A DNA stretch of 64,000 nucleotides, taken from positions 63,216 through 127,215 of the forward strand of contig NW_001798977.1 of assembly GCF_000165425.1 (NCBI RefSeq). Direction: 5' to 3'. The position numbers and the translations under genes are program-made. This document shows, one piece after another, positions 1 to 64,000 of the stretch (position 1 is its first letter; every line of letters begins with the position of its first letter). The DNA is from Paramecium tetraurelia (taxonomy: Eukaryota > Ciliophora > Oligohymenophorea > Peniculida > Parameciidae). The notes under the pieces were generated by a model. That model was not told the origin of the DNA. It made no database searches and saw only the letters and a program-made list of their open reading frames with translations.

Positions 1-246
1 AGTCAATTGGCTCGAGAGACATCGAGTTTATGTAAAATAATCAATGATTAGAAGGAGTTCTAATTAATTAAAAATAGTACATCAAATAACTAAATGCCTA
101 ATACGAAAAGAAAACACAAGGGACCCTTCAAGAAGCTAGTTCCTGTCGAAAACTTAAATCATTCCCAGGAAATCCTAGCAGTTAACTATGATAAATAAAT
201 TTTGAGATAATAAGGAAAATTGGAAATTTATAAATAATTTTTCTGA
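1..246 (+). CDS. 3' end of an unknown protein (partial)
   Basis: An open frame runs from the first base of the window to a TGA at 244-246, with TAA and TAG read as Gln, giving 81 visible residues. The tail is basic and Gln-rich, with a run of Lys and Arg (KRKHKGPFKK) about 40 residues before the end, which could be a nuclear localisation signal (inference). No domain is recognisable. The gene converges on the minus-strand gene ending at 268, leaving only 21 bases between the two stop codons. The start lies outside the window. Confidence 0.55.
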
Positions 247-267
247 ATATAAAATTATATTTATAAA

Positions 268-1964
268 TCATTCCTTTGGTTGATATTGATGGTAATAATA
301 GGGATACATTAAATTAAAATTACCGTATTATTAATTGCTATGGTAACACTATAGGAATTAGTTGTAATCTTATTGGTAGGCATTACAATATTAAAGATTG
401 GAGAACTGATTGAAGATCTACATAAAGATTATATTACTTCAGGAGCTTAAAATTAGTTATTCGATAAATTAGGATTCATAGCAGCGCCCTGTTTCATTAT
501 TCTAAATAAAATAATAAATTTACTTATCTTTTTAAACTACCTATTTCTCTAACAAATTTTAAGCATGATTTTCTTATTCCTTCTCGTCTTTTACTTGTTC
601 TGCTTGGTTTCCTTGATTCTCTTGACTATGTTGTTGGTGATTTAATTATATTTTTTTAGAGATTTAACGAATCTGGCCTGAAAGAGGCTGCATACGGTCA
701 GCAGTCACTTAAATTAAATGTTATTTGGGGTCATCTTGGAACACAACTTAGTCAAGACCTTTCTGGGTTTGCTTTAACTTGGCATTTTGAGGCTTGGAGC
801 CATTGAAATTTTCATTTTATTTCTTGCCTTCTGCATGATCGATAAAATGTTGGTATTTCCTCTTGTATTCTCTAGTTAAAGAGTAGATGTCGGTTATTTC
901 TACTGCGTCTGAGGGGATGTTGGCTCTTTGAGTGTATATTTCATAATAATTATTCTCCAACTATTTAATTATATCTAGAGCCTATAATATATTAATAAAA
1001 ATTTACTTTCTTTAATGTGTTTTAATTAGAATTTTCAACTTTTATTAATAGTTTCATCTCGTTTGACTGGCTCAATTGTTGTTTGACTTAACTTAAATGG
1101 GACAACACTTGCATTAATACACTCTCCGACTTTTTTATAAAATTAGCACCAAAGAATAATTTGACACATTTAGGGAACTTCATAACCATGAAGAGGGGAT
1201 GCTTAATCTTGTTCCTAATGTTAGGAGATGTGTAGTAATTAATAAAACCTTGAAGTGATTTATCAATTTAACTAAATTTGGAGTTCTGTTTCGCATTTTC
1301 TCTTTTATAAAATATTTAATCAATAAACTAGGGAGGAAAAAGATCTAAAAACATTTCTTAGGATATGTCTCTACTGTTATGACCAGTTCTATTTCTTGAG
1401 TCTACAAACACATCTGAAGAGATTTACGAGTCTAATATCAGAACTTCTTCTTTTCTGGAATAAGATAACACAAATATAAAGTTAAACTTGGAGTACTAAA
1501 TCTATATTTCTGAATTACTTTATTGTTGTAAGATGTAGTTGCAAATTTCAATCCACTAAATGTTATAGAAGGTTCAAATAATGCTAATTTGGTATTTCCT
1601 CTTAATCCAAGACTAATGTATTGATTAGTAATCAGTCCTCTTTTGATAACAAAAATTTACACTTCCAAAATCCCTCCTCTAAAGTCTCTCATTGTAGTAT
1701 CATCTTTTTTAAACTATATACTTGATTTATCAGTACATTTAATGTGTAATTTATGTCAGGTAAGTTCCATGATTTGTGCCAATTCCATCCAAGCTCAGGA
1801 TCAGACATGAACTCCTTCGACTAAGAAATGGAGACTGTAAATAAATCTTTTGGCCACTATGAATCTTCAGATTTCAGCTCCCATATAACTTTATTTGATT
1901 TTTGATCGACTAAAACCCCAGTCACAGGCATATATTTCCATTCTAAAGAGCCCTCTGCTGCCAT
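268..1964 (-). CDS. Q/N-rich protein of unknown function, 527 aa
   Basis: ATG is at 1964-1962 and the TGA at 270-268. Removing five introns of 23, 23, 25, 22 and 20 nt (all GTA...TAG) leaves exactly 528 codons. The N-terminal half is ordinary mixed sequence (it starts MAAEGSLEWKYMPVTGVLV and has the Trp-rich WNWHKSW). The middle is basic. The last 150 residues are dominated by Gln and Asn and end in a Tyr-rich tail (PYYYHQYQPKE), the composition of prion-like or phase-separating segments. I recognise no family. The last two introns matter: without them the opposite strand shows a hydrophobic open frame that looks like a membrane protein but is an antisense shadow. Confidence 0.65.
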
Positions 1965-1993
1965 TTATTGAACTTTTAAATATATATTTATTA

Positions 1994-2289
1994 TCAATTA
2001 ATGTGTAATGCATATAAACCACCAAGAAAGGCATCATTTCCTTCAAATAAATGAGGAAATTTAAAAATAATATTTAATAAATTAATTTTAGAAGATATAT
2101 TTTGGTATATTATAAGCTGTATGTATTAATTATAGTTTAAATTATAATAAGTATATTTGATTTGTAATGATTGAGACTCCACACTCATCCAATTTGCCAA
2201 ATTAAAGTGTTTGTCTATAGATAGTGCAGCAAATGCGTGCTCTGTGAGTACTCCTTACTTTGGGTACCCTGATAAGCGATTTCCATCAT
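1994..2289 (-). CDS. possible small protein, 92 aa
   Basis: The frame starts at a double ATG (2289), uses one 17-nt GTA...CAG intron near the 5' end, and ends at TGA 1996-1994; the spliced length is a multiple of three. The product contains HAFAALSIDKHFNLANWMSV and ends FEGNDAFLGGLYALHIN, which reads like real protein rather than AT-rich filler. It lies 29 bases upstream of the minus-strand gene that starts at 1964 and could alternatively be its 5' exons or leader. The intron is shorter than usual. There is no recognised domain. Confidence 0.4.
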
Positions 2290-2429
2290 TCAATGTTGAT
2301 TAACAAATTCAACACTCTAAATTTTTTAAATTTATTCAATTCAAACCTCAATATTGCACTAATTTAATTATGATGAAATAATATATATTAAGGGTAACTT
2401 TAAAATATTAAATTATTTTGAAAAATAAT

Positions 2430-3689
2430 ATGAATTACATTAACAATCAATATCAACTAATAAAGAAATTATCAGCCGGTAGTTATGGGATAGTCTATGA
2501 GGGTGAGAACATTCCAACTAAAACTTCTGTTGCTATCAAGATTGAGAAAAAGGACAAACCTCAAACCCTGGAAAGAGAAGTCTCATCCTTATCTCGATTG
2601 TCAAAAATTGCAGGAATCCCCTAAATCTATTGGAATGGAACTCACAATGGACAAAATGTCCTTGTCATGCAATTGTTATCCAAGGATCTCGGGTGCTACT
2701 TAAAGGAGTACCGAAAATTCACTCTCAAAACAGTATTAATGATTGCAGATTAATTAATATAAATTCTGAGGAATGTTCATCAGAAATCCATCTTGCACAG
2801 AGATTTGAAGCCTGAAAATCTTATGTATCATTAGAGATAAATTTACATTGTAGATTTCGGGATTAGTAAGATATACAGAGATAGCACTTAAAAACATATG
2901 TAAAAATAGATCTTATGATATTTAGACCATTTAGAGAGGGGAGACCATTTGTAGGAACTACTCGATATGCTCCTATTGCTGCTCATAAGGGTCATGAATT
3001 AAGCAGAAAAGACGACCTGGAAACATTAATCTACATCCTAGTTCTATTTTTGAAAGGGTATAAAGGATTTTTAATTTAGATTAAAGAGTTCTACCATGGC
3101 AACACTAGCTTTCTCAAAACAACAAAGAGAGATAAAAACTGATAGGCGAAAAAAAGATTAAATTAAGCTCTACTGAAATTTGTTAGGATTTACCAATTGA
3201 GTTCTAAAAAGCTTTAGAGTAAATTTCATCTGTCTAATTTGAGCCATATTAAGAGTCTCGGTTTCTCGGTTGAACCTGATTACGACTATTTAATAAATCT
3301 CTTTAGGAAATTAGGATAAAGACATGGATTTGAGTATGACAATTTGTTTGATTGGTGCAAAGAAGAGGAGGTGATTGCATAGGCTAAAATCATGCAATAG
3401 AGTGAAAAAATGTAGCCTTTTTCAGTTAAATGGTAAATATACATTACAAAACATTAGTCAATCTTTACAAATACCTTCTACATTGGAATGCTTTGAAAAA
3501 AAGTAATCCTCGATTTCTAACATTTTATAAAATCCTATGCAGATTTCATAAAGTGCTGTTATAGTGGAAATCAACTCTGACACAAATCTTTCGGATGATA
3601 GCACTAATTACCTCTATAATAATTATTAATAATTAGAAAACTTTTCAAATTTGTATAAAAACCATCTCTTGATTATGAAAGATAAATGA
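2430..3689 (+). CDS. casein kinase 1-type protein kinase, 384 aa
   Basis: Ser/Thr kinase of the CK1 group. Starting at ATG 2430 there are four introns (26, 29, 25 and 25 nt; two end AAG or GAG rather than TAG), giving 385 codons. In order: glycine loop LSAGSYGIVYEG, catalytic Lys in VAIKIE, HRDLKPENLMY, DFGISK, then the CK1-specific GTTRYAP and RKDDLE block in place of the usual APE motif, and the helical CK1 C-lobe (LPWQ, IEFQKALDHIKSLGF, DYDYLINLFRKL). A Ser/Asn-rich tail of about 80 residues follows. All catalytic residues are present, so it should be active. CK1 kinases are abundant in ciliates and act on many substrates; no specific role can be read here. Confidence 0.92.
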
Positions 3690-3956
3690 ACTTTTGCTAA
3701 GAAAAATGAATTCTTGATTTATAAATATTATTCTTATTTTGTTTTATGAAAATTGTACTTCAATAATAATTACAACTACATCAACTAATTTCACTTTGTT
3801 TTTGAATCTTCATTATTATAATGCGAATCTAAAACTCTCAGAGTGCATGATCTTAGTAAGAACACCCAACCGAATAAAGTTCTTTGTGAATGGGATTATT
3901 TTTAGTTAGCTTTTGTTTCACCTAAAATATACTAATATTAATTTCAAAAATTACTA

Positions 3957-4587
3957 ATGTCAGAATAGATTACATCCTCTCAAGTTATAGAGTTTTTCTG
4001 GTTTTTCTTTCCCTTTTTATTATTCGTAAGTGCTGTTCTACTGAAATTTTACATTAAGACTAGCATTCATTTGGATTAATCAGAAAATAGAGCAAAGTCA
4101 TATAGTTAATAAAGTCTTCAGGATCGTAAAAGCAATGAGCCTAAAAGACTGGATCATGATGGGATTTAAGGGCCAGGTATATGAGATAATCATTAATCGT
4201 ATTTTAGAGGTACAAATTGTTGGGAATGATATGCATCATCAACAGATGAATATGGTGGATGAAGGAGAGAAAAAGCAGATACAATAGTCATAATAATAAT
4301 TCTAGTAAATTCCTCAATTATCAACAATCTCACCAAATCTTACATAAAATGTATACTATAATATTCAAAATTAGACTAGGACTGCCAAAGTGTTTGATGG
4401 ATTGAATGAATTGGTTTCGACATACTTTCCACTATTATCAGTCTCTATTATTTGTATAAATAATTTTGCCGCATGGAGTTGGGCATTAGCTTGTGTAATT
4501 TTATTTCTAATTTTTGTAATTGCATTCAACATCCTTTAAGTGCAGCGTAATTTTTCAGATACAATCAAAAGTAATATCATATTATGA
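3957..4587 (+). CDS. small membrane protein, 199 aa
   Basis: ATG 3957, one 31-nt intron, TGA 4585-4587; 200 codons. There is one hydrophobic segment near the N-terminus (FFWFFFPFLLFVSAVLL), a polar Gln/Met-rich middle of about 90 residues, and a C-terminal pair of membrane segments (YFPLLSVSIICINNFAAW, then WALACVILFLIFVIAFNIL). This fits three transmembrane helices around a cytosolic or lumenal loop. No family is recognised. It follows the CK1 gene by 267 bases on the same strand. Confidence 0.65.
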
Positions 4588-5036
4588 GTAATTTAGAATT
4601 TTTGTTTGTTAGTCATCATGTGTGGTTGAGTGGTCTATTTATTAGTTATTTAGCCTGTAAATTGAAATTGTCAGATTGAAATCATAATTAATTTATAATA
4701 TCAGTTTGTTTAATATTAATTAGTTCGAATTATTTAATATCAATTTTTAATTTATTTTTTGATGAGAATTTTTAGAGATTGTGATGAAGTTAGTGCTTAT
4801 TTAAAATTCATTAATTATTTATTAATAATTTTTGTAATATATATTTAATATATATATGATTAGATCAAGAATGGAAGTATTTGTAATTGAGAATTTCAAA
4901 AAAATTTATATTAAATATATTTCTTAGTAATTTACGTTTCTAAGGTTTTTTTTGTTTCTAAGTTTTGGCAATCCATCATTTTCTAATTTTATGCGATCAA
5001 ATAAATATTATCATCTTTTAGATTAAGCATTTATTG
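4588..5036. other. AT-rich intergenic spacer
   Basis: About 450 bases of very AT-rich sequence with no motif-bearing frame on either strand after the ciliate code is applied. It probably holds the 3' UTR of the membrane-protein gene and the promoter of the next gene. I see no RNA gene. Confidence 0.5.
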
Positions 5037-5542
5037 ATGGGTGCTCAAATATGCCCAAATGCTTAGAATAATTCCCAAAATGAAATTACTCTACAAAATA
5101 AGCCTAAGATTCATATAACTAAGCCTCCCAAGAATCATAAGCTATAACCGATAATTAATTTGCATTTTCCTGATGAGATTATGGATATTCAAAGGGAAAG
5201 ATAATATTCGATTCCCTAACAGTCCTCTTAGGATTAAAGCACTTCGAAATAGGAGGTTAATGAAAATAAAATTGAACCTTTACAATAATTGGAAAGAATC
5301 AACCTAAATCCCTAAGACAATCAAAATGAATAATAAAATGATTCAAGAGACGATTCAAATAGCGCACTGCTTGAAGGTATTATGTACTGAATAGAGTAGT
5401 AAAATATAAACCGATACTTAAACATCCTCCAAGTCCAAGGAATTGTCAAAATGATGGAGAATCTCAAAAATCAGTTAAAAAAGTCACATTTGATAAAAAG
5501 TAGAGAGTGATTTACAGTAACTTCAGAAAACCTAACTAATGA
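5037..5542 (+). CDS. small polar protein with PP1-docking-like motif, 160 aa
   Basis: ATG 5037, one 23-nt intron, TGA at 5540-5542; 161 codons. The N-terminus MGAQIC has Gly2 and Cys6, which would suit N-myristoylation and palmitoylation (inference). The protein is polar and Gln/Asn-rich. Near the C-terminus SVKKVTFDKK contains KVTF, a match to the RVxF-type docking motif that binds protein phosphatase 1, next to a basic stretch as in inhibitor-2- or spinophilin-type regulators. The motif is short and could be chance. No other domain is visible. Confidence 0.6.
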
Positions 5543-5673
5543 ACAAATAACAACTCAAAATCCCGTTTAAATCTTTTGACTATTTTATAATTTTCAGAAT
5601 CTTTTTCAACGAAATAAATTCTAAATATGTTATTTTTGTTAATTATAATTTCCAATCATATAGATTATCCGTA

Positions 5674-5931
5674 ATGAAAGTTGATCTAACTACGCTAACT
5701 AAATGTTCCAAATTGCAAACTTCAATTAAAGCATTTCAACAATAGATTATGCGATCATGAAAGGATGAGACTGAACATTTCAACAAAGAAATTGACACAT
5801 TATTTTAGTGATAAAATAGCAATACTGGTGTGAAAAATTAATTAGAATTTCTAGAGAATAAACAGAAGGATCTCTTGATTCAGATTAAAACAAGTCAGGA
5901 TGGTCAAATGATAATTGACGGAGTCTTGTGA
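5674..5931 (+). pseudogene. possible gene relic with two in-frame TGA
   Basis: A single frame of 86 codons starts at ATG 5674 and ends with TGA 5929-5931. It reads as helical, charged protein (ETEHFNKEIDTLF; LEFLENKQKDLLIQIKTS) but is broken by two in-frame TGA codons after about 28 and 45 residues. No GT...AG pair of plausible length removes either one. A decayed coiled-coil gene is the simplest reading. Noncoding sequence that is open by chance is the alternative. Confidence 0.35.
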
Positions 5932-6020
5932 TATTTTTTATAAAATCAATAGTGTGTACTATTTTGAATATTGAGTAATATAAGGAAATTAATATATATT
6001 ATATTTAATTCAAAGTAAGA

Positions 6021-7004
6021 ATGATAAAAGAATACTAACCCAAAATATTTTCAAAGGATTAATTTAGAATCAGATACAAGGACTTGGAGGAAATATATAA
6101 TGAAGAAATGTCTCCAACTTAAATTGAATTAGGTTATGATGATGAATTGCAACAAGTATCAGAATAGATAATAAGTAGACAGTCGTCGTTAAACACATTT
6201 TCAAGGAGCAATTGTTCAATGATATATAAAGAAGATAAGCTTTGATGGAATGTTAAGTACATTCTTAAATTAAAAATGATCATTTAGTGGAACTATATGA
6301 TTGTTTTCAAAACGAAGAAGAATATACACTAATTTTAGAATACATGAACAATGCTAACTATTTTAGGGATAAAATTGAAACTGTAATAACAATCACATAA
6401 ATATGTAAAGGAACTTAAGATAATATCAACTGAGGCCAAAATGAAGTCCTACATGTCGGATGTATTGGAAGGACTAGACTACCTGCATAAGCAAGGTATT
6501 CTACCGATTCTTGGCTAGGATATATTCACTGTGACATCAAATTAGAGAATCTGTTCTGTGAAAAATTGGAGGATCAGGTGTTTAGAAATGTATTCGACTT
6601 TGTTAATTAGGTGAAATTAGGAGACTTAGGATTGGTGCATGTCTACGATCTAAACACAGGACAAGGTCTGATGCCAGTGAAGTGTGGAACAGCCAATTAC
6701 ATAGCCCCAGAAATAACAAACAATGCTGTTGTGACTCCTAAGATAGATATCTGGTCTCTTGGAATAATATTGTATACGATGAGTTGTGGTTATAAACCTA
6801 CTCAAATTCAAGGGTCGTTCAATCTATTATTATTTTTCTAGATACAAGTATTCATAAGGTCCCATACCCTTTAGAAAGTTTGATTGGAAAAAGAGATCAA
6901 AAGAACTATAAAACCTAATAACTTAAATGCTTGAGATGGATCCAAATAAAAGACCATCCTGCCAAGAATTAATGCAGCATTCTTGGTTTGAAATTGATTC
7001 TTGA
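6021..7004 (+). CDS. divergent Ser/Thr protein kinase, 293 aa
   Basis: ATG 6021, four introns (23, 28, 23 and 28 nt), TGA 7002-7004; 294 codons. The C-lobe is clear: HCDIKLENLF (the Arg of HRD replaced by Cys), DLG in place of DFG, a GTANYIAPE activation-loop end, and IDIWSLGIILYTM. Upstream VVVKHI holds the likely ATP-binding Lys and LMECQVHSQI the helix-C Glu. No glycine-rich loop can be seen N-terminal to VVVKHI; the residues there are acidic. So it is either an atypical kinase or the first intron hides a differently spliced loop. The HRD Asp and DLG Asp are kept, so activity is possible. Confidence 0.8.
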
Positions 7005-7043
7005 TATTAAAAGTGTTTTTTTTATATATATTGTTTTGCATAT

Positions 7044-7340
7044 TCAGATTTGCTTGATTTGTCTTTGATCAGGTTCCCAGAATTCGCTGAAATTAAACCC
7101 GAAAACTTTATAAAAGAAGCCTCTGTCCTTTCTCTTGAAACTATCGAAAGAGGGCAATCCGGAAACCTAGTACTTAAGAGTGTGAATTACCTTGGCGTCA
7201 ATTAATTGCTTTTTGTCTCCCTCGTAGCGATGCTGTAGTAATTTAGTGTAATCGTTGAAGATATTCTCACAATTCTTTTTGCAAATCTCACCCTCAACTA
7301 ATTTTTAACATGGTTCCAAACACTTTTGATATTCTACCAT
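7044..7340 (-). CDS. small Cys-containing protein, 90 aa
   Basis: ATG 7340, TGA 7046-7044. One 24-nt GTA...TAG intron fits, giving 91 codons. That intron is a multiple of three and contains no TGA, so the unspliced message would also be translatable (98 aa). The N-terminal half has four Cys (CLEPCQKL, then ICKKNC), vaguely like small CHCH-type mitochondrial proteins, but the spacing does not match the twin CX9C pattern. It converges on the kinase gene ending at 7004. Function unknown. Confidence 0.55.
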
Positions 7341-7611
7341 TTTAAATCAATGTGATCGTTACTTTCTGATAAATCGAAATACACCTTCATTCTTTCTTAT
7401 TACTCTGATGAATACACATGATAAACTTCACTTCTCAAAATCACTTTCTCCTTTATCATCTATTTATTAATTTATTATATAAATATTCTCAAATTCATTT
7501 ATCTAGTTAATTTACAAAACTTGTTTTATTACTGTATTTTATCCTTTGTAAAATAACATATATCTCCAAGATAATGATTATAAAATAATCTTAAAAATTA
7601 ATAACTTAAAA

Positions 7612-9440
7612 ATGACATAAACCATCAATACTGATTTGCTATTGAGGATAAGCACTTTAAATTAAGAGTTTAAGTTGCTAGACACAAAAACTAATTTCTT
7701 TATTGAGTAAATCCAAAATGCGTTGTCAATCTAAAAAGAAGAGAATGAAAGTAGTCGATATATCTGTGATCAGAATACGAAAGTATGATTTCATCTTACA
7801 TAGAGTGTTAGTGAATTGAAGGAGCATTTGGATCAATAGGTAGGGAATCTGTATAAGAAATATGAGGAATAAGTTAATGATAAAATCATCGAATTTGAAC
7901 GCATTTAAAAATAAAAAGAAATTTCAGAATAAAATAGAATAATAGAATTAGAACAAAGATTCAGCCAATATGATGAAATAATTAAAGAATTAGACAAAAA
8001 GTGGGAATCAAAATCTAATGATCGTTATATCGCAAGTATAATTCAAAAGAACTTGTTAACCAACCAGAATATAGGGTAGTTTATAGTTGACAAAGTATTG
8101 AAATCGACCGAGGAGACTGTTCAAAACAAAATGATTGAATATTCAAAGTTAATAGATGAAAGAATAACAAATCAATTTCATTCAATTTAAAACTTTCAAA
8201 CTCAAATCAGAAAATACGAATCAAAGTATGAAGAGTTTCAAAACCATCTCAACATCCAAAAAGAGTTTTAGGTGGAGTGCCAAAAGCAACAACAAAAAAA
8301 ACTCTAAGCTTTATAAAATCAAAATACATTATTCAAGGAAGTGCTGTAACAATAGGTTCATAGGTAACTCAATCATCATTTAAATTAGTATAAAGGATTA
8401 GTAAGAACTCCTCAAAACCACTATTAATGATTTACGAGAATAAATGGTCAATTAATTTCAAGATGTTTCGTACTAAAAGAACTGCAATAATGAATAAGTA
8501 ATGCAAATTTTGGCATAAGATCAAAATACACTTAAGGAACTGGAAAGAAAATAAGAATAGATCATCAAAAATGAAAATTAAATTAAGTAAAAATTGGAAT
8601 AGATGGAATTCGATTACTGTCAATAACATTAAGGAGCCTTAAATTAAATTGTTACAATCGACTGTGAAATGAAAAACATTAGATCAACAGTTAATGGGAT
8701 ACATAAAACTATAAATACTATGTCATTGAATCCTTAACAGATACAAGAAGCTAAACAAATTGAAAAGCCTCAAGAAAAGTTTAGACCGTTGCTAATTAGT
8801 AAAAAGATTGAAAAGCAATTCTGTTTGAAAGATTAGATCGGATAAATAGAAACTCTATTTCGACACGTTTAATTACTCTTCGACCACATTTGTAAAACTT
8901 ATCGAAATGAACAAAAATTGGAATCTCAGAAATAGAAATAAAAAGCAGAATTAACAAGAAACAATTCGAATGAACAAAAAAACCTTTCTGATAACATAAA
9001 CAATCAGTAATATGTGAAATAATATTTTTAATATGAAAAACAACAAGAATAAATAAAGCCTGACTAAAAAGTTGATAAACTTTAATATACAATGCAAAAT
9101 CCTTAAAATTAATTAAAAATTAATATTTAACCCTCATTACAGAATAATGAAGATGTTTTTGGAGACACTAGGATATATTTGAACTCTTCCCAGAGACCTC
9201 TTCATATTTAAGGAAAATGTATCACTATTTATTTAAATAGAACATGGAATGGAAGTTAGGCCTCAAGCTGAAATGCAATATTTATCTGCCAAGGTGAAAT
9301 AAATCTCAAGTTTGTTCTGCGATTCAGACTTCAGACAATCATTAGTTGAAAATAACCTAAGTTTTAGACCTGAATCAGGGAAAAACAGATTACCAAGGAT
9401 TACTTCAAAAAGCTTTCATTTTTCAAATGATGATGAATGA
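7612..9440 (+). CDS. long coiled-coil protein, 586 aa
   Basis: ATG 7612, three introns (21, 25 and 22 nt), TGA 9438-9440; 587 codons. Almost the whole product is charged and Gln-rich with heptad-like spacing of Leu, Ile and Phe, typical of long coiled coils, followed by a Gln/Asn-rich stretch and a short polar tail. No enzymatic motif is present. Such proteins are common in the ciliate cortex, basal bodies and cilia, but nothing here assigns it to one structure. It converges on the phosphoglycerate mutase gene with a 42-base gap. Confidence 0.75.
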
Positions 9441-9482
9441 AGGTGATTTTTGTTTTTGTTTATTGATACCAATATTATTTTA

Positions 9483-10282
9483 TCATTTCTTTGCTCCCTA
9501 TTTAGCAACAGCCTCCATCTTTCTTCTAATTTCCTCTTGATCTCCTAAATAATAGGATCCCAAAGATTTTAAATTGCTATCGAATTCATAAACTAATGGA
9601 ACACTTGTTGGAATATTTAGTTCAAGAATGTCTAATTGAATAAGTATTTCATACCTTTTTCTGAAACATTGTCTAAGTACTTTACAATACTTCTCAATGA
9701 ATTTCCATGAGCAACCACTAAAACATTCTTACCAGCTAGAATGTCCTTAGCAATATGATCATGCCAGTATGGAATAACTCTAACAACGGTATCTTTGAGA
9801 CATTCAGTGAGTGGTAAAGCATCTTTAGGTACATCAGCGTATCTTCTATCATTGGCTGGATTTCTGGCATCTGTTGGATCCAAAGGAGGAGGTGGGATAT
9901 CATATGATCTTCTCCAAATTTTGACTTAATCCTCTCCATGCTTTTATGCTGTCTCACTCTTATTTAAGCCTTATAGGGCACCATAATGTCTTTCATTAAG
10001 TCTCCAACTTTTGGTGACTGGCAAGTAATGACATCCCATTTCTTCGGCTGCGTAATTGTATGTTTAAATAGCTCTTGTCAAAACTGATGTGTAAACCTAA
10101 TGGAATTAGAATCCTTCTTTCTTTAGTAATTATCCAGCAGCTTTAGCTTCTTCAACTCCTTTTTAAGAGAGTGTAACATCATGCCATCCTGTAAATCTGT
10201 TTTCCTTATTCCATTAGGATTCACCATGTCTTAGAAAAACTACTCTATATTTGGCTAAAGCGTTCTTGAACACTGTTTGCAT
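9483..10282 (-). CDS. PGAM: cofactor-dependent phosphoglycerate mutase, 258 aa
   Basis: 2,3-bisphosphoglycerate-dependent phosphoglycerate mutase: interconverts 3- and 2-phosphoglycerate in glycolysis, in the cytosol. ATG 10282, one 23-nt intron, 259 codons, the usual length for the family. The phosphohistidine motif LRHGESQWN lies near residue 20 (its Gln is a TAA codon). Then [19 protein letters not shown], the acid Glu region [23 protein letters not shown] and VVAHGNSLR with the second catalytic His. All active-site elements are intact. The C-terminal tail ends QGAKK. It lies downstream of the ABCF gene on the same strand. Confidence 0.97.
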
Positions 10283-10338
10283 TTTAATAAATTAATTAAT
10301 TTATTGTACACAATTGTATTATATTGATAATAAGATAT

Positions 10339-12540
<2,202 letters not shown>

Positions 12541-12879
12541 TTTAAATATGTTAATTATATATATAATTGTATAGTTCAAAAAAGGAATAAATTGTTTCTT
12601 CAAAATAATTTGAACACATTTATTTGACAATTATATTAATTAATTAAATAAAACTACCCTCACACTAATTATTCAGCACAACCTCTTGATACCAATGAAT
12701 TCAAAGAATATTATTCTCTTTTTTTAAGATATTACAATGTTATCTGGTATAACGATTTTTAATAGTAAATTCTAAATTCTATTTTCAATTATAAAATTAA
12801 ACTATTTAATATTATTCAATAAAACATAGGTCCTGAATTCCTTAATTCTTAATCGTATTATTAAAACATAAACATATAT
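12541..12879. other. AT-rich intergenic spacer
   Basis: A very AT-rich stretch between the ABCF start and the next plus-strand frame. It should contain the ABCF promoter. No coding texture, repeat or RNA gene is seen. Confidence 0.45.
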
Positions 12880-13675
12880 ATGAGAATAAAGACTTATTTT
12901 TTCTTAAGGTACAAATGGCAGTTAAACTTAAATATTTGGAAAAGACTTAGTATAGAGATCAAAATTAAAAATGTAGGAGACCTAAGTGTTTAAGCCTTGA
13001 TTCCAATATCATACTTAATTATTCTACATAAGAATGTCAAAAGAGTCGTGTTATTCACTTATTAAACATTTCTTGATATCTTTAATGATATTCATTATCA
13101 AAAACCTTTGGTGACTCTACATAGAATAATTAATAAAAAACCTTTTTTTGTAAATTGGATTTTTTGGATATTGTAAATGAATAGGATGGATGACTAATGA
13201 TTATTTTGTTTAATTTCTAGAAAATAATTTGAATTCACCGATTTTAATAAAGATGTCACGAAATAAAAAGACTTGGATTTAAACAAAGTTGATTACGCAC
13301 ATGAAAACGACTTAATATCTTACCACATGAAAGGAGGGGGCCTTTAGATACTCATAGGTAGATGTGATTAATATTCAAAGGAAAGGAATATTATAGAATT
13401 TAATTGAGGTGATCCAAGAGGCAATTAAAGAAGTTAAAATTATAGTTAATTCTGGTGTGTTTCGGCTTTCCAAGAAGAATCCTTGTATGTCCACTGAAGA
13501 TATAATAAAGTAGAGTGGAGAGAGGGAATTACCAGAAAATTCATATATTGGAAGGGTTTGGTTTTTTAAGGATGGAAATTGAAATTGTGAATTTGGATTG
13601 GGACATAGAGCAAATTATAATAAAGAGACCTTAACTACATTAATATCCATAGAAATTTTAGTCACTATAAAATGA
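12880..13675 (+). pseudogene. decayed or poorly resolved gene of unknown family
   Basis: From ATG 12880 a frame encodes hydrophobic-charged sequence with protein-like texture (LSVQALIPISYLII; FLDIFNDIHYQKPL), hits an in-frame TGA near 13192, and continues in the same frame (DLDLNKVDYAHENDLI). After a plausible 28-nt intron it reads NLIEVIQEAIKEVKIIVNSG, stops at TGA 13580-13582, and the same frame goes on to 13675. The first TGA could be removed only by a 48-nt intron, far longer than others here. A pseudogene with two TGA mutations is the simplest view; an active gene with unusual introns is possible. Confidence 0.35.
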
Positions 13676-13819
13676 AATCAAATTAAAAGTAAATCACTTA
13701 TTATTTTTGATTAATGTATTTGAACTTATATAAATTATTCAATAAAGGATACAACAATGTGGGAATTTTGTTCCATTTAAAAAATTGAAATAACATTAAT
13801 AGAATCAAAGAGGGCATTT

Positions 13820-14262
13820 TCATGGGTGGATGACAGTTGGGATTTGCTTGTTGATCTATCTGCTTTTCTTTTTACCCTTTGCCAAGGGATTAAATTTTTA
13901 GTGATGAGATCTACATTGAGTAGCTGTTCTAGTCGGAATGAACTGGCTCATTAACTTGAATATTTTTTTTGACTTCTTATCGTACTTCGACCTTAAAATA
14001 GACTCATGACTCTTGACGAATTCTAGATATGATAAATGTTCTTGTTTGGTCCAATGTCCTATACTTAATGAGAATAGGTACCATTTACTCTTGATTGAGA
14101 CTCGTCATCACCCAAATTGCACTTTTCCTCCAGTCCATAGTCAACTTCAGTTAAATGATTGTTTTGGGCAGTATTCGTGATATTTGGCGATTCAATCTAT
14201 TGCTGAGTTATTCCATTATTCAAAACGAATGGCGTTTCGTACTTATATGAGGGCAGCTACAT
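13820..14262 (-). CDS. Myb/SANT-like DNA-binding protein, 139 aa
   Basis: ATG 14262, one 23-nt intron, TGA 13822-13820; 140 codons. The second half contains GHWTKQEHLSYLEFVKSH, a possible first Myb helix with its Trp, followed after a basic loop by a Phe-rich helix and RTATQCRSHHQKF, which closely resembles the recognition helix of SHAQKYF-type single-Myb proteins. The C-terminus is basic (KGKKKSRQINK), suiting a nuclear factor. The N-terminal 65 residues are polar. Likely a sequence-specific or chromatin-associated DNA-binding protein (inference); the target is unknown. Confidence 0.75.
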
Positions 14263-14841
14263 GGTAGGGGTCAATTATTAACACATCACTTTATAACTTA
14301 TAATGGATCAATATTACTGTATTAGATCATTTATTGTTGGTGCAAGTAATAGAAGGGATTGTAATATTAGCTTTGTGAGTATAAATTGCACATTAGATCA
14401 GGATTCATCTGAATGAAATTTTGGTATTTCAAAAATAAATTATTAATTAATTTAATTTATTATAATCAGGCTATTAAGAATGATACGACGATTTCGTTTA
14501 CATGTGTTCTATCTTCATGTGAACAATTATTAATCATAAATAATATCTATTTAAATTCTAATTCAAATGTATTTCTAATAACAATTCTCTCAAATACCCA
14601 ATCTCTACCAGAAACTAAGTCTCAAATAGTTTAAATTTTCATCAAATTTATCAAAGGACTACAAGAACCCTCCTCACTTAAAAAATATAATATCATTCAA
14701 AATGAGAAGAGATCCCTAAACCTCAAGTACAGACTCCAATATTCAATGGTCTGCTTCTAAGCATTTTCCGATAACTGAATTGATGTTTGCTAACAGAATT
14801 TAAAAATCTTTTTTTCTCTAATAATTATATCTACAAATAAA
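14263..14841. other. AT-rich stretch without a confident gene
   Basis: It contains an open plus-strand frame from ATG 14702 (starts MRRDPQTSSTDSN, 47 codons) that could be an upstream exon of the next gene, but no splice joins it convincingly. The remainder is AT-rich, presumably the promoter of the Myb-like gene, with no RNA gene visible. Confidence 0.35.
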
Positions 14842-15736
14842 ATGAATTAACCATTAATGAATCTGATGTCTAAAGTGAGCTTCTTTGAGTATAAAAATGA
14901 AATTAGGTTAGCCTGGTACATTTTTTATTTAAAAATTCATAACTAAATTTATAAATTGCTATTTTTATTTGTAAGGCACTTCATTAAATAATTACAGATG
15001 GTTGAGGGTTCTGAAACAAATGAAAAATCAAAAGTCAACAAAATTTTAACAAAATATTTGAATGTTCTGCAAAGTTATACAGTAATATTCAAAATTTGAT
15101 AAAATTATTAGAATCTAATTTTGACATGATAGAAGAAAGAATAATTGAAGCTTAAAAGTGTTGTTCCTTTGTTATGAAACTAAAATAGATTTTGTTATTG
15201 ATTACATAGAAAATGCAATTCAATTGCAATGTGAATTATTAATCCGAATATAAGCTAGTATAAAATATTATCTTAATTATTGTAGAAATATCTAGGAGTA
15301 TACTACTCACCAAATTATCAAAACATTGTAAGATATTCCAATATTAGTCACATATTTGAAGTTTATTAAGTAAACCTTAAAGGATAGTAATCAAATACTT
15401 GTATTTGTTTAAAGAATAAATAGTTCAGAAATGTTAATTAATTTTTTAAAACAATCTTAAGACTAATCATAAATAAACACAAACGATTATTCTAGAATGT
15501 AAATATTTAACAGTTACCAATTAAAACCGAATTTCGCTTCAAGAATATTGAAACCTTAATCAGTATTATATCTACAATGTATAAATAAGAATTTTACAAT
15601 TTTGACATCTCAATTATTTTCACAATATTACTCTCAAGTACCAAATTATTTATAATATTTATATGAATATCTCCAACAGTTAGAATAATTTAATTGGGAT
15701 AATAATTTTGATTCTAATGGCAGAAAAAGTAATTGA
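14842..15736 (+). CDS. helical protein of unknown function, exon structure unresolved
   Basis: The downstream part is clearly coding: LQDIPILVTYLKFIKQTL, VFVQRINSSEMLINFLKQ and a Gln/Tyr-rich end (VPNYLQYLYEYLQQLEQF) closing at TGA 15734-15736. Upstream, LVHFLFKNSQLNLQIAIFI and FNKIFECSAKLYSNIQNLI look like successive amphipathic helices, perhaps an armadillo-like array (inference). A 23-nt intron near 14891 and a 29-nt one near 15158 fit. Between 15005 and 15045 three in-frame TGA codons must be spliced out, and the only candidates are 34- and 38-nt introns. The total length stays a multiple of three. Start and middle are uncertain. Confidence 0.45.
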
Positions 15737-15874
15737 AACACAGCAGCTATTATGTCAACATTAACTATACAAAAAGAGAATTGATATATATATTGTTATT
15801 CAATTGTAATTAATTATTTAATGTCTCTATAACATTTATAAACAATAAAGGAAGAAAGGCATTCCTAAGAAAAC

Positions 15875-17389
15875 ATGGACTTAGCCCAAAACCTTTTGGA
15901 TAAACCTAAAGATGTATAATTGCATTGAGTAAGTAGAGGGAACGTGAAGCTGACGAAGATGAGCAATTTCTTCCAGATGAATAGAAGGACGTGAGTGATG
16001 AAGATGTTCAAGATTAATAACAGAAATAAGAAAATTTCAAAAGCTTTGTTGTTGGCACTGGAATGGGTGGATTCTTGTTTGAAGAGACATTCGGTTTTGA
16101 TGATAAGAAATAGAAGAATAATAATAAGTAAATCAAGAGATTGACTTTGAACACTCGAATTACATAGATAGTAGGACTGAATAAGTTAGCAGATGATGAA
16201 GAAGATGACCATTAACTTTATGAGAAAATTCCTTAGTATTTAGCTTGGGGTATCATTTTTTATGCATCTTTCAATAACGCTATGATGCCTCCATGGATTA
16301 TGACAATACCGGCTGAAAAGGTAACTAGTAATATAAATCAAGTACTTACGTATTGCTTGGAGATTTTTATTGTAAGGAATATTCCTTATCCCTTTTATCA
16401 TGTATGAATACCGAACAGGAAATGAAAAAGTTAAGTCAGCTTATACCTCAGAATTTCTGCTGAGGTGGACCCACATGAGGAAAGTGTATATGGCAAGTTT
16501 GACAACAACCGTAACTTTTGCTGTATTCCTGTTTTGTTTTGATTATACTAATATTTCAAGTGTCTTTGTATTGGGGTCTCAGACTAATTTTTGGTTGTCT
16601 GTCTTTAGAAAAAAAGAAAATAACCACAACATCGAAGGGGGAGGTAAAATCATGTGTGTCGTTGGGTAGAATAATATGTTATTAATAGATATCTGCTTAT
16701 TTGTTTAGATTCATATATGTTAGATACTGATACCATTCCTGATTCAGCCAAAAGCTATATTAATCCTTTGTTGTACAAAAGACCAATCTGGATGAGAATT
16801 ATGATTGGAAATACCATACCAGTAATATTTCATTCTTATTCCTAGTTCTTAGCTTCTATCATCTTGGCTGAATTATCAAAGGCTAATCAAGATCTCAGAA
16901 CTGTATTTCCTCCTTTCCTCGCTAATTTTTGTGTAGCATTTTTTGTTTGTCTGAATATGTGTATGGTTTCATTCTTCATGGATGGCACATCAATTAATTT
17001 TGATTCCCGATGGGGTTGGTTTGGATTGTTTCAAAATGGAAAATTCATGGGCTTTTTGTACAAATGTTATTTCTTATTCTATTAGCTACATGTCTACCAT
17101 GTTAAGCATTGGAGTTTTCATCTCTTCTATCTTAATCAGTAAGCTATTTGAACCTATTGTACCGGCTACTGCTGCCTTATTTGAACCTGTCATCACAGCT
17201 ATCTTGTGTGACATTGCTACTGTTCAATATTATCCCTCTGCTATTGCCTGTTTTGGCTATGTATTTCTATTGCCTGGCTAATTTATTATTATTGTTGGAT
17301 AGCATATATTGAAAAAGCAGCAAGAACAAGAACAAAAATAAAAAATAGAATAACAATAGCAAATTCATGCTTCTAGAGCTCAACAATGA
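15875..17389 (+). CDS. DMT-superfamily (EamA/SLC35F-like) transporter, 473 aa
   Basis: ATG 15875, four introns (20, 22, 23 and 28 nt), TGA 17387-17389; 474 codons. An acidic cytosolic N-terminus of about 110 residues precedes roughly ten hydrophobic helices. These include YMASLTTTVTFAVFLFCF, NISSVFVLGSQTNFW and, near the end, MLSIGVFISSILISKLFEP, IVPATAALFEPVITAI and IACFGYVFLLPGQFI, the repeated EamA pattern of drug/metabolite transporters. It ends in a Gln/Glu-rich cytosolic tail. Members of this superfamily carry nucleotide sugars, amino acids or other metabolites; the substrate cannot be read from sequence. Confidence 0.85.
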
Positions 17390-17471
17390 TTTACAAATTC
17401 AAAAGTAAAATTTAAACTTGATTTTTTTTATTAATTAATGAAGTTAAACAATAATATTTAACGATTAAATT

Positions 17472-18008
17472 ATGTTCCTGTTCCAAAAAAGATTAATGAA
17501 CCTATCACAAAGCTCTCAGTAACCTATTAGACTTAAACCTAAGTTCTATTCATAGCAGAAGGAAAATATGCCTGTCCAAAGAGATCTACCTAAAGTGAAT
17601 TTGATAAACAAATTGAATGAAGCCTCGAAAATTCCGAAGCCTCAACCTAAGCAATAAGTTCAAATTACCTAAAAGACGATTTCCAAGGATATTTGGCACA
17701 AAAAGTCAGTCTCCATGAAAATGAGAAATGCTAATTTAAAAGATGGCAAGAAGATAGTTTGTGGATAACTAATAAAATATAAAAAAGGCGATTAGATCTA
17801 TGCTTTTAGATGTATCAAAGATACTATGAAATAATGCAAATTAAAAGATATTTAGTAAGATCATGATGTTGATACCGATGATGAATAAATTTTCATTGCC
17901 ACCAAAAACATGTTTACCAGCTTATGTTAAAGCATTAAAAGAGAGCTGTTTCACAATGAAGATAATTAAAACGAAAACAAAATTGTATTAGATGATGATC
18001 TTTTGTGA
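17472..18008 (+). CDS. small basic protein, 178 aa, intronless
   Basis: ATG 17472 to TGA 18006-18008 in one frame with no intron, 179 codons. The N-terminal 90 residues are Lys/Gln-rich and disordered-looking; the centre (DGKKIVCGQLIKYKKGDQIYAFRCIKD) may be a small beta-rich fold; an acidic stretch follows and the C-terminus ends IVLDDDLL. An alternative start 32 codons downstream (MPVQRD) is possible. There is no recognised domain. Confidence 0.65.
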
Positions 18009-18707
18009 TTTATTAACAACTTTTACCATTAATTATGAACAACCTATATTAACAAATTTCTTTTTCAAAATTGACTATATTTCTACTTTTAATTATTTAT
18101 CAGCAGGCTTTTAAATGAGTTGAGAAGGTAGCTATGCATTTTTACTGCAATTGAAGGCAGTTAAACATTTATTTAAGAGATATATCTCATATGAATTATT
18201 TTGAATAATTTAAATGTATTACTCTAGTTCACTTTAAGATTTAAAGCAATATTCCATGTAATAAAAATAATTTGTAATTAATGGTGACTATTATAGATAA
18301 ATTCCTTATATATTCCTAATATTTTAAAAGTAATTTTAATTCCCTCTTTTCTAATAATATGGGTAGAACAAAATCACAATTATTGCATTAATACTCATTA
18401 ATAAATTAATGATTATTATAATTGTAATTAATTCTATGATAGTCTCTGTTATTGATATTAATGTTTAAATTAAGTTTATTTCTAAAGAAATGTGACAATA
18501 GATTAGATTATTCATTTATAAATATTATTATTATCTCATAACTTGTTGTAACTATCATTGTTAATTATACTACTAATATATCTTAGAATAGTATTTTCAA
18601 TTTAGAATTCCCTTCTTTAATTTATATATTTCTCAAATTTAGCCACAATCTTTTAAGAAATGAAAAGAATACAATATAGTCGTAATAAAAGAATGTAAAC
18701 AAAGATT
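18009..18707. other. AT-rich intergenic region
   Basis: About 700 bases of low-complexity AT-rich DNA between two plus-strand genes. Short open frames exist on both strands but none has convincing codon texture or a motif. It presumably includes the promoter of the TRAPPC2L-like gene. No tRNA-like cloverleaf was noticed. Confidence 0.45.
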
Positions 18708-19219
18708 ATGGCAAAACCTAAATATTAAAGTTTAATAGTCTTAGTATTCTCAGGTTTAATTTTAATATATTTTATATATATTAAAAAAAGAGATAATGTT
18801 CTTAATTTTATCTTAGGAAGACCATCCCCTTTACGAAAGAAGATTTCCCTTAAAAAAAACCACTCTAGTTAGTTAGTAAGTACTAAATGCATAATTCATT
18901 TTACATGCTGCCTTAGATGTATTCGATGAAAAATATAAATCATCCAAAGAATTGTATAAATTAACAATTAACAAGATTCCTCAAAGAGATTGATTAAAAA
19001 CAAGACTATAGAGTATATGGCTATGTTACTCCATCGAATATCAGATTTTTAGTATTGACTGATCAAGATGAAGAACGTGTGAAAATATTTTGTTAATTAG
19101 CACATGAATAATTGATAAAAATCTTAATGAATCCATTATATTAATTGGGAACATAAATTACCTCTCCAAGCTTTGAGTCTGTAATTTAATAATTGTTGTA
19201 GAATAAATTAAACTAATGA
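18708..19219 (+). CDS. TRAPPC2L: TRAPP complex subunit, TRAPPC2L-like, about 138 aa
   Basis: A small subunit of the TRAPP tethering complex, which acts as a Rab exchange factor in ER-Golgi traffic. Conserved blocks: DHPLYERRFP, HAALDVFDEKY, DYRVYGYVTPSNIRFLVLTD, KIFCQLAHEQLIKILMNPLY and SPSFESVIQQLL, matching the longin-like fold of TRAPPC2L in order and spacing. A 22-nt intron near 18955 is certain by phase. Between the likely start (MAKPKYQSLIVL, 18708) and DHPLY lie about 73 bases that must be mostly intronic, much longer than other introns here. It is either one long intron or a 37-nt intron with a short hydrophobic exon piece. With 73 nt removed the total is 139 codons, the family length. 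Confidence 0.85.
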
Positions 19220-19721
19220 ATAATAAATAAAAAAATACGAATAAATATTGTTTTATATAAAGTAATAAATCATTAAAAATTGTTGGTTATTATTAAATAT
19301 TTGATTGACTAATAATATCAATTTAACTATTAGCAATGGCCTTGTTCTTATAAATCATCATTACAATTACATTACTATAAGCTGAAATTAATGATTAAAA
19401 CATAATGCCATTATTATTGATCGATAATTAATTTTAACTAATTGAATTTAACATTAATTTATTTGAAATGGAAGAATAAATTTTAATGAATATGAAATCC
19501 TTCTATTTTATTATTATAGTATGTCTATAATTTGTATTTAACAAATACTATCCTTAATTTCAACTTAACTAGAATTTGTGATAAATTATCCTTATTCTAT
19601 ATATTTATTATTTATTAATTATTAAAAATGTGCAATTTTTAAAAAGGCTTTTTTCCAAATAATATAACCACATATTTGATATTTAGAAAATGCAATAAAA
19701 GGTTTGGAAGTAAAATTAAAA
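19220..19721. other. AT-rich intergenic region
   Basis: About 500 bases of AT-rich sequence between two plus-strand genes. No frame on either strand has coding texture, and I see no repeat or structured RNA. Confidence 0.45.
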
Positions 19722-21278
19722 ATGAAAAAAAAATTAAGTTTATCATCAAAGCCTCTTTCCTATATACAATTGGATGACAAAGGAAGAAACTCTTATTGCA
19801 AAAGTCACTGTTTGAAGTATGAACAATTTGAGTATAGAAATGGGAACTGTTATATTTGTTGTGAGTAAAAGGAATGCAATTAGGATAATGAACCATTAAG
19901 TAGGGCTGAAATAATTACTCTGTTAAATTAAATTTTATCATAAACAATTTCAGATGAGTATAAGTAGTAATAAAAGCAGAAGATAAACAGTTTTAGAGAA
20001 GATGTTAATAAATCAATTGAGCTTTATTGCGATAGAGTAATTCAAAATTTGGAAAAGAACTGCGAATTGCAAAATCAAATAAATTAAAAAGTCAAATTTA
20101 TTTTAGAAAATGTTGAAAATCAAGATATTAATCAATTAGCATATGAGATATTATCTACTTAATAGTTGGATTGCGTTAGTGCAAAGATAGGAGTTGCAGC
20201 TCCATTGACTCAAGAATTTTATAGATTGCTAACCAAATGTGAAACTACTTTAAATTGTATTCACTCCCTGACGTAAGACGATCACAAGAATGGAAATAAT
20301 GAATACCATGTCCTGAAAAACTAGCTTGATCTTGTCAAAATGAAAAATATGCAATTTTTAAGACAACATGAAATAAGTATCAGATCATCAAAATAGTGCA
20401 TAAAGAGAATCTACTAAGATATTAAGAACTAATAAATCATCGCAGTGTCGCCAGGATAAGAATTAAACAATCAAATTACTATTATTAAGCCAAGTTAATA
20501 CAGTTTGTTTGGCTAATTTGAAACTTTGAAAAATGCCATTCCAGCAGAATTGTTTTGCATAAGTCCAAATGGTGAATTTTATGCATGGGGAAGTAACACA
20601 AAGATTCAAATCTATTAGTTGTAGACCAAAATATACAAATAGATAAATTGCCATTCAACTCTAGATTCGATTGTATTCAATATTGTTAATGATTTTGTCA
20701 TCAGTACACAAGATTAGAAGATCAATTTTTGGAGTTTAAATGATAAGAATTGGGAATTCAATTGTTCTTTTAATATGTTACCAGAGAGAGTTCACGATTT
20801 GACATTTATAGAAGATGGGAAAAAACTCATATGCAAATCAACATCTAAATTGACAATTTTGATTAAAGAAAATTAGAGTTGGATAATTTATTAGTAAATT
20901 CATCAAAGTTTCACTACAATATTATGGAATCAAGTGTATTCAATGATCATAACATCAAATCAGAAGGATCAAATCTAAATTTGGTAAAGAAATAAAAAAG
21001 GGCTGTTTCAATTGATTTCTACTGAATGGGATCCAGAATATAAAAGAACTAATAATGAGGTTAACTCTTTATAGGCAAATGATGATGGTTCATTGATATC
21101 TTAATGCTAGAATAACAAGTTGAAGGTTTGGCAAGTTTAAGAAGATGGTAGGTTGGAAGTAATTTTTGAATAAGAAGTGGATGAAAACAATATCTTCATA
21201 ACGAACGATTTTATGAACTTATTAGCCTAAAATGAGAAGTCCTTAGTTTGGTACCAATTAATAAATGATGAATAATGA
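19722..21278 (+). CDS. zinc-binding-like/coiled-coil/WD-repeat protein, 518 aa, intronless
   Basis: One uninterrupted frame of 519 codons. N-terminus: a Cys/His cluster (YCKSHCLKYEQFEY, then CYICCEQKECNQ) that could bind zinc. Residues about 70-200 are charged and helical (coiled coil). From about residue 260 there are degenerate WD-like repeats (FCISPNGEFYAWGSNTKIQI; DFVISTQDQKINFWSLN; SLISQCQNNKLKVWQV) that would form a beta-propeller. The same overall plan is seen in the minus-strand gene at 52675-54195, so the two are probably members of one ciliate family. Likely a scaffold; partners unknown. Confidence 0.75.
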
Positions 21279-21772
21279 AAATTTTAAATTCATTATTTTT
21301 AAATTTGTAATATTGATAATCAATAATATTATTTATATATTGCAATTTCTAATATCATAATCATCGAAGATATTTAAGAATGAATTTATTTTGTCAAATT
21401 ATGAATTACTAGGTGGATCATCATTAATTCCAAAAATGAAAAAGCCAATTAATGAAAACTGTTGATATTGTATTAACCATTATCAAATAAAATTAATAAG
21501 TTAATTACTAACATTTGTTATGTGTAAAATTGATTTCAATTATCATATATATAAATATTTGATTATAGAGGGGATGCAGTGCTACCTTATTAATTTAATT
21601 AAAATTTGCTATATTTGACGCAGCAACTTTCTTTATTCTAGAAATTTCGATTAATCATTGAAATTGATTTAGAATAAAAATTCTAGAAGATTTAATCATT
21701 TTGAGTTAAAATAAGGATATAATCTAATTTTTGACTTGGATAATGAAAATTTTAATTTGAAATATATAAATT
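21279..21772. other. AT-rich intergenic region
   Basis: About 490 bases, very AT-rich, with no convincing frame, motif or repeat. It should contain the promoter of the secretory-pathway membrane protein downstream. Confidence 0.45.
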
Positions 21773-23592
21773 ATGTTTTTAATTATTTTTGTTTTTGTGT
21801 GCTAAGTTATAGGAGAAGAATTATTAAATTTGTCTACGAAAACATTTTTCATTGAAAGTGAGGTGAAGGGAGTGAAGGAGGTTATTCAGGGATCACGATA
21901 ATTTATTACAGATTTTGAAAATGCTGAATTTGCTATCAATATAGAATTGCAAGGTAATAATAGTTAGCCTTGGGATATATGCTTTTCATAGTAAGGTTCA
22001 ATTGAATTTGCAGATTACGAGAATCATCATACATTAATTTATAATGCAACTCATAATCCAGATGAGGAACATGCAAATGACCCATCATATTATTTAAGTA
22101 CACCAATTTTGGTTAACATGGTGAAAACAAACTAAGGTTTGATGATTGCCACAAGCGACCATACTTTATTGAATTATAACATTACATAGGATCCATAAAG
22201 TATAGTTGGATTTAAAACGCAGCTTTTGCAAGAATATGACTACGATTACCTAAGAAGTGAGGCAACTGAAGCCGAAGTCCCTTAAATTGTATATGCTCCT
22301 ATTTTTGAATATGTATTTTTGATATACAGAGATTAAATATTGAAGGGTAAAATTTAACCAAATATGACTCTATAAAATTGTTCTATTGGCAGTGGATTGG
22401 AAAACGACAATAATTTTATTGGATAAATCAAGATTCTAAATAATTATATGTTTGTTCCTTTGGGCAGAGATGGGTTGGACATTTATTAGATTAATAAAGA
22501 TGGTGATATAAGTCTTAAGTTGTCTATGAATTCCTTCGATTTTTATAACAAGGATTTAACAATTAGTTTAGTTGATGTTGTATTTAGTCAATCTAGCACA
22601 TCAAGTGATACTTATGCTTTCATTTTAGATAGCATTCATGGTGTTACGAAGTTTCTTGTCAAAACTAATGAACAGTAAATAACTATGGATAGAGATGAGA
22701 AGTTTGGACTTGTGAATGTCAGATCTGGTTTAGCTATTGCAGTTTAACCTGATGATTTTCTATTGATATTAAAAGAAGTGTAATAATATATTTCATTATT
22801 TTTAGTGGAATCAATCAATAATTGGTTGAAATTGGATTCAAGGATGAAGGTTGGTTCGAAGTCAAGACACATTTCTTAACTGGACAATACTTTGATATTA
22901 CAATTTCCAAATAGTTTGTACTTCTAAGAGGCAAATCTGAACACAGGATTGTGAGAACTGGGGTTTATGAAGAATTTGAACCAGAGTTTAAGTTCTACAC
23001 TCAAGATGACTATTTCACTGAAAAGGCCAATTCCTTCTATGAAGATTACGTATTCGTTCCAAAACTATAGAATGTATAATTCTATGATTCAGATTTCGTA
23101 ACTGAAGGAACTCCTAATTCATGGTCATTCTAAAAAAGTTATCCATATTTACTCGGTTTAACCTAACATTATATTGTGGAATTACCATATATAATAAGGA
23201 ATCCTTAGATTTATTGCAATCCTCGATCTGAGTTAGATGTTGGAAACATTTATAAATATGATATTCTGATGAATGCCACTTCTTGCCCTGAAAAAGATAA
23301 GTATTTGGAAGAAAATCCAACTGTGCCATATCAAACCATTCAGTGTTCATATAAGAATACTTTTTAAGTCAAGGTAGTATTAGCATAGGCAAAGATATAT
23401 AACACTCAAGAGTTGATTGCAGTTATTATTGGACTCATAATTCTACTGATTTTATTGGCATTCCTATTAGCTTATTTGTATCGAAAATACAAAGTCAAAG
23501 AAGAAGGCCTTACTAGTCAAGTGTCGGGATTTGATAACCAAAAGGGATATGATTTGGAACCAAATGATGCTCCTGCTACTCAGGGATTATGA
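21773..23592 (+). CDS. type I membrane protein with signal peptide, 597 aa
   Basis: ATG 21773, one 26-nt intron near 22780, TGA 23590-23592; 598 codons. A signal peptide (MFLIIFVFVCQVIGEE) is followed by about 540 residues of mixed beta-like extracellular or lumenal sequence with few Cys, then a single membrane helix (ELIAVIIGLIILLILLAFLL), a basic stop-transfer (YRKYKVK) and a short cytosolic tail. The topology is that of a receptor- or cargo-like protein of the surface or endomembranes. I recognise no ectodomain family. Confidence 0.8.
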
Positions 23593-24054
23593 ATTGTAAT
23601 GTTTTATTATTATTGTAATTATTATATACGAGGTTAATGGGCATAGCAATTACATTTCTAGTTTCGAGTGATCAACTCATAACTACCACTTTCTTTTATT
23701 AATAAAATAGGAGAGAGAGACCTATACTTTTTTATAGTATAAATATATTTAAATTATGATTTACTGTGAAAAATAGGGTGTTTGGTGTGAGTATCAAAAT
23801 GGGATGAGCTTACAATTGCAATTGGGTTATCGTATTTATTTGTTAAATTCACAGGAACTTTCACTTATTTTGATTATGCAAAATATACGTCATGAAAATT
23901 CAATTATTTTTACATGCTTTGATTATAACTAAATTCTAATTAATTTATTAAAATAGTCCGTCATTCATTTAGTCATTTTTGCTACTCTGAACGTATTGAT
24001 ATACGTTTACTTTAAATCTTGAAAGCATTTAATTAAATAATTTTGAAAAAGAAC
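23593..24054. other. AT-rich intergenic region
   Basis: About 460 bases between two plus-strand genes with no coding texture on either strand and no visible structured RNA. Confidence 0.45.
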
Positions 24055-25823
24055 ATGCAAAACATACAAATTAACTATGGTGAGGTAGTTTACCATATAG
24101 TTTGTCAGAGAGAACATCTAGTTCAAGACATCTACTACCATTTGTACGTCTTTACGAATGCTATTACATTGTCAACTGTAATTCTATAGAGTTATGATTT
24201 AATAATAGGAAATCGAATGTCCTACTCCAAAGTACATGGTGCCAATAAATTTAGAGAATAACATCCATTGGGTCAGAAATAATCAGAGAGTCTTGACTCA
24301 ATTCGGCGTTGAGTATAAAGGAACAGTCAAATATTTCACAGCTCCAGAATAAGAACTAAAAATGTTCAAGAGAATAATCAAAAACAGAATTATGTACAGA
24401 GAAGTCAGCGACTTCTATCAACCATTAAAACTCTTGGGCAAGGGAGGCTCATCCAAAGTATGTTATTTAACTCAAATTTTAGGTTTATTTGGTATAGGAA
24501 AAGGACAATTCAGCAGAGTTTGCATCCAAATGTATTGAGAAAAGGTATCTCAGAGAAGATGGTGGTTATGTAAGAATTACTCTCCTATTTTAAGACTGCC
24601 TTATTCAATGAAATCACAATCATGTCCAACCTAGACAACGAGTAAATCGTCAAACTTGAAGAAGTCTATGAAGGAGACAACACATTTTATCTCATACTTG
24701 AGTATTTGAAGGGACCAAGTCTACATGACTTATGTAATAGTAGAAGTACAACATAGCCTTTGTCTTGGGAGTAGATTAAACAAATTATGTGGGTACTTTA
24801 ATATGTTTAAATATTTATAGCAATTACTCAAAGGGGTAACTCATATGCATAGTTTAAACATCATGCATCGAGATCTCAAACCAGAGAATATCATGTTTAA
24901 GGAACACGGATCCGTCTAAGGTCTTAGAATAGTTGATTTTGGCTTGGCAACAAATACAAATGTAGAAAAATACCCATTCCCAAAATGTGGAACTCCTGGA
25001 TATGTTGCTCCAGAAATTGCTAATCTCAAAGATCTCACTCTAAAATACGATAAGATCTGTGATATGTTTAGTGTTGGTTGCATCTTCTATAAATTGTAAG
25101 CAATTGTTTTTATCATTCAGGATTACCCAGAAAGATTTATTCCCAGGAATTGACTATCACGAAATTCTTAAACTGAACAAAAAGTGCTACGTCAATCTTG
25201 ATAACCTTCAGATGTTCAAGGCTCCCTCTTCAGCTGTCGAACTCATCTCTTAAATGCTTAATTCCAATCCTAGTCTAAGAATCTCTGCTTAAAAAGCCTT
25301 AGAACACTTATTCTTTGTTCAAAGTCCCTAAGCTGATATTAGAATTAGCTTTTAGACAAAAAAGCGATTAGACCCTTAGAACAAATTATGGTAGACTTAA
25401 CTTTTCAAAAACATCAAATCAGATAAAATTCAGCTTCCTGAGATTCCTGTCAAGCATAGGTAATAAGCAAAAGAGGATGAGGTGGTTGAAGATGAGAAAG
25501 TGTGCATAAATGTTCCTGTTATGAAAAGCCCAAGATTCCAACAATAAATTAAATAGAAAAATATTAATCTCATTGATAGTTAACCTTCAACTCCCAGAAC
25601 CAAATAAATTAAGAAATACTCAACTCAGGACTATGATTTATCATCTGATGCTTCATCTCCTGATTCAGCTAGAATGAGACCAACTATTGTCCTTAAAAAT
25701 GTACCTCAAAGCTCTGCTAAGGCTCAAACTCCAAGAGCTCGACCAAGCAAATAAATCATTTTACAAAGACAATTGTCAAATCAACCTATTGAGGAAGTAA
25801 ATGAAGAAGAAGCCAAAGCTTGA
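24055..25823 (+). CDS. CaMK/CDPK-like Ser/Thr kinase, 544 aa
   Basis: ATG 24055, five introns (31, 25, 25, 28 and 25 nt), TGA 25821-25823; 545 codons. An N-terminal region of about 115 residues may be a PH-like domain, as in many ciliate kinases of this type (inference). The kinase domain is complete: LLGKGGSSKVYLV, ASKCIEKR with the ATP-binding Lys, EITIMSNL, MHRDLKPENIMF, DFGLAT, CGTPGYVAPE. A Ser/Pro/Lys-rich tail of about 180 residues follows and has no EF-hands, so calcium regulation, if any, is not built in. Substrate unknown. Confidence 0.9.
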
Positions 25824-26009
25824 ACATAGTTGAAACTAACTTGAATTATATATTGAAATTAATTGTGTATAATTTTATTATAAATATCATAATTATAATT
25901 TAATAGTTGAATTTGTAATTCATTTATGATTCATAATTTATGTAATTAGTAATTCACAAAATAACAGAAAAAATGAAAAGAACATTGTTTTATTTTATTA
26001 GAATACTCA

Positions 26010-26604
26010 TCAGTTCCCTGCATCTTTCTGCTTTTTCTTTTCTATCCCATTTTTAGAAAGTTAAATTAATACGTTATTTACGTGATCAGCTGTCTTAGCA
26101 CTACATTCAGCAAACTGTAAATTATGTGACTGGCAATACTCTTATGCTTTAGCAGTCTCAACTCTTTTATATAGATATAACTCTAATTTACTATTTCTAT
26201 TCTTCCAAATCATTTTTATTTCCAATCACCAACAATTAAACGTTCTTCTCTCCGTATTTTTTAGTTTCAGGCAACCAATACTTGTCTATTTCCTCAAAAG
26301 TATCTGCTTAGGTAACATCATAAACCATTATTATGGCTTCTGCCCCCTTAATATAAGTATAGATCAATCTAACCTTGTAATATGCACTTGTAATTGTTCT
26401 GAATCTCTCCTATCCTGCAGTATCCCAAATCTGTAACTTTACATTGTTGTCCTCCAGATGCAGAGTTCTCTATCTGAAATCCACACTAAGAGATTAGGAT
26501 TCACTAAATTAGTCACCAGCGAATCTCTATATTAAAGAACTCTTTCCAACCCCAAGATTACCTGTCAGGACAAACTTGAACTAATGATCCTTTTATTTGA
26601 TCAT
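26010..26604 (-). CDS. Rab-like small GTPase without a C-terminal prenylation cysteine, 179 aa
   Basis: ATG 26604, two introns (27 and 28 nt, both ending AAG), TGA 26012-26010; 180 codons. Nucleotide-binding motifs: GNLGVGKSS (P-loop), SVDFRQRTL (switch I region), WDTAGQERF (switch II with the catalytic Gln), GNKNDLE and ECSAK. Family members act as membrane-traffic switches and normally end in one or two Cys that carry geranylgeranyl groups; this one ends KKQKDAGN with none. It is also short in the hypervariable tail. Either an unprenylated Rab-like protein or a missed 3' exon. It lies 212 bases from the divergent CHHC-RING gene. Confidence 0.88.
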
Positions 26605-26816
26605 TTATGATTTCTTTCCAAATATTAATATTTAAATATCCTTCTAAGGATCATATATAGTGCAAATGCGCGATAACAAACTGACGCAATAACTTAGTGT
26701 AAAAAAGGAAAGAATAATATTATATATATATCGAGGTTAAATTTTATTTAAGTTTCTCTTTTAATTCACTCAAAATTTAATTAAAATAATTATTGAAGTG
26801 ATTTTTACTTGAAAAT

Positions 26817-28778
26817 ATGAAACAAATTGAAATCGACAAAGAATCAGACCAACCAACAATTCAAGAAGAAACCTTGTTAAAGACTGAATAATATTTGTGT
26901 CCAGCCAATAGAAATCATAAATTGTAAAGTCTTGACAAATTATTATCTCATCTACATACATGCAAAGAAGTTAAATTGGCTGACAAACCTCGATTCGTAT
27001 ACTATTGTTAAGTATAACCCCTATCTATACAAGTATTATCAAGGCCATTGTTTTTTGACAACAGAGGACCGAGAGAAACATGAAAGGACTTGCCAATGGA
27101 GAATAGGGTTAAAAAAGTAACCTGATCCCACAGCCAACAAGTATTCAATCATCTAGCCTCTGGGCAAACCGATTAATCCTCAGCAACAGCAAAAACCTGT
27201 TGCTTACACAGATTAGCAACAAAGAAATTATGAGTATGCCATCAAGAAAGGTTTAATCAAGAAGAAGGCATATGATGAATACATACCCGAGGATGGGTTC
27301 GAATTCAACAAGGATTTTAAGAAAGTGGATGAGTTGATGAAATTGTAAATCTAGAAAAACATTTCAGGTTTATAATTTTATAATTTTATAATAGATTAAA
27401 ATTAGAATAATATACAGTTTACATTTAAAACCCATTTTTTTATGGTCCAGCCTCAAAACAAGTAATTGATCGAATTTCTGATAAAGAGAATCCCTTATAA
27501 TCTGTACTTTAGGAAACATAAGGTAAATGTACAATAATTCAGTTTAGTTTTATAGAGAAGAGGAGAAGAATTAAATTGTCTAGAAGTTTCTAATGAAGGA
27601 GAAGAAGAGGGAGTAGAGAAGACAAAAGGGCAAGCCTGATATTAAATATAATATGGTTAATCAGATACCCAATGATATCCTATTGAGTTTGTTGAATTTC
27701 AATACATATGAAGATTATTTAGACAAATAGATGGATGTAAAAATATATTCTAAAATAGGAATTCGTAAATTGTAAGAAGATGGAAGAGGAAAATGTTCTT
27801 ACGTCTACGTATTTGATGACCACAGGCAAAAAGGCGATTTTCATTCTTTAGATTGGCAGGGACTTCAAGGATATCTTCGGTAGGAATATCAACCTATTGG
27901 ATTTTAAGGCTATATTTGCAGATTTCCTAGCATTTTCGTTTAAAAGGGATGAGAATATGAATAAGCAGATTGAGCCATATCTAACTTAAACATCAGAACA
28001 TGTAGAGAGTGGTAAAAATTAAAAACAAAATTAAAACATTTTTGAGGAAGAGATAGACATTTAATAGTAGAGATTGATAGGAGAATTGAAGGCTAAACTT
28101 GAGATATAGAAATAAAAGAACCAGGAGGATAAAAGTCAGTTGGAAAGAAATCAAAGGGAATTGCAGGAGTTGATTGAGAAGAAAAAGTGTTTGATTTAGA
28201 AGGAATCAGATATTGAACAATAAATAAAGAGAGTCAATGCTTAAATCAATTCATATCATTCAAAGATAAAATCATATAAATAGGAGTTGGAATTGAAGAA
28301 TCAGGAAAAAATAAAAATCTTATATGATTAGAAGGAGAAAGAATTGAACGAGTTTATTGATGCATTGAATCAGTAGGTGAATCAATATGAGAGCAGTCAA
28401 TAGGAGATTAAGGATGAGATCTAGAGTTTGAAGGAGGAAAAGCAGAAGTTGAAAAGTACAATTAATAGATTACAACCGTTTAAATTATAATTGGAGAGAT
28501 AATTGGAGGATCTTCAAAAGCAGGAAAGCAGTGTCCCTTAGTAGATGACTTAGTCAGAATATTATACTGGGAATGAATTTGTGTTTGACATTTCTGATAA
28601 AATAAAATGTAAGGCGTGTAAGATAAGAAAAATAAATGTTGTTTATATTCCTTGTGGAGATGCAGCATTGTGTAAGATTTGCCACGAAAAGTTTGAATAG
28701 TTGTTACCTCATGTCTGTCCGATATGTGAGCAGTTTGTAAAAAGAGTTTATCATTTTATGTGGGAAAATGAAGGATGA
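26817..28778 (+). CDS. double CHHC zinc finger, coiled coil and RING protein, 621 aa
   Basis: ATG 26817, four introns (22, 27, 25 and 22 nt), TGA 28776-28778; 622 codons. Two CHHC fingers with identical spacing C-x5-H-x10-H-x3-C: C28-H34-H45-C49 and C63-H69-H80-C84. This finger type occurs in U11-48K, TRM13 and GTSF1 and binds RNA. A conserved-looking central region and a coiled coil of about 170 residues follow. The C-terminus has an IAP-like RING: CKACKIRKINVVYIPCGD, LCKICHEKF, CPICEQ, with the usual His after CG replaced by Asp. RING proteins are E3 ubiquitin ligases, so this couples an RNA-binding finger pair to ubiquitin transfer (inference). The first intron sits inside the second finger and is needed to form it. 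Confidence 0.85.
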
Positions 28779-28959
28779 TACATTATATATTATATATGTT
28801 CTATAAAATCAGATGTAAACCTTGAATGGTTCAAACTTAAACAGGTTTTACTATTTTTAATTGATATTTTAATTATCAAATAAACATAACAGTCTTACAG
28901 CTTAATTTACAATATAATTTTGTTTATAATAAACTTAATATTAATTATTTTTGGATTCT

Positions 28960-30444
28960 ATGACATCAAATGTGTGTGGATCAAGTTAATACTCACTATT
29001 CCAAGGTGCCAATACCCTTAAATGTCTAAACATTAAAGATTTTTGTGGATCGTATTCCTAATGTCTTTAAGTAAATGATTAAATTGGGGCAATGGGTTAT
29101 GGATGTTGCAGAGAAGATTATCTTTACCCAAGAGCGGCCAACATCATCGTTTATATTCTAATCATTCCAATAATTGGGATAGGCAGTTTAGGAGCTTTGG
29201 GAGGTAGAATCGTTAATTAAGCATTAGGTGGTGTGGTGAAGAGGCCATTTTTGGAGGCTGTTCTAAATTTCAATTCAGGTCTTTCAGGAAACATTACTGC
29301 GTGTCTTATGTTTGGAGCCCAATTAGTTAATCAGATAATTATCACATTCTAGAAGTAATAAAATTATAGAATGAAAGACATCCCTACCACCCTTAGCGTC
29401 CAGCTGTCAACTATGAGGTCGGGATGATTTATGCCTTGGCCATTCCACTTTCTATGCAATTTGGATAGGAATTAGCAAGCTACATGCCGCTATTACCAGT
29501 TTTAACTATATAGATGATGTTTTTCATTGTCATTCTTCCAATTTGCCTATTGTACGCAAAAAGACAAGAAGTAGTTGAATAAGAATTAGAGGAAGATTAC
29601 ACTGATTCTCATATTTCTATGACAACTGCTTTTAAAGGCTCAATTCAAGATGAAGCTTAGGCTGCCTTAGTGTATAAATAGTTTCTAGATGAATCTCATT
29701 AAATCCTACCTCTCTTACCCATCCTTATTGCCATTGGAAGTTTCGCAGCTAACGAAGCAGTGATTCTTTCTAGAACAACGCTTTATTAGACATCGCCTTA
29801 TTACCCAAAGAGATCTTCAAATTAAAAACTAGATCCATGCGATCCTTGGAATTTCTATATGATGATTGTATTATTTGCAGTGAACATTTTCATTACTGGA
29901 TTAACCTTATTGTATTTCAGATACAAAGAACAAATTAAGGACAATGTGAGGTACAAATTAAAGGAAAGATACTTTACTCCAACCAGAAGGTTCTTTAAAA
30001 TATACGGAGCTGGATGTGCTACTGGTTTTATAGCAGGATTTTTAGGCATGGCAGCAGGTTTAACGATGTTTGTTACAATGGTATAATTTGGTTTGGTTGC
30101 TGCTTCTGCAGGGGCAACAGCAAATTACGGTTATTTTATTGTGTGTCTACAAGTATTTGTATCATTCATGGTCAGCGACTCTGGAATGCCAATTGGTGAT
30201 CAGTTTTTCTTTTACGGAATAGGGGTAAGTGTAATTGATAATGCCTTAGATTTTAGGTGTCTTGATATTCACCAACCTAGGCTATTACTACATTAATAAA
30301 TATAAAATAGGGCATATATTATTTTATATTGATTTTGCCATTGTAGTCTTAAACATAGCTGGTAACATTGCATGGGGAGTAGAATAAAATCATAGATAAG
30401 GTTTTAATTCTATAGTCGATATCAATCAATCCTGTAGAACATGA
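28960..30444 (+). CDS. TauE/SafE (TSUP) family membrane protein, copy 1, 478 aa
   Basis: ATG 28960, introns of 23 nt (29355-29377, ending AAAG) and 25 nt (near 30227), TGA 30442-30444; 479 codons. A Cys-rich N-terminal segment is followed by helices NIIVYILIIPIIGIGSLGALGG, the glycine-rich repeat GAGCATGFIAGFLGMAAG, and LVAASAGATANYGYF with DQFFFYGIG. The repeated G-x-G-A-G-G-like motif in both halves is typical of TauE/SafE (TSUP) permeases, which move sulfonates, sulfite or related anions. Its paralogue is at 38747-40296. Substrate unknown. Confidence 0.85.
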
Positions 30445-30507
30445 TTTTATTTATTTATTAAAATAGTTTATTATTAATAATATTTACTATCATTTTTTAG
30501 AATTTCA

Positions 30508-31330
30508 ATGAACTAATGCTTAATATGTTTCGAAGACACTGAGTTTAGTCTCAATTGTTAACATTACTATTGTTTGAAATGTCTAGTTAACATGATTTAA
30601 GTGAAACTTAAGGCATTATAACTAACATCAGATGATTATAAATGTCCAGAATGCAAATTCAAGTTTTCTGTTGAAGTCTTCAAAAACACAGAAATCTATA
30701 ATGATTTAATAGAATATTCTTTAAAACATAATTGCATCGAAAACTTAAATGATGATGAAATGATTGTCGACTGTGGTCATGATGATTGCAATAATAAGTT
30801 TATTGTTAGCAAAAATGCTAGTAAATATTGTTTTCATTTAGAATATTCCAGATGTCCTGTTTGTAAATAAATTTATTGCTTGAATTGTCGTAAACCATAT
30901 GAATCTAAGTGTTGCCAATAAGCTATCACTGGAAAGTGTCCTAGATGCAAGATAAAGGTTTTTAAAGAGGAAGGGTGTAATTTTTTGAAATGCCAGTCCC
31001 AATATTGCAAAGGATAGGTCTACTTCTGCGGAATATGTTTTCTCATTTTAAAAAAGGAAGATCATTACTCACATTTTATTGATAATAATCCCTATAATGC
31101 TTGTAGAATAGGCAAAATCAAACCGAATAAGTAGAAATGTCCTGGATGCTTAACATTAAATCCATTGCAATGCTAAATTATTGAAAATTTAAAGTATTCA
31201 AACTTAAACTTATGAAAGTTAATGCTATTGTAAGAGTAATGTTTGTAAAGAGAGTCTGTACTGCTTAAGTTGTTCAAAGAAGATCTAGAAGAATGAAGCT
31301 CATGAGTGCAAGCAATGTTCTATTATGTGA
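30508..31330 (+). CDS. RBR-type (RING-IBR-RING) E3 ubiquitin ligase, 265 aa
   Basis: ATG 30508, one 25-nt intron, TGA 31328-31330; 266 codons. RING1 starts at once (CLICFEDTEFSLNCQHYYC ... CPECK); a Cys/His-rich in-between domain follows (VDCGHDDC, RCPVCKQIYCLNCRK); then a RING2-like block CPRCKIKVFKEEGCNFLKC with the Cys in GCNFLKC at the catalytic position of RBR ligases, and a further Cys-rich tail (CPGCLTLNPLQC, CYCKSNVC, CKQCSIM). It is compact, with almost no sequence outside zinc modules. It lies 63 bases after TauE/SafE copy 1. Confidence 0.85.
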
Positions 31331-31528
31331 AATACTTTATAATTTATTATTAATGAATGTTAATATTTAGTAGTATATTAAGTAGTTTTTAATATACTTG
31401 TAAATTGGATGAGATATCTGTTTATATTATTTATTTTTCTTAATAATTTTAAGATACAATAATGATTAGAAAATGATGATTGCTTATTATTTATTAAAAA
31501 TAATAATAATAATTTATGATTGTTTATA

Positions 31529-34500
31529 TCATTCTTCATTTTCTTAGATTAAATTGACAGATCCTTCGACTTACAAGAATGTTCCACCACCTTTGATGAT
31601 TCTGCCTGAGTTAAATCCTTGGTTGGCGAGTAGAGCTGACAAGATTCTATCAGGAGGAGGTGCAGGATCAACTGGCCACTCTCTTGGTTCTGGACTTGTA
31701 GTAAATGCACCATCACCGATACCCAAATACCCAATCAAAGGCTTCACCCTAAAGAAATGAGAATGATCAATACATCAAATTGTTTGCCATAGCCATCCTC
31801 AGAGAAGAACACACTCAAATAATTTGGAACAAAGTGATAGATCTCCTCAAACAGGTAAGAGTTGGCTGTTTAATCGATTTAACGAATGTATGCATAGGCT
31901 TATTTAAGATGGAAGGAATATCCAAAGTAGAAGTATGTCCATTTACCCCAATATTTACCAATTTCAAATTTCTTGTCGACTAAAGATATAAATATAAATA
32001 ATTACTTGAACCAACATCATCATCTATAGTTTCAATGTCTCCATAATCATAAGTACTGAAATACCAGACACCTTTATCAATGAAGATGGACAGAGTTCTA
32101 TCTCCTGCATTGTCATTATCAGCTTGGATATCTGGAGTATTTTATGTGACTCTGACAAGTGAAGTCCAATCAGTAACATTCTTTAATTTATTACCCTTAG
32201 CAAATCCATAAACACTGTATTCAAAGACACCACTGTACTTCTCTTCATATGATTTGAACACTCTTTAAGTCATCTTGGCTTTTTCTACTTATACTGGTTC
32301 ATTATCTTATTTATCTTTGTATGGTGGATAAGGTCTGAATTTGGGAACAATAACGTTGAGTAAGTCTTCACTTGAATCAATATAACTGTTCTTGCCCAAA
32401 AATGCTCTTGGATCAAACAATTTACCTTAGAAGGCTGAATGTCCGAATTCTTTCTTTCCAATAACGAGTCTGGCATAATCTCTCAACAACCAATGTTTAG
32501 CACTATCAATTTCAACTCTCTTAACAACATTTTGATGTGTAAGATAGACATATCCAATACCCTTTGGTCCAGTTGGAATTCTCTTGTAGCAGAAATAGAC
32601 GAAATTCCAATATCCTTCTAATTCTTTATCAAATTTGGTTCCTGTTGTGATCTCATTCTTATCAAGAACTGCATCATAAGTGCTGAATTTGTATTCTCCT
32701 CTTCCTACAAATGCTGATACTGTTCTGTCTCCATTCTTTTAAGCATCTTCGTATTAAGCATTTGTTGTGAATCTAAATATGGAGTGGGATTCAGCTTTTT
32801 CTAATAAAATGAATGGATAGTTCATCAACCATCTAGTCCATAAACCAATACCATATTCATATATGGCTTCAATGTCAGATCCTGGGAAATTAGTCTATGT
32901 AAATTCAACATCCAATGCTGGTTTGTCATCTTTAGCATAAATCAAAGCATCGGCATCATTTTAAACATAGAATTCAAAGTAATTATTAAGTTTGTATGGG
33001 ATCCAAGCTGGAAGATCAACTTCTACTTCGACCTTATCAACATAGTGCCAGCATTAGGTGCTACCATAACAAGCATGAACATGTCTAGATTTACCAATGA
33101 AATTCTTATTAATTCCATCCTTTCCGAAATATACAGCAAGGTATTTTGGAGAGAAGTGCAATACTTTCTTTAATAAACCACCTTTGCTGACATCTGGGAA
33201 TCCAAAGAACCAACCAGCGTATTCATCTTGTCTGGAATATCCAACCCAAATGTACATCCAAATTCCTCTATATTCTCCTAAAGCAACGTTTGTATTTCTA
33301 TTAAGATTGAAATCAGTATCAATAAATCCAATGTCATAGGTTCCAATTTCCATATCTCCACCTTTTTGAATAACTGACAATGTTCTATCTCCTAGCAAAT
33401 TAGCATCCTTACAAGAATCCTGGCTCATTATTGGTTAATCTGATAACAGTTTATGCCTCAGTATCATCTAAACTTCCATAATATTTGAACCATCCATAGA
33501 CTGAATATTATTCTGTTTCAATTGCTCCATCTTCATATAAAAAGGTATTATATGTTTCAGTATCTTTGTTATCAGCACCTTAGATTTCATAATCCTTTGT
33601 TCCTAATTCTTCGTCAACTGGGACCTTGTATTATTCAATCCATGTTTCATATTCAGCGATTTCATTAATAAATGATCCTCTTCCAAATCTGACAACTGCA
33701 TGAGCTATTCTACCATTAAATCCATAAACAGTAGATTTCCATTATCCAACATAGAATCTAACATAATTGTTAGCAGGATCAGCATCAAATGGATCGAAAA
33801 CTGTTCTTTGCACTTACTTCAATTTGTTGAAATTAACATATCCAACAGCAATTTACTTCAATTTTGAATAACTGAAATAGATGTAATTCCAATATCCATC
33901 TAAATTCTTTCCATAATTAACAGGTCTTCCTGAACCAGCCCAGAATTCATAATTTCCTCTTCCAATGTATACTGCAAATTCAGCTTCATCTTAATCTGTA
34001 AATCCTAATCTACCAACCAAAATACGCTCAGGTTTCTCATAGATTCTTTATGGATTTGTGATGAAGAATTTAGTCCACATTCCGAATCCATATTCATAAA
34101 CACCATCTGTTACCCAATCTGGTTCATCATGAAGTAAAGTATCATATTCAGATTCTGTTTTGTGATTCAACCATTTAGGATCATATGTTTTCAATTATAC
34201 TCCAGGCCATAACTTAATCTTGCCAGTCTTATAGTCATCGAAATCTATAGCAGATCCCCATGCACCCTTTCCAAATCTGATTGTTGTGTAGGCTGTCTTT
34301 CCATGGAAGAAAAATTAATGTCCTTGTCCCAAATAGAGTGCCCAATATTTGGCTACAACATGCCAACCTTTGAATTGTTTTTCAACTTTGTCATCTGGCC
34401 ATTCCATGTAGTATGTGAAATCACCATGATTATATCCAAAGTATGCATATGTCCATAATTATTGTGATTCTTAAGCAATAACAACTTTTTCATCGATGTC

Positions 34501-37085
34501 ACTGAACTTGTCCTTCTCTTCGACTGTATATGTAGAGAATTAATATTCATTTTATTCAGTTTACCATAATGAAAGTGCTTTCAATCCATGAGGAATTATT
34601 CCTACTTCTGGTTCGTTGGATGTAAATCTAAATATAACTTAATGAGCTCTTTCAGATCTTCTTACATATCTAAACCAAGTGGATACTGAATATTCTCTGT
34701 ATCCATCTAAATCCCATTTGAACTTGGGATCATCGATCAAACCATCATATTCAACTTTGTCATAGTATTATTTCTCCTAATATTCTAATTCAGGGTCTGT
34801 TGGAACAGTGTATTTGGTTTCAATCAAATTTTTCATCTCTTCCTCTGTCTCAACAAATGAATTCTTATTCAAGACAACTCTAACATTGGTGATGACTCCG
34901 TTGAATCCTTTGAATCCCTTCCAAAGTCCAGATTGGAATTTAATAGTTTTAACAATAGCTGGTTGAGTAACTTTGAATGTGACACTCTTGATTACTTAAG
35001 TTCTACCCCAGTAAATATAACCATTGGCTTTTCCTTCTTTATATCCGAAATAGACATAAATCCATTCAGCATCCAAATACTTGCCATAATCCAATTATAA
35101 TTCAGTCACAACTTCTCCTTCAAATACTTAGAAATTATAGAATCCTTCTCCAATAGTTGTTACTAATCTATTTGTGTCATCTCCACTCAAACCTCCAACA
35201 GCCAAGACTTCCTTCTTTTCTGCAATCTTAACCTTTCCATTGTATCTGAAATATGTCCATAATCCATAACTGTATTCAACTGATGTCTTGATTCTGCTAT
35301 CAGGTCCATCTTCAACATCTTTTTCCCAAGGTGATGTTTCTTATGTAACAACACTGTCAGTTCTCTTGTCTAAAGTATAAACAAGTTATTCTAATTCTGG
35401 TTCTGGTTCATCTGGGAATTCTAATCTACCGAAATCGTCATCTTCTTCCTCTTCAACTAATTCCTCAACAATCTCCTCAACTATTTCTTCAACTATTTCC
35501 TCAACTATTTCCTCAACAATCTCTTCAACAATTTCCTCAACAATTTCTTCTACTGTTTCTTCTTATTCTTCAACTTTTTCATCATCTGGTGTTGGTTCTA
35601 CAACAACTTCCTCTTCTGGTTCTTCTCTAACAATAACTTCTTCTTCTGGCTCAGGTTAAGGTTCTGGTTTAGGTTCTGGTTATGGTTGTGGTTTAGGTTC
35701 ATCTTCATCATCTTCAACAATAATAATGATTGGTTGTTCTTAACATCCTGGATATCCACAACTTGGTTAATAAGCACTTGGACCTGTTGCTGCATCAATC
35801 AATGTATCAATCAAATCTTCCAAGACATCATCTCCACAACCATCTTCCTCTTCTGATTCCCATTCAAATTCCTCTTCTTCCTCAACCTCTTCTTCTTCTT
35901 CTGATTCTGGTTCAGGAACTGGTTCACATTCTTTAGCCTTTTTGGCTTCTTCAGCTAATCTCTCAGCTTCTTCTGCTCTTTTTCTTGCCTCTTCAGCTGC
36001 CTCCTAAGCCTCTTTCAATCTTCTTTATGCTTCCTCGGCATCTAAGCACGCTTCTTCTTCCTTATTTTAGGCATTTTCCAAAATCTATTATGATTCTGCT
36101 GCTTTCTCAGCTGCTTCTTATGCCTCTCTAGCATCTTTTTCAGCCTATGTTTCAGCTTCTTATTCAGCCGACTTAGCAGCATCTAACTCTTGTTCTGCTT
36201 CATGTTCCAATTCCTCTGCTAATTCCAATTCCTTCTCAGCTTATTATTCTAATAATTCAGCTTCTTCTGGCGTGATATCTACTCTGTTCTTCAATTCTTC
36301 TAATTCTCTAGCTTCTTCTTCCTTTCTTCTTTCTTCCTCTGCTGCTGCTTCAGCTGCTGCTTTTGCTTCTTCTTCTGCTCTTAATCTGGCATCTTCTTGT
36401 TCTTATTCTTTTCTTCTTTCTTCTTCTTCAGCTTTGGCATCAGCCTCTAATTATGATGCCCATTAATCCTTGCATTAAGATGTTTTTTCGTTGACTCTTG
36501 TGGCAAGATCATAGAGTTAATCAATTTCAATGGGGATGGTATTTAATTACAATTAGATTTCAGTTATTTGTTGGATCAACTCTGAGATCTTGGTAGCTAT
36601 GGTTTAAGCCAATTATAATTTGTCTTCATCACCTAACATATAGATTTATGATTAATACTCTTTGCTTTATTAAGTACTTCCAAGTATCCCAAAATATCGT
36701 TAATATCATACCAGGATGAAGTAGATTCGATTTGAGAAAGTGATTTGAAATGCTTTGAGATCTGATGATGCAACTATTTGACTTGAATAAACGATCCTCC
36801 TTGAATGTGTTAGACTGTTAGCAAAACTCTATCAACTAAAGCCTTGACCATAGCCAAAACCTACAAATCTCCATCAAATCCTTCTTTGTGTTTGACAATG
36901 TCGATCCATTAATCAATATCATGCTATGCTCCCAACTATTCCTTATAGCTTGGACTCTCGCAAGTCCATCCAGAGGGATCAATTGATAAAATTGACTCCA
37001 AAGGGGTTATCTACGTCCTAGCAGACGTCTTGAACTGTAAAGACACGCTGACTAGCAGCCATGCCACTAGCAATTACTTTAACAT
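31529..37085 (-). CDS. giant secreted protein with LamG-like repeats and acidic tracts, about 1,814 aa
   Basis: ATG 37085, TGA 31531-31529. The signal peptide is MLKQLLVAWLLVSVSLQ. Residues about 30-210 are helical, followed by an Ala/Glu-rich coiled coil of about 180 residues. An acidic region has Glu runs, a Pro/Glu tract and tandem EEIVE repeats (35455-35560). The C-terminal 1,100 residues contain about six modules of the type Y..W..., VIFRFT, GDRTLS, FSTY, W.Y.YFGYS and GFNGRIAHAVVRFG, which resemble LamG-like/concanavalin folds. Introns of 26, 26 and 32 nt are clear. One further frame correction is needed near 33385-33447, where two mutually exclusive 28-nt introns are possible. Probably a surface or secretory-granule protein (inference). 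Confidence 0.85.
35455..35560 (-). repeat. tandem EEIVE-coding repeat
   Basis: A run of near-identical 15-base units on the minus strand encodes repeated Glu-Glu-Ile-Val-Glu inside the giant secreted protein, about seven units with small variation. It joins the Pro/Glu-rich tract to the first LamG-like module. Such a repeat is likely to vary in copy number by slippage. Confidence 0.8.
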
Positions 37086-37138
37086 AAATATATTTATAAT
37101 CCGTTTTTATATATTGATTAGAATATAAACAATCAGAA

Positions 37139-37868
37139 TACCTGAGCTGACTTTAATTATAGGATCTGAACTTGATCAAAGTATTCTAAGCAAAGCTTCA
37201 ACAACCTTGATATTGTTAGATTATTCTCCGAGGGGTAAATTGAAATTATTAGCAAAGGATGATAATTCTCTTCAAAGGGAATAACTATTTAAAACTCCAT
37301 AAAGTTTCCACTAATTCTACTTTTTTTTTGTATAAATTAAAGATTAGTTCCAACCCTTTCAAATATGATTAATGATATGGGCAATAGCAAATCAATTGAA
37401 TGATAAATATGATTTTTCAGTTCTATTATTGTTTAAGAATTGATAATTGGTAATCTATTATGATGTGTTTACTTAAGCTATAAGTTTCATAAAGAACCTT
37501 TATTAATTAATATCTACATATATTCAGGAAACTTGTATCCTTCTCATTTACTTTATTTATCAATTGTTCCTAAGTTTCTTTAAATATTTTATCGCTTATG
37601 AATAAGATATATTAAATGAGAGAGCAAATATTATCTTCGAATCAAACCAAGATCTAGTGTATTTATTGGATTTCTCTTTTTTTTAAGACTTAAGCGATTA
37701 GCATAATAAAAATTGATTATTTTTGTTCTTGATCGTATTTGTAAAAACAAAGTTTAAGTTGATTGCTGCAATCATCTTTACTCTCCTTATGCTTAAGGAT
37801 TGCGAGTATTAGAATTAAACACAAGACAACTTTTCATCTTCTTCAAATTATTAATTGTAAATCTATTC
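37139..37868 (-). pseudogene. minus-strand gene remnant
   Basis: Protein-like segments occur in changing frames: DEKLSCVQFQYSQSLSIRR near 37850, IIFALSFNISYSQAIKYLKK near 37630, NICRYQLIKVLYETYSLSKH near 37520, and FANNFNLPLGEQSNNIKVVE followed by ALLRIL, an in-frame TGA, then SSSDPIIKV near 37200. I could not link them with plausible introns, and the region is bounded by two intact genes. A decayed gene is the best reading. With only TGA as stop, part of this openness may be chance. Confidence 0.35.
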
Positions 37869-38278
37869 AAATTTATTTCTCTTTTATATCAATTTCACTT
37901 TGAGCTCTTTTAAAATCAAGTATTATGCTAAAGTAATATGCTCACGTGATTATGAACAATTGAAAATCATTATTACTCTTGAATTGATATTAAGTTTCTT
38001 AAATATTATTAATAAAATCAATATATATATATATTTTTCTATTTGTTAATATAACTCTCTCTAATGTGTAATGAATTTGTTTTCAGTATTTGCTAAACAC
38101 ATTCTCACTCTAGAATTTAGCAATTTTTTTATGTATTTCTTGAAATAACAGTGATCATTAATATTAATATTCTTATTCTCAATAAAAAAACTGAAGACTA
38201 TATTTTAAATTCATTACATCTTAAATTATGTAACTTATTGTAAAATAATTCTAATTCTTTTGTTTAGATAAACGTATT
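37869..38278. other. AT-rich stretch between gene remnants
   Basis: Very AT-rich, with a short TA repeat near 38021-38035. On the minus strand the frame of the remnant at 38279-38560 continues past its TGA with some protein-like sequence (TKELELFYNKLHNLRCNEF) before dissolving, so this may belong to the same decayed locus. Confidence 0.35.
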
Positions 38279-38560
38279 TCAGACATAAATATTCTATAAA
38301 ATTGGATTCATCAAATCTCTAGCATATTCTTTAGCATCATACCAAATTGACTTTCCTATACCTCTAATAAAGTTGATAAAATTAAAATTCTCTTTATCAA
38401 TAAATATATACTCACTAATTTTAGAATTTATGCATATTAAATGATCGCTAATTTAATAACCTTTTACAAACCAAACAGTATAATATTGGATTGCTATTTA
38501 TACAATTAATTCTATTTAAATTATTATAATAATTTGAAATAATATTATTGTAAATTATTT
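38279..38560 (-). pseudogene. minus-strand coding remnant
   Basis: A convincing coding stretch of about 75 residues (WFVKGYQISDHLICINSK; FINFIRGIGKSIWYDAKEYA) ends at TGA 38281-38279. No start codon is found: upstream it dissolves into AT-rich low complexity just before TauE/SafE copy 2. It is probably a fragment of the same decayed gene as 37139-37868. An exon of an unresolved gene is the alternative. Confidence 0.45.
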
Positions 38561-38746
38561 AAAAATTGGAAAAATAATTATTAGAGCTAAAACACGATAT
38601 TAGTCACCAAATGTGAAAGAGTATAAATATAGTTTGTCACCATATTTCTTGAATTTTGATTTCATTGCTTATTTTTAAATCTAAGATCTTTATTTTGTGT
38701 TTTAAATCTTAACCTATGGTTATTAGAGACATTTTTAATTAATTGA

Positions 38747-40296
38747 ATGAAATAGCCCACCTGTACAGACCCACTCTATTCACTTTTTAATGGTGGTCTT
38801 GCTTGTAGTCCAAATTCGTGTGGATAATTGAGCAAATGTTTGCCTTTGAACATTTAGAGTGATTCTGGTTTTGGAATTAATATAAAAGGGTGTTGCAGGA
38901 AATCAATGCTAGACCCAAATGCATTAAATATTATTATATATATACTGATCATACCAGTTATAGGAATAGGAAGTTTGGGGGCATTGGGAGGTATTAATAG
39001 GTTCAATCAATTTTAGGAGGTACAGTAAAAAGGCCTTTTCTCTAGGCAATATTAAATTACGATGCGTCAATAGCAGGGGATATCACGTCATGCTTAATGT
39101 TTAGTGCCCAATTGGTGAACATGATATTCATCTTCTTCTAGAAGTATATTATGAATTAATTTAGCCATCCCGATGTCGATGAAAGACCAATTATCAATTA
39201 TGAGATTGGCCTGATATACACTTTGGGTATTCCTATCAGCATGTGTATGGGTAGTGAATTAGCAAATTTTCTGCCTTTGTTGCCATTATTGTCTTTTCAG
39301 GTGTTATTTTTTGTCGTTATTTCTCCAGTTTTATTATATTATGCGAAGAAATAGGATATAATAGAGAGGAGCAAAGAGACAAATAATGATTTACGAAATC
39401 AATCGGCTCTCTTAAGTCTAACAGAGATGAAAGATCAAAACTAATACAGTGAAAATTAGGCCAAATTATATAAGATATTTTATGACGAGCAATGTTAAAG
39501 ATTCCCATTAACTCCTATTCTTATAACTTTATTCAATTTTGCTATTAACGAAGTATTTATGAAAGATCAAATTAGTTAATCTTATTGATGAGATCATCAC
39601 CATAACAATTGTCACCATATTTCTTTCCAAGTGGCAATACTAATGACACTGATAATAGAGACAAGGAACCTTGTTAGCCTTGGAACTTCTATGTAGTTCT
39701 ACTTTTGATTGCTGTTAACATGATAATTACTAGTTTGGTTTATTTTTTTTAGAGGAAAAAAGAATTGTTGAAAGACACTATAAACTTTTACAATCACGAA
39801 AGGTATTATAATCAATTTGAGAAATTCTTTCTAATTTATACAGCAGGATGGGCAACTGGTTTTGTCGCAGGATTTATTGGTATGGCAGCAGGTTTAATGA
39901 TGGTTATCACTATGGTTCAGTTTAAATTGATAGCCGCTGTTGCAGGAGCTACAGCTAATTATTGTTACTTTTTAATTTGCTTACAGGTTTTTACCGATCT
40001 TATTGTTGGAAATATCCAAAACTCAATAATCTCCGTTGGCGATCAATTCTTCTTTTATGGATTAGGAGTATTTATACACTTAATTATATTAGATAATTGC
40101 AGTGCTCACATTTACTAATTTAGGATATTACTATTTAAAGAAGTACAAGTTCGGTCATATCATATTTTATATTGACTTTGGAATTGTTATATTGAACATC
40201 TGTGGAAATATAGCTTGGGGAATTGAAAATAGTAGTAGGTATGGATTTGTTGCTTTGGAGCAGTAACCTTTTACATGTACTTCTTATAGCAATTGA
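38747..40296 (+). CDS. TauE/SafE (TSUP) family membrane protein, copy 2, 491 aa
   Basis: Paralogue of 28960-30444. ATG 38747, introns 26 nt (38991-39016), 23 nt and 25 nt, TGA 40294-40296; 492 codons. Same order of blocks: Cys-rich N-terminus, NIIIYILIIPVIGIGSLGALGG, GTVKRPFLQAILNYD, GWATGFVAGFIGMAAGL, GATANYCYFLICLQVF, GDQFFFYGLG, YIDFGIVILNICGNIAWG. The last intron is in the same place and length as in copy 1. The first intron lies where copy 1 has eight exonic residues. Predicted permease for a sulfonate/sulfite-like anion; substrate unknown. The next gene starts only 17 bases after its stop. Confidence 0.85.
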
Positions 40297-40313
40297 TATC
40301 AATTAATATATTT

Positions 40314-43300
40314 ATGTAATTTAATAAATCATAAAGTGCAGCATAATTTCGTTTATAACTAGCAACAACTACAAGTAGATCTAATTTTAATACAAAAATA
40401 CTTAGTCCGAGTCCTAGTCCTAAAACTTCCCAGACTTTCAGAGCCAAATAAACCATAGAACTCATACAAAGTATATATTAGTGAAATTCTTAGTATAAAA
40501 TAATTTCCCATAAAGAGAGTTGTTTTTTGAGATTTAGAGGCTCTGGAATGAAAACAAGATTCCTGAAATTCATCAGAAGTATTACTACTTCATTCTGACT
40601 TCAAATCTTGCATGTCAGGAATATCTGATGAAATAAGAGATTGAAAGTTATAAACTACATGGAAGTATTATTAAGACTTTGAATCAATTAACTATCAGTC
40701 GAGAAATTTGTTTAAGTGAAGCATTGGCAATCTAATAAAGTGAGAATATCATAGAATTTGTCTGCCTTATTTCAAATTACATCTATGATCTTAGAAAAAT
40801 AACTTTGAATCTTATTGAGTACTAAAGGAAATGGGTGAATAAATTGTATATTCAATATGCCTACAATTACCAATGGATTTATCAAGGAGAGAATTACATA
40901 TTGAAAATTAAGCAAGATCATAAGTCACTGTTTTAGAAGAATCCTGTCCTAAGGAAATTCTTTCATATAAGTGAAACCGCTGATGATATTTTTTATATGG
41001 AAATTATTAATCAGGCTTATGAAAGAGATTTAGAATATTTTGATTATTTAACTAAACATAAGCTTGATCAAAAATACTTAAAAAAAATCAAGGAACTCTA
41101 GACTTATATAGCAGTGTCATTTGCATCCAAATAATCGGAATTTAAGAATAGAACCCTAATAAAAACTAAAACTAATTTCTTTAGAACAAAGGATATGTAA
41201 AGTGGTTAGGTTACATCAAGAAAGGGAAGTATAAATAAATTGTAGATCGAATTGCCACCCCTTCCAGAGTATCGAAGTCAAGAGATCTATAACTCAGAAG
41301 ATATTTCATTTATTATTAAAGAGTGGCCAATAAAGGATATTCCTTAGATTTTAAGCTTTTGGCTTTCCTCTAATTGTGAAGATTTTCATAAGAGTTTCTT
41401 ATAGCCTTCAACTTATATATAAGAAACCTTGAGTTATGGTTTAGAGGCGATAATGTTATAAATATCCGATCTAGGAATAATGTTGGCCAGTGTAGAATAG
41501 GATTGCAATATTAGAAAATGGGTGATTCATTTAATTGTATGCAAGGAGCAGATATTTGATAAAATTATACAACATTTTATTAGAATGTTGATAAACTACG
41601 GAGACTCTTTTGAGTAATTAGGTATAAATTTCACTTTATTGGAATGTTTTGAGCAGAATCTTAAAATTCTAAATTTTTATTTTTCTAAGATAATAACCAT
41701 TGAAAATCTGAAGGTTAATTATACTTAATATGTGCTAGATATTAAAAGGACGGAATAAGAATAGTAAAGTATGTCAATCATTTATGATCCTATATGTTTT
41801 ATTTATGCAAGAACCTTATCTAGAATAAAGAAATTAAAATTAAATAGTGATGAAGAAATAATGGAGTGCCAATTCTGTGCTAATTTGGGTAAGTCTAACC
41901 TGATTCTGTTTGAGGAGAAGACCTAAGAAAGTGCAAAATATTTAGTGGTAAATAATAATAATAATACTATCAATTTAGAAATAGAAAATTTATGGATCTT
42001 AGTTTCAACATCTGTAGAACGTAAAAGATGTTTAGAAAGTTTGTCAAAGATTTAAATCTCCAGTACAAGGACCTGTTTATTTGCAATATTTCAATATGAA
42101 CTTGCAATTTCTATCATTTTCATCTGAAATTCAAAAATAAACTTTTTAACCTTATATACGATTTCCACAAGTATAGTTTACTTCTTAATAAGAGATCAAA
42201 AGCTGGTTTAGAGGAAGCATCACTGTGGCAATTGTCAAGCAATGATTAAAATAGCCTCCGAAGACTGTATTTAATATCGACTACAGATCCCTTTATTAAA
42301 ATGTATAATATCAATTTTGAAACTAGATATATTTTTGAATTAAAAAATGACGAGATTACTTAGGACATACAAATTTTAGTGAATGAGATTTTTGAGAAAT
42401 ATGATAGAAAGGGTTTATCATAATATAATATATGGCTTCCTTTTTTCAGTTGTGTTGGTAATAGATAAAATTTAACTAATTGCAAATTGCAATCTTATTT
42501 TACAAGTGAAACATTTTTAGAAATTAATTTTCCTAGAATTGGAATGAATAGTGTTAATTATAGTTTTGAAGGAGAGAAATTAATCAATTTTCCATTTATA
42601 ATAGGAATTGTTCAATCGGATTTGGATTATATTAATAAGCCAATCTTTTCATTATTAGTATAGTAGGAAGACATAATCAAAAAATGTCAGCCAATTTAGG
42701 CAGCTAAGAAAGTGGAATAGGATTTTGAAGTGTTAGTGATGCCGATTAACCCTAAGGATATTGAATTGAGAGTCAAAGAAATAGTGAGATTTTCTTGTTA
42801 ATTGACTCATGATTCCTTTGAGAATGATTCGCAGAGACTAATTGATATTATGTATTATGAGCAAGAGTCTTGTGTATTACAGTTTTTGGTCGATAACTTG
42901 GTTCAAGGATATTGTATCTTATATGTGGATAAAAATAAGATAAATGAAAGACTTTGGATCATCGAAATGATTTCATGCAAATCTGAATGTTTCTTTGATA
43001 TCTTTTTAACTCAAATAGTAGATTTGGTGTTTGGACATGACAAATCTGCTTCAGAAATATTAATAGCATAGGTTAGATATTAATATTTGATTATGATAGA
43101 ACCATTACCCACAGCATAATGGATAGAGTATGGCTAATAAGTACATTTCAGAAGCGATAAAGAAAGTTGGATTCAAGTGGAGGATAATTGAGAATGATTA
43201 TAAAACTTAATTGAGAAGGACAATCTTTACATTGAAACGATCTAATTCTTAGTATACTATTATTTAAATCACACCATTAGTTAACCTAGAGTAGAACACA

Positions 43301-44148
43301 ATATCTCTATTAAATTTAACTCATATTACTCACTCTAATAAAGTGAAGCAAGGAATGAAGAAACCAATACATTAAGTTATCTCAAGACTAAAGCTATATT
43401 CTAGTTTGCTGAAGATTGTTTTCATTACAATTTGCATAAACCATATGAACGAAATCAATACATTATTGATAAGATAAAGAATAATTTAGCTTAATTACCA
43501 ATGACAAAATTTACTGAGTTTAAAAACGAAAAAGAAGTGGTCAAATATTTAGATAACTTAACATCTCACCCTTCTATTGATCCAAAACATACGTAAGTGA
43601 TGACCTAATATACAAATCTCCAGTTAAAATGGTTGAGATCAAGGGAGATCATATTGGAAGGTTCAAAATACATAGAAGTACCAAACGAATAGAATTTTAT
43701 CTATGTTTCTACATTCCCCCAAATTAATTGTAAGATCTATTATGTAAAATTATTCAATCCAGGATTCTATTTTTTTGGAATGGAAGTGGCTCACAATCAA
43801 ATCGAATCCATCCGAGATGATTATGTCAGATTCACAGAAGTTATTTATTAAGTAATTTATATCCTGTTCATTTAGGAATTCCATAACAAATAGCCGTAAA
43901 CCTCATGTGATCTCTATATACCCTAATTCTAGACATGTATGACTATAAGTTAACCTCTCCCAAACTGGTCTTTTATTAATTTTTCATTGACCTACAATCA
44001 CACCATACTTTAAACCATCATAAAAGACTTAGGGAATAGAACAATAAGAATTCAAATGCCTTTTTTGGCAGGAATAATCTAAGAAGATTTAGGGTTAAGA
44101 TACGAAAAACCAGTGGTGGCATTTGTTGCATCGGATTATATCGATTGA
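40314..44148 (+). CDS. large protein of unknown function, 1,227 aa
   Basis: ATG 40314 lies 17 bases after the preceding stop. Six introns (23, 31, 22, 22, 29 and 24 nt) restore one frame to TGA 44146-44148; 1,228 codons. The N-terminus is Ser/Thr/Pro-rich; the rest is mixed helical and beta sequence with many aromatic residues, e.g. LRKFFHISETADDIFYMEI, IIKEWPIKDIPQILSFWL, DIMYYEQESCVLQFLVDN. There are no membrane helices and no enzyme motif I recognise. The two introns near 43143 and 43259 are inferred from phase and remove two in-frame TGA codons; the 24-nt one near 43852 is optional by frame. Length and aromatic content suggest a large scaffold. Confidence 0.7.
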
Positions 44149-44260
44149 CATATATAAATTTTAAATTCCTTTTTTTATTGTCTTCAATCAGCTAATTTTA
44201 AATAGTATTATAATGTACGTTGCATACAAATTATAAATTCAAATTAAAATTAAAATTATT

Positions 44261-45669
44261 ATGAACTACAGATCAAAGAATCACTTTTCATCTCTCAATA
44301 ACCTTATCTTTGATATCAATTCAATTAAAAAGTAAAAAGAAAACACATCATTGCAAAAAGAACATCAATTTGATGTATCTCCTACATAAAAGAAATAAAT
44401 TAGACTCAAAAAATAAGAAATCAATTATCATAGCTTGGTTGATCTAAAATAACTTACCAGAAGTAGAAATGTAGTTCTACCTAATTATGAACCAACTAGA
44501 TGTTCTCAAAATAACAATGGTCTAATAAAAGCATATGCAGCAAATACAAATTAAGGAATCATTAGGAATTACAATGAGGATAGAGTATCCATTATCTTGA
44601 ACATCATCAAACCACAACACAGATCTTAAGAAACTTGGCCTAAATGTGCCTTCTTTGGTGTTTATGATGGACATGGAGGATCAACCTGTGCTGATTTCCT
44701 AAGGGATAACTTGCACTAATATGTGACTAAGTAGAGCGAATTCCCCTGGAATCCAGTGGCAGCAATTAAAAAAGGATTTCAAATGGCTGAAAAGGATTTT
44801 CTTGCTTAAGCCTTGGAATAGTATGGAAAGGGAAAGCAAGAGAGAAGTGGTTCTTGCGCGTTAATTAGTTTAGTGGTAGGAGATTATTGTTATGTGGCAA
44901 ATGTCGGAGATTGTAGAGCAATATTAAGTCAAGAAAAAGGGAAAAAATCGATGGAATTATCAGTTGATCATAAACCGGAAATAGAATATGAAAGAATTTA
45001 AAAAAATGGAGGTAAAATATACTAAACACATCTAATAAATGAAAACGGCATATAAATAGTAGGACCCTATAGAGTGTTCCCTGGGAGATTATCTGTTTCC
45101 AGGACATTTGGGGATATAGAGGCAAAACTGGGACAATTTGGTGGCAATGAAAATGTGGTCATTGCAGAGCCAGACATTCAAATTTTTCGTATTACTCAAG
45201 AGAATGATTTTATTGTGATGGGATGTAATATGTAATTTTAAATTTAGGTGATGGAATTTTTGATAAGATGAAATCTGAAGAAGTGATCAAGAAGATATGG
45301 TCAGAACTTGAATCGCAGAAGAATACTCATAATCTACATGGGTAGATTTCAGCAGCAGTTGATTCTGTTCTCAAAGAGGTTGTACTTCGGAAAAGCAGCG
45401 ATAATATCACATTGCTTATCATTGCTTTTAATGAATTGGTTGTTTAATAATAGACTCCATAATCAAAGATCAATTCTATTTCTAATTAGATCGAACTCTT
45501 ATAAATCTTTCTAAAGAATAAAATTAATGATGAAAATTAACCAGAATTTAATCAAAAAAAATAAAGTCCAGTCAGCCAATTATTTCATAAAGCTGAAAGA
45601 AAACATCTCCATTTAAAGGAGAATTAAGAAACAACTGTTAATAGAGTAAGATCAAGCTTTAACTTTTGA
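44261..45669 (+). CDS. PP2C-type Ser/Thr phosphatase, 461 aa
   Basis: Metal-dependent PPM/PP2C phosphatase. ATG 44261, one 23-nt intron inside the GCDG motif, TGA 45667-45669; 462 codons. Motifs in order: NEDRVSI, FGVYDGHGG (metal-binding Asp), SGSCALISLV, VANVGDCRAIL, LSVDHKP, RLSVSRTFGDIEAK, VMGCDGIFDKM and SSDNITLLIIAF. All metal-coordinating Asp positions are present, so it should be active. N-terminal 100 and C-terminal 90 residues are polar extensions. It converges on the next gene with 30 bases between stops. Confidence 0.94.
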
Positions 45670-45699
45670 TTTATTGTCTTCATTTTTAATTTATTAATT

Positions 45700-47026
45700 T
45701 CATTTAGTAATTGCTTAGGCATCTTTGGGGAATAAATTTAAGAAGTTTTTCCTTACTTATTAACCAAACAGAAAATTCGATCTGTAATCATTAAACTTTT
45801 AGCTTGACTTTAATTATTAATAGCATAATTACATTCTACTGATATTTTTTTAATTTTCTATAACTCTCTTTGCTTTTGGAATTTAAATTTTGAATCTAAT
45901 TATTCAGAATCTCTTTTTGTTTCTTCCATTTCATAGAATTTTCAGCCTATTTGCTATTTGATAATAAAAATGCCTAATCCACAGCTTTTTGACTAAGTAT
46001 TCCAAACAAATGGGCTGGATCTTACTTCTATTATCCACATTTTTATTGTACTACCTATACATTAATACTATTAAACATATATACCTATAGATCTTAAGCC
46101 CAAACAGGTATTTTTTTGTTATTACAATACAATCTTTTTTTCTTTGGAGTGTTATGATCAATTTTGATTTAACTTTCTGATGTTTTAATTAGAAATGGCA
46201 GACTATTCTCATTCTGTTGTTCAATAATTTCAGGTTGAATATCAATCATTTGTTTTTAAAAATCCATAATTGAAAACTCTTCACTATCATCATCATCCTC
46301 TTATTCGTCATCCCAATAAAAGTTATGGGAATTCTCAACAGAAAAATCATCACTATGAGAAGTTATTTAATAGGAGATATCTGCATCCTCATACCAATTA
46401 GATTTAGCCTAAGAAAATTGATTGTTTTTTTCAAACTTCCTGTACTTTTGGAATTATTTCTTTTTCTACTCTTATTGCACTTCAGAATAGTCTCTCAAAT
46501 AGTGTTCGTCTTTGATTTATGATAATTCAATTGACGGATCCACATTGTCAAGTTCTCTGTCGATCTTTTCACTCATCAAAATATCTTATTGTTTATCAAT
46601 CTTTATTTGGGATAGTTGTTATGACAGAGTCTCAACACTCTTGGTGCTTTGATGAACACTGAAATATTAGGGTGGATGATATTTGTTTTTTTAAACAGCA
46701 GTAACAGGTTATACATAAATATCCAACGAAGGTTCTAAGCTTTTAAATTGTCTATTCTTTAAAAGTGGTGAATACAAGGATGACTTTCTGTTATTATATT
46801 CTTCTTAACTCTCCAACACTGGCTATAAACCGGGATTGTAGAGCTAATTACGAAGAAAATTTAAATGAATCAAACACAATTATTTAAAATCATCAGTTGC
46901 ATCTATAACTGTGCTTGTAAAAAGATGTTATCTCTCCATCTACAATTTCGTGTACAAACTAGCTTGAGCAGCAACTTATAATGATAGCATAAGGGCTGAC
47001 TTTCCAAAATCTATTTAAGGGTTCAT
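45700..47026 (-). CDS. acidic/coiled-coil protein of unknown function, 423 aa
   Basis: ATG 47026, introns of 30 and 25 nt, TGA 45702-45700; 424 codons. A helical, Leu-rich N-terminus is followed by a polar Gln/Ser-rich middle with an acidic patch (WDDEQEDDDDSEEF) around residue 230 and a Lys/Gln-rich coiled coil near the C-terminus (KWKKQKEILNNQIQNLNSKS). No domain recognised. It shares strand and a short 84-base gap with the LRR/EF-hand gene upstream. Confidence 0.65.
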
Positions 47027-47110
47027 TTAATTTATTATTAAACCCAAACACACCATTAATTTTATAAATTTGCTAAATCAATTCATATAATTATATGTAT
47101 TATTAAAATT

Positions 47111-49322
47111 TCATAATTCTGAAATTCTTTAGAGTATTTACATTTATCCATTCGATCCTGGAACGGATTCAGATGAAAACAGCGTAACACATTACGAGAA
47201 TGTAATCTATTGATGACTATAAGGATCAACGATATTCAAGTATCTTTGAATGTCTAAGTCTTCAGCATCAAAATTCAAAACATCTATCAAATTTCTGAAT
47301 TCATTCTATCATAATCGAATAAATCTTACTTCATCAATTATTCCATTAAGATCCGTATCCATTTCTTTGAAAATTACAATGAACTTTTTTAAATACTTTT
47401 CATGAGATTTGAGTTAGAAATCCAAAATTATTTTCTGGAAAACCTAATATTCCAACTTGTATCTATCCTTCTCTTGTAATAACATTAATTGTTCCTCTCT
47501 AGTGAGTCTTCTATCATTTGGTTTTTGTGGTACAATATAATATTGCTTCAATTTGTCCAACAATAATTCTGAGTCCTCCTAATTGTACATGTATTTAATA
47601 ATGTCAACTGCTTCTTCTTCATATAGTTATCCATTGATTCTTTAATTAAGCATCTCTTTAATTTCAGCCTGATGTTTCAACGGGTGCTTGCCTCTTAAAT
47701 ACATCTAAAATTAACTTCAAATTACAAACTACCTTCAACAATTCCTGCATAGTGTTCTTCACTTGAGTTTAGACAAATCGAAATTCTTCATCACACTCAT
47801 TCCTTAAAATCTTACCAAACACAGCTATGTCATTGTCATCAGCAGAATATTTCTTAAGAGAATTTATGATAGAAGTTGCCCATTCTATAATGAGATTCTT
47901 GAGTCCGTATTTCTGATTTAAAAATGTATACATATGCTATTCCATCGTCTCTCTGGGTAGTTTAGAATCAGAACACTTTTAATCAAATTTTTGTTTACTT
48001 TCATAAATTTCATTTATGACATCCTTCAATTATTTAAGAGTCAAATTTCTAACATTTACTTATTGTGGTATAGAGTTCACTTACTAAGACTGTTTTGATG
48101 AAAATATTTGATTATTGTACTACTAGGTATTTTGTTATTGTAAACTCTTTGTGAAATGTTATGTTTGATAAGCATCACTTTATTTTTAAGTATTTTCGCT
48201 ATTTGGCAATGAAACCTTTTCACCCTTTGAATGCTTTATCAATAAATCTAAATATTTTTTATTTTCATTCTCCAATTCATTATTTATTTGCTACAATTCT
48301 TTCAATTCTTATCGAAGTCTATTTTCAACACTTTTGTCTGGTTACTGTTATTAGGATAAATCCAGTTGTTTTTAGTTAATCTGCAATTGTGAAGTGTTTT
48401 TGGAAGATGATTTTACACTCTATATTACATTGCTCATATCATTGAAAATTGACAAATGCATATCGTGAATTTTAGTAAATATCAAATCTAACTTCTTTTC
48501 ATTGGATTTGAAATACTTAAGAATCGATTTAAAACAAATTTCATATAAATTATATTTAGCCTATATTAAAATGCATAGATACTGTTAAGATATATAAGTT
48601 CGTTAAATGATCTGGGTTATTTTACTTCACTTTAGATTATAAATCTAACATAATAGTTCTAATCTATTAATCGAAAAGCTTATCATCTTGTTCATCTTTT
48701 TTATACTCTCTAATGTTATCATATAATATCTAGGATAGGGATATATTAGTATTAGTACTGCCATTTATTCAAGATCGTATTATTAAAGGGTAATTTCCTA
48801 CTGAGCACTCATGGATCTCTCTGATGGTTGTTGACTTTACTATTCTGAAGTTTCATCAACAGGTTCTTAGTCCTGATTGATTTTCTAGGAATTCAAAATC
48901 TATAGATTTGGAAGGGATTCAATAATGAATTGCTCCTCTTCTTTGGAAGATAGACTTATTTCAAGTTGAATTAGATTGGGCATGGTTTATAAAGCTTCCA
49001 CTACTTGTCCTAGCTAAATATGATTTAAGATTAAATAAAGCTACATCGGTAAAGATGTTGTTTGTCAGACACAAGAATTCGACGGTATCAAGCAATCCCA
49101 AATCATCAGGCAAATTAGAGAGACGATTTCCATTTAGATTGAGCTTAATTCTTAAAGGGATTAAGTACTTCTTTTAAATTACTAAAGTTGGCTAATTGAG
49201 GCATGAGTTCTTCCAAATTCTAGATTTATCTGGATAGATTAAGGATGAAAATACTTGAACTCCAAATCAATGGCAGTTACATTGGTTCCCTGGGTTTTGA
49301 GTATTTTTTATAGGACTTCCAT
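47111..49322 (-). CDS. LRR-coiled coil-EF-hand protein, 676 aa
   Basis: ATG 49322, seven introns (25, 25, 31, 29, 19, 28 and 24 nt), TGA 47113-47111; 677 codons. The N-terminus has leucine-rich repeats (IQNLEELMPQLANFSNLKEL, NLNGNRLSNLPDDLGLLDTV, MPNLIQLEISL) with an LRR cap (SLPNLQILNSQ). The middle has long helical and Gln/Ser-rich coiled-coil sequence. Near the C-terminus an EF-hand loop DTDLNGIIDENEF is complete for calcium binding, followed by a degenerate second hand (VDPYSHQQITFSQ). The architecture resembles ciliary or basal-body scaffolds; a calcium-responsive structural protein is likely (inference). The LRR part joins the rest in one frame, so an internal Met near residue 145 is not the start. 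Confidence 0.82.
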
Positions 49323-49527
49323 GTGGAAGAATTAATTTGAAAATAAATTAATAATAAAATAGAGAGTTAGTAGTTAGATGTTTGATGTGAATATAAGTGA
49401 GAAAATAAGTCAAGGTTATTGAGATAATTTTGATAAATATCATTTGATTAGTGCGTAATAAGTTGTATATAAATATTATTGAAGACATCGCGTTTTTCAT
49501 ATATTAAATTTATTGAGGTAAATAAAA

Positions 49528-51186
49528 ATGATACCTTCATGCTAAAAGTTCGTGAGCTCTAGCAGAGTAATCTATAATTTCGCAGTGGCCAATTAAACAA
49601 GATATGTAAGTGCTCGATATTATAATTAGAGTTCTTCTTAACTCCAATATTATTAGAGTTTAAGAATTCACAAAGATAAATCTGTACCTTCAATTTTAAA
49701 TAATTTATTGATTAATCACATGTTGAAATATGATTGGGTTGTAGATCAAGGGCCAAAACTCTTTGATTTGCTTTATGCTATTTGTGGAACAAGATTGGCT
49801 AATTTTCTAGTCAATCACACAATCGGGAAAGTGTTCACAGCAGGGGAAAACCTTGAAAGTGTGGAAAGATATCTGTCCTCATCCAATAATAGTAAAAATA
49901 TATTCAACTCTATTAAGAAATTTCCTACATTATTGATTACTGCTCAGAAGCAGTTGAGGGAATAGATGATTGCGAGAAATTTTACGATGAGAACAGTTCT
50001 ATATTTAGACAAACCGTATTGGAGTGTGCAAAGAAACCAGAAAAGAAAAACATGATTGCAATCAAGGTTTCTAGTTTAATTGACATGAATTTACTGAAGT
50101 AAATCAACAAAGCAAGATTGAACATTTTTGAAATGTTCTCTAAAATTGGTTAGGGCAAATCAATCATAACACTTGAATAGGTTCACTATTATTTTATAAT
50201 ATTAGGTATTCTCTCATCTTAAGGAGTAAGGAATTAATATGAATGAAAACGAATAAAAATAATTTATAAAGGGAGTCCTCAAATTTAATAAGGGAGAAAC
50301 AGAAATAGATGAAATAACATGGAGATACAGAGTTCAACCCATATTCATGTTTGAAACAGAACTCAACAACAACCCAGCCATTAAATACATGAATAATTTA
50401 AATGAAAAGCATCTCTTTTTATTTGAATAATTCATAGAGAGAGTCAAATATTTCATGGATCCAGCTTTATAAAATAAAGTGTGTGTGATGGTCGATGCTG
50501 AATAAACCTATTTGTAATGGGCAATCGATAGTTTTTCAGAATAAATGGAAGCCTATTATAACCAAAACTAAACTTTAGTGTATAACACATTTTAGAATTA
50601 TCTCAAATAAACTAAAGACAGAGTAGACTTTGAATTAGCCAAAGCCAACAAATTCAAGTTGAACATCGGTATTAAAATGGTCAGAGGGGCATACATGGTT
50701 GAGGAATCCAAATTAGCTAGTGATTAGGCTAAAGAAAATCCCATCAATGATGGATATGAGGCTACTACTGCTATGATTGAAAGAAACTTAGAACAATTGA
50801 TCCTAAACATTCGTAAATCACCTACTAAAGTCTTTGTGGCCAGTCACAATGAAAAAACAGTTGAATTTGTCAAAGAATTAATGCATCGACATTCTATTCC
50901 AAATCAAGGAGGTATTTGTATTATTAAACAATTCCATAGATGTATTATTCGCCTAATTGTATGGATTGTCTGATCATGTCACCTATCAGTTAGCTAGTGA
51001 AGTATTATTAATTCTAAATTTACTTAGGGATATAGAATATATAAATATGTTCCTTTCGGGAAAACTGAGATTATGATCCCTTATTTAATGAGAAGAGCAT
51101 AAGAGACTAAGAAAGTACTATAATCAAGCACTTTGTAAACACTCTTGTTGATTGATGAATTAAAATACAGATTTTATTTGAAATGA
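49528..51186 (+). CDS. PRODH: proline dehydrogenase, 509 aa
   Basis: FAD-dependent mitochondrial proline dehydrogenase, which oxidises proline to pyrroline-5-carboxylate, the first step of proline catabolism. ATG 49528, five introns (24, 26, 25, 28 and 26 nt), TGA 51184-51186; 510 codons. A basic, Ser/Gln-rich start could be a mitochondrial presequence. Motifs: IIDYCSEAVEG, VCVMVDAEQTYLQ, NIGIKMVRGAYMVEE, VASHNEKTVEF, GDVLFAQLYGLSDHVTYQLA, RIYKYVPFGKTEIMIPYLMR, RRAQE. All the barrel motifs that hold FAD and proline are present. An insertion in the middle may contain a degenerate EF-hand-like segment, as in eukaryotic PRODH (inference). Confidence 0.96.
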
Positions 51187-51243
51187 TTATGTTAATATAT
51201 TGTAAATAATGATTCTTTTTGGATGTATATATATGCAAATGTA

Positions 51244-51524
51244 TCAGATAATATCATCATGATAATTTCGATATCTAGTTAATCTGACTGAGTTTTCAGC
51301 ATAAGCAAATTGATGTGTGTTGTATGTTGCTATTATATTATACAATTGAATTTACTTAAAAATGGAATAAGACTTGATGCTGCAAATATAGTCCTGGCAG
51401 TAAAGTTGTAAATATGTTGCACTGTCTAGAAACTTTGCAATCCAAATACAAAATTCCATGGCCAAGTGACAAGTTTTCTAACTTGGTTTCTTTGATCCAC
51501 AAAATCTAATGTTCTTTCAGACAT
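51244..51524 (-). CDS. small orphan protein, 84 aa
   Basis: ATG 51524, one 26-nt GTA...TAG intron, TGA 51246-51244; 85 codons. The product has protein-like texture throughout (MSERTLDFVDQRNQVRKLV, WPWNFVFGLQ, THQFAYAENSVRLTRYRN) with one weakly hydrophobic stretch (TARTIFAASSLIPFL). Size and composition are like small subunits of mitochondrial complexes, which in ciliates are often lineage-specific (inference only). It is squeezed between proline dehydrogenase and the MORN gene. Confidence 0.65.
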
Positions 51525-51592
51525 TATTAATAAATATTTATATTATTAGATATATTTTAATAAATTATCTACAATTTTCTTTACTTATAACT

Positions 51593-52646
51593 ATGGGCAT
51601 TTGTGCTTTAGAAACTAAATCTGATGTAAACTACTAATTAGAAATTCAAGAAATTAATTATCAATCAACTTCAAATGGTAAGGTACATGAAGTTCAAAAT
51701 CAGTTAACATTGGATGAAAATTAGGCAGCACTAAAAATATAAAATAGTTTTAGAGTCAAGTAAGCCAAGTAAGAGGCTGAAGAGAAAAGAAATGAATTAC
51801 TATTAGATTCGCCAAAAGATTGGGTTGAGTATAATTAAAAATTTATAACTCCTGAGTTGCCAAAATAATTCAAGGAACAAGTGAAGAAATCCTTAACTAA
51901 GGAAGATAGACTACTTAATCCAATGTAAGCATCGGATGGTAGTATTTATTCGGGTCAATGGAGTAGGGGCATGTAAAATGGTTATGGATAGATGATGAAA
52001 TCAGATAGAACTTACTTTGAAGGCACTTGGGCTTAAGGTTAATTTTTAATGGGAGGTATTCTATTTTCAAATGGAGACTTTTTTGTAAGTAAACAAATTG
52101 ATTTCTAATATTAGATTGGCACTGCAACCAATGGAGAGAAGGTATTCAAAAATGGTATAACATATGATGGGGAAGTCTAATATGGAATACCCCATGGTAA
52201 AGGATAAGAAAAACACGAAAATGAAATTATTTATGTTGGAAATTATCTCGATGGTAAGAAACATGGATAAGGATCATTGCATTATCAAGATGGATCGAGT
52301 TATGAAGGAGAACATCAACATGGATTGGTTACAGGAAAAGGTACATTCAGATATTCTGATGGTACCTACTATTCAGGATAGTTACTAAATGGTGTAATGC
52401 ATGGCAAAGGAATTCTCATTGAAACTGATGGAACTATCTATGAAGGTATGTTGATATCAGACATATTAAGGCGGTTTTGAAGATGGAAAAAAAGAAGGAA
52501 GAGGCATTTTGAAATTTCCTGATAATTCTCAATTTGAAGGGTAATTTAGAATGGGCAAAAGACATGGAAAAGGTAAAATAATAAAAAAAGGTGGTTATGT
52601 TTAAGATTATGAATTTAAAAATGGAGAATAAATATATCCAAAATGA
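51593..52646 (+). CDS. IQ and MORN-repeat protein, 332 aa
   Basis: ATG 51593, introns of 30 nt (starting near 52085) and 25 nt, TGA 52644-52646; 333 codons. The N-terminus MGICALE has Gly2 and Cys4, fitting myristoylation with palmitoylation. IQNSFRVKQAKQEAEEKR resembles a calmodulin-binding IQ motif. From about residue 115 at least seven MORN repeats follow (YSGQWSRGMQNGYG, YVGNYLDGKKHGQG, YEGEHQHGLVTGKG, YSGQLLNGVMHGKG). MORN proteins tether to membranes and cytoskeleton in ciliates. The 30-nt intron has no TGA and is in phase, so unspliced mRNA would add 10 residues. Confidence 0.88.
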
Positions 52647-52674
52647 TTAGGATATAATAATTATAAAATGAATC

Positions 52675-54195
52675 TCATTAATTCTTCCATATTTAAATAT
52701 CCTTTGTTTTGTCGTTCCAAACAATTAAGTAGTCAGCATTAACAGAAATTGCTCCAAATAAAGTACTACTTGGAAATTCAATTGTTTAAAGTAAACTAAA
52801 TCTATTGTTTTAAAGCTTTCTTAATATGTAAAAATTCTTTGAGTGCTTGCTTATAATTAAATGTTATTTCTTGTGGAATATCGATGGACATAAGTAATAT
52901 CCGTCTGTTAATTGTTCCTTCATGTTAATTCTTTTTAGTATCTTATAGTTCAACAATTATTTATCGAATAGATATATCTGTGCCACTCCATTACCATATC
53001 TTTGCCAAAAGAATGCTACATTAGATATAAAGGCTATTCTATAACCATAATCGTCATTTTAAATTATTTATAATTTCTTCCATAACTTATCTTCTCCAAT
53101 CTCCCAAACTATTATTGATTTATCTCTACTTGAAGATATCAACTGTGTCTCTTTCAAATTTAGTGAGATACTATAAACAGACCCAGTATGTCCCAGCAAG
53201 GATTGATACTATTCAAATTGATTATCTAGATTTTTCACCCAAACTTTAATTGAATTATCCAAACTGCAAGAGTATATAAAATCATCATTTTAACTAATTA
53301 TTAAACTGCAAATGCTATTAGCATGTTCATTTATAGTTTGATCACATTTCCAATTGTTTTTTGCTTACTCTCTCCAAATCATTATCTGTGAATCACAGGC
53401 ACCTGAAACAAAAAATAGTTAATTTTAACTAAAAGTCAGACAATTTACATTATAATTATGACCACTAAGTGTTTATAGTTGAGTCAATTTATCTTATTCA
53501 AATTTCCAAACTATGATATCCTTACCGCTTCCAGAAACTACTACATTTCCTGCTTTGTTGAATGCCAATGCATAACAATCGTATTATTATTTAATACTGT
53601 TGATTTGTTGAAAATTGACCGGTCTTATTTTGACTTCTTATTGATTTTGTTATATGAGCTTCTTGATTTCTAGATGTATCATTAAACTATTTTTTTTCAA
53701 TTCCGAGAATAATTCCTTCTCTTTAATTAAAACTCGCTCTAAATTCAAATTACCAACGTGATTGTTTTCATTTTCTTCTTCAGTTAATTTCTCACTCAAT
53801 ATTTCCGAGATTTCTTTTAATTTTTTAATATCCATATCTTCTTTCAATGCCTTAATTTAATTAATCTCTCTATCTATAGCCTTTTAAAACTGAAATCGAT
53901 AATCATCTGTAGTTTCAATCAGAGAGTTGATAAATTTCAATGCTTATTCTCGATATTGTTGAAACTTGCTTAGTAATTGATCTAATTGAGGAACTTTGGT
54001 ATTTTTAAAGTTCAAGAATTTTTAGACAGCTTTGCCTTCGAGATTTTACCATAATTTCATGGCTTCTTCAAAACTAATGAGAGTTTAGTTTTCAGTATCA
54101 CAATCTGTGCAAAAGATTCTTTTTTCTTATCCTTTTGTGATATTCAACTAAGTTATTGGTTTTTGATGTTGAGGACATAGTAGTGTAGAACCCAT
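52675..54195 (-). CDS. coiled-coil/WD40 protein, 506 aa, intronless
   Basis: One frame of 507 codons from ATG 54195. N-terminus: CPQHQKPI, then FCTDCDTENQTLISFEEA, a small Cys/His cluster. Residues about 70-190 are charged helices (coiled coil). From about residue 205 there are clear WD repeats: SGSGKDIIVWKF, SGACDSQIMIWRE, SCSLDNSIKVWVK, SSSRDKSIIVWEI, and a last blade ending IVWNDKTKDIQIWKN. This predicts a seven-bladed propeller. Same family plan as 19722-21278 but better preserved repeats. Scaffold function is likely; partners unknown. It converges on the MORN gene with a 28-base gap. Confidence 0.87.
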
Positions 54196-54464
54196 TTAGA
54201 CTAGGACAAAGGATGTGTTGATATAATAATATAAATATAATAAATTTTTTATTTATTTAGGAAATCAAGTAATGTAAAATTATATTATACTGAATTGAGA
54301 TCCCATATAGTTGTTTGTGATTAAATTGTAAAGGAGAATGTGAGAAAATTAAAATATTTGAATGAAATGTTTATTTAAAGTGTTTAGTACACCATATATA
54401 ATTTAGATTAAAAGTGACAATAATAAAATGATGATGATAAATTACATATGAATCAGAAAAGTCT

Positions 54465-55085
54465 TCATGTTAATTTATCTATCTTTTTCTCTTAAAACAT
54501 TCTATGAGGCGAAGAGTTCTTAAGACCACTTGGAGCTGTGTGTTTTCTCACTTGTAAATTAGGATTGATAGAAATTTTAATTTAGTCTGGTTTCTAATTA
54601 AAGAATGGCGATGTAAAATTACATCTTTAAGATCCAATCTATTTTTTAGATTTTGTCATCTATTCTTTTGTTTAGATAATAGATTTCAATCTGTCTTACA
54701 GCACTTGATTTTGTCGCTTTAATTATATTTGCTCTAACTAGTAGTCATTCATTTAATCTTTCCATTTGCATTCCTTTTTTTCATAAAATTTTAAGGTTTC
54801 TTTTAGTTTCTTATTTTCATCCTCCAACTCTTAGAGTTTATCAATTATGGACTGATTTTCAGAATTTTGGAATCCACTTGAAATTGAGGTTTCTTGAAAT
54901 TCATCAATGTCAACAAAAGAGACAATTTTGGGTATATGTTTTCTCAAATGAGTTTGACTTTTTTGGGAGAGTGAATTTAAACTATTCCTATTCGAAGTTT
55001 GTTCACTACTTGAAAGTAGATTAGTAAGTTATTCAATAGTGAGAGCTATGTGTTCTTACATATTATAATTATTGATATCAATCAT
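54465..55085 (-). CDS. coiled-coil protein, 206 aa, intronless
   Basis: ATG 55085 to TGA 54467-54465, 207 codons, no intron. The N-terminus is Ser/Asn-rich (LSSSEQTSNRNSLNSLSQK), followed by a coiled coil (IIDKLQELEDENKKLKETLK, QLKRQNQVLQDRLKSI) and a basic Pro/Ser tail. No enzyme motif. It is divergent from the plus-strand gene at 55129 with only 43 bases between the two ATGs, so they likely share a bidirectional promoter. Confidence 0.7.
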
Positions 55086-55128
55086 AAATTAATACATTAT
55101 GAACCCAGTAATTAACTATTAATGAATA
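55086..55128. promoter_or_regulatory. 43-base bidirectional promoter interval
   Basis: The two divergent start codons (minus at 55085, plus at 55129) leave only 43 bases for both 5' UTRs and core promoters. Compact divergent promoters are known in Paramecium. No specific factor site is recognised. Confidence 0.5.
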
Positions 55129-55498
55129 ATGGAAAATGCTGAGGAGAACTAATTTAATAATAGAGATATTCCATTCTTATTTAACAACTAAATAAACTGT
55201 TAATCTTAACAGAAAAAAAATGATAAAGAATTAAAATTAATATTAGAGAATTTTGTAGAATAATGTTTGTCATAATAATTTGAAAGATAAGGATAAGTAT
55301 TCTAATTTATAATCTAATCAATAGAATTTAAATCATATATTATATTTGCGAAATTCTTATATAATTATGTTGAATAATAAAATTATCAAAGATACCCATA
55401 CCAATTATGAAAAAGAAGATTTACAATTAAAAAATATGATAATTATGAGTTACATTTTAAATGAGTTAATTTTATAAATTGTTGATTTTTTAAAGTGA
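55129..55498 (+). CDS. small helical protein, 113 aa
   Basis: ATG 55129, one 28-nt intron, TGA 55496-55498; 114 codons. The first 30 residues are Asn/Gln-rich; then a charged amphipathic helix (KELKLILENFVEQCLSQQFE) and, after the intron, NLNHILYLRNSYIIMLNNK and a Leu/Ile-rich end. The helical N-terminal layout faintly recalls LisH-type dimerisation proteins of basal bodies, but this is speculative. Unspliced, the frame also stays open to a different end, so the intron is supported mainly by its consensus ends. Confidence 0.55.
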
Positions 55499-55619
55499 AA
55501 TTTAAATACTATAATAATCACACTTAAATCAAAAATAATTAATAATCTTAACTTAATCAGCTCAAAGATTATTTTATTAATAATAGAAATAATTTTATTT
55601 TAAAGTTAAATATATATAT

Positions 55620-56845
55620 TCATATTTTTATTTTTATCTATGATTTTCTTGAACCATAGATAAATCTATCCATTTTCTCATTTTTTTCTAATTGTTAATT
55701 CAACTGTTTAGTTAAACCCAATTTCTCTTTTTGAAATAGTTCATTTTCCTTTTGATATATCATTATCTCTGATTACAGATTTCTAACATCTTTCAATAGT
55801 ATTTCGCACTCTTCTCCTTATTAATTGTACTTTTATCTATAATTAGAAACAACTATTACCTTAATTCATCATATTATTATTATTCAAATTGTAGTTTCTT
55901 CTACCAGACTCCTTCGATATCTTTTAAAGTACCTTATAATTGTTAAATTTAAGATTATAGAGATACAACTTGCTCTTGTTTACCTGTTAATTTTTATTTA
56001 TATTCTTCAACTTAGGTTGAGCAATCATTTTTGAGAAGAGATATACTTTTTTCTATTTCTTATTGAGATTCTTTCTTAATTTGGATCACCTAATTCTCTG
56101 CCTCTATTCTTATTTGTTCTTCCTAAAACTTTCTCCTTTCTATTTCAGCTCTCAATTAGGCAATAATTTGTTAAGATTCCTATTGTTTTATTTAGTGAGT
56201 GTTTCTAGGGTATGATGTATATAATTACCTTAATTCATCTAATTTTGTTTATAGAGAATTATTAAACTAGGTCTCGCTTTCAATTTATGATACGTATTAT
56301 GCAATTTTATCCTCATATTATTTCTTTACTTTAATCAATTCGTTGGCTGTTTCTTCTTATTTTTTTAATGCTTCATCTTATGCTTTAATTAATTGATCTC
56401 TCATTTTTGACAAATTCTCTTTGTGTTTGCTCTCTATATTTTCAATATGCTATTTCAATAAATTAATTGTGTTTTCCTGCTCCTGAAACTTGATTCTAAA
56501 TTTTAACTCTACTGATTTAAGTTGGTTCTTATTTAAAATTTCTTCATTATTTGTAAAATTAGTATTCTCCTCGTTTTTTCTGATTCTGGACCTCAAGATT
56601 GAACTTAAATGAGGTGTGACATCCTATTACTTCTCTGGAGTAATAGAATGAGTTCTCTCTTCATTTGATACCATTTAATCATAAGGTATAATCTGTTTTT
56701 GATGGTCTTGATCTGGATGTAAAGTAGAATCGCAGTGATAACATAATTTAGTAGGCTCATTTTCATTGCAATCAAAGCATTTTATAGTAGCAGGCTTTAT
56801 TTGACAATTGAAACATCTAACGAATTTCCTTTAATTTTGATTCAT
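55620..56845 (-). CDS. B-box-like zinc finger and coiled-coil protein, 392 aa
   Basis: ATG 56845, introns of 24 and 23 nt, both placed after the same codon pair (GAA TTA AG) and both GTAAT...TAG, TGA 55622-55620; 393 codons. The N-terminal zinc module CFNCQIKPATIKCFDCNE, LCYHCDSTLHPDQDH matches a B-box-type C/H pattern. From about residue 105 to the end it is one long coiled coil (ENTINLLKQHIENIESKHKE; DEALKKQEETANELIKVKKQ). The plan resembles TRIM proteins lacking a RING, or ciliary B-box coiled-coil proteins. Likely structural or adaptor role. Confidence 0.8.
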
Positions 56846-56989
56846 ATTTTATAATATAAAATATTCAAAAAATAAACTCTTATATGTTTAAGATGATACT
56901 TATCATTTTCTTCTTATTTTATTACTAATATTTTAATTTCGTTGTCAAATTCATTATTTCAACATGTAGAGTAACTAATTATAAACTGA
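56846..56989. other. AT-rich spacer
   Basis: AT-rich sequence upstream of the B-box-like gene with no coding signal; likely promoter of that gene. Confidence 0.4.
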
Positions 56990-57600
56990 AACCTATGTAG
57001 GGATTATTTGATATAGATGGTTTTCTAATAGAATATCTACATATTCACTTTCTTTGAGAATTTAGATGTTATTAAAATTACAAATAAAAATGAATATCTT
57101 CATTTTTTATTTATTTAAGTAATTGTTTTTCAAAAGATTCCCATAAGTTTTTATAATATTTAAGTTTAAATTTCATATAAAATCCCTTAGGAGTTCATTT
57201 CTTTATCAACTCTTTAACGTTATTAATTTATATCTTTTGATGAATAAAAATTTGTTTTTTACTTCTTAATTTTTTTGGGTGATACATGTTGCCTAAATGA
57301 TATTTGACAACCTCTTTACCTCTAATTTTAAAGGAATATCATAGATTTTTTTATCATCTACTTGTTTAACAATTGATCTATAAATTCCTCATCCGTTTCG
57401 TAGAGTTTCAATTATGACTAGAAAATTTAGAAGGGTTTAAAAAAAAGTATATGATATAACAATAAATCTTCATTTTCTAGAATAAGTTCGATTAACTCTA
57501 TAGGTCAATGATATTTTAGGTTTCTTAAAATTTTAAAAGAAATAAATATACTAACAACATAATAATAGCATTGAATATATACTTATTAACAGCAATTTTT
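56990..57600 (-). pseudogene. probable minus-strand pseudogene
   Basis: Reading from about 57530 downwards, the frame gives NLKYH, an in-frame TGA, then PIELIELILENEDLLLYHIL, FFKPF and LKLYETDEEFIDQLLNK. The TGA sits where a Trp (TGG) would suit. After this the best coding texture moves to another frame (VDDKKIYDIPLKLEVKRLSN, IIQATCITQ) with no plausible intron. No start codon was found upstream. One TGA mutation plus one frameshift in a formerly intact gene explains the pattern. The family is not recognised. Confidence 0.45.
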
Positions 57601-57639
57601 AATTTAACAGATTAATAAAAGTTATATTCAAAAAGAATA

Positions 57640-60307
57640 ATGGAGGAAAGAGGATTAAGATCTAATGAGAAAGTCACTAAATAACTAGATTATTAAACCA
57701 GGAAAATGATATCACCTCAAACTGATATAAATTTGAAGAAAGAAAATTCAAATCCTTTGGATTAAAACAATAGCACTTATTCACTCAAGGGTTATGAAAG
57801 ACAAGCTCCTTATTCATCAAACTAGTTTGAATAGAATCGTCAAACAGGAGAGCAATAAAAAATGACATCCAACAATAACCCATACCTAAAGCAATCATTA
57901 TACAATAATCCTGAGCAAGGCAAACCATTCATTCGCTCATATTAAGAAGGAGATCTAAGAAAGCCTTTAGATTAGGCAAATTTTAAATAGGAATTACGAT
58001 AAGTTAACGAAAGAGAGATAGCTAGTCCATATGTGAATCTTGAAAACCAAAAAAGAGATCCTGTTGGGGCCAGAACTCCTCTTGATCCAAGAGCAAATAT
58101 GAGTGCTTATACTCCACAATCAAGGTAAGATTTATATCGTCGAGATGTTTAATAATCTGATTACAAACGGGAATTTCAATTACCTGAATATAAAAGAATG
58201 TACCCGGTTTAAGATTCTCGTATTCCACCCAGACAGATCAATTCATTTGAAATGCAATAGAAACCAGTAGATCAACAAGGAGATAGGATGAGATATGATT
58301 AGGAGAGGATTAGGACATTGGGAGGATAATAAGAATAACCTGAAAGAATGGACAGAATGATTAGAGCATCTGATTATGTGAGAAAATCTGATAATCAAGA
58401 CTTTTTAGAATAAGATAAGAGACCATTAGAAAGAAGAGAATATATGGAAAGAGGTGGAGTTGAAATGGCCTAGCATGAATAAAGAAATAATACTTCAAAA
58501 TCCCAAGAATATTCTTAAAGATCATAAAATTAGGTTAGAAAATATTAAGAAGGATCCAAAACTCCAATTGAAGGAAGAATGATTGAAAGGAGAGGGTTTG
58601 ATGATTAAATGCAATTGCAAGGAAGATCTTATTAATAACCAAATCTTTAAAATCATTATGTTGAAGGTGGAAAATAATAATTTTATGAAGCCAGACCTCC
58701 TTTGGATGAACAAAGAAGAATGGCTAATCCTTATGATGAGAGGAGAAATCTAAATCCATATGAAACTAGACCCTAATTCTTGGATTAGAGGCCACCTATT
58801 GAAAGAAGACCAGATCGTGTGGAAATAGAAAAAAGACCGGATCATCCTGATTTTGAAAGAAGACCTGTCCAAAATGATTTTGAAAGAAGATCAGATTTCG
58901 AGAGAAGACCAGATCGACCTGATTTTGAAAAAAGACTAGATCGCCCTGAATTTGAAAGAAGACCTGATAGACCTGAATTTGATAGAAGACCCGATAGACC
59001 TGAATTTGAAAGAAGACCTGAAAGACCAGAATTTGATAGAAGACCTGATATTGAAGGAAAATCTCCTTATTAAGCAAGATTTGGACCAGAAGGGAGATTC
59101 GATGCTGATTAAAGATTGCCTCCTGATTTTAGATATCGTTAATAAGGATATAATAATGAAAGATTTTAATAATAAGGAATAAGGTAAGGAGTAGAAGGTG
59201 TACAGGCATAAAGAGTGTAATTTGAAGATAGACCTGCCTACGGTCCAGGTGGAGTATAAGATGAGAAACAAGGGATGAATTATCGAAAATACTCAGATGG
59301 TAGAGCTATGTTGGATGGACGAGCCGAAAATAGAGATGCTGTTGAAGGAAGACCAGGATTATTGGAAGGAAAGCAATATTAAATGGATGGCAGAGCAGGA
59401 TTTAATAGAACATATGGAGAGGATAGATATTAAGGAACAACGATTTTTGAAGGAAGACCTGGATTAGAAGGAAGAAGAGAATAGTTTTGTACAAGACCTC
59501 CAATATAAGGTAGACCTTTTGAGGAAAGAGGAAATATTGAATAACGAGTTCCAATTGAGAGTAGAAATTAATTTTAGAGAGGATATGATGATAAGTTTGG
59601 TGATAAGTACTTTGAATAAAAGTATCCATAATAATAAGACACAATTGGTAGAAAGGATTTAGGTAGGCCTGAGACTGGAAAACAGAGAGAAGAATTTGAC
59701 AGAAGAACCACTTATGGTAGATCAGATATAGATGATAAAATGGCAGAATTTGGAAAGAGGAAAGAGTTTGATGGAAGAGTGAGACCAGAAACTAGTTTTG
59801 GAAGGCCTAATGGAGTAGGATAGTAACCAGGAGAAAGGTATTACAGAAGGGATTATAATGATTAAGAGTAGAGATTGAGTTATCATTAAGACACATCAGT
59901 AATTGATAGATTGGGGTTAGAGAGAGGAACTAATAGAAATATTATCGGTAATTAAGCTGCAGAAAATATGTTAAGAGGAGGACAACCAATGAACAGATAA
60001 TATGATAGGGAGAGAAGTTTCAATAGGTTAGGAATGGGAGAAAGAGTGGCTAGTTTTACAAACAGTAAGATGGGTTATCAAAGAACTGCTGTTTAAGATA
60101 AGGAGGAATATTAAGGTTACGTTAGATCCAAACTTATGCCTAAGTCATTAGGAAATGGTGCAACAGAATTTTAGAGGAAACAATCTCAAGATTAAGGATT
60201 CTAAAAATGTATTTATATTCACTTATAATTTAGTGTAAAGTCCTAAGAGTTAGATTGAAACTAGAGTTGGAATATATGATATTTAGAGAAGAGATGGAAG
60301 GATTTGA
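57640..60307 (+). CDS. Arg/Gln-rich tandem-repeat protein, 880 aa
   Basis: ATG 57640, one 25-nt intron near the 3' end (about 60208-60232), TGA 60305-60307; 881 codons. The whole protein is polar and rich in Arg, Glu, Gln, Pro, Asp and Tyr, with little hydrophobic core, so it is probably disordered or fibrous. From 58795 to 59064 it contains nine-residue repeats of the form ERRPDRPEF/DRRPDRPEF; further degenerate repeats (EGRPGLLEG, DGRAGFNRT, EGRPGLEGR) follow. The charge pattern suggests a structural or RNA/phase-separating role (inference). No enzymatic domain. Confidence 0.8.
58795..59064 (+). repeat. 27-base tandem repeats coding ERRPDRPEF-type units
   Basis: About nine in-frame units of 27 bases (some shortened) encode Glu/Asp-Arg-Arg-Pro-Asp-Arg-Pro-Glu/Asp-Phe within the 880-residue protein. 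Units differ mainly by silent changes and Glu/Asp swaps, and the downstream ones are the most uniform. Copy number is likely to vary between alleles or strains. Confidence 0.85.
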
Positions 60308-60537
60308 TAGTTAAACACTTTTATTTTATAGACAAATTTTATCATTAACCATTTAATTTTTCTTTTAATATTTGTATCTTGGAATTGCAATTTCAACTAA
60401 TTCTTCTTTGTAACTCTACCTGATAGAATTAATGCAATTTGAATGGACATATTCTTATTCTTTAATAATTGCAAATGACACAACATATTGTAATATTTTT
60501 GTTTTATTTTAAGTTCTTGCCATTAGATACCTCAATT
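60308..60537. other. unresolved minus-strand coding-like stretch
   Basis: On the minus strand two frames show coding texture here: MMKNGGHKIDPEIEVSNGKN entering from upstream, and KYYNMLCHLQLLKNKNMSIQ with IALILSGRVTKK. They cannot be joined to each other or to the candidate gene at 60538-60770 by ordinary introns. It may be the 3' part of that gene or a relic. Confidence 0.3.
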
Positions 60538-60770
60538 TCAGGATCTATTTTATGTCCACCATTTTTCATCATATGATTTGCCTTATTTGTTTAGATATGA
60601 AGTTATATTAATAAGAGAAAACATCAAATTAGATTTCTTTTAATTCAAGGAATTCAAGATGGTTTTCATGATATGAACTATTATGAAATTGTAGTAGTTG
60701 AGATATTTGAAGGATATTTACAATTTCTTGTGTTTTCCCTCCTTCATACTTTGTTTAAGAACATAAACAT
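60538..60770 (-). CDS. possible small protein, 69 aa
   Basis: ATG 60770, one 23-nt GTATG...AAG intron, TGA 60540-60538; 70 codons. The product ends SYLNKQGKSYDEKWWTQNRS. A competing frame over the same DNA gives ILQISQLLQFHNSSYHENHL and LEFLELKEIQFDVFSYQY, which also looks protein-like. I cannot decide between them, so the gene model is tentative. It lies 115 bases downstream of the anchored-protein gene. Confidence 0.3.
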
Positions 60771-60885
60771 ATTGGAACCTATACATAAAGTCAAATTAAT
60801 TCCAGTGTTATTGAAATAAAAATAAATAATTTAATGAAATTACATTATAAATCACACACAAAGCAAATTTTAGGTAGTTATAACA

Positions 60886-61534
60886 TCAGTTATATGATAA
60901 GAGTTTCTTTAGACACCAGAGTCTACAAGAACAGTCTTCATTTTCATCATAGAGATTTAGCAACAAATGTATTTTAATTTATTTGATTTGTTCTGAGGTG
61001 TATGATGAATTTAAAATGTTCAAGGTTGAATCAAATGTTTCAAAAGTACAATTTAAATTAGTGAATTCTCCATTGAATTTAAGTTGAAATGTCAATTCTA
61101 GGATAATTACATAGATAAATACTTGAATCTTCTTTAACTTATGAAATTTGAGATAAATCTGCATGATTAACTTCATACAAATTATCTGTTTCTATTTCTG
61201 TGATAGTTTAATCATTAGATGGTTGCTTCATAAATTCTGTGAAATCGTTTTCAATAGATTCCACTTCTGTGTTATCTGATTATTCAACCTTTTCAATTTG
61301 GGGTTCTTGAGATGACTGTATTTGTTTTTGTTGTACTTTTTCTTTCTTTTTATGAGAGATTTGCTTTTTCTAGGTTTACTTTTTGATTATTTTTAATTCT
61401 TTAATGCTTTCTTAACATTGAAATGAGGAATGAGGTTGAGGTATTTTATCGAATTGCAATTTTTCATAATATGATGAAAACAACCTAAAGAGTTAGTATG
61501 TTAGGACTATCAATTGCAAGTAGATAGATATCAT
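60886..61534 (-). CDS. N-terminally anchored or secreted protein, 207 aa
   Basis: ATG 61534, one 25-nt intron, TGA 60888-60886; 208 codons. The N-terminal hydrophobic segment (MISIYLQLIVLTYQLFRLF) could be a signal anchor or signal peptide. A basic Lys/Gln-rich stretch (KKQTQKKQISHKKKEKVQQK) and an acidic Glu/Asn/Thr-rich stretch follow. The C-terminal part is folded-looking (KLTFQLKFNGEFTNLNCTF) with Cys near the end (NEDCSCRLWCLKKLLSYN). No family recognised. Confidence 0.6.
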
Positions 61535-61574
61535 ATTGAAAGTTTTGGGTAAAAAGAGACTAAGGAATAGATAA

Positions 61575-61930
61575 GTGAAAATACTTTAAATTTTAGATGA
61601 TAACGGATGTGGAAACTGCAATTGAATTAGTAAGTTGAAGCTTATTTGAAGTATCAATAAATGTGAGTGTAAAAAAGGCAGCAAGCAAATTCAAATACTG
61701 GAATTAGATGATATATTTACTTGGTTTGATTAGAAAATGGGAGTTAATTTTGGATGTGATATCATTTAGTTGGAATCCCAAAATTCCATAGGTTGATTCT
61801 CATATATTTGGAGTAGGGAGTTTAATGTTAAGAATGAAACTGTTGCTCTTAAAGCTGAAAGAGACATAAATTAATTAAAACAAAAAGTATTTGAAAATCC
61901 AATTAAAAATATCTTGCATTTATATTGATG
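61575..61930 (+). pseudogene. plus-strand gene relic with in-frame TGA codons
   Basis: One frame reads ILDDNGCGNCN, TGA, ISKLKLI, TGA, SINKCECKKGSKQIQILELD, DIFTWFDQKMGVNFG, then a third TGA, FSYIWSREFNVKNETVALKA and KQKVFENPIKNILHLY. The coding texture is strong, but three in-frame TGAs interrupt it and no intron removes them. The relic overlaps nothing and ends just before the stop of the Notum-like gene on the other strand. A pseudogene with Trp or Arg codons mutated to TGA is the simplest reading. Confidence 0.5.
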
Positions 61931-61948
61931 AATATAATAACTTCTTAT

Positions 61949-63250
61949 TCAGGCATTCGAACAAGCTTAGTTACTAGGCCAATCTACTGAATCTATATGA
62001 TTATCTAGATTTCCAACATTGAATTGTACTAACCACTATCTCAGACTCTTTTGAATAGTAAACCCGGATTTTGCTGGGACTTACCATGAACTTGATTGAT
62101 AATATGATGTTTATAAGAAACTAATGTAGATTCTAATGACATACCAATGTTCTAGACAGGCTGGTGCAAAAGAACCTGAGTCTCTGAAGATCGACTTTCT
62201 TCCTGACACTACAGTCTGTATGTTCGTATGCAATTCTTCAATATACTTCCTTTCTTTCTAAGAACAATCTGATAGAGAATTCCCAGAAGCACAGGATATT
62301 TTTAAAAGACCTTCGATACTGGCAGAATCATATAAGGAATTGACAATGAAGATGGGGACATTTACATATCTTGAAATTTGAATTGACAACGTTCATACCT
62401 AAGTAAATATTGAGCATAGAAGCATTTCCAAAGTTCATTTGGATTGCTCTACACACATTCAGTATTTGGATTGCTGACTTCTTGGTTAACCAATTTCAAC
62501 AATTCAAACAATGACAATTTGAACCCTTCAGTTCCATCAAAGGACTTCATATCAATAAAGATTCCAGAATCAGGGACTCCCAATACTTTCACATTCAAAG
62601 GCAAAACACCTCTAAAATAATCTACCCAGTAATATGCCGCCAATCCTCCTGCTGAACACCCTGAGACAATCACTGTGGAACCTCTAACCATTCTTTCATA
62701 GAATTCGTTAATAATGGATCTCACTATTCTATCTCCTCTGAAATACAATTTCTTGCCATTGTAGACTGAAGCATCCTTCCTGTAACCTTAATGACCTAAA
62801 GAAAATTCTCGAAGATTTACCTGTGCCATCACAGTAATTGATGTTGATGATATTCCAATTGTAGAAATCTGGATTGGAAGATTGTGATCTAGAGAAGAAC
62901 CCATCATAAGTGATCTTCGGGTCATTGTATTTCGAGCTCCCCAATTATGTCTCAGATCATAATCTATATAGATCATACCTTTTATAGGCTGAGTTCAACA
63001 ACTACTATTCGTTAAATCCTTGAATCCAACTATTTTGATATATACAGAGTCATACGCTCCTCCAGTAAAATGAAATATGTAATTGTCTGATCCAGATCCG
63101 TACCCTTCAGCAAAATAATAAGACTTAAATATTTAATCGTAGTACTCCTAGCGAACCGTCCAAACACAATGCTTCAGGATCACTCACAAAATAGAGATCT
63201 TGTGCGAATGATGCAACTAAAAGGCAGAGTGTAATCAATGTTAATTTCAT
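61949..63250 (-). CDS. Notum/pectin acetylesterase-like secreted hydrolase, about 376 aa
   Basis: Secreted alpha/beta hydrolase of the PAE/Notum family (carboxylesterases that remove acyl groups; Notum deacylates Wnt, plant members act on pectin). Signal peptide MKLTLITLCLLVASFAQ. Conserved blocks: YYFAEGYGSGSDNYIFHFTG, LGSSKYNDP, YCDGTG, LYFRGDRIV, VSGCSAGGLAAYYW with the nucleophile Ser, IFIVNSLYDS with the Asp, and PACLEHC with the His: a complete triad. Introns of 22, 26, 25, 29 and 24 nt are clear. The stretch between GGAW and QLGSS needs an additional 17-nt plus a 28-nt intron to keep the frame. Ciliates lack Wnt and pectin, so the natural substrate is open. Confidence 0.88.
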
Positions 63251-63300
63251 AAAGAAAATAATTAAATATGTGGCAAATTGTATATTTAATGTACTTTAGA

Positions 63301-63536
63301 TCATCTTAATCTTCTGGCTTCTCTTTCACATTCCATAAGTTCCAATGTGTCACCTTTTCTGACTGGTCCCATTACGTTTCTAATCAATGTTCTTTATTAG
63401 CCAACCAATTGAACCTTAACTTATGTAATTCCACCTCTAGAACCTGCATTCAATATTTATAATTTCTACCTGTTCTTCCAATGATTTCGATAACTGTGGC
63501 TCTTGTACCTTCTACTCTATCCTTAGTTGAATCCAT
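63301..63536 (-). CDS. RPS28: ribosomal protein eS28, 69 aa
   Basis: Component of the 40S subunit near the mRNA exit. ATG 63536, one 26-nt intron, TGA 63303-63301; 70 codons, normal length. The sequence is highly conserved: [40 protein letters not shown] and the universal C-terminus [10 protein letters not shown], here [10 protein letters not shown]. It sits between two other minus-strand genes with gaps of 50 and 97 bases. Confidence 0.97.
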
Positions 63537-63633
63537 AATATGAGCTTATCTAATTTTTTAATTAAATGATTTAAATAATTTCCTTATTTCATACAAATAT
63601 ATACAAATTCCTATCAAAACTAATTAATCCATC

Positions 63634-64000
63634 TCACTTCCCACTCCTATAAGCATTACTTCCACACCCTTTCGATTAAATAAAGCTTATAGAACTGTTC
63701 TATTATCTAAAATCACTTGGATCCGATGTTTCTGCCTTCCTTCTTGCTTCGCATCTTCCTCCTTGTTCAAATTATTATCTCTTATCCTACTTTGTAATTA
63801 CTAATTGATACCTCATAATTAGAACTCTCCTTTTCAATATCCAATTTCTCAATTGATAGTTTGCTTCTCAACTCACTAATAACTATTAGAGTTCCTTCTT
63901 AATTATATCTCTCCAATTCTTTTTGGGATAGCTTATTCTACTCATTTTATTGCTATTATTTTAAGAATGCCAATTTCATCTATTGCAATTATTCAACAAC
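63634..64000 (-). CDS. 3' part of a coiled-coil protein gene (partial)
   Basis: The frame is open to the right edge of the window; one 22-nt intron (ending AAAG), TGA 63636-63634; 114 visible residues. The visible N-terminal part is charged and helical (QKELERYNQEGTLIVISELR, SKLSIEKLDIEKESSNYE), consistent with the end of a coiled coil. The C-terminal 50 residues are polar and basic with two Cys (GRCEARRKAETSDPSDFRQQ; SKGCGSNAYRSGK). The start is beyond the window. Confidence 0.6.

Follow-up and report, generated by a model that had tools for sequence, protein, structure and literature searches.

The window analysed here, a stretch of 64,000 nucleotides of Paramecium tetraurelia DNA, carries at 26817-28778 of the forward strand a gene for a protein of 621 amino acids. 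Read with the ciliate code (table 6) and with four introns removed, it forms a single open frame from the ATG at 26817 to the TGA at 28776-28778, with no internal TGA (Table 1). The original prediction placed a pair of N-terminal fingers and a C-terminal RING in one protein; both modules are present in this spliced frame, and the CHHC finger pair and RING architecture in one gene is real. The gene lies on contig C24 of the genome set searched (69.07 Mb, 231 contigs) and would map to scaffold 119, 90,032-91,993. Just upstream, on the other strand, an unspliced frame at 26158-26769 encodes a small GTPase of the Ras/Rab type (PF00071, 122 bits). The frame directly downstream, at 29103-30332 (+), has a similarity to TauE/SafE below threshold (26.0 bits, cut-off 32.6), and the one at 24732-25823 (+) gives a weak match to the last 32 positions of the protein-kinase profile (17.3 bits, cut-off 31.7) and may be where a kinase gene ends. 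At locus L069, elsewhere in the genome, ~869-6151 (+) and 7313-9998 (-), two successive calpain-type and two successive Ulp1-type protease frames were observed.

Table 1. Parts of the CHHC-RING gene, in positions of the window.
Feature	Position	Strand	Description
Exon 1	26817..27011	+	Residues 1-65: N-terminal tail, finger 1, first Cys of finger 2
Finger 1	26898..26963	+	C28-x5-H34-x10-H45-x3-C49, residues 28-49, CPANRNHKLQSLDKLLSHLHTC; aligned to L011 and mouse GTSF1
Finger 2	27006..27093	+	C64-x5-H70-x10-H81-x3-C85, residues 64-85; intron 1 inside; aligned to L011 and mouse GTSF1
Intron 1	27012..27033	+	22 nt, GTA...AAG; L011 homology runs through the junction
Exon 2	27034..27367	+	Remainder of finger 2, beginning of middle region
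Intron 2	27368..27394	+	27 nt, GTT...TAG; in frame whether removed or kept
Exon 3	27395..27522	+	Middle region
Intron 3	27523..27547	+	25 nt, GTA...TAG
Exon 4	27548..27736	+	Middle region
Intron 4	27737..27758	+	22 nt, GTA...TAG
Exon 5	27759..28778	+	Residues 283-621 and TGA: end of middle region, charged stretch, RING
Probable coiled coil	28044..28523	+	About residues 378-537; judged by eye from composition
IAP-type RING	28602..28748	+	Residues 564-612: C566 C569 C581 D583 C587 C590 C602 C605
Asp583	28659..28661	+	His ligand position of the RING

Introns of Paramecium are usually of the form GTA...TAG, and two of the four have atypical ends, namely the acceptor of intron 1, AAG being unusual in this genus, and the donor of intron 2. 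These ends could favour a gene-model artefact, in which the finger part and the RING part belong to separate transcripts, as could the fact that the frame stops after 88 codons when intron 1 is retained. Such an artefact is nevertheless scarcely credible, given that the gaps between exons are just 22-27 nt, that the spliced frame is free of TGA and that the homology to the relative described below, L011, crosses intron 1. An intron ending in AAG lies within finger 2 in both finger-pair genes (1669-1693 of L011 and 27012-27033 of the window), at different positions.

Both fingers, for which an identical C-x5-H-x10-H-x3-C spacing had been claimed, are seen in the spliced protein, and the pair is not readily produced by chance. 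When the pattern was loosened to C-x5-H-x8..11-H-x3..4-C, one finger or more turned up in 609 of 200,000 shuffled versions of the first 100 residues, and a pair in none; for shuffles of the whole protein the figures were 28 of 50,000 and, again, none. In the unspliced window, read in six frames, the loosened pattern occurs singly at two places, namely finger 1 and an unrelated site; finger 2 escapes such a scan, being split by intron 1. According to the accessible sections of PMC9539491, the canonical CHHC spacing has x9 (CPX4HX9HX3C), as opposed to the x10 found here.

The zf-U11-48K profile (PF05253, cut-off 21.1 bits), proposed as a check of the fingers, fails to match those of the 621-residue protein, or L011, even at an E value of 10. 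The finger region alone has no phmmer hit in the PDB at the same limit, and the structure model predicted for exon 1 is of low confidence (mean pLDDT 55), too poor to be used. The kinship of these fingers to CHHC fingers is visible only through the paralogue L011. When the full protein was searched against its own genome at E ≤ 0.01, one locus was found besides the gene itself (C176:31267, E 1.4e-6), in a search in which six candidates passed the first look and few were scored. The reverse search with the 152 residues of L011 returned, at E ≤ 1, itself and the CHHC-RING gene only (E 2.2e-6). L011 is a gene of 484 nt (C176:31225-31708) with one 25-nt intron ending in AAG, and its product of 18.55 kDa has the finger pair with x10 spacing and no Pfam match above cut-off. 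Exon 1 is homologous in the two genes, and 28 of 63 residues (44%) are identical across both fingers (pairwise E 1e-15), with the CHHC ligands aligned. L011 differs in the x4 before the last Cys of finger 2, in its short length and in the lack of a RING pattern in its 3-kb locus, and no similarity was found beyond residue 82 of the CHHC-RING protein. The fingers of the CHHC-RING gene and of this probable GTSF1 gene have a common ancestry.

A profile (A1) made from the finger pair and L011 was compared with 177,635 PDB sequences. The best row was mouse GTSF1 (6x46), with E 0.01 and both fingers aligned in the same order; the next rows, of 2'-5'-oligoadenylate synthase (E 0.054), contain no stretch passing alone. 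As a positive control, a profile of canonical tandems (A2) had GTSF1 and U11-48K in its first four rows. The alignment of A1 with the canonical CHHC tandems of the genome by hhalign had an E value of 4.5e-4 and a probability of just 33%, a score reached by none of 200 full column shuffles and by one of 200 in which Cys and His columns were kept. These comparisons support placing the fingers of the CHHC-RING protein with the GTSF1-type CHHC fingers. The kinship originally suggested to GTSF1, U11-48K and TRM13 stands for GTSF1, through L011 and mouse GTSF1; U11-48K and TRM13 do not rank nearest among the relatives found. Elsewhere in the genome PF05253 has six matches at five loci, including the canonical tandems L001 (55 bits), L002 and L005, and L003, which we take to be TRM13-like. 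CHHC fingers with a spacing of x9 or near it were observed at L001, L002, L005 and L006, the first three being tandems and L006 having one finger that fits.

Two tandem N-terminal CHHC fingers are a trait of the GTSF1 family and are present, with x10 instead of x9. The second trait, a small protein of ~19 kDa with an unstructured C-terminus, is absent, and given its 621 residues and C-terminal RING we class the protein as a carrier of the GTSF1 module and not as a GTSF1. Animal GTSF1/Asterix proteins likewise differ from it in their x9 spacing and their size of less than 20 kDa, as given in the available text of PMC9539491. It has also to be considered whether the fingers are zinc fingers of the SIAH/TRAF type, the protein being a reordered SIAH-like ligase. 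At E ≤ 10 the first 101 residues match a single Pfam family, Sina_ZnF (E 0.092), and Cys71, adjoining His70, permits an alternative ligand set in finger 2. Its 13.6 bits, though, are below the cut-off of 32; L011, which keeps the His, has Trp at the position of Cys71 and no Sina match; and neither SIAH nor TRAF is among the eight PDB rows of profile A1 at E ≤ 10, in which GTSF1 was found. The zf-TRAF profile is itself weakly matched (E 0.005) by a canonical CHHC tandem from this genome, so that cross-matches of the Sina/TRAF kind are to be expected. We consider this origin of the fingers very improbable.

The probable identity of L011 comes from its position and size. Contigs seem to run in the text order of size-ranked scaffold names. 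This order is suggested by the lengths of C2 (981,684), of C14, C36, C47, C58, C69 and C80 (descending from 682,700 to 628,000), and of C108 (950,118), C155 (889,839), C177 (770,190), C189 (749,870) and C222 (697,514). By it a published gene tag predicts a contig, and seven of nine tested tags fit the predicted one, at 1.4-1.9 kb per gene number. PIWI matches were found for PTIWI09 (G0660118, C196, 188.7 kb) and PTIWI01 (G0710112, C202, 168.8 kb), and chromodomain matches for May1 (G1380122, C45, 181 kb), May2 (G0800198, C212, 273 kb), May3 (G1450044, C53, 80 kb), May4 (G1520043, C61, 81 kb) and Fire2 (G0020347, C108, 608 kb). Chromodomain matches are many (36), which makes each hit weak alone and the set with its positions stronger. 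Fire1 (G0220149) is compatible with C121 at 219 kb, a contig that the order does not fix. EZL1 (G1740049) has no SET match on the predicted C85, whose number is extrapolated past the last confirmed contig; nine long frames taken from the 20 kb surrounding its expected site have none either. PGM (G0490162) was missed on C176, its predicted contig, a miss that says little. By the contig order C176 is scaffold 49, in which the 31.2 kb of L011 fits gene 19, G0490019. The published Gtsf1 is described in the available portions of PMC11724296 as a protein of 18 kDa with a recoded segment at 247-480, and the mass and length of L011 are compatible with both. L011 is thus probably GTSF1, PTET.51.1.G0490019, and the link to PIWI is stronger than the original prediction knew, because the one relative found in the genome is probably Gtsf1 by position and size.

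The other end of the protein was described as an IAP-like RING with Asp where the family has His, and this description holds. The PF13920 profile (zf-C3HC4_3, cut-off 27) is matched with 34.7 bits and E 1.6e-8 in the whole protein, which also answers the check proposed for this module, and with 39.1 bits by the segment alone; IAP RINGs of solved structure, with cIAP and XIAP aligned, are matched with E values down to 5.9e-6. The C-terminal position of the RING is also that of the IAP ligases (cIAP1/2, XIAP). Unlike these, the 621-residue protein has no BIR row at E ≤ 10 (the RING segment alone reaches E 0.66), and its C3HC4 ligand set is incomplete, with seven Cys kept and the His changed to Asp583. 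Forty other RING stretches of the genome were compared: out of 145 listed matches, the 20 top-ranking ones and a further 20 chosen from lower down. Thirty-nine (36 distinct strings) fit the pattern and carry His, 38 by pattern and L056 by eye, since a Cys doublet there shifts the His out of the pattern position; L051 is outside the pattern, and His is thus found in all 39 scorable stretches. Activation of E2-ubiquitin is helped by the residue that follows the final RING Cys; it is Glu606 here, as against Arg in the aligned cIAP RINGs and Tyr in XIAP. Given that Asp583 replaces a zinc-binding His and Glu606 the Arg of cIAP, the RING could be inactive. The predicted structure of the last 87 residues is of low confidence (pLDDT 60) and too poor to use. 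Between the fingers and the RING, residues ~378-537 appear on inspection rich in Gln, Glu and Lys and almost without Pro and Gly.

Searches of the genome with the middle region or the RING segment brought to light no further gene of this full architecture. The middle region gives no significant match, and its 279 residues return from the genome itself and one match at E 0.78. The RING segment returns itself and three weak matches, C212:103789 (E 0.0046), C210:243961 (E 0.079) and C160:93716 (E 0.88), which were rejected as relatives in architecture, having by eye other contents, without the finger pair; the frame at C210:243961 appears to be a repeat-plus-RING protein. In the ~6-kb surroundings of each of the 20 top-ranking RINGs, out of the 145 matches listed, no finger pair lies beside the RING; one of these 20 regions, L040, has a lone CHHC-like pattern. 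Conversely, no RING pattern occurs at the CHHC loci L001-L006 and L011, within ~3 kb each. Three groups of proteins with CHHC fingers had been described, as stated in the available part of PMC9539491, and neither a CHHC-RING fusion nor the CHHC-RING gene turned up in the papers found by our literature searches. The combination may already be known through the Rnf1 and Rnf2 of Wang et al.

Several observations in the accessible sections of PMC11724296 bear on the function of a protein with these fingers. Gtsf1 is located in the maternal macronucleus and binds Ptiwi09, RNase I treatment notwithstanding. Without Gtsf1, Ptiwi09 accumulates; its ubiquitylation depends on both Gtsf1 and Ema1, and MG132 raises its level. 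Recruitment of E3 ligases has been proposed in that work, in the available sections of which none is named for Ptiwi09. A working analogy drawn there is ZSWIM8, the ligase of target-directed microRNA degradation, where pairing of the guide with its target leads to removal of the Argonaute through ubiquitin. Our best explanation, held tentatively and at close to an even chance, is that the CHHC-RING protein is a diverged Gtsf1 paralogue that acts at Ptiwi complexes, where its RING would make it a scaffold or a ligase. The tandem CHHC module would dock the protein on complexes of Ptiwi and small RNA, or on partners or RNA common with Gtsf1; oligomers would form through the probable coiled coil and the RING, which in turn would recruit the ubiquitin machinery or serve as a protein platform. 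We infer from this a role in the scnRNA pathway, contact with Ptiwi proteins and RING activity despite Asp583; a ligase activity and its ubiquitylation target belong to the same inference, and the RNA guidance or RNP targeting suggested by the original prediction is hypothetical. Against this reading count two of the nine tags, EZL1 and PGM, which were missed, the failure of PF05253 to match even at E 10, and the atypical, perhaps inactive RING. In addition, according to the accessible text of PMC9539491, the ligand of CHHC fingers is structured RNA in some cases and protein in others, and the PIWI binding of fly and mouse GTSF1 lies mainly C-terminal of the fingers, while mouse GTSF1L and GTSF2 bind PIWI through a finger. 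As PIWI binding lies behind the fingers in fly and mouse and similarity to L011 was not found beyond residue 82, RNA or proteins other than PIWI may be what the fingers by themselves bind.

Another reading is an ordinary vegetative RING ligase, with fingers derived from CHHC and the tie to small RNA lost. The similarity to L011 is confined to the fingers, CHHC fingers bind RNA or protein in several settings (available text of PMC9539491), and RING genes are many, with at least 145 PF13920 matches listed. Such a ligase is rather unlikely in our view, seeing that the sole finger relative found in 69 Mb, in a search whose first look scores few candidates, is the probable GTSF1, and reciprocally so. 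A possible, though less likely, reading is that the gene is that of a published PRC2 cofactor, Rnf1 (RF4) or Rnf2 (RF2), the RING being structural and not catalytic; Rnf1/RF4 would link PRC2 to Ptiwi09, and Rnf2 would be needed for PRC2 activity. By their published description these Polycomb cofactors have the same kinds of domain as the CHHC-RING gene, which may be one of them. The accessible part of PMC10073204 presents RF4, equated with Rnf1, as a bridge between PRC2 and Ptiwi09. From the available portions of the published work, H2AK119ub1 is independent of Rnf1, and the silencing segments of Rnf1 and Rnf2, 1-1000 and 1-1677 nt, both fit within the 1962-nt gene; an atypical RING suits a non-catalytic role. 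Opposed to this are the number of RING genes (again at least 145 PF13920 matches listed) and the absence from the literature searched of any tag starting PTET.51.1.G11900. A search of PMC6143343 for gene tags gave no hit. The identity with Rnf1 or Rnf2 is compatible with the Gtsf1 paralogue and overlaps it: the gene would then be known, and what is new would be that its fingers are kin to those of Gtsf1.

A RING protein that bears at its N-terminus the one relative found in the genome of the Gtsf1 fingers is an obvious ligase candidate for the destruction by Paramecium of PIWI complexes matching its genome, and a candidate link between small-RNA sorting and ubiquitin, which can be tested by RNAi of a single gene. 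It may be imagined that Ptiwi01/09, once they carry scnRNAs that match the somatic genome of the mother, are marked by this protein as the ligase, its finger module reading the docking site of Gtsf1 and its RING ubiquitylating the PIWI protein upon target pairing. This is doubtful, and we consider it distinctly unlikely; if true, it would be an independent invention of target-directed small-RNA degradation. If instead the gene is Rnf1/RF4, the kinship with Gtsf1 would hint at the means by which PIWI is recognised by a Polycomb cofactor.
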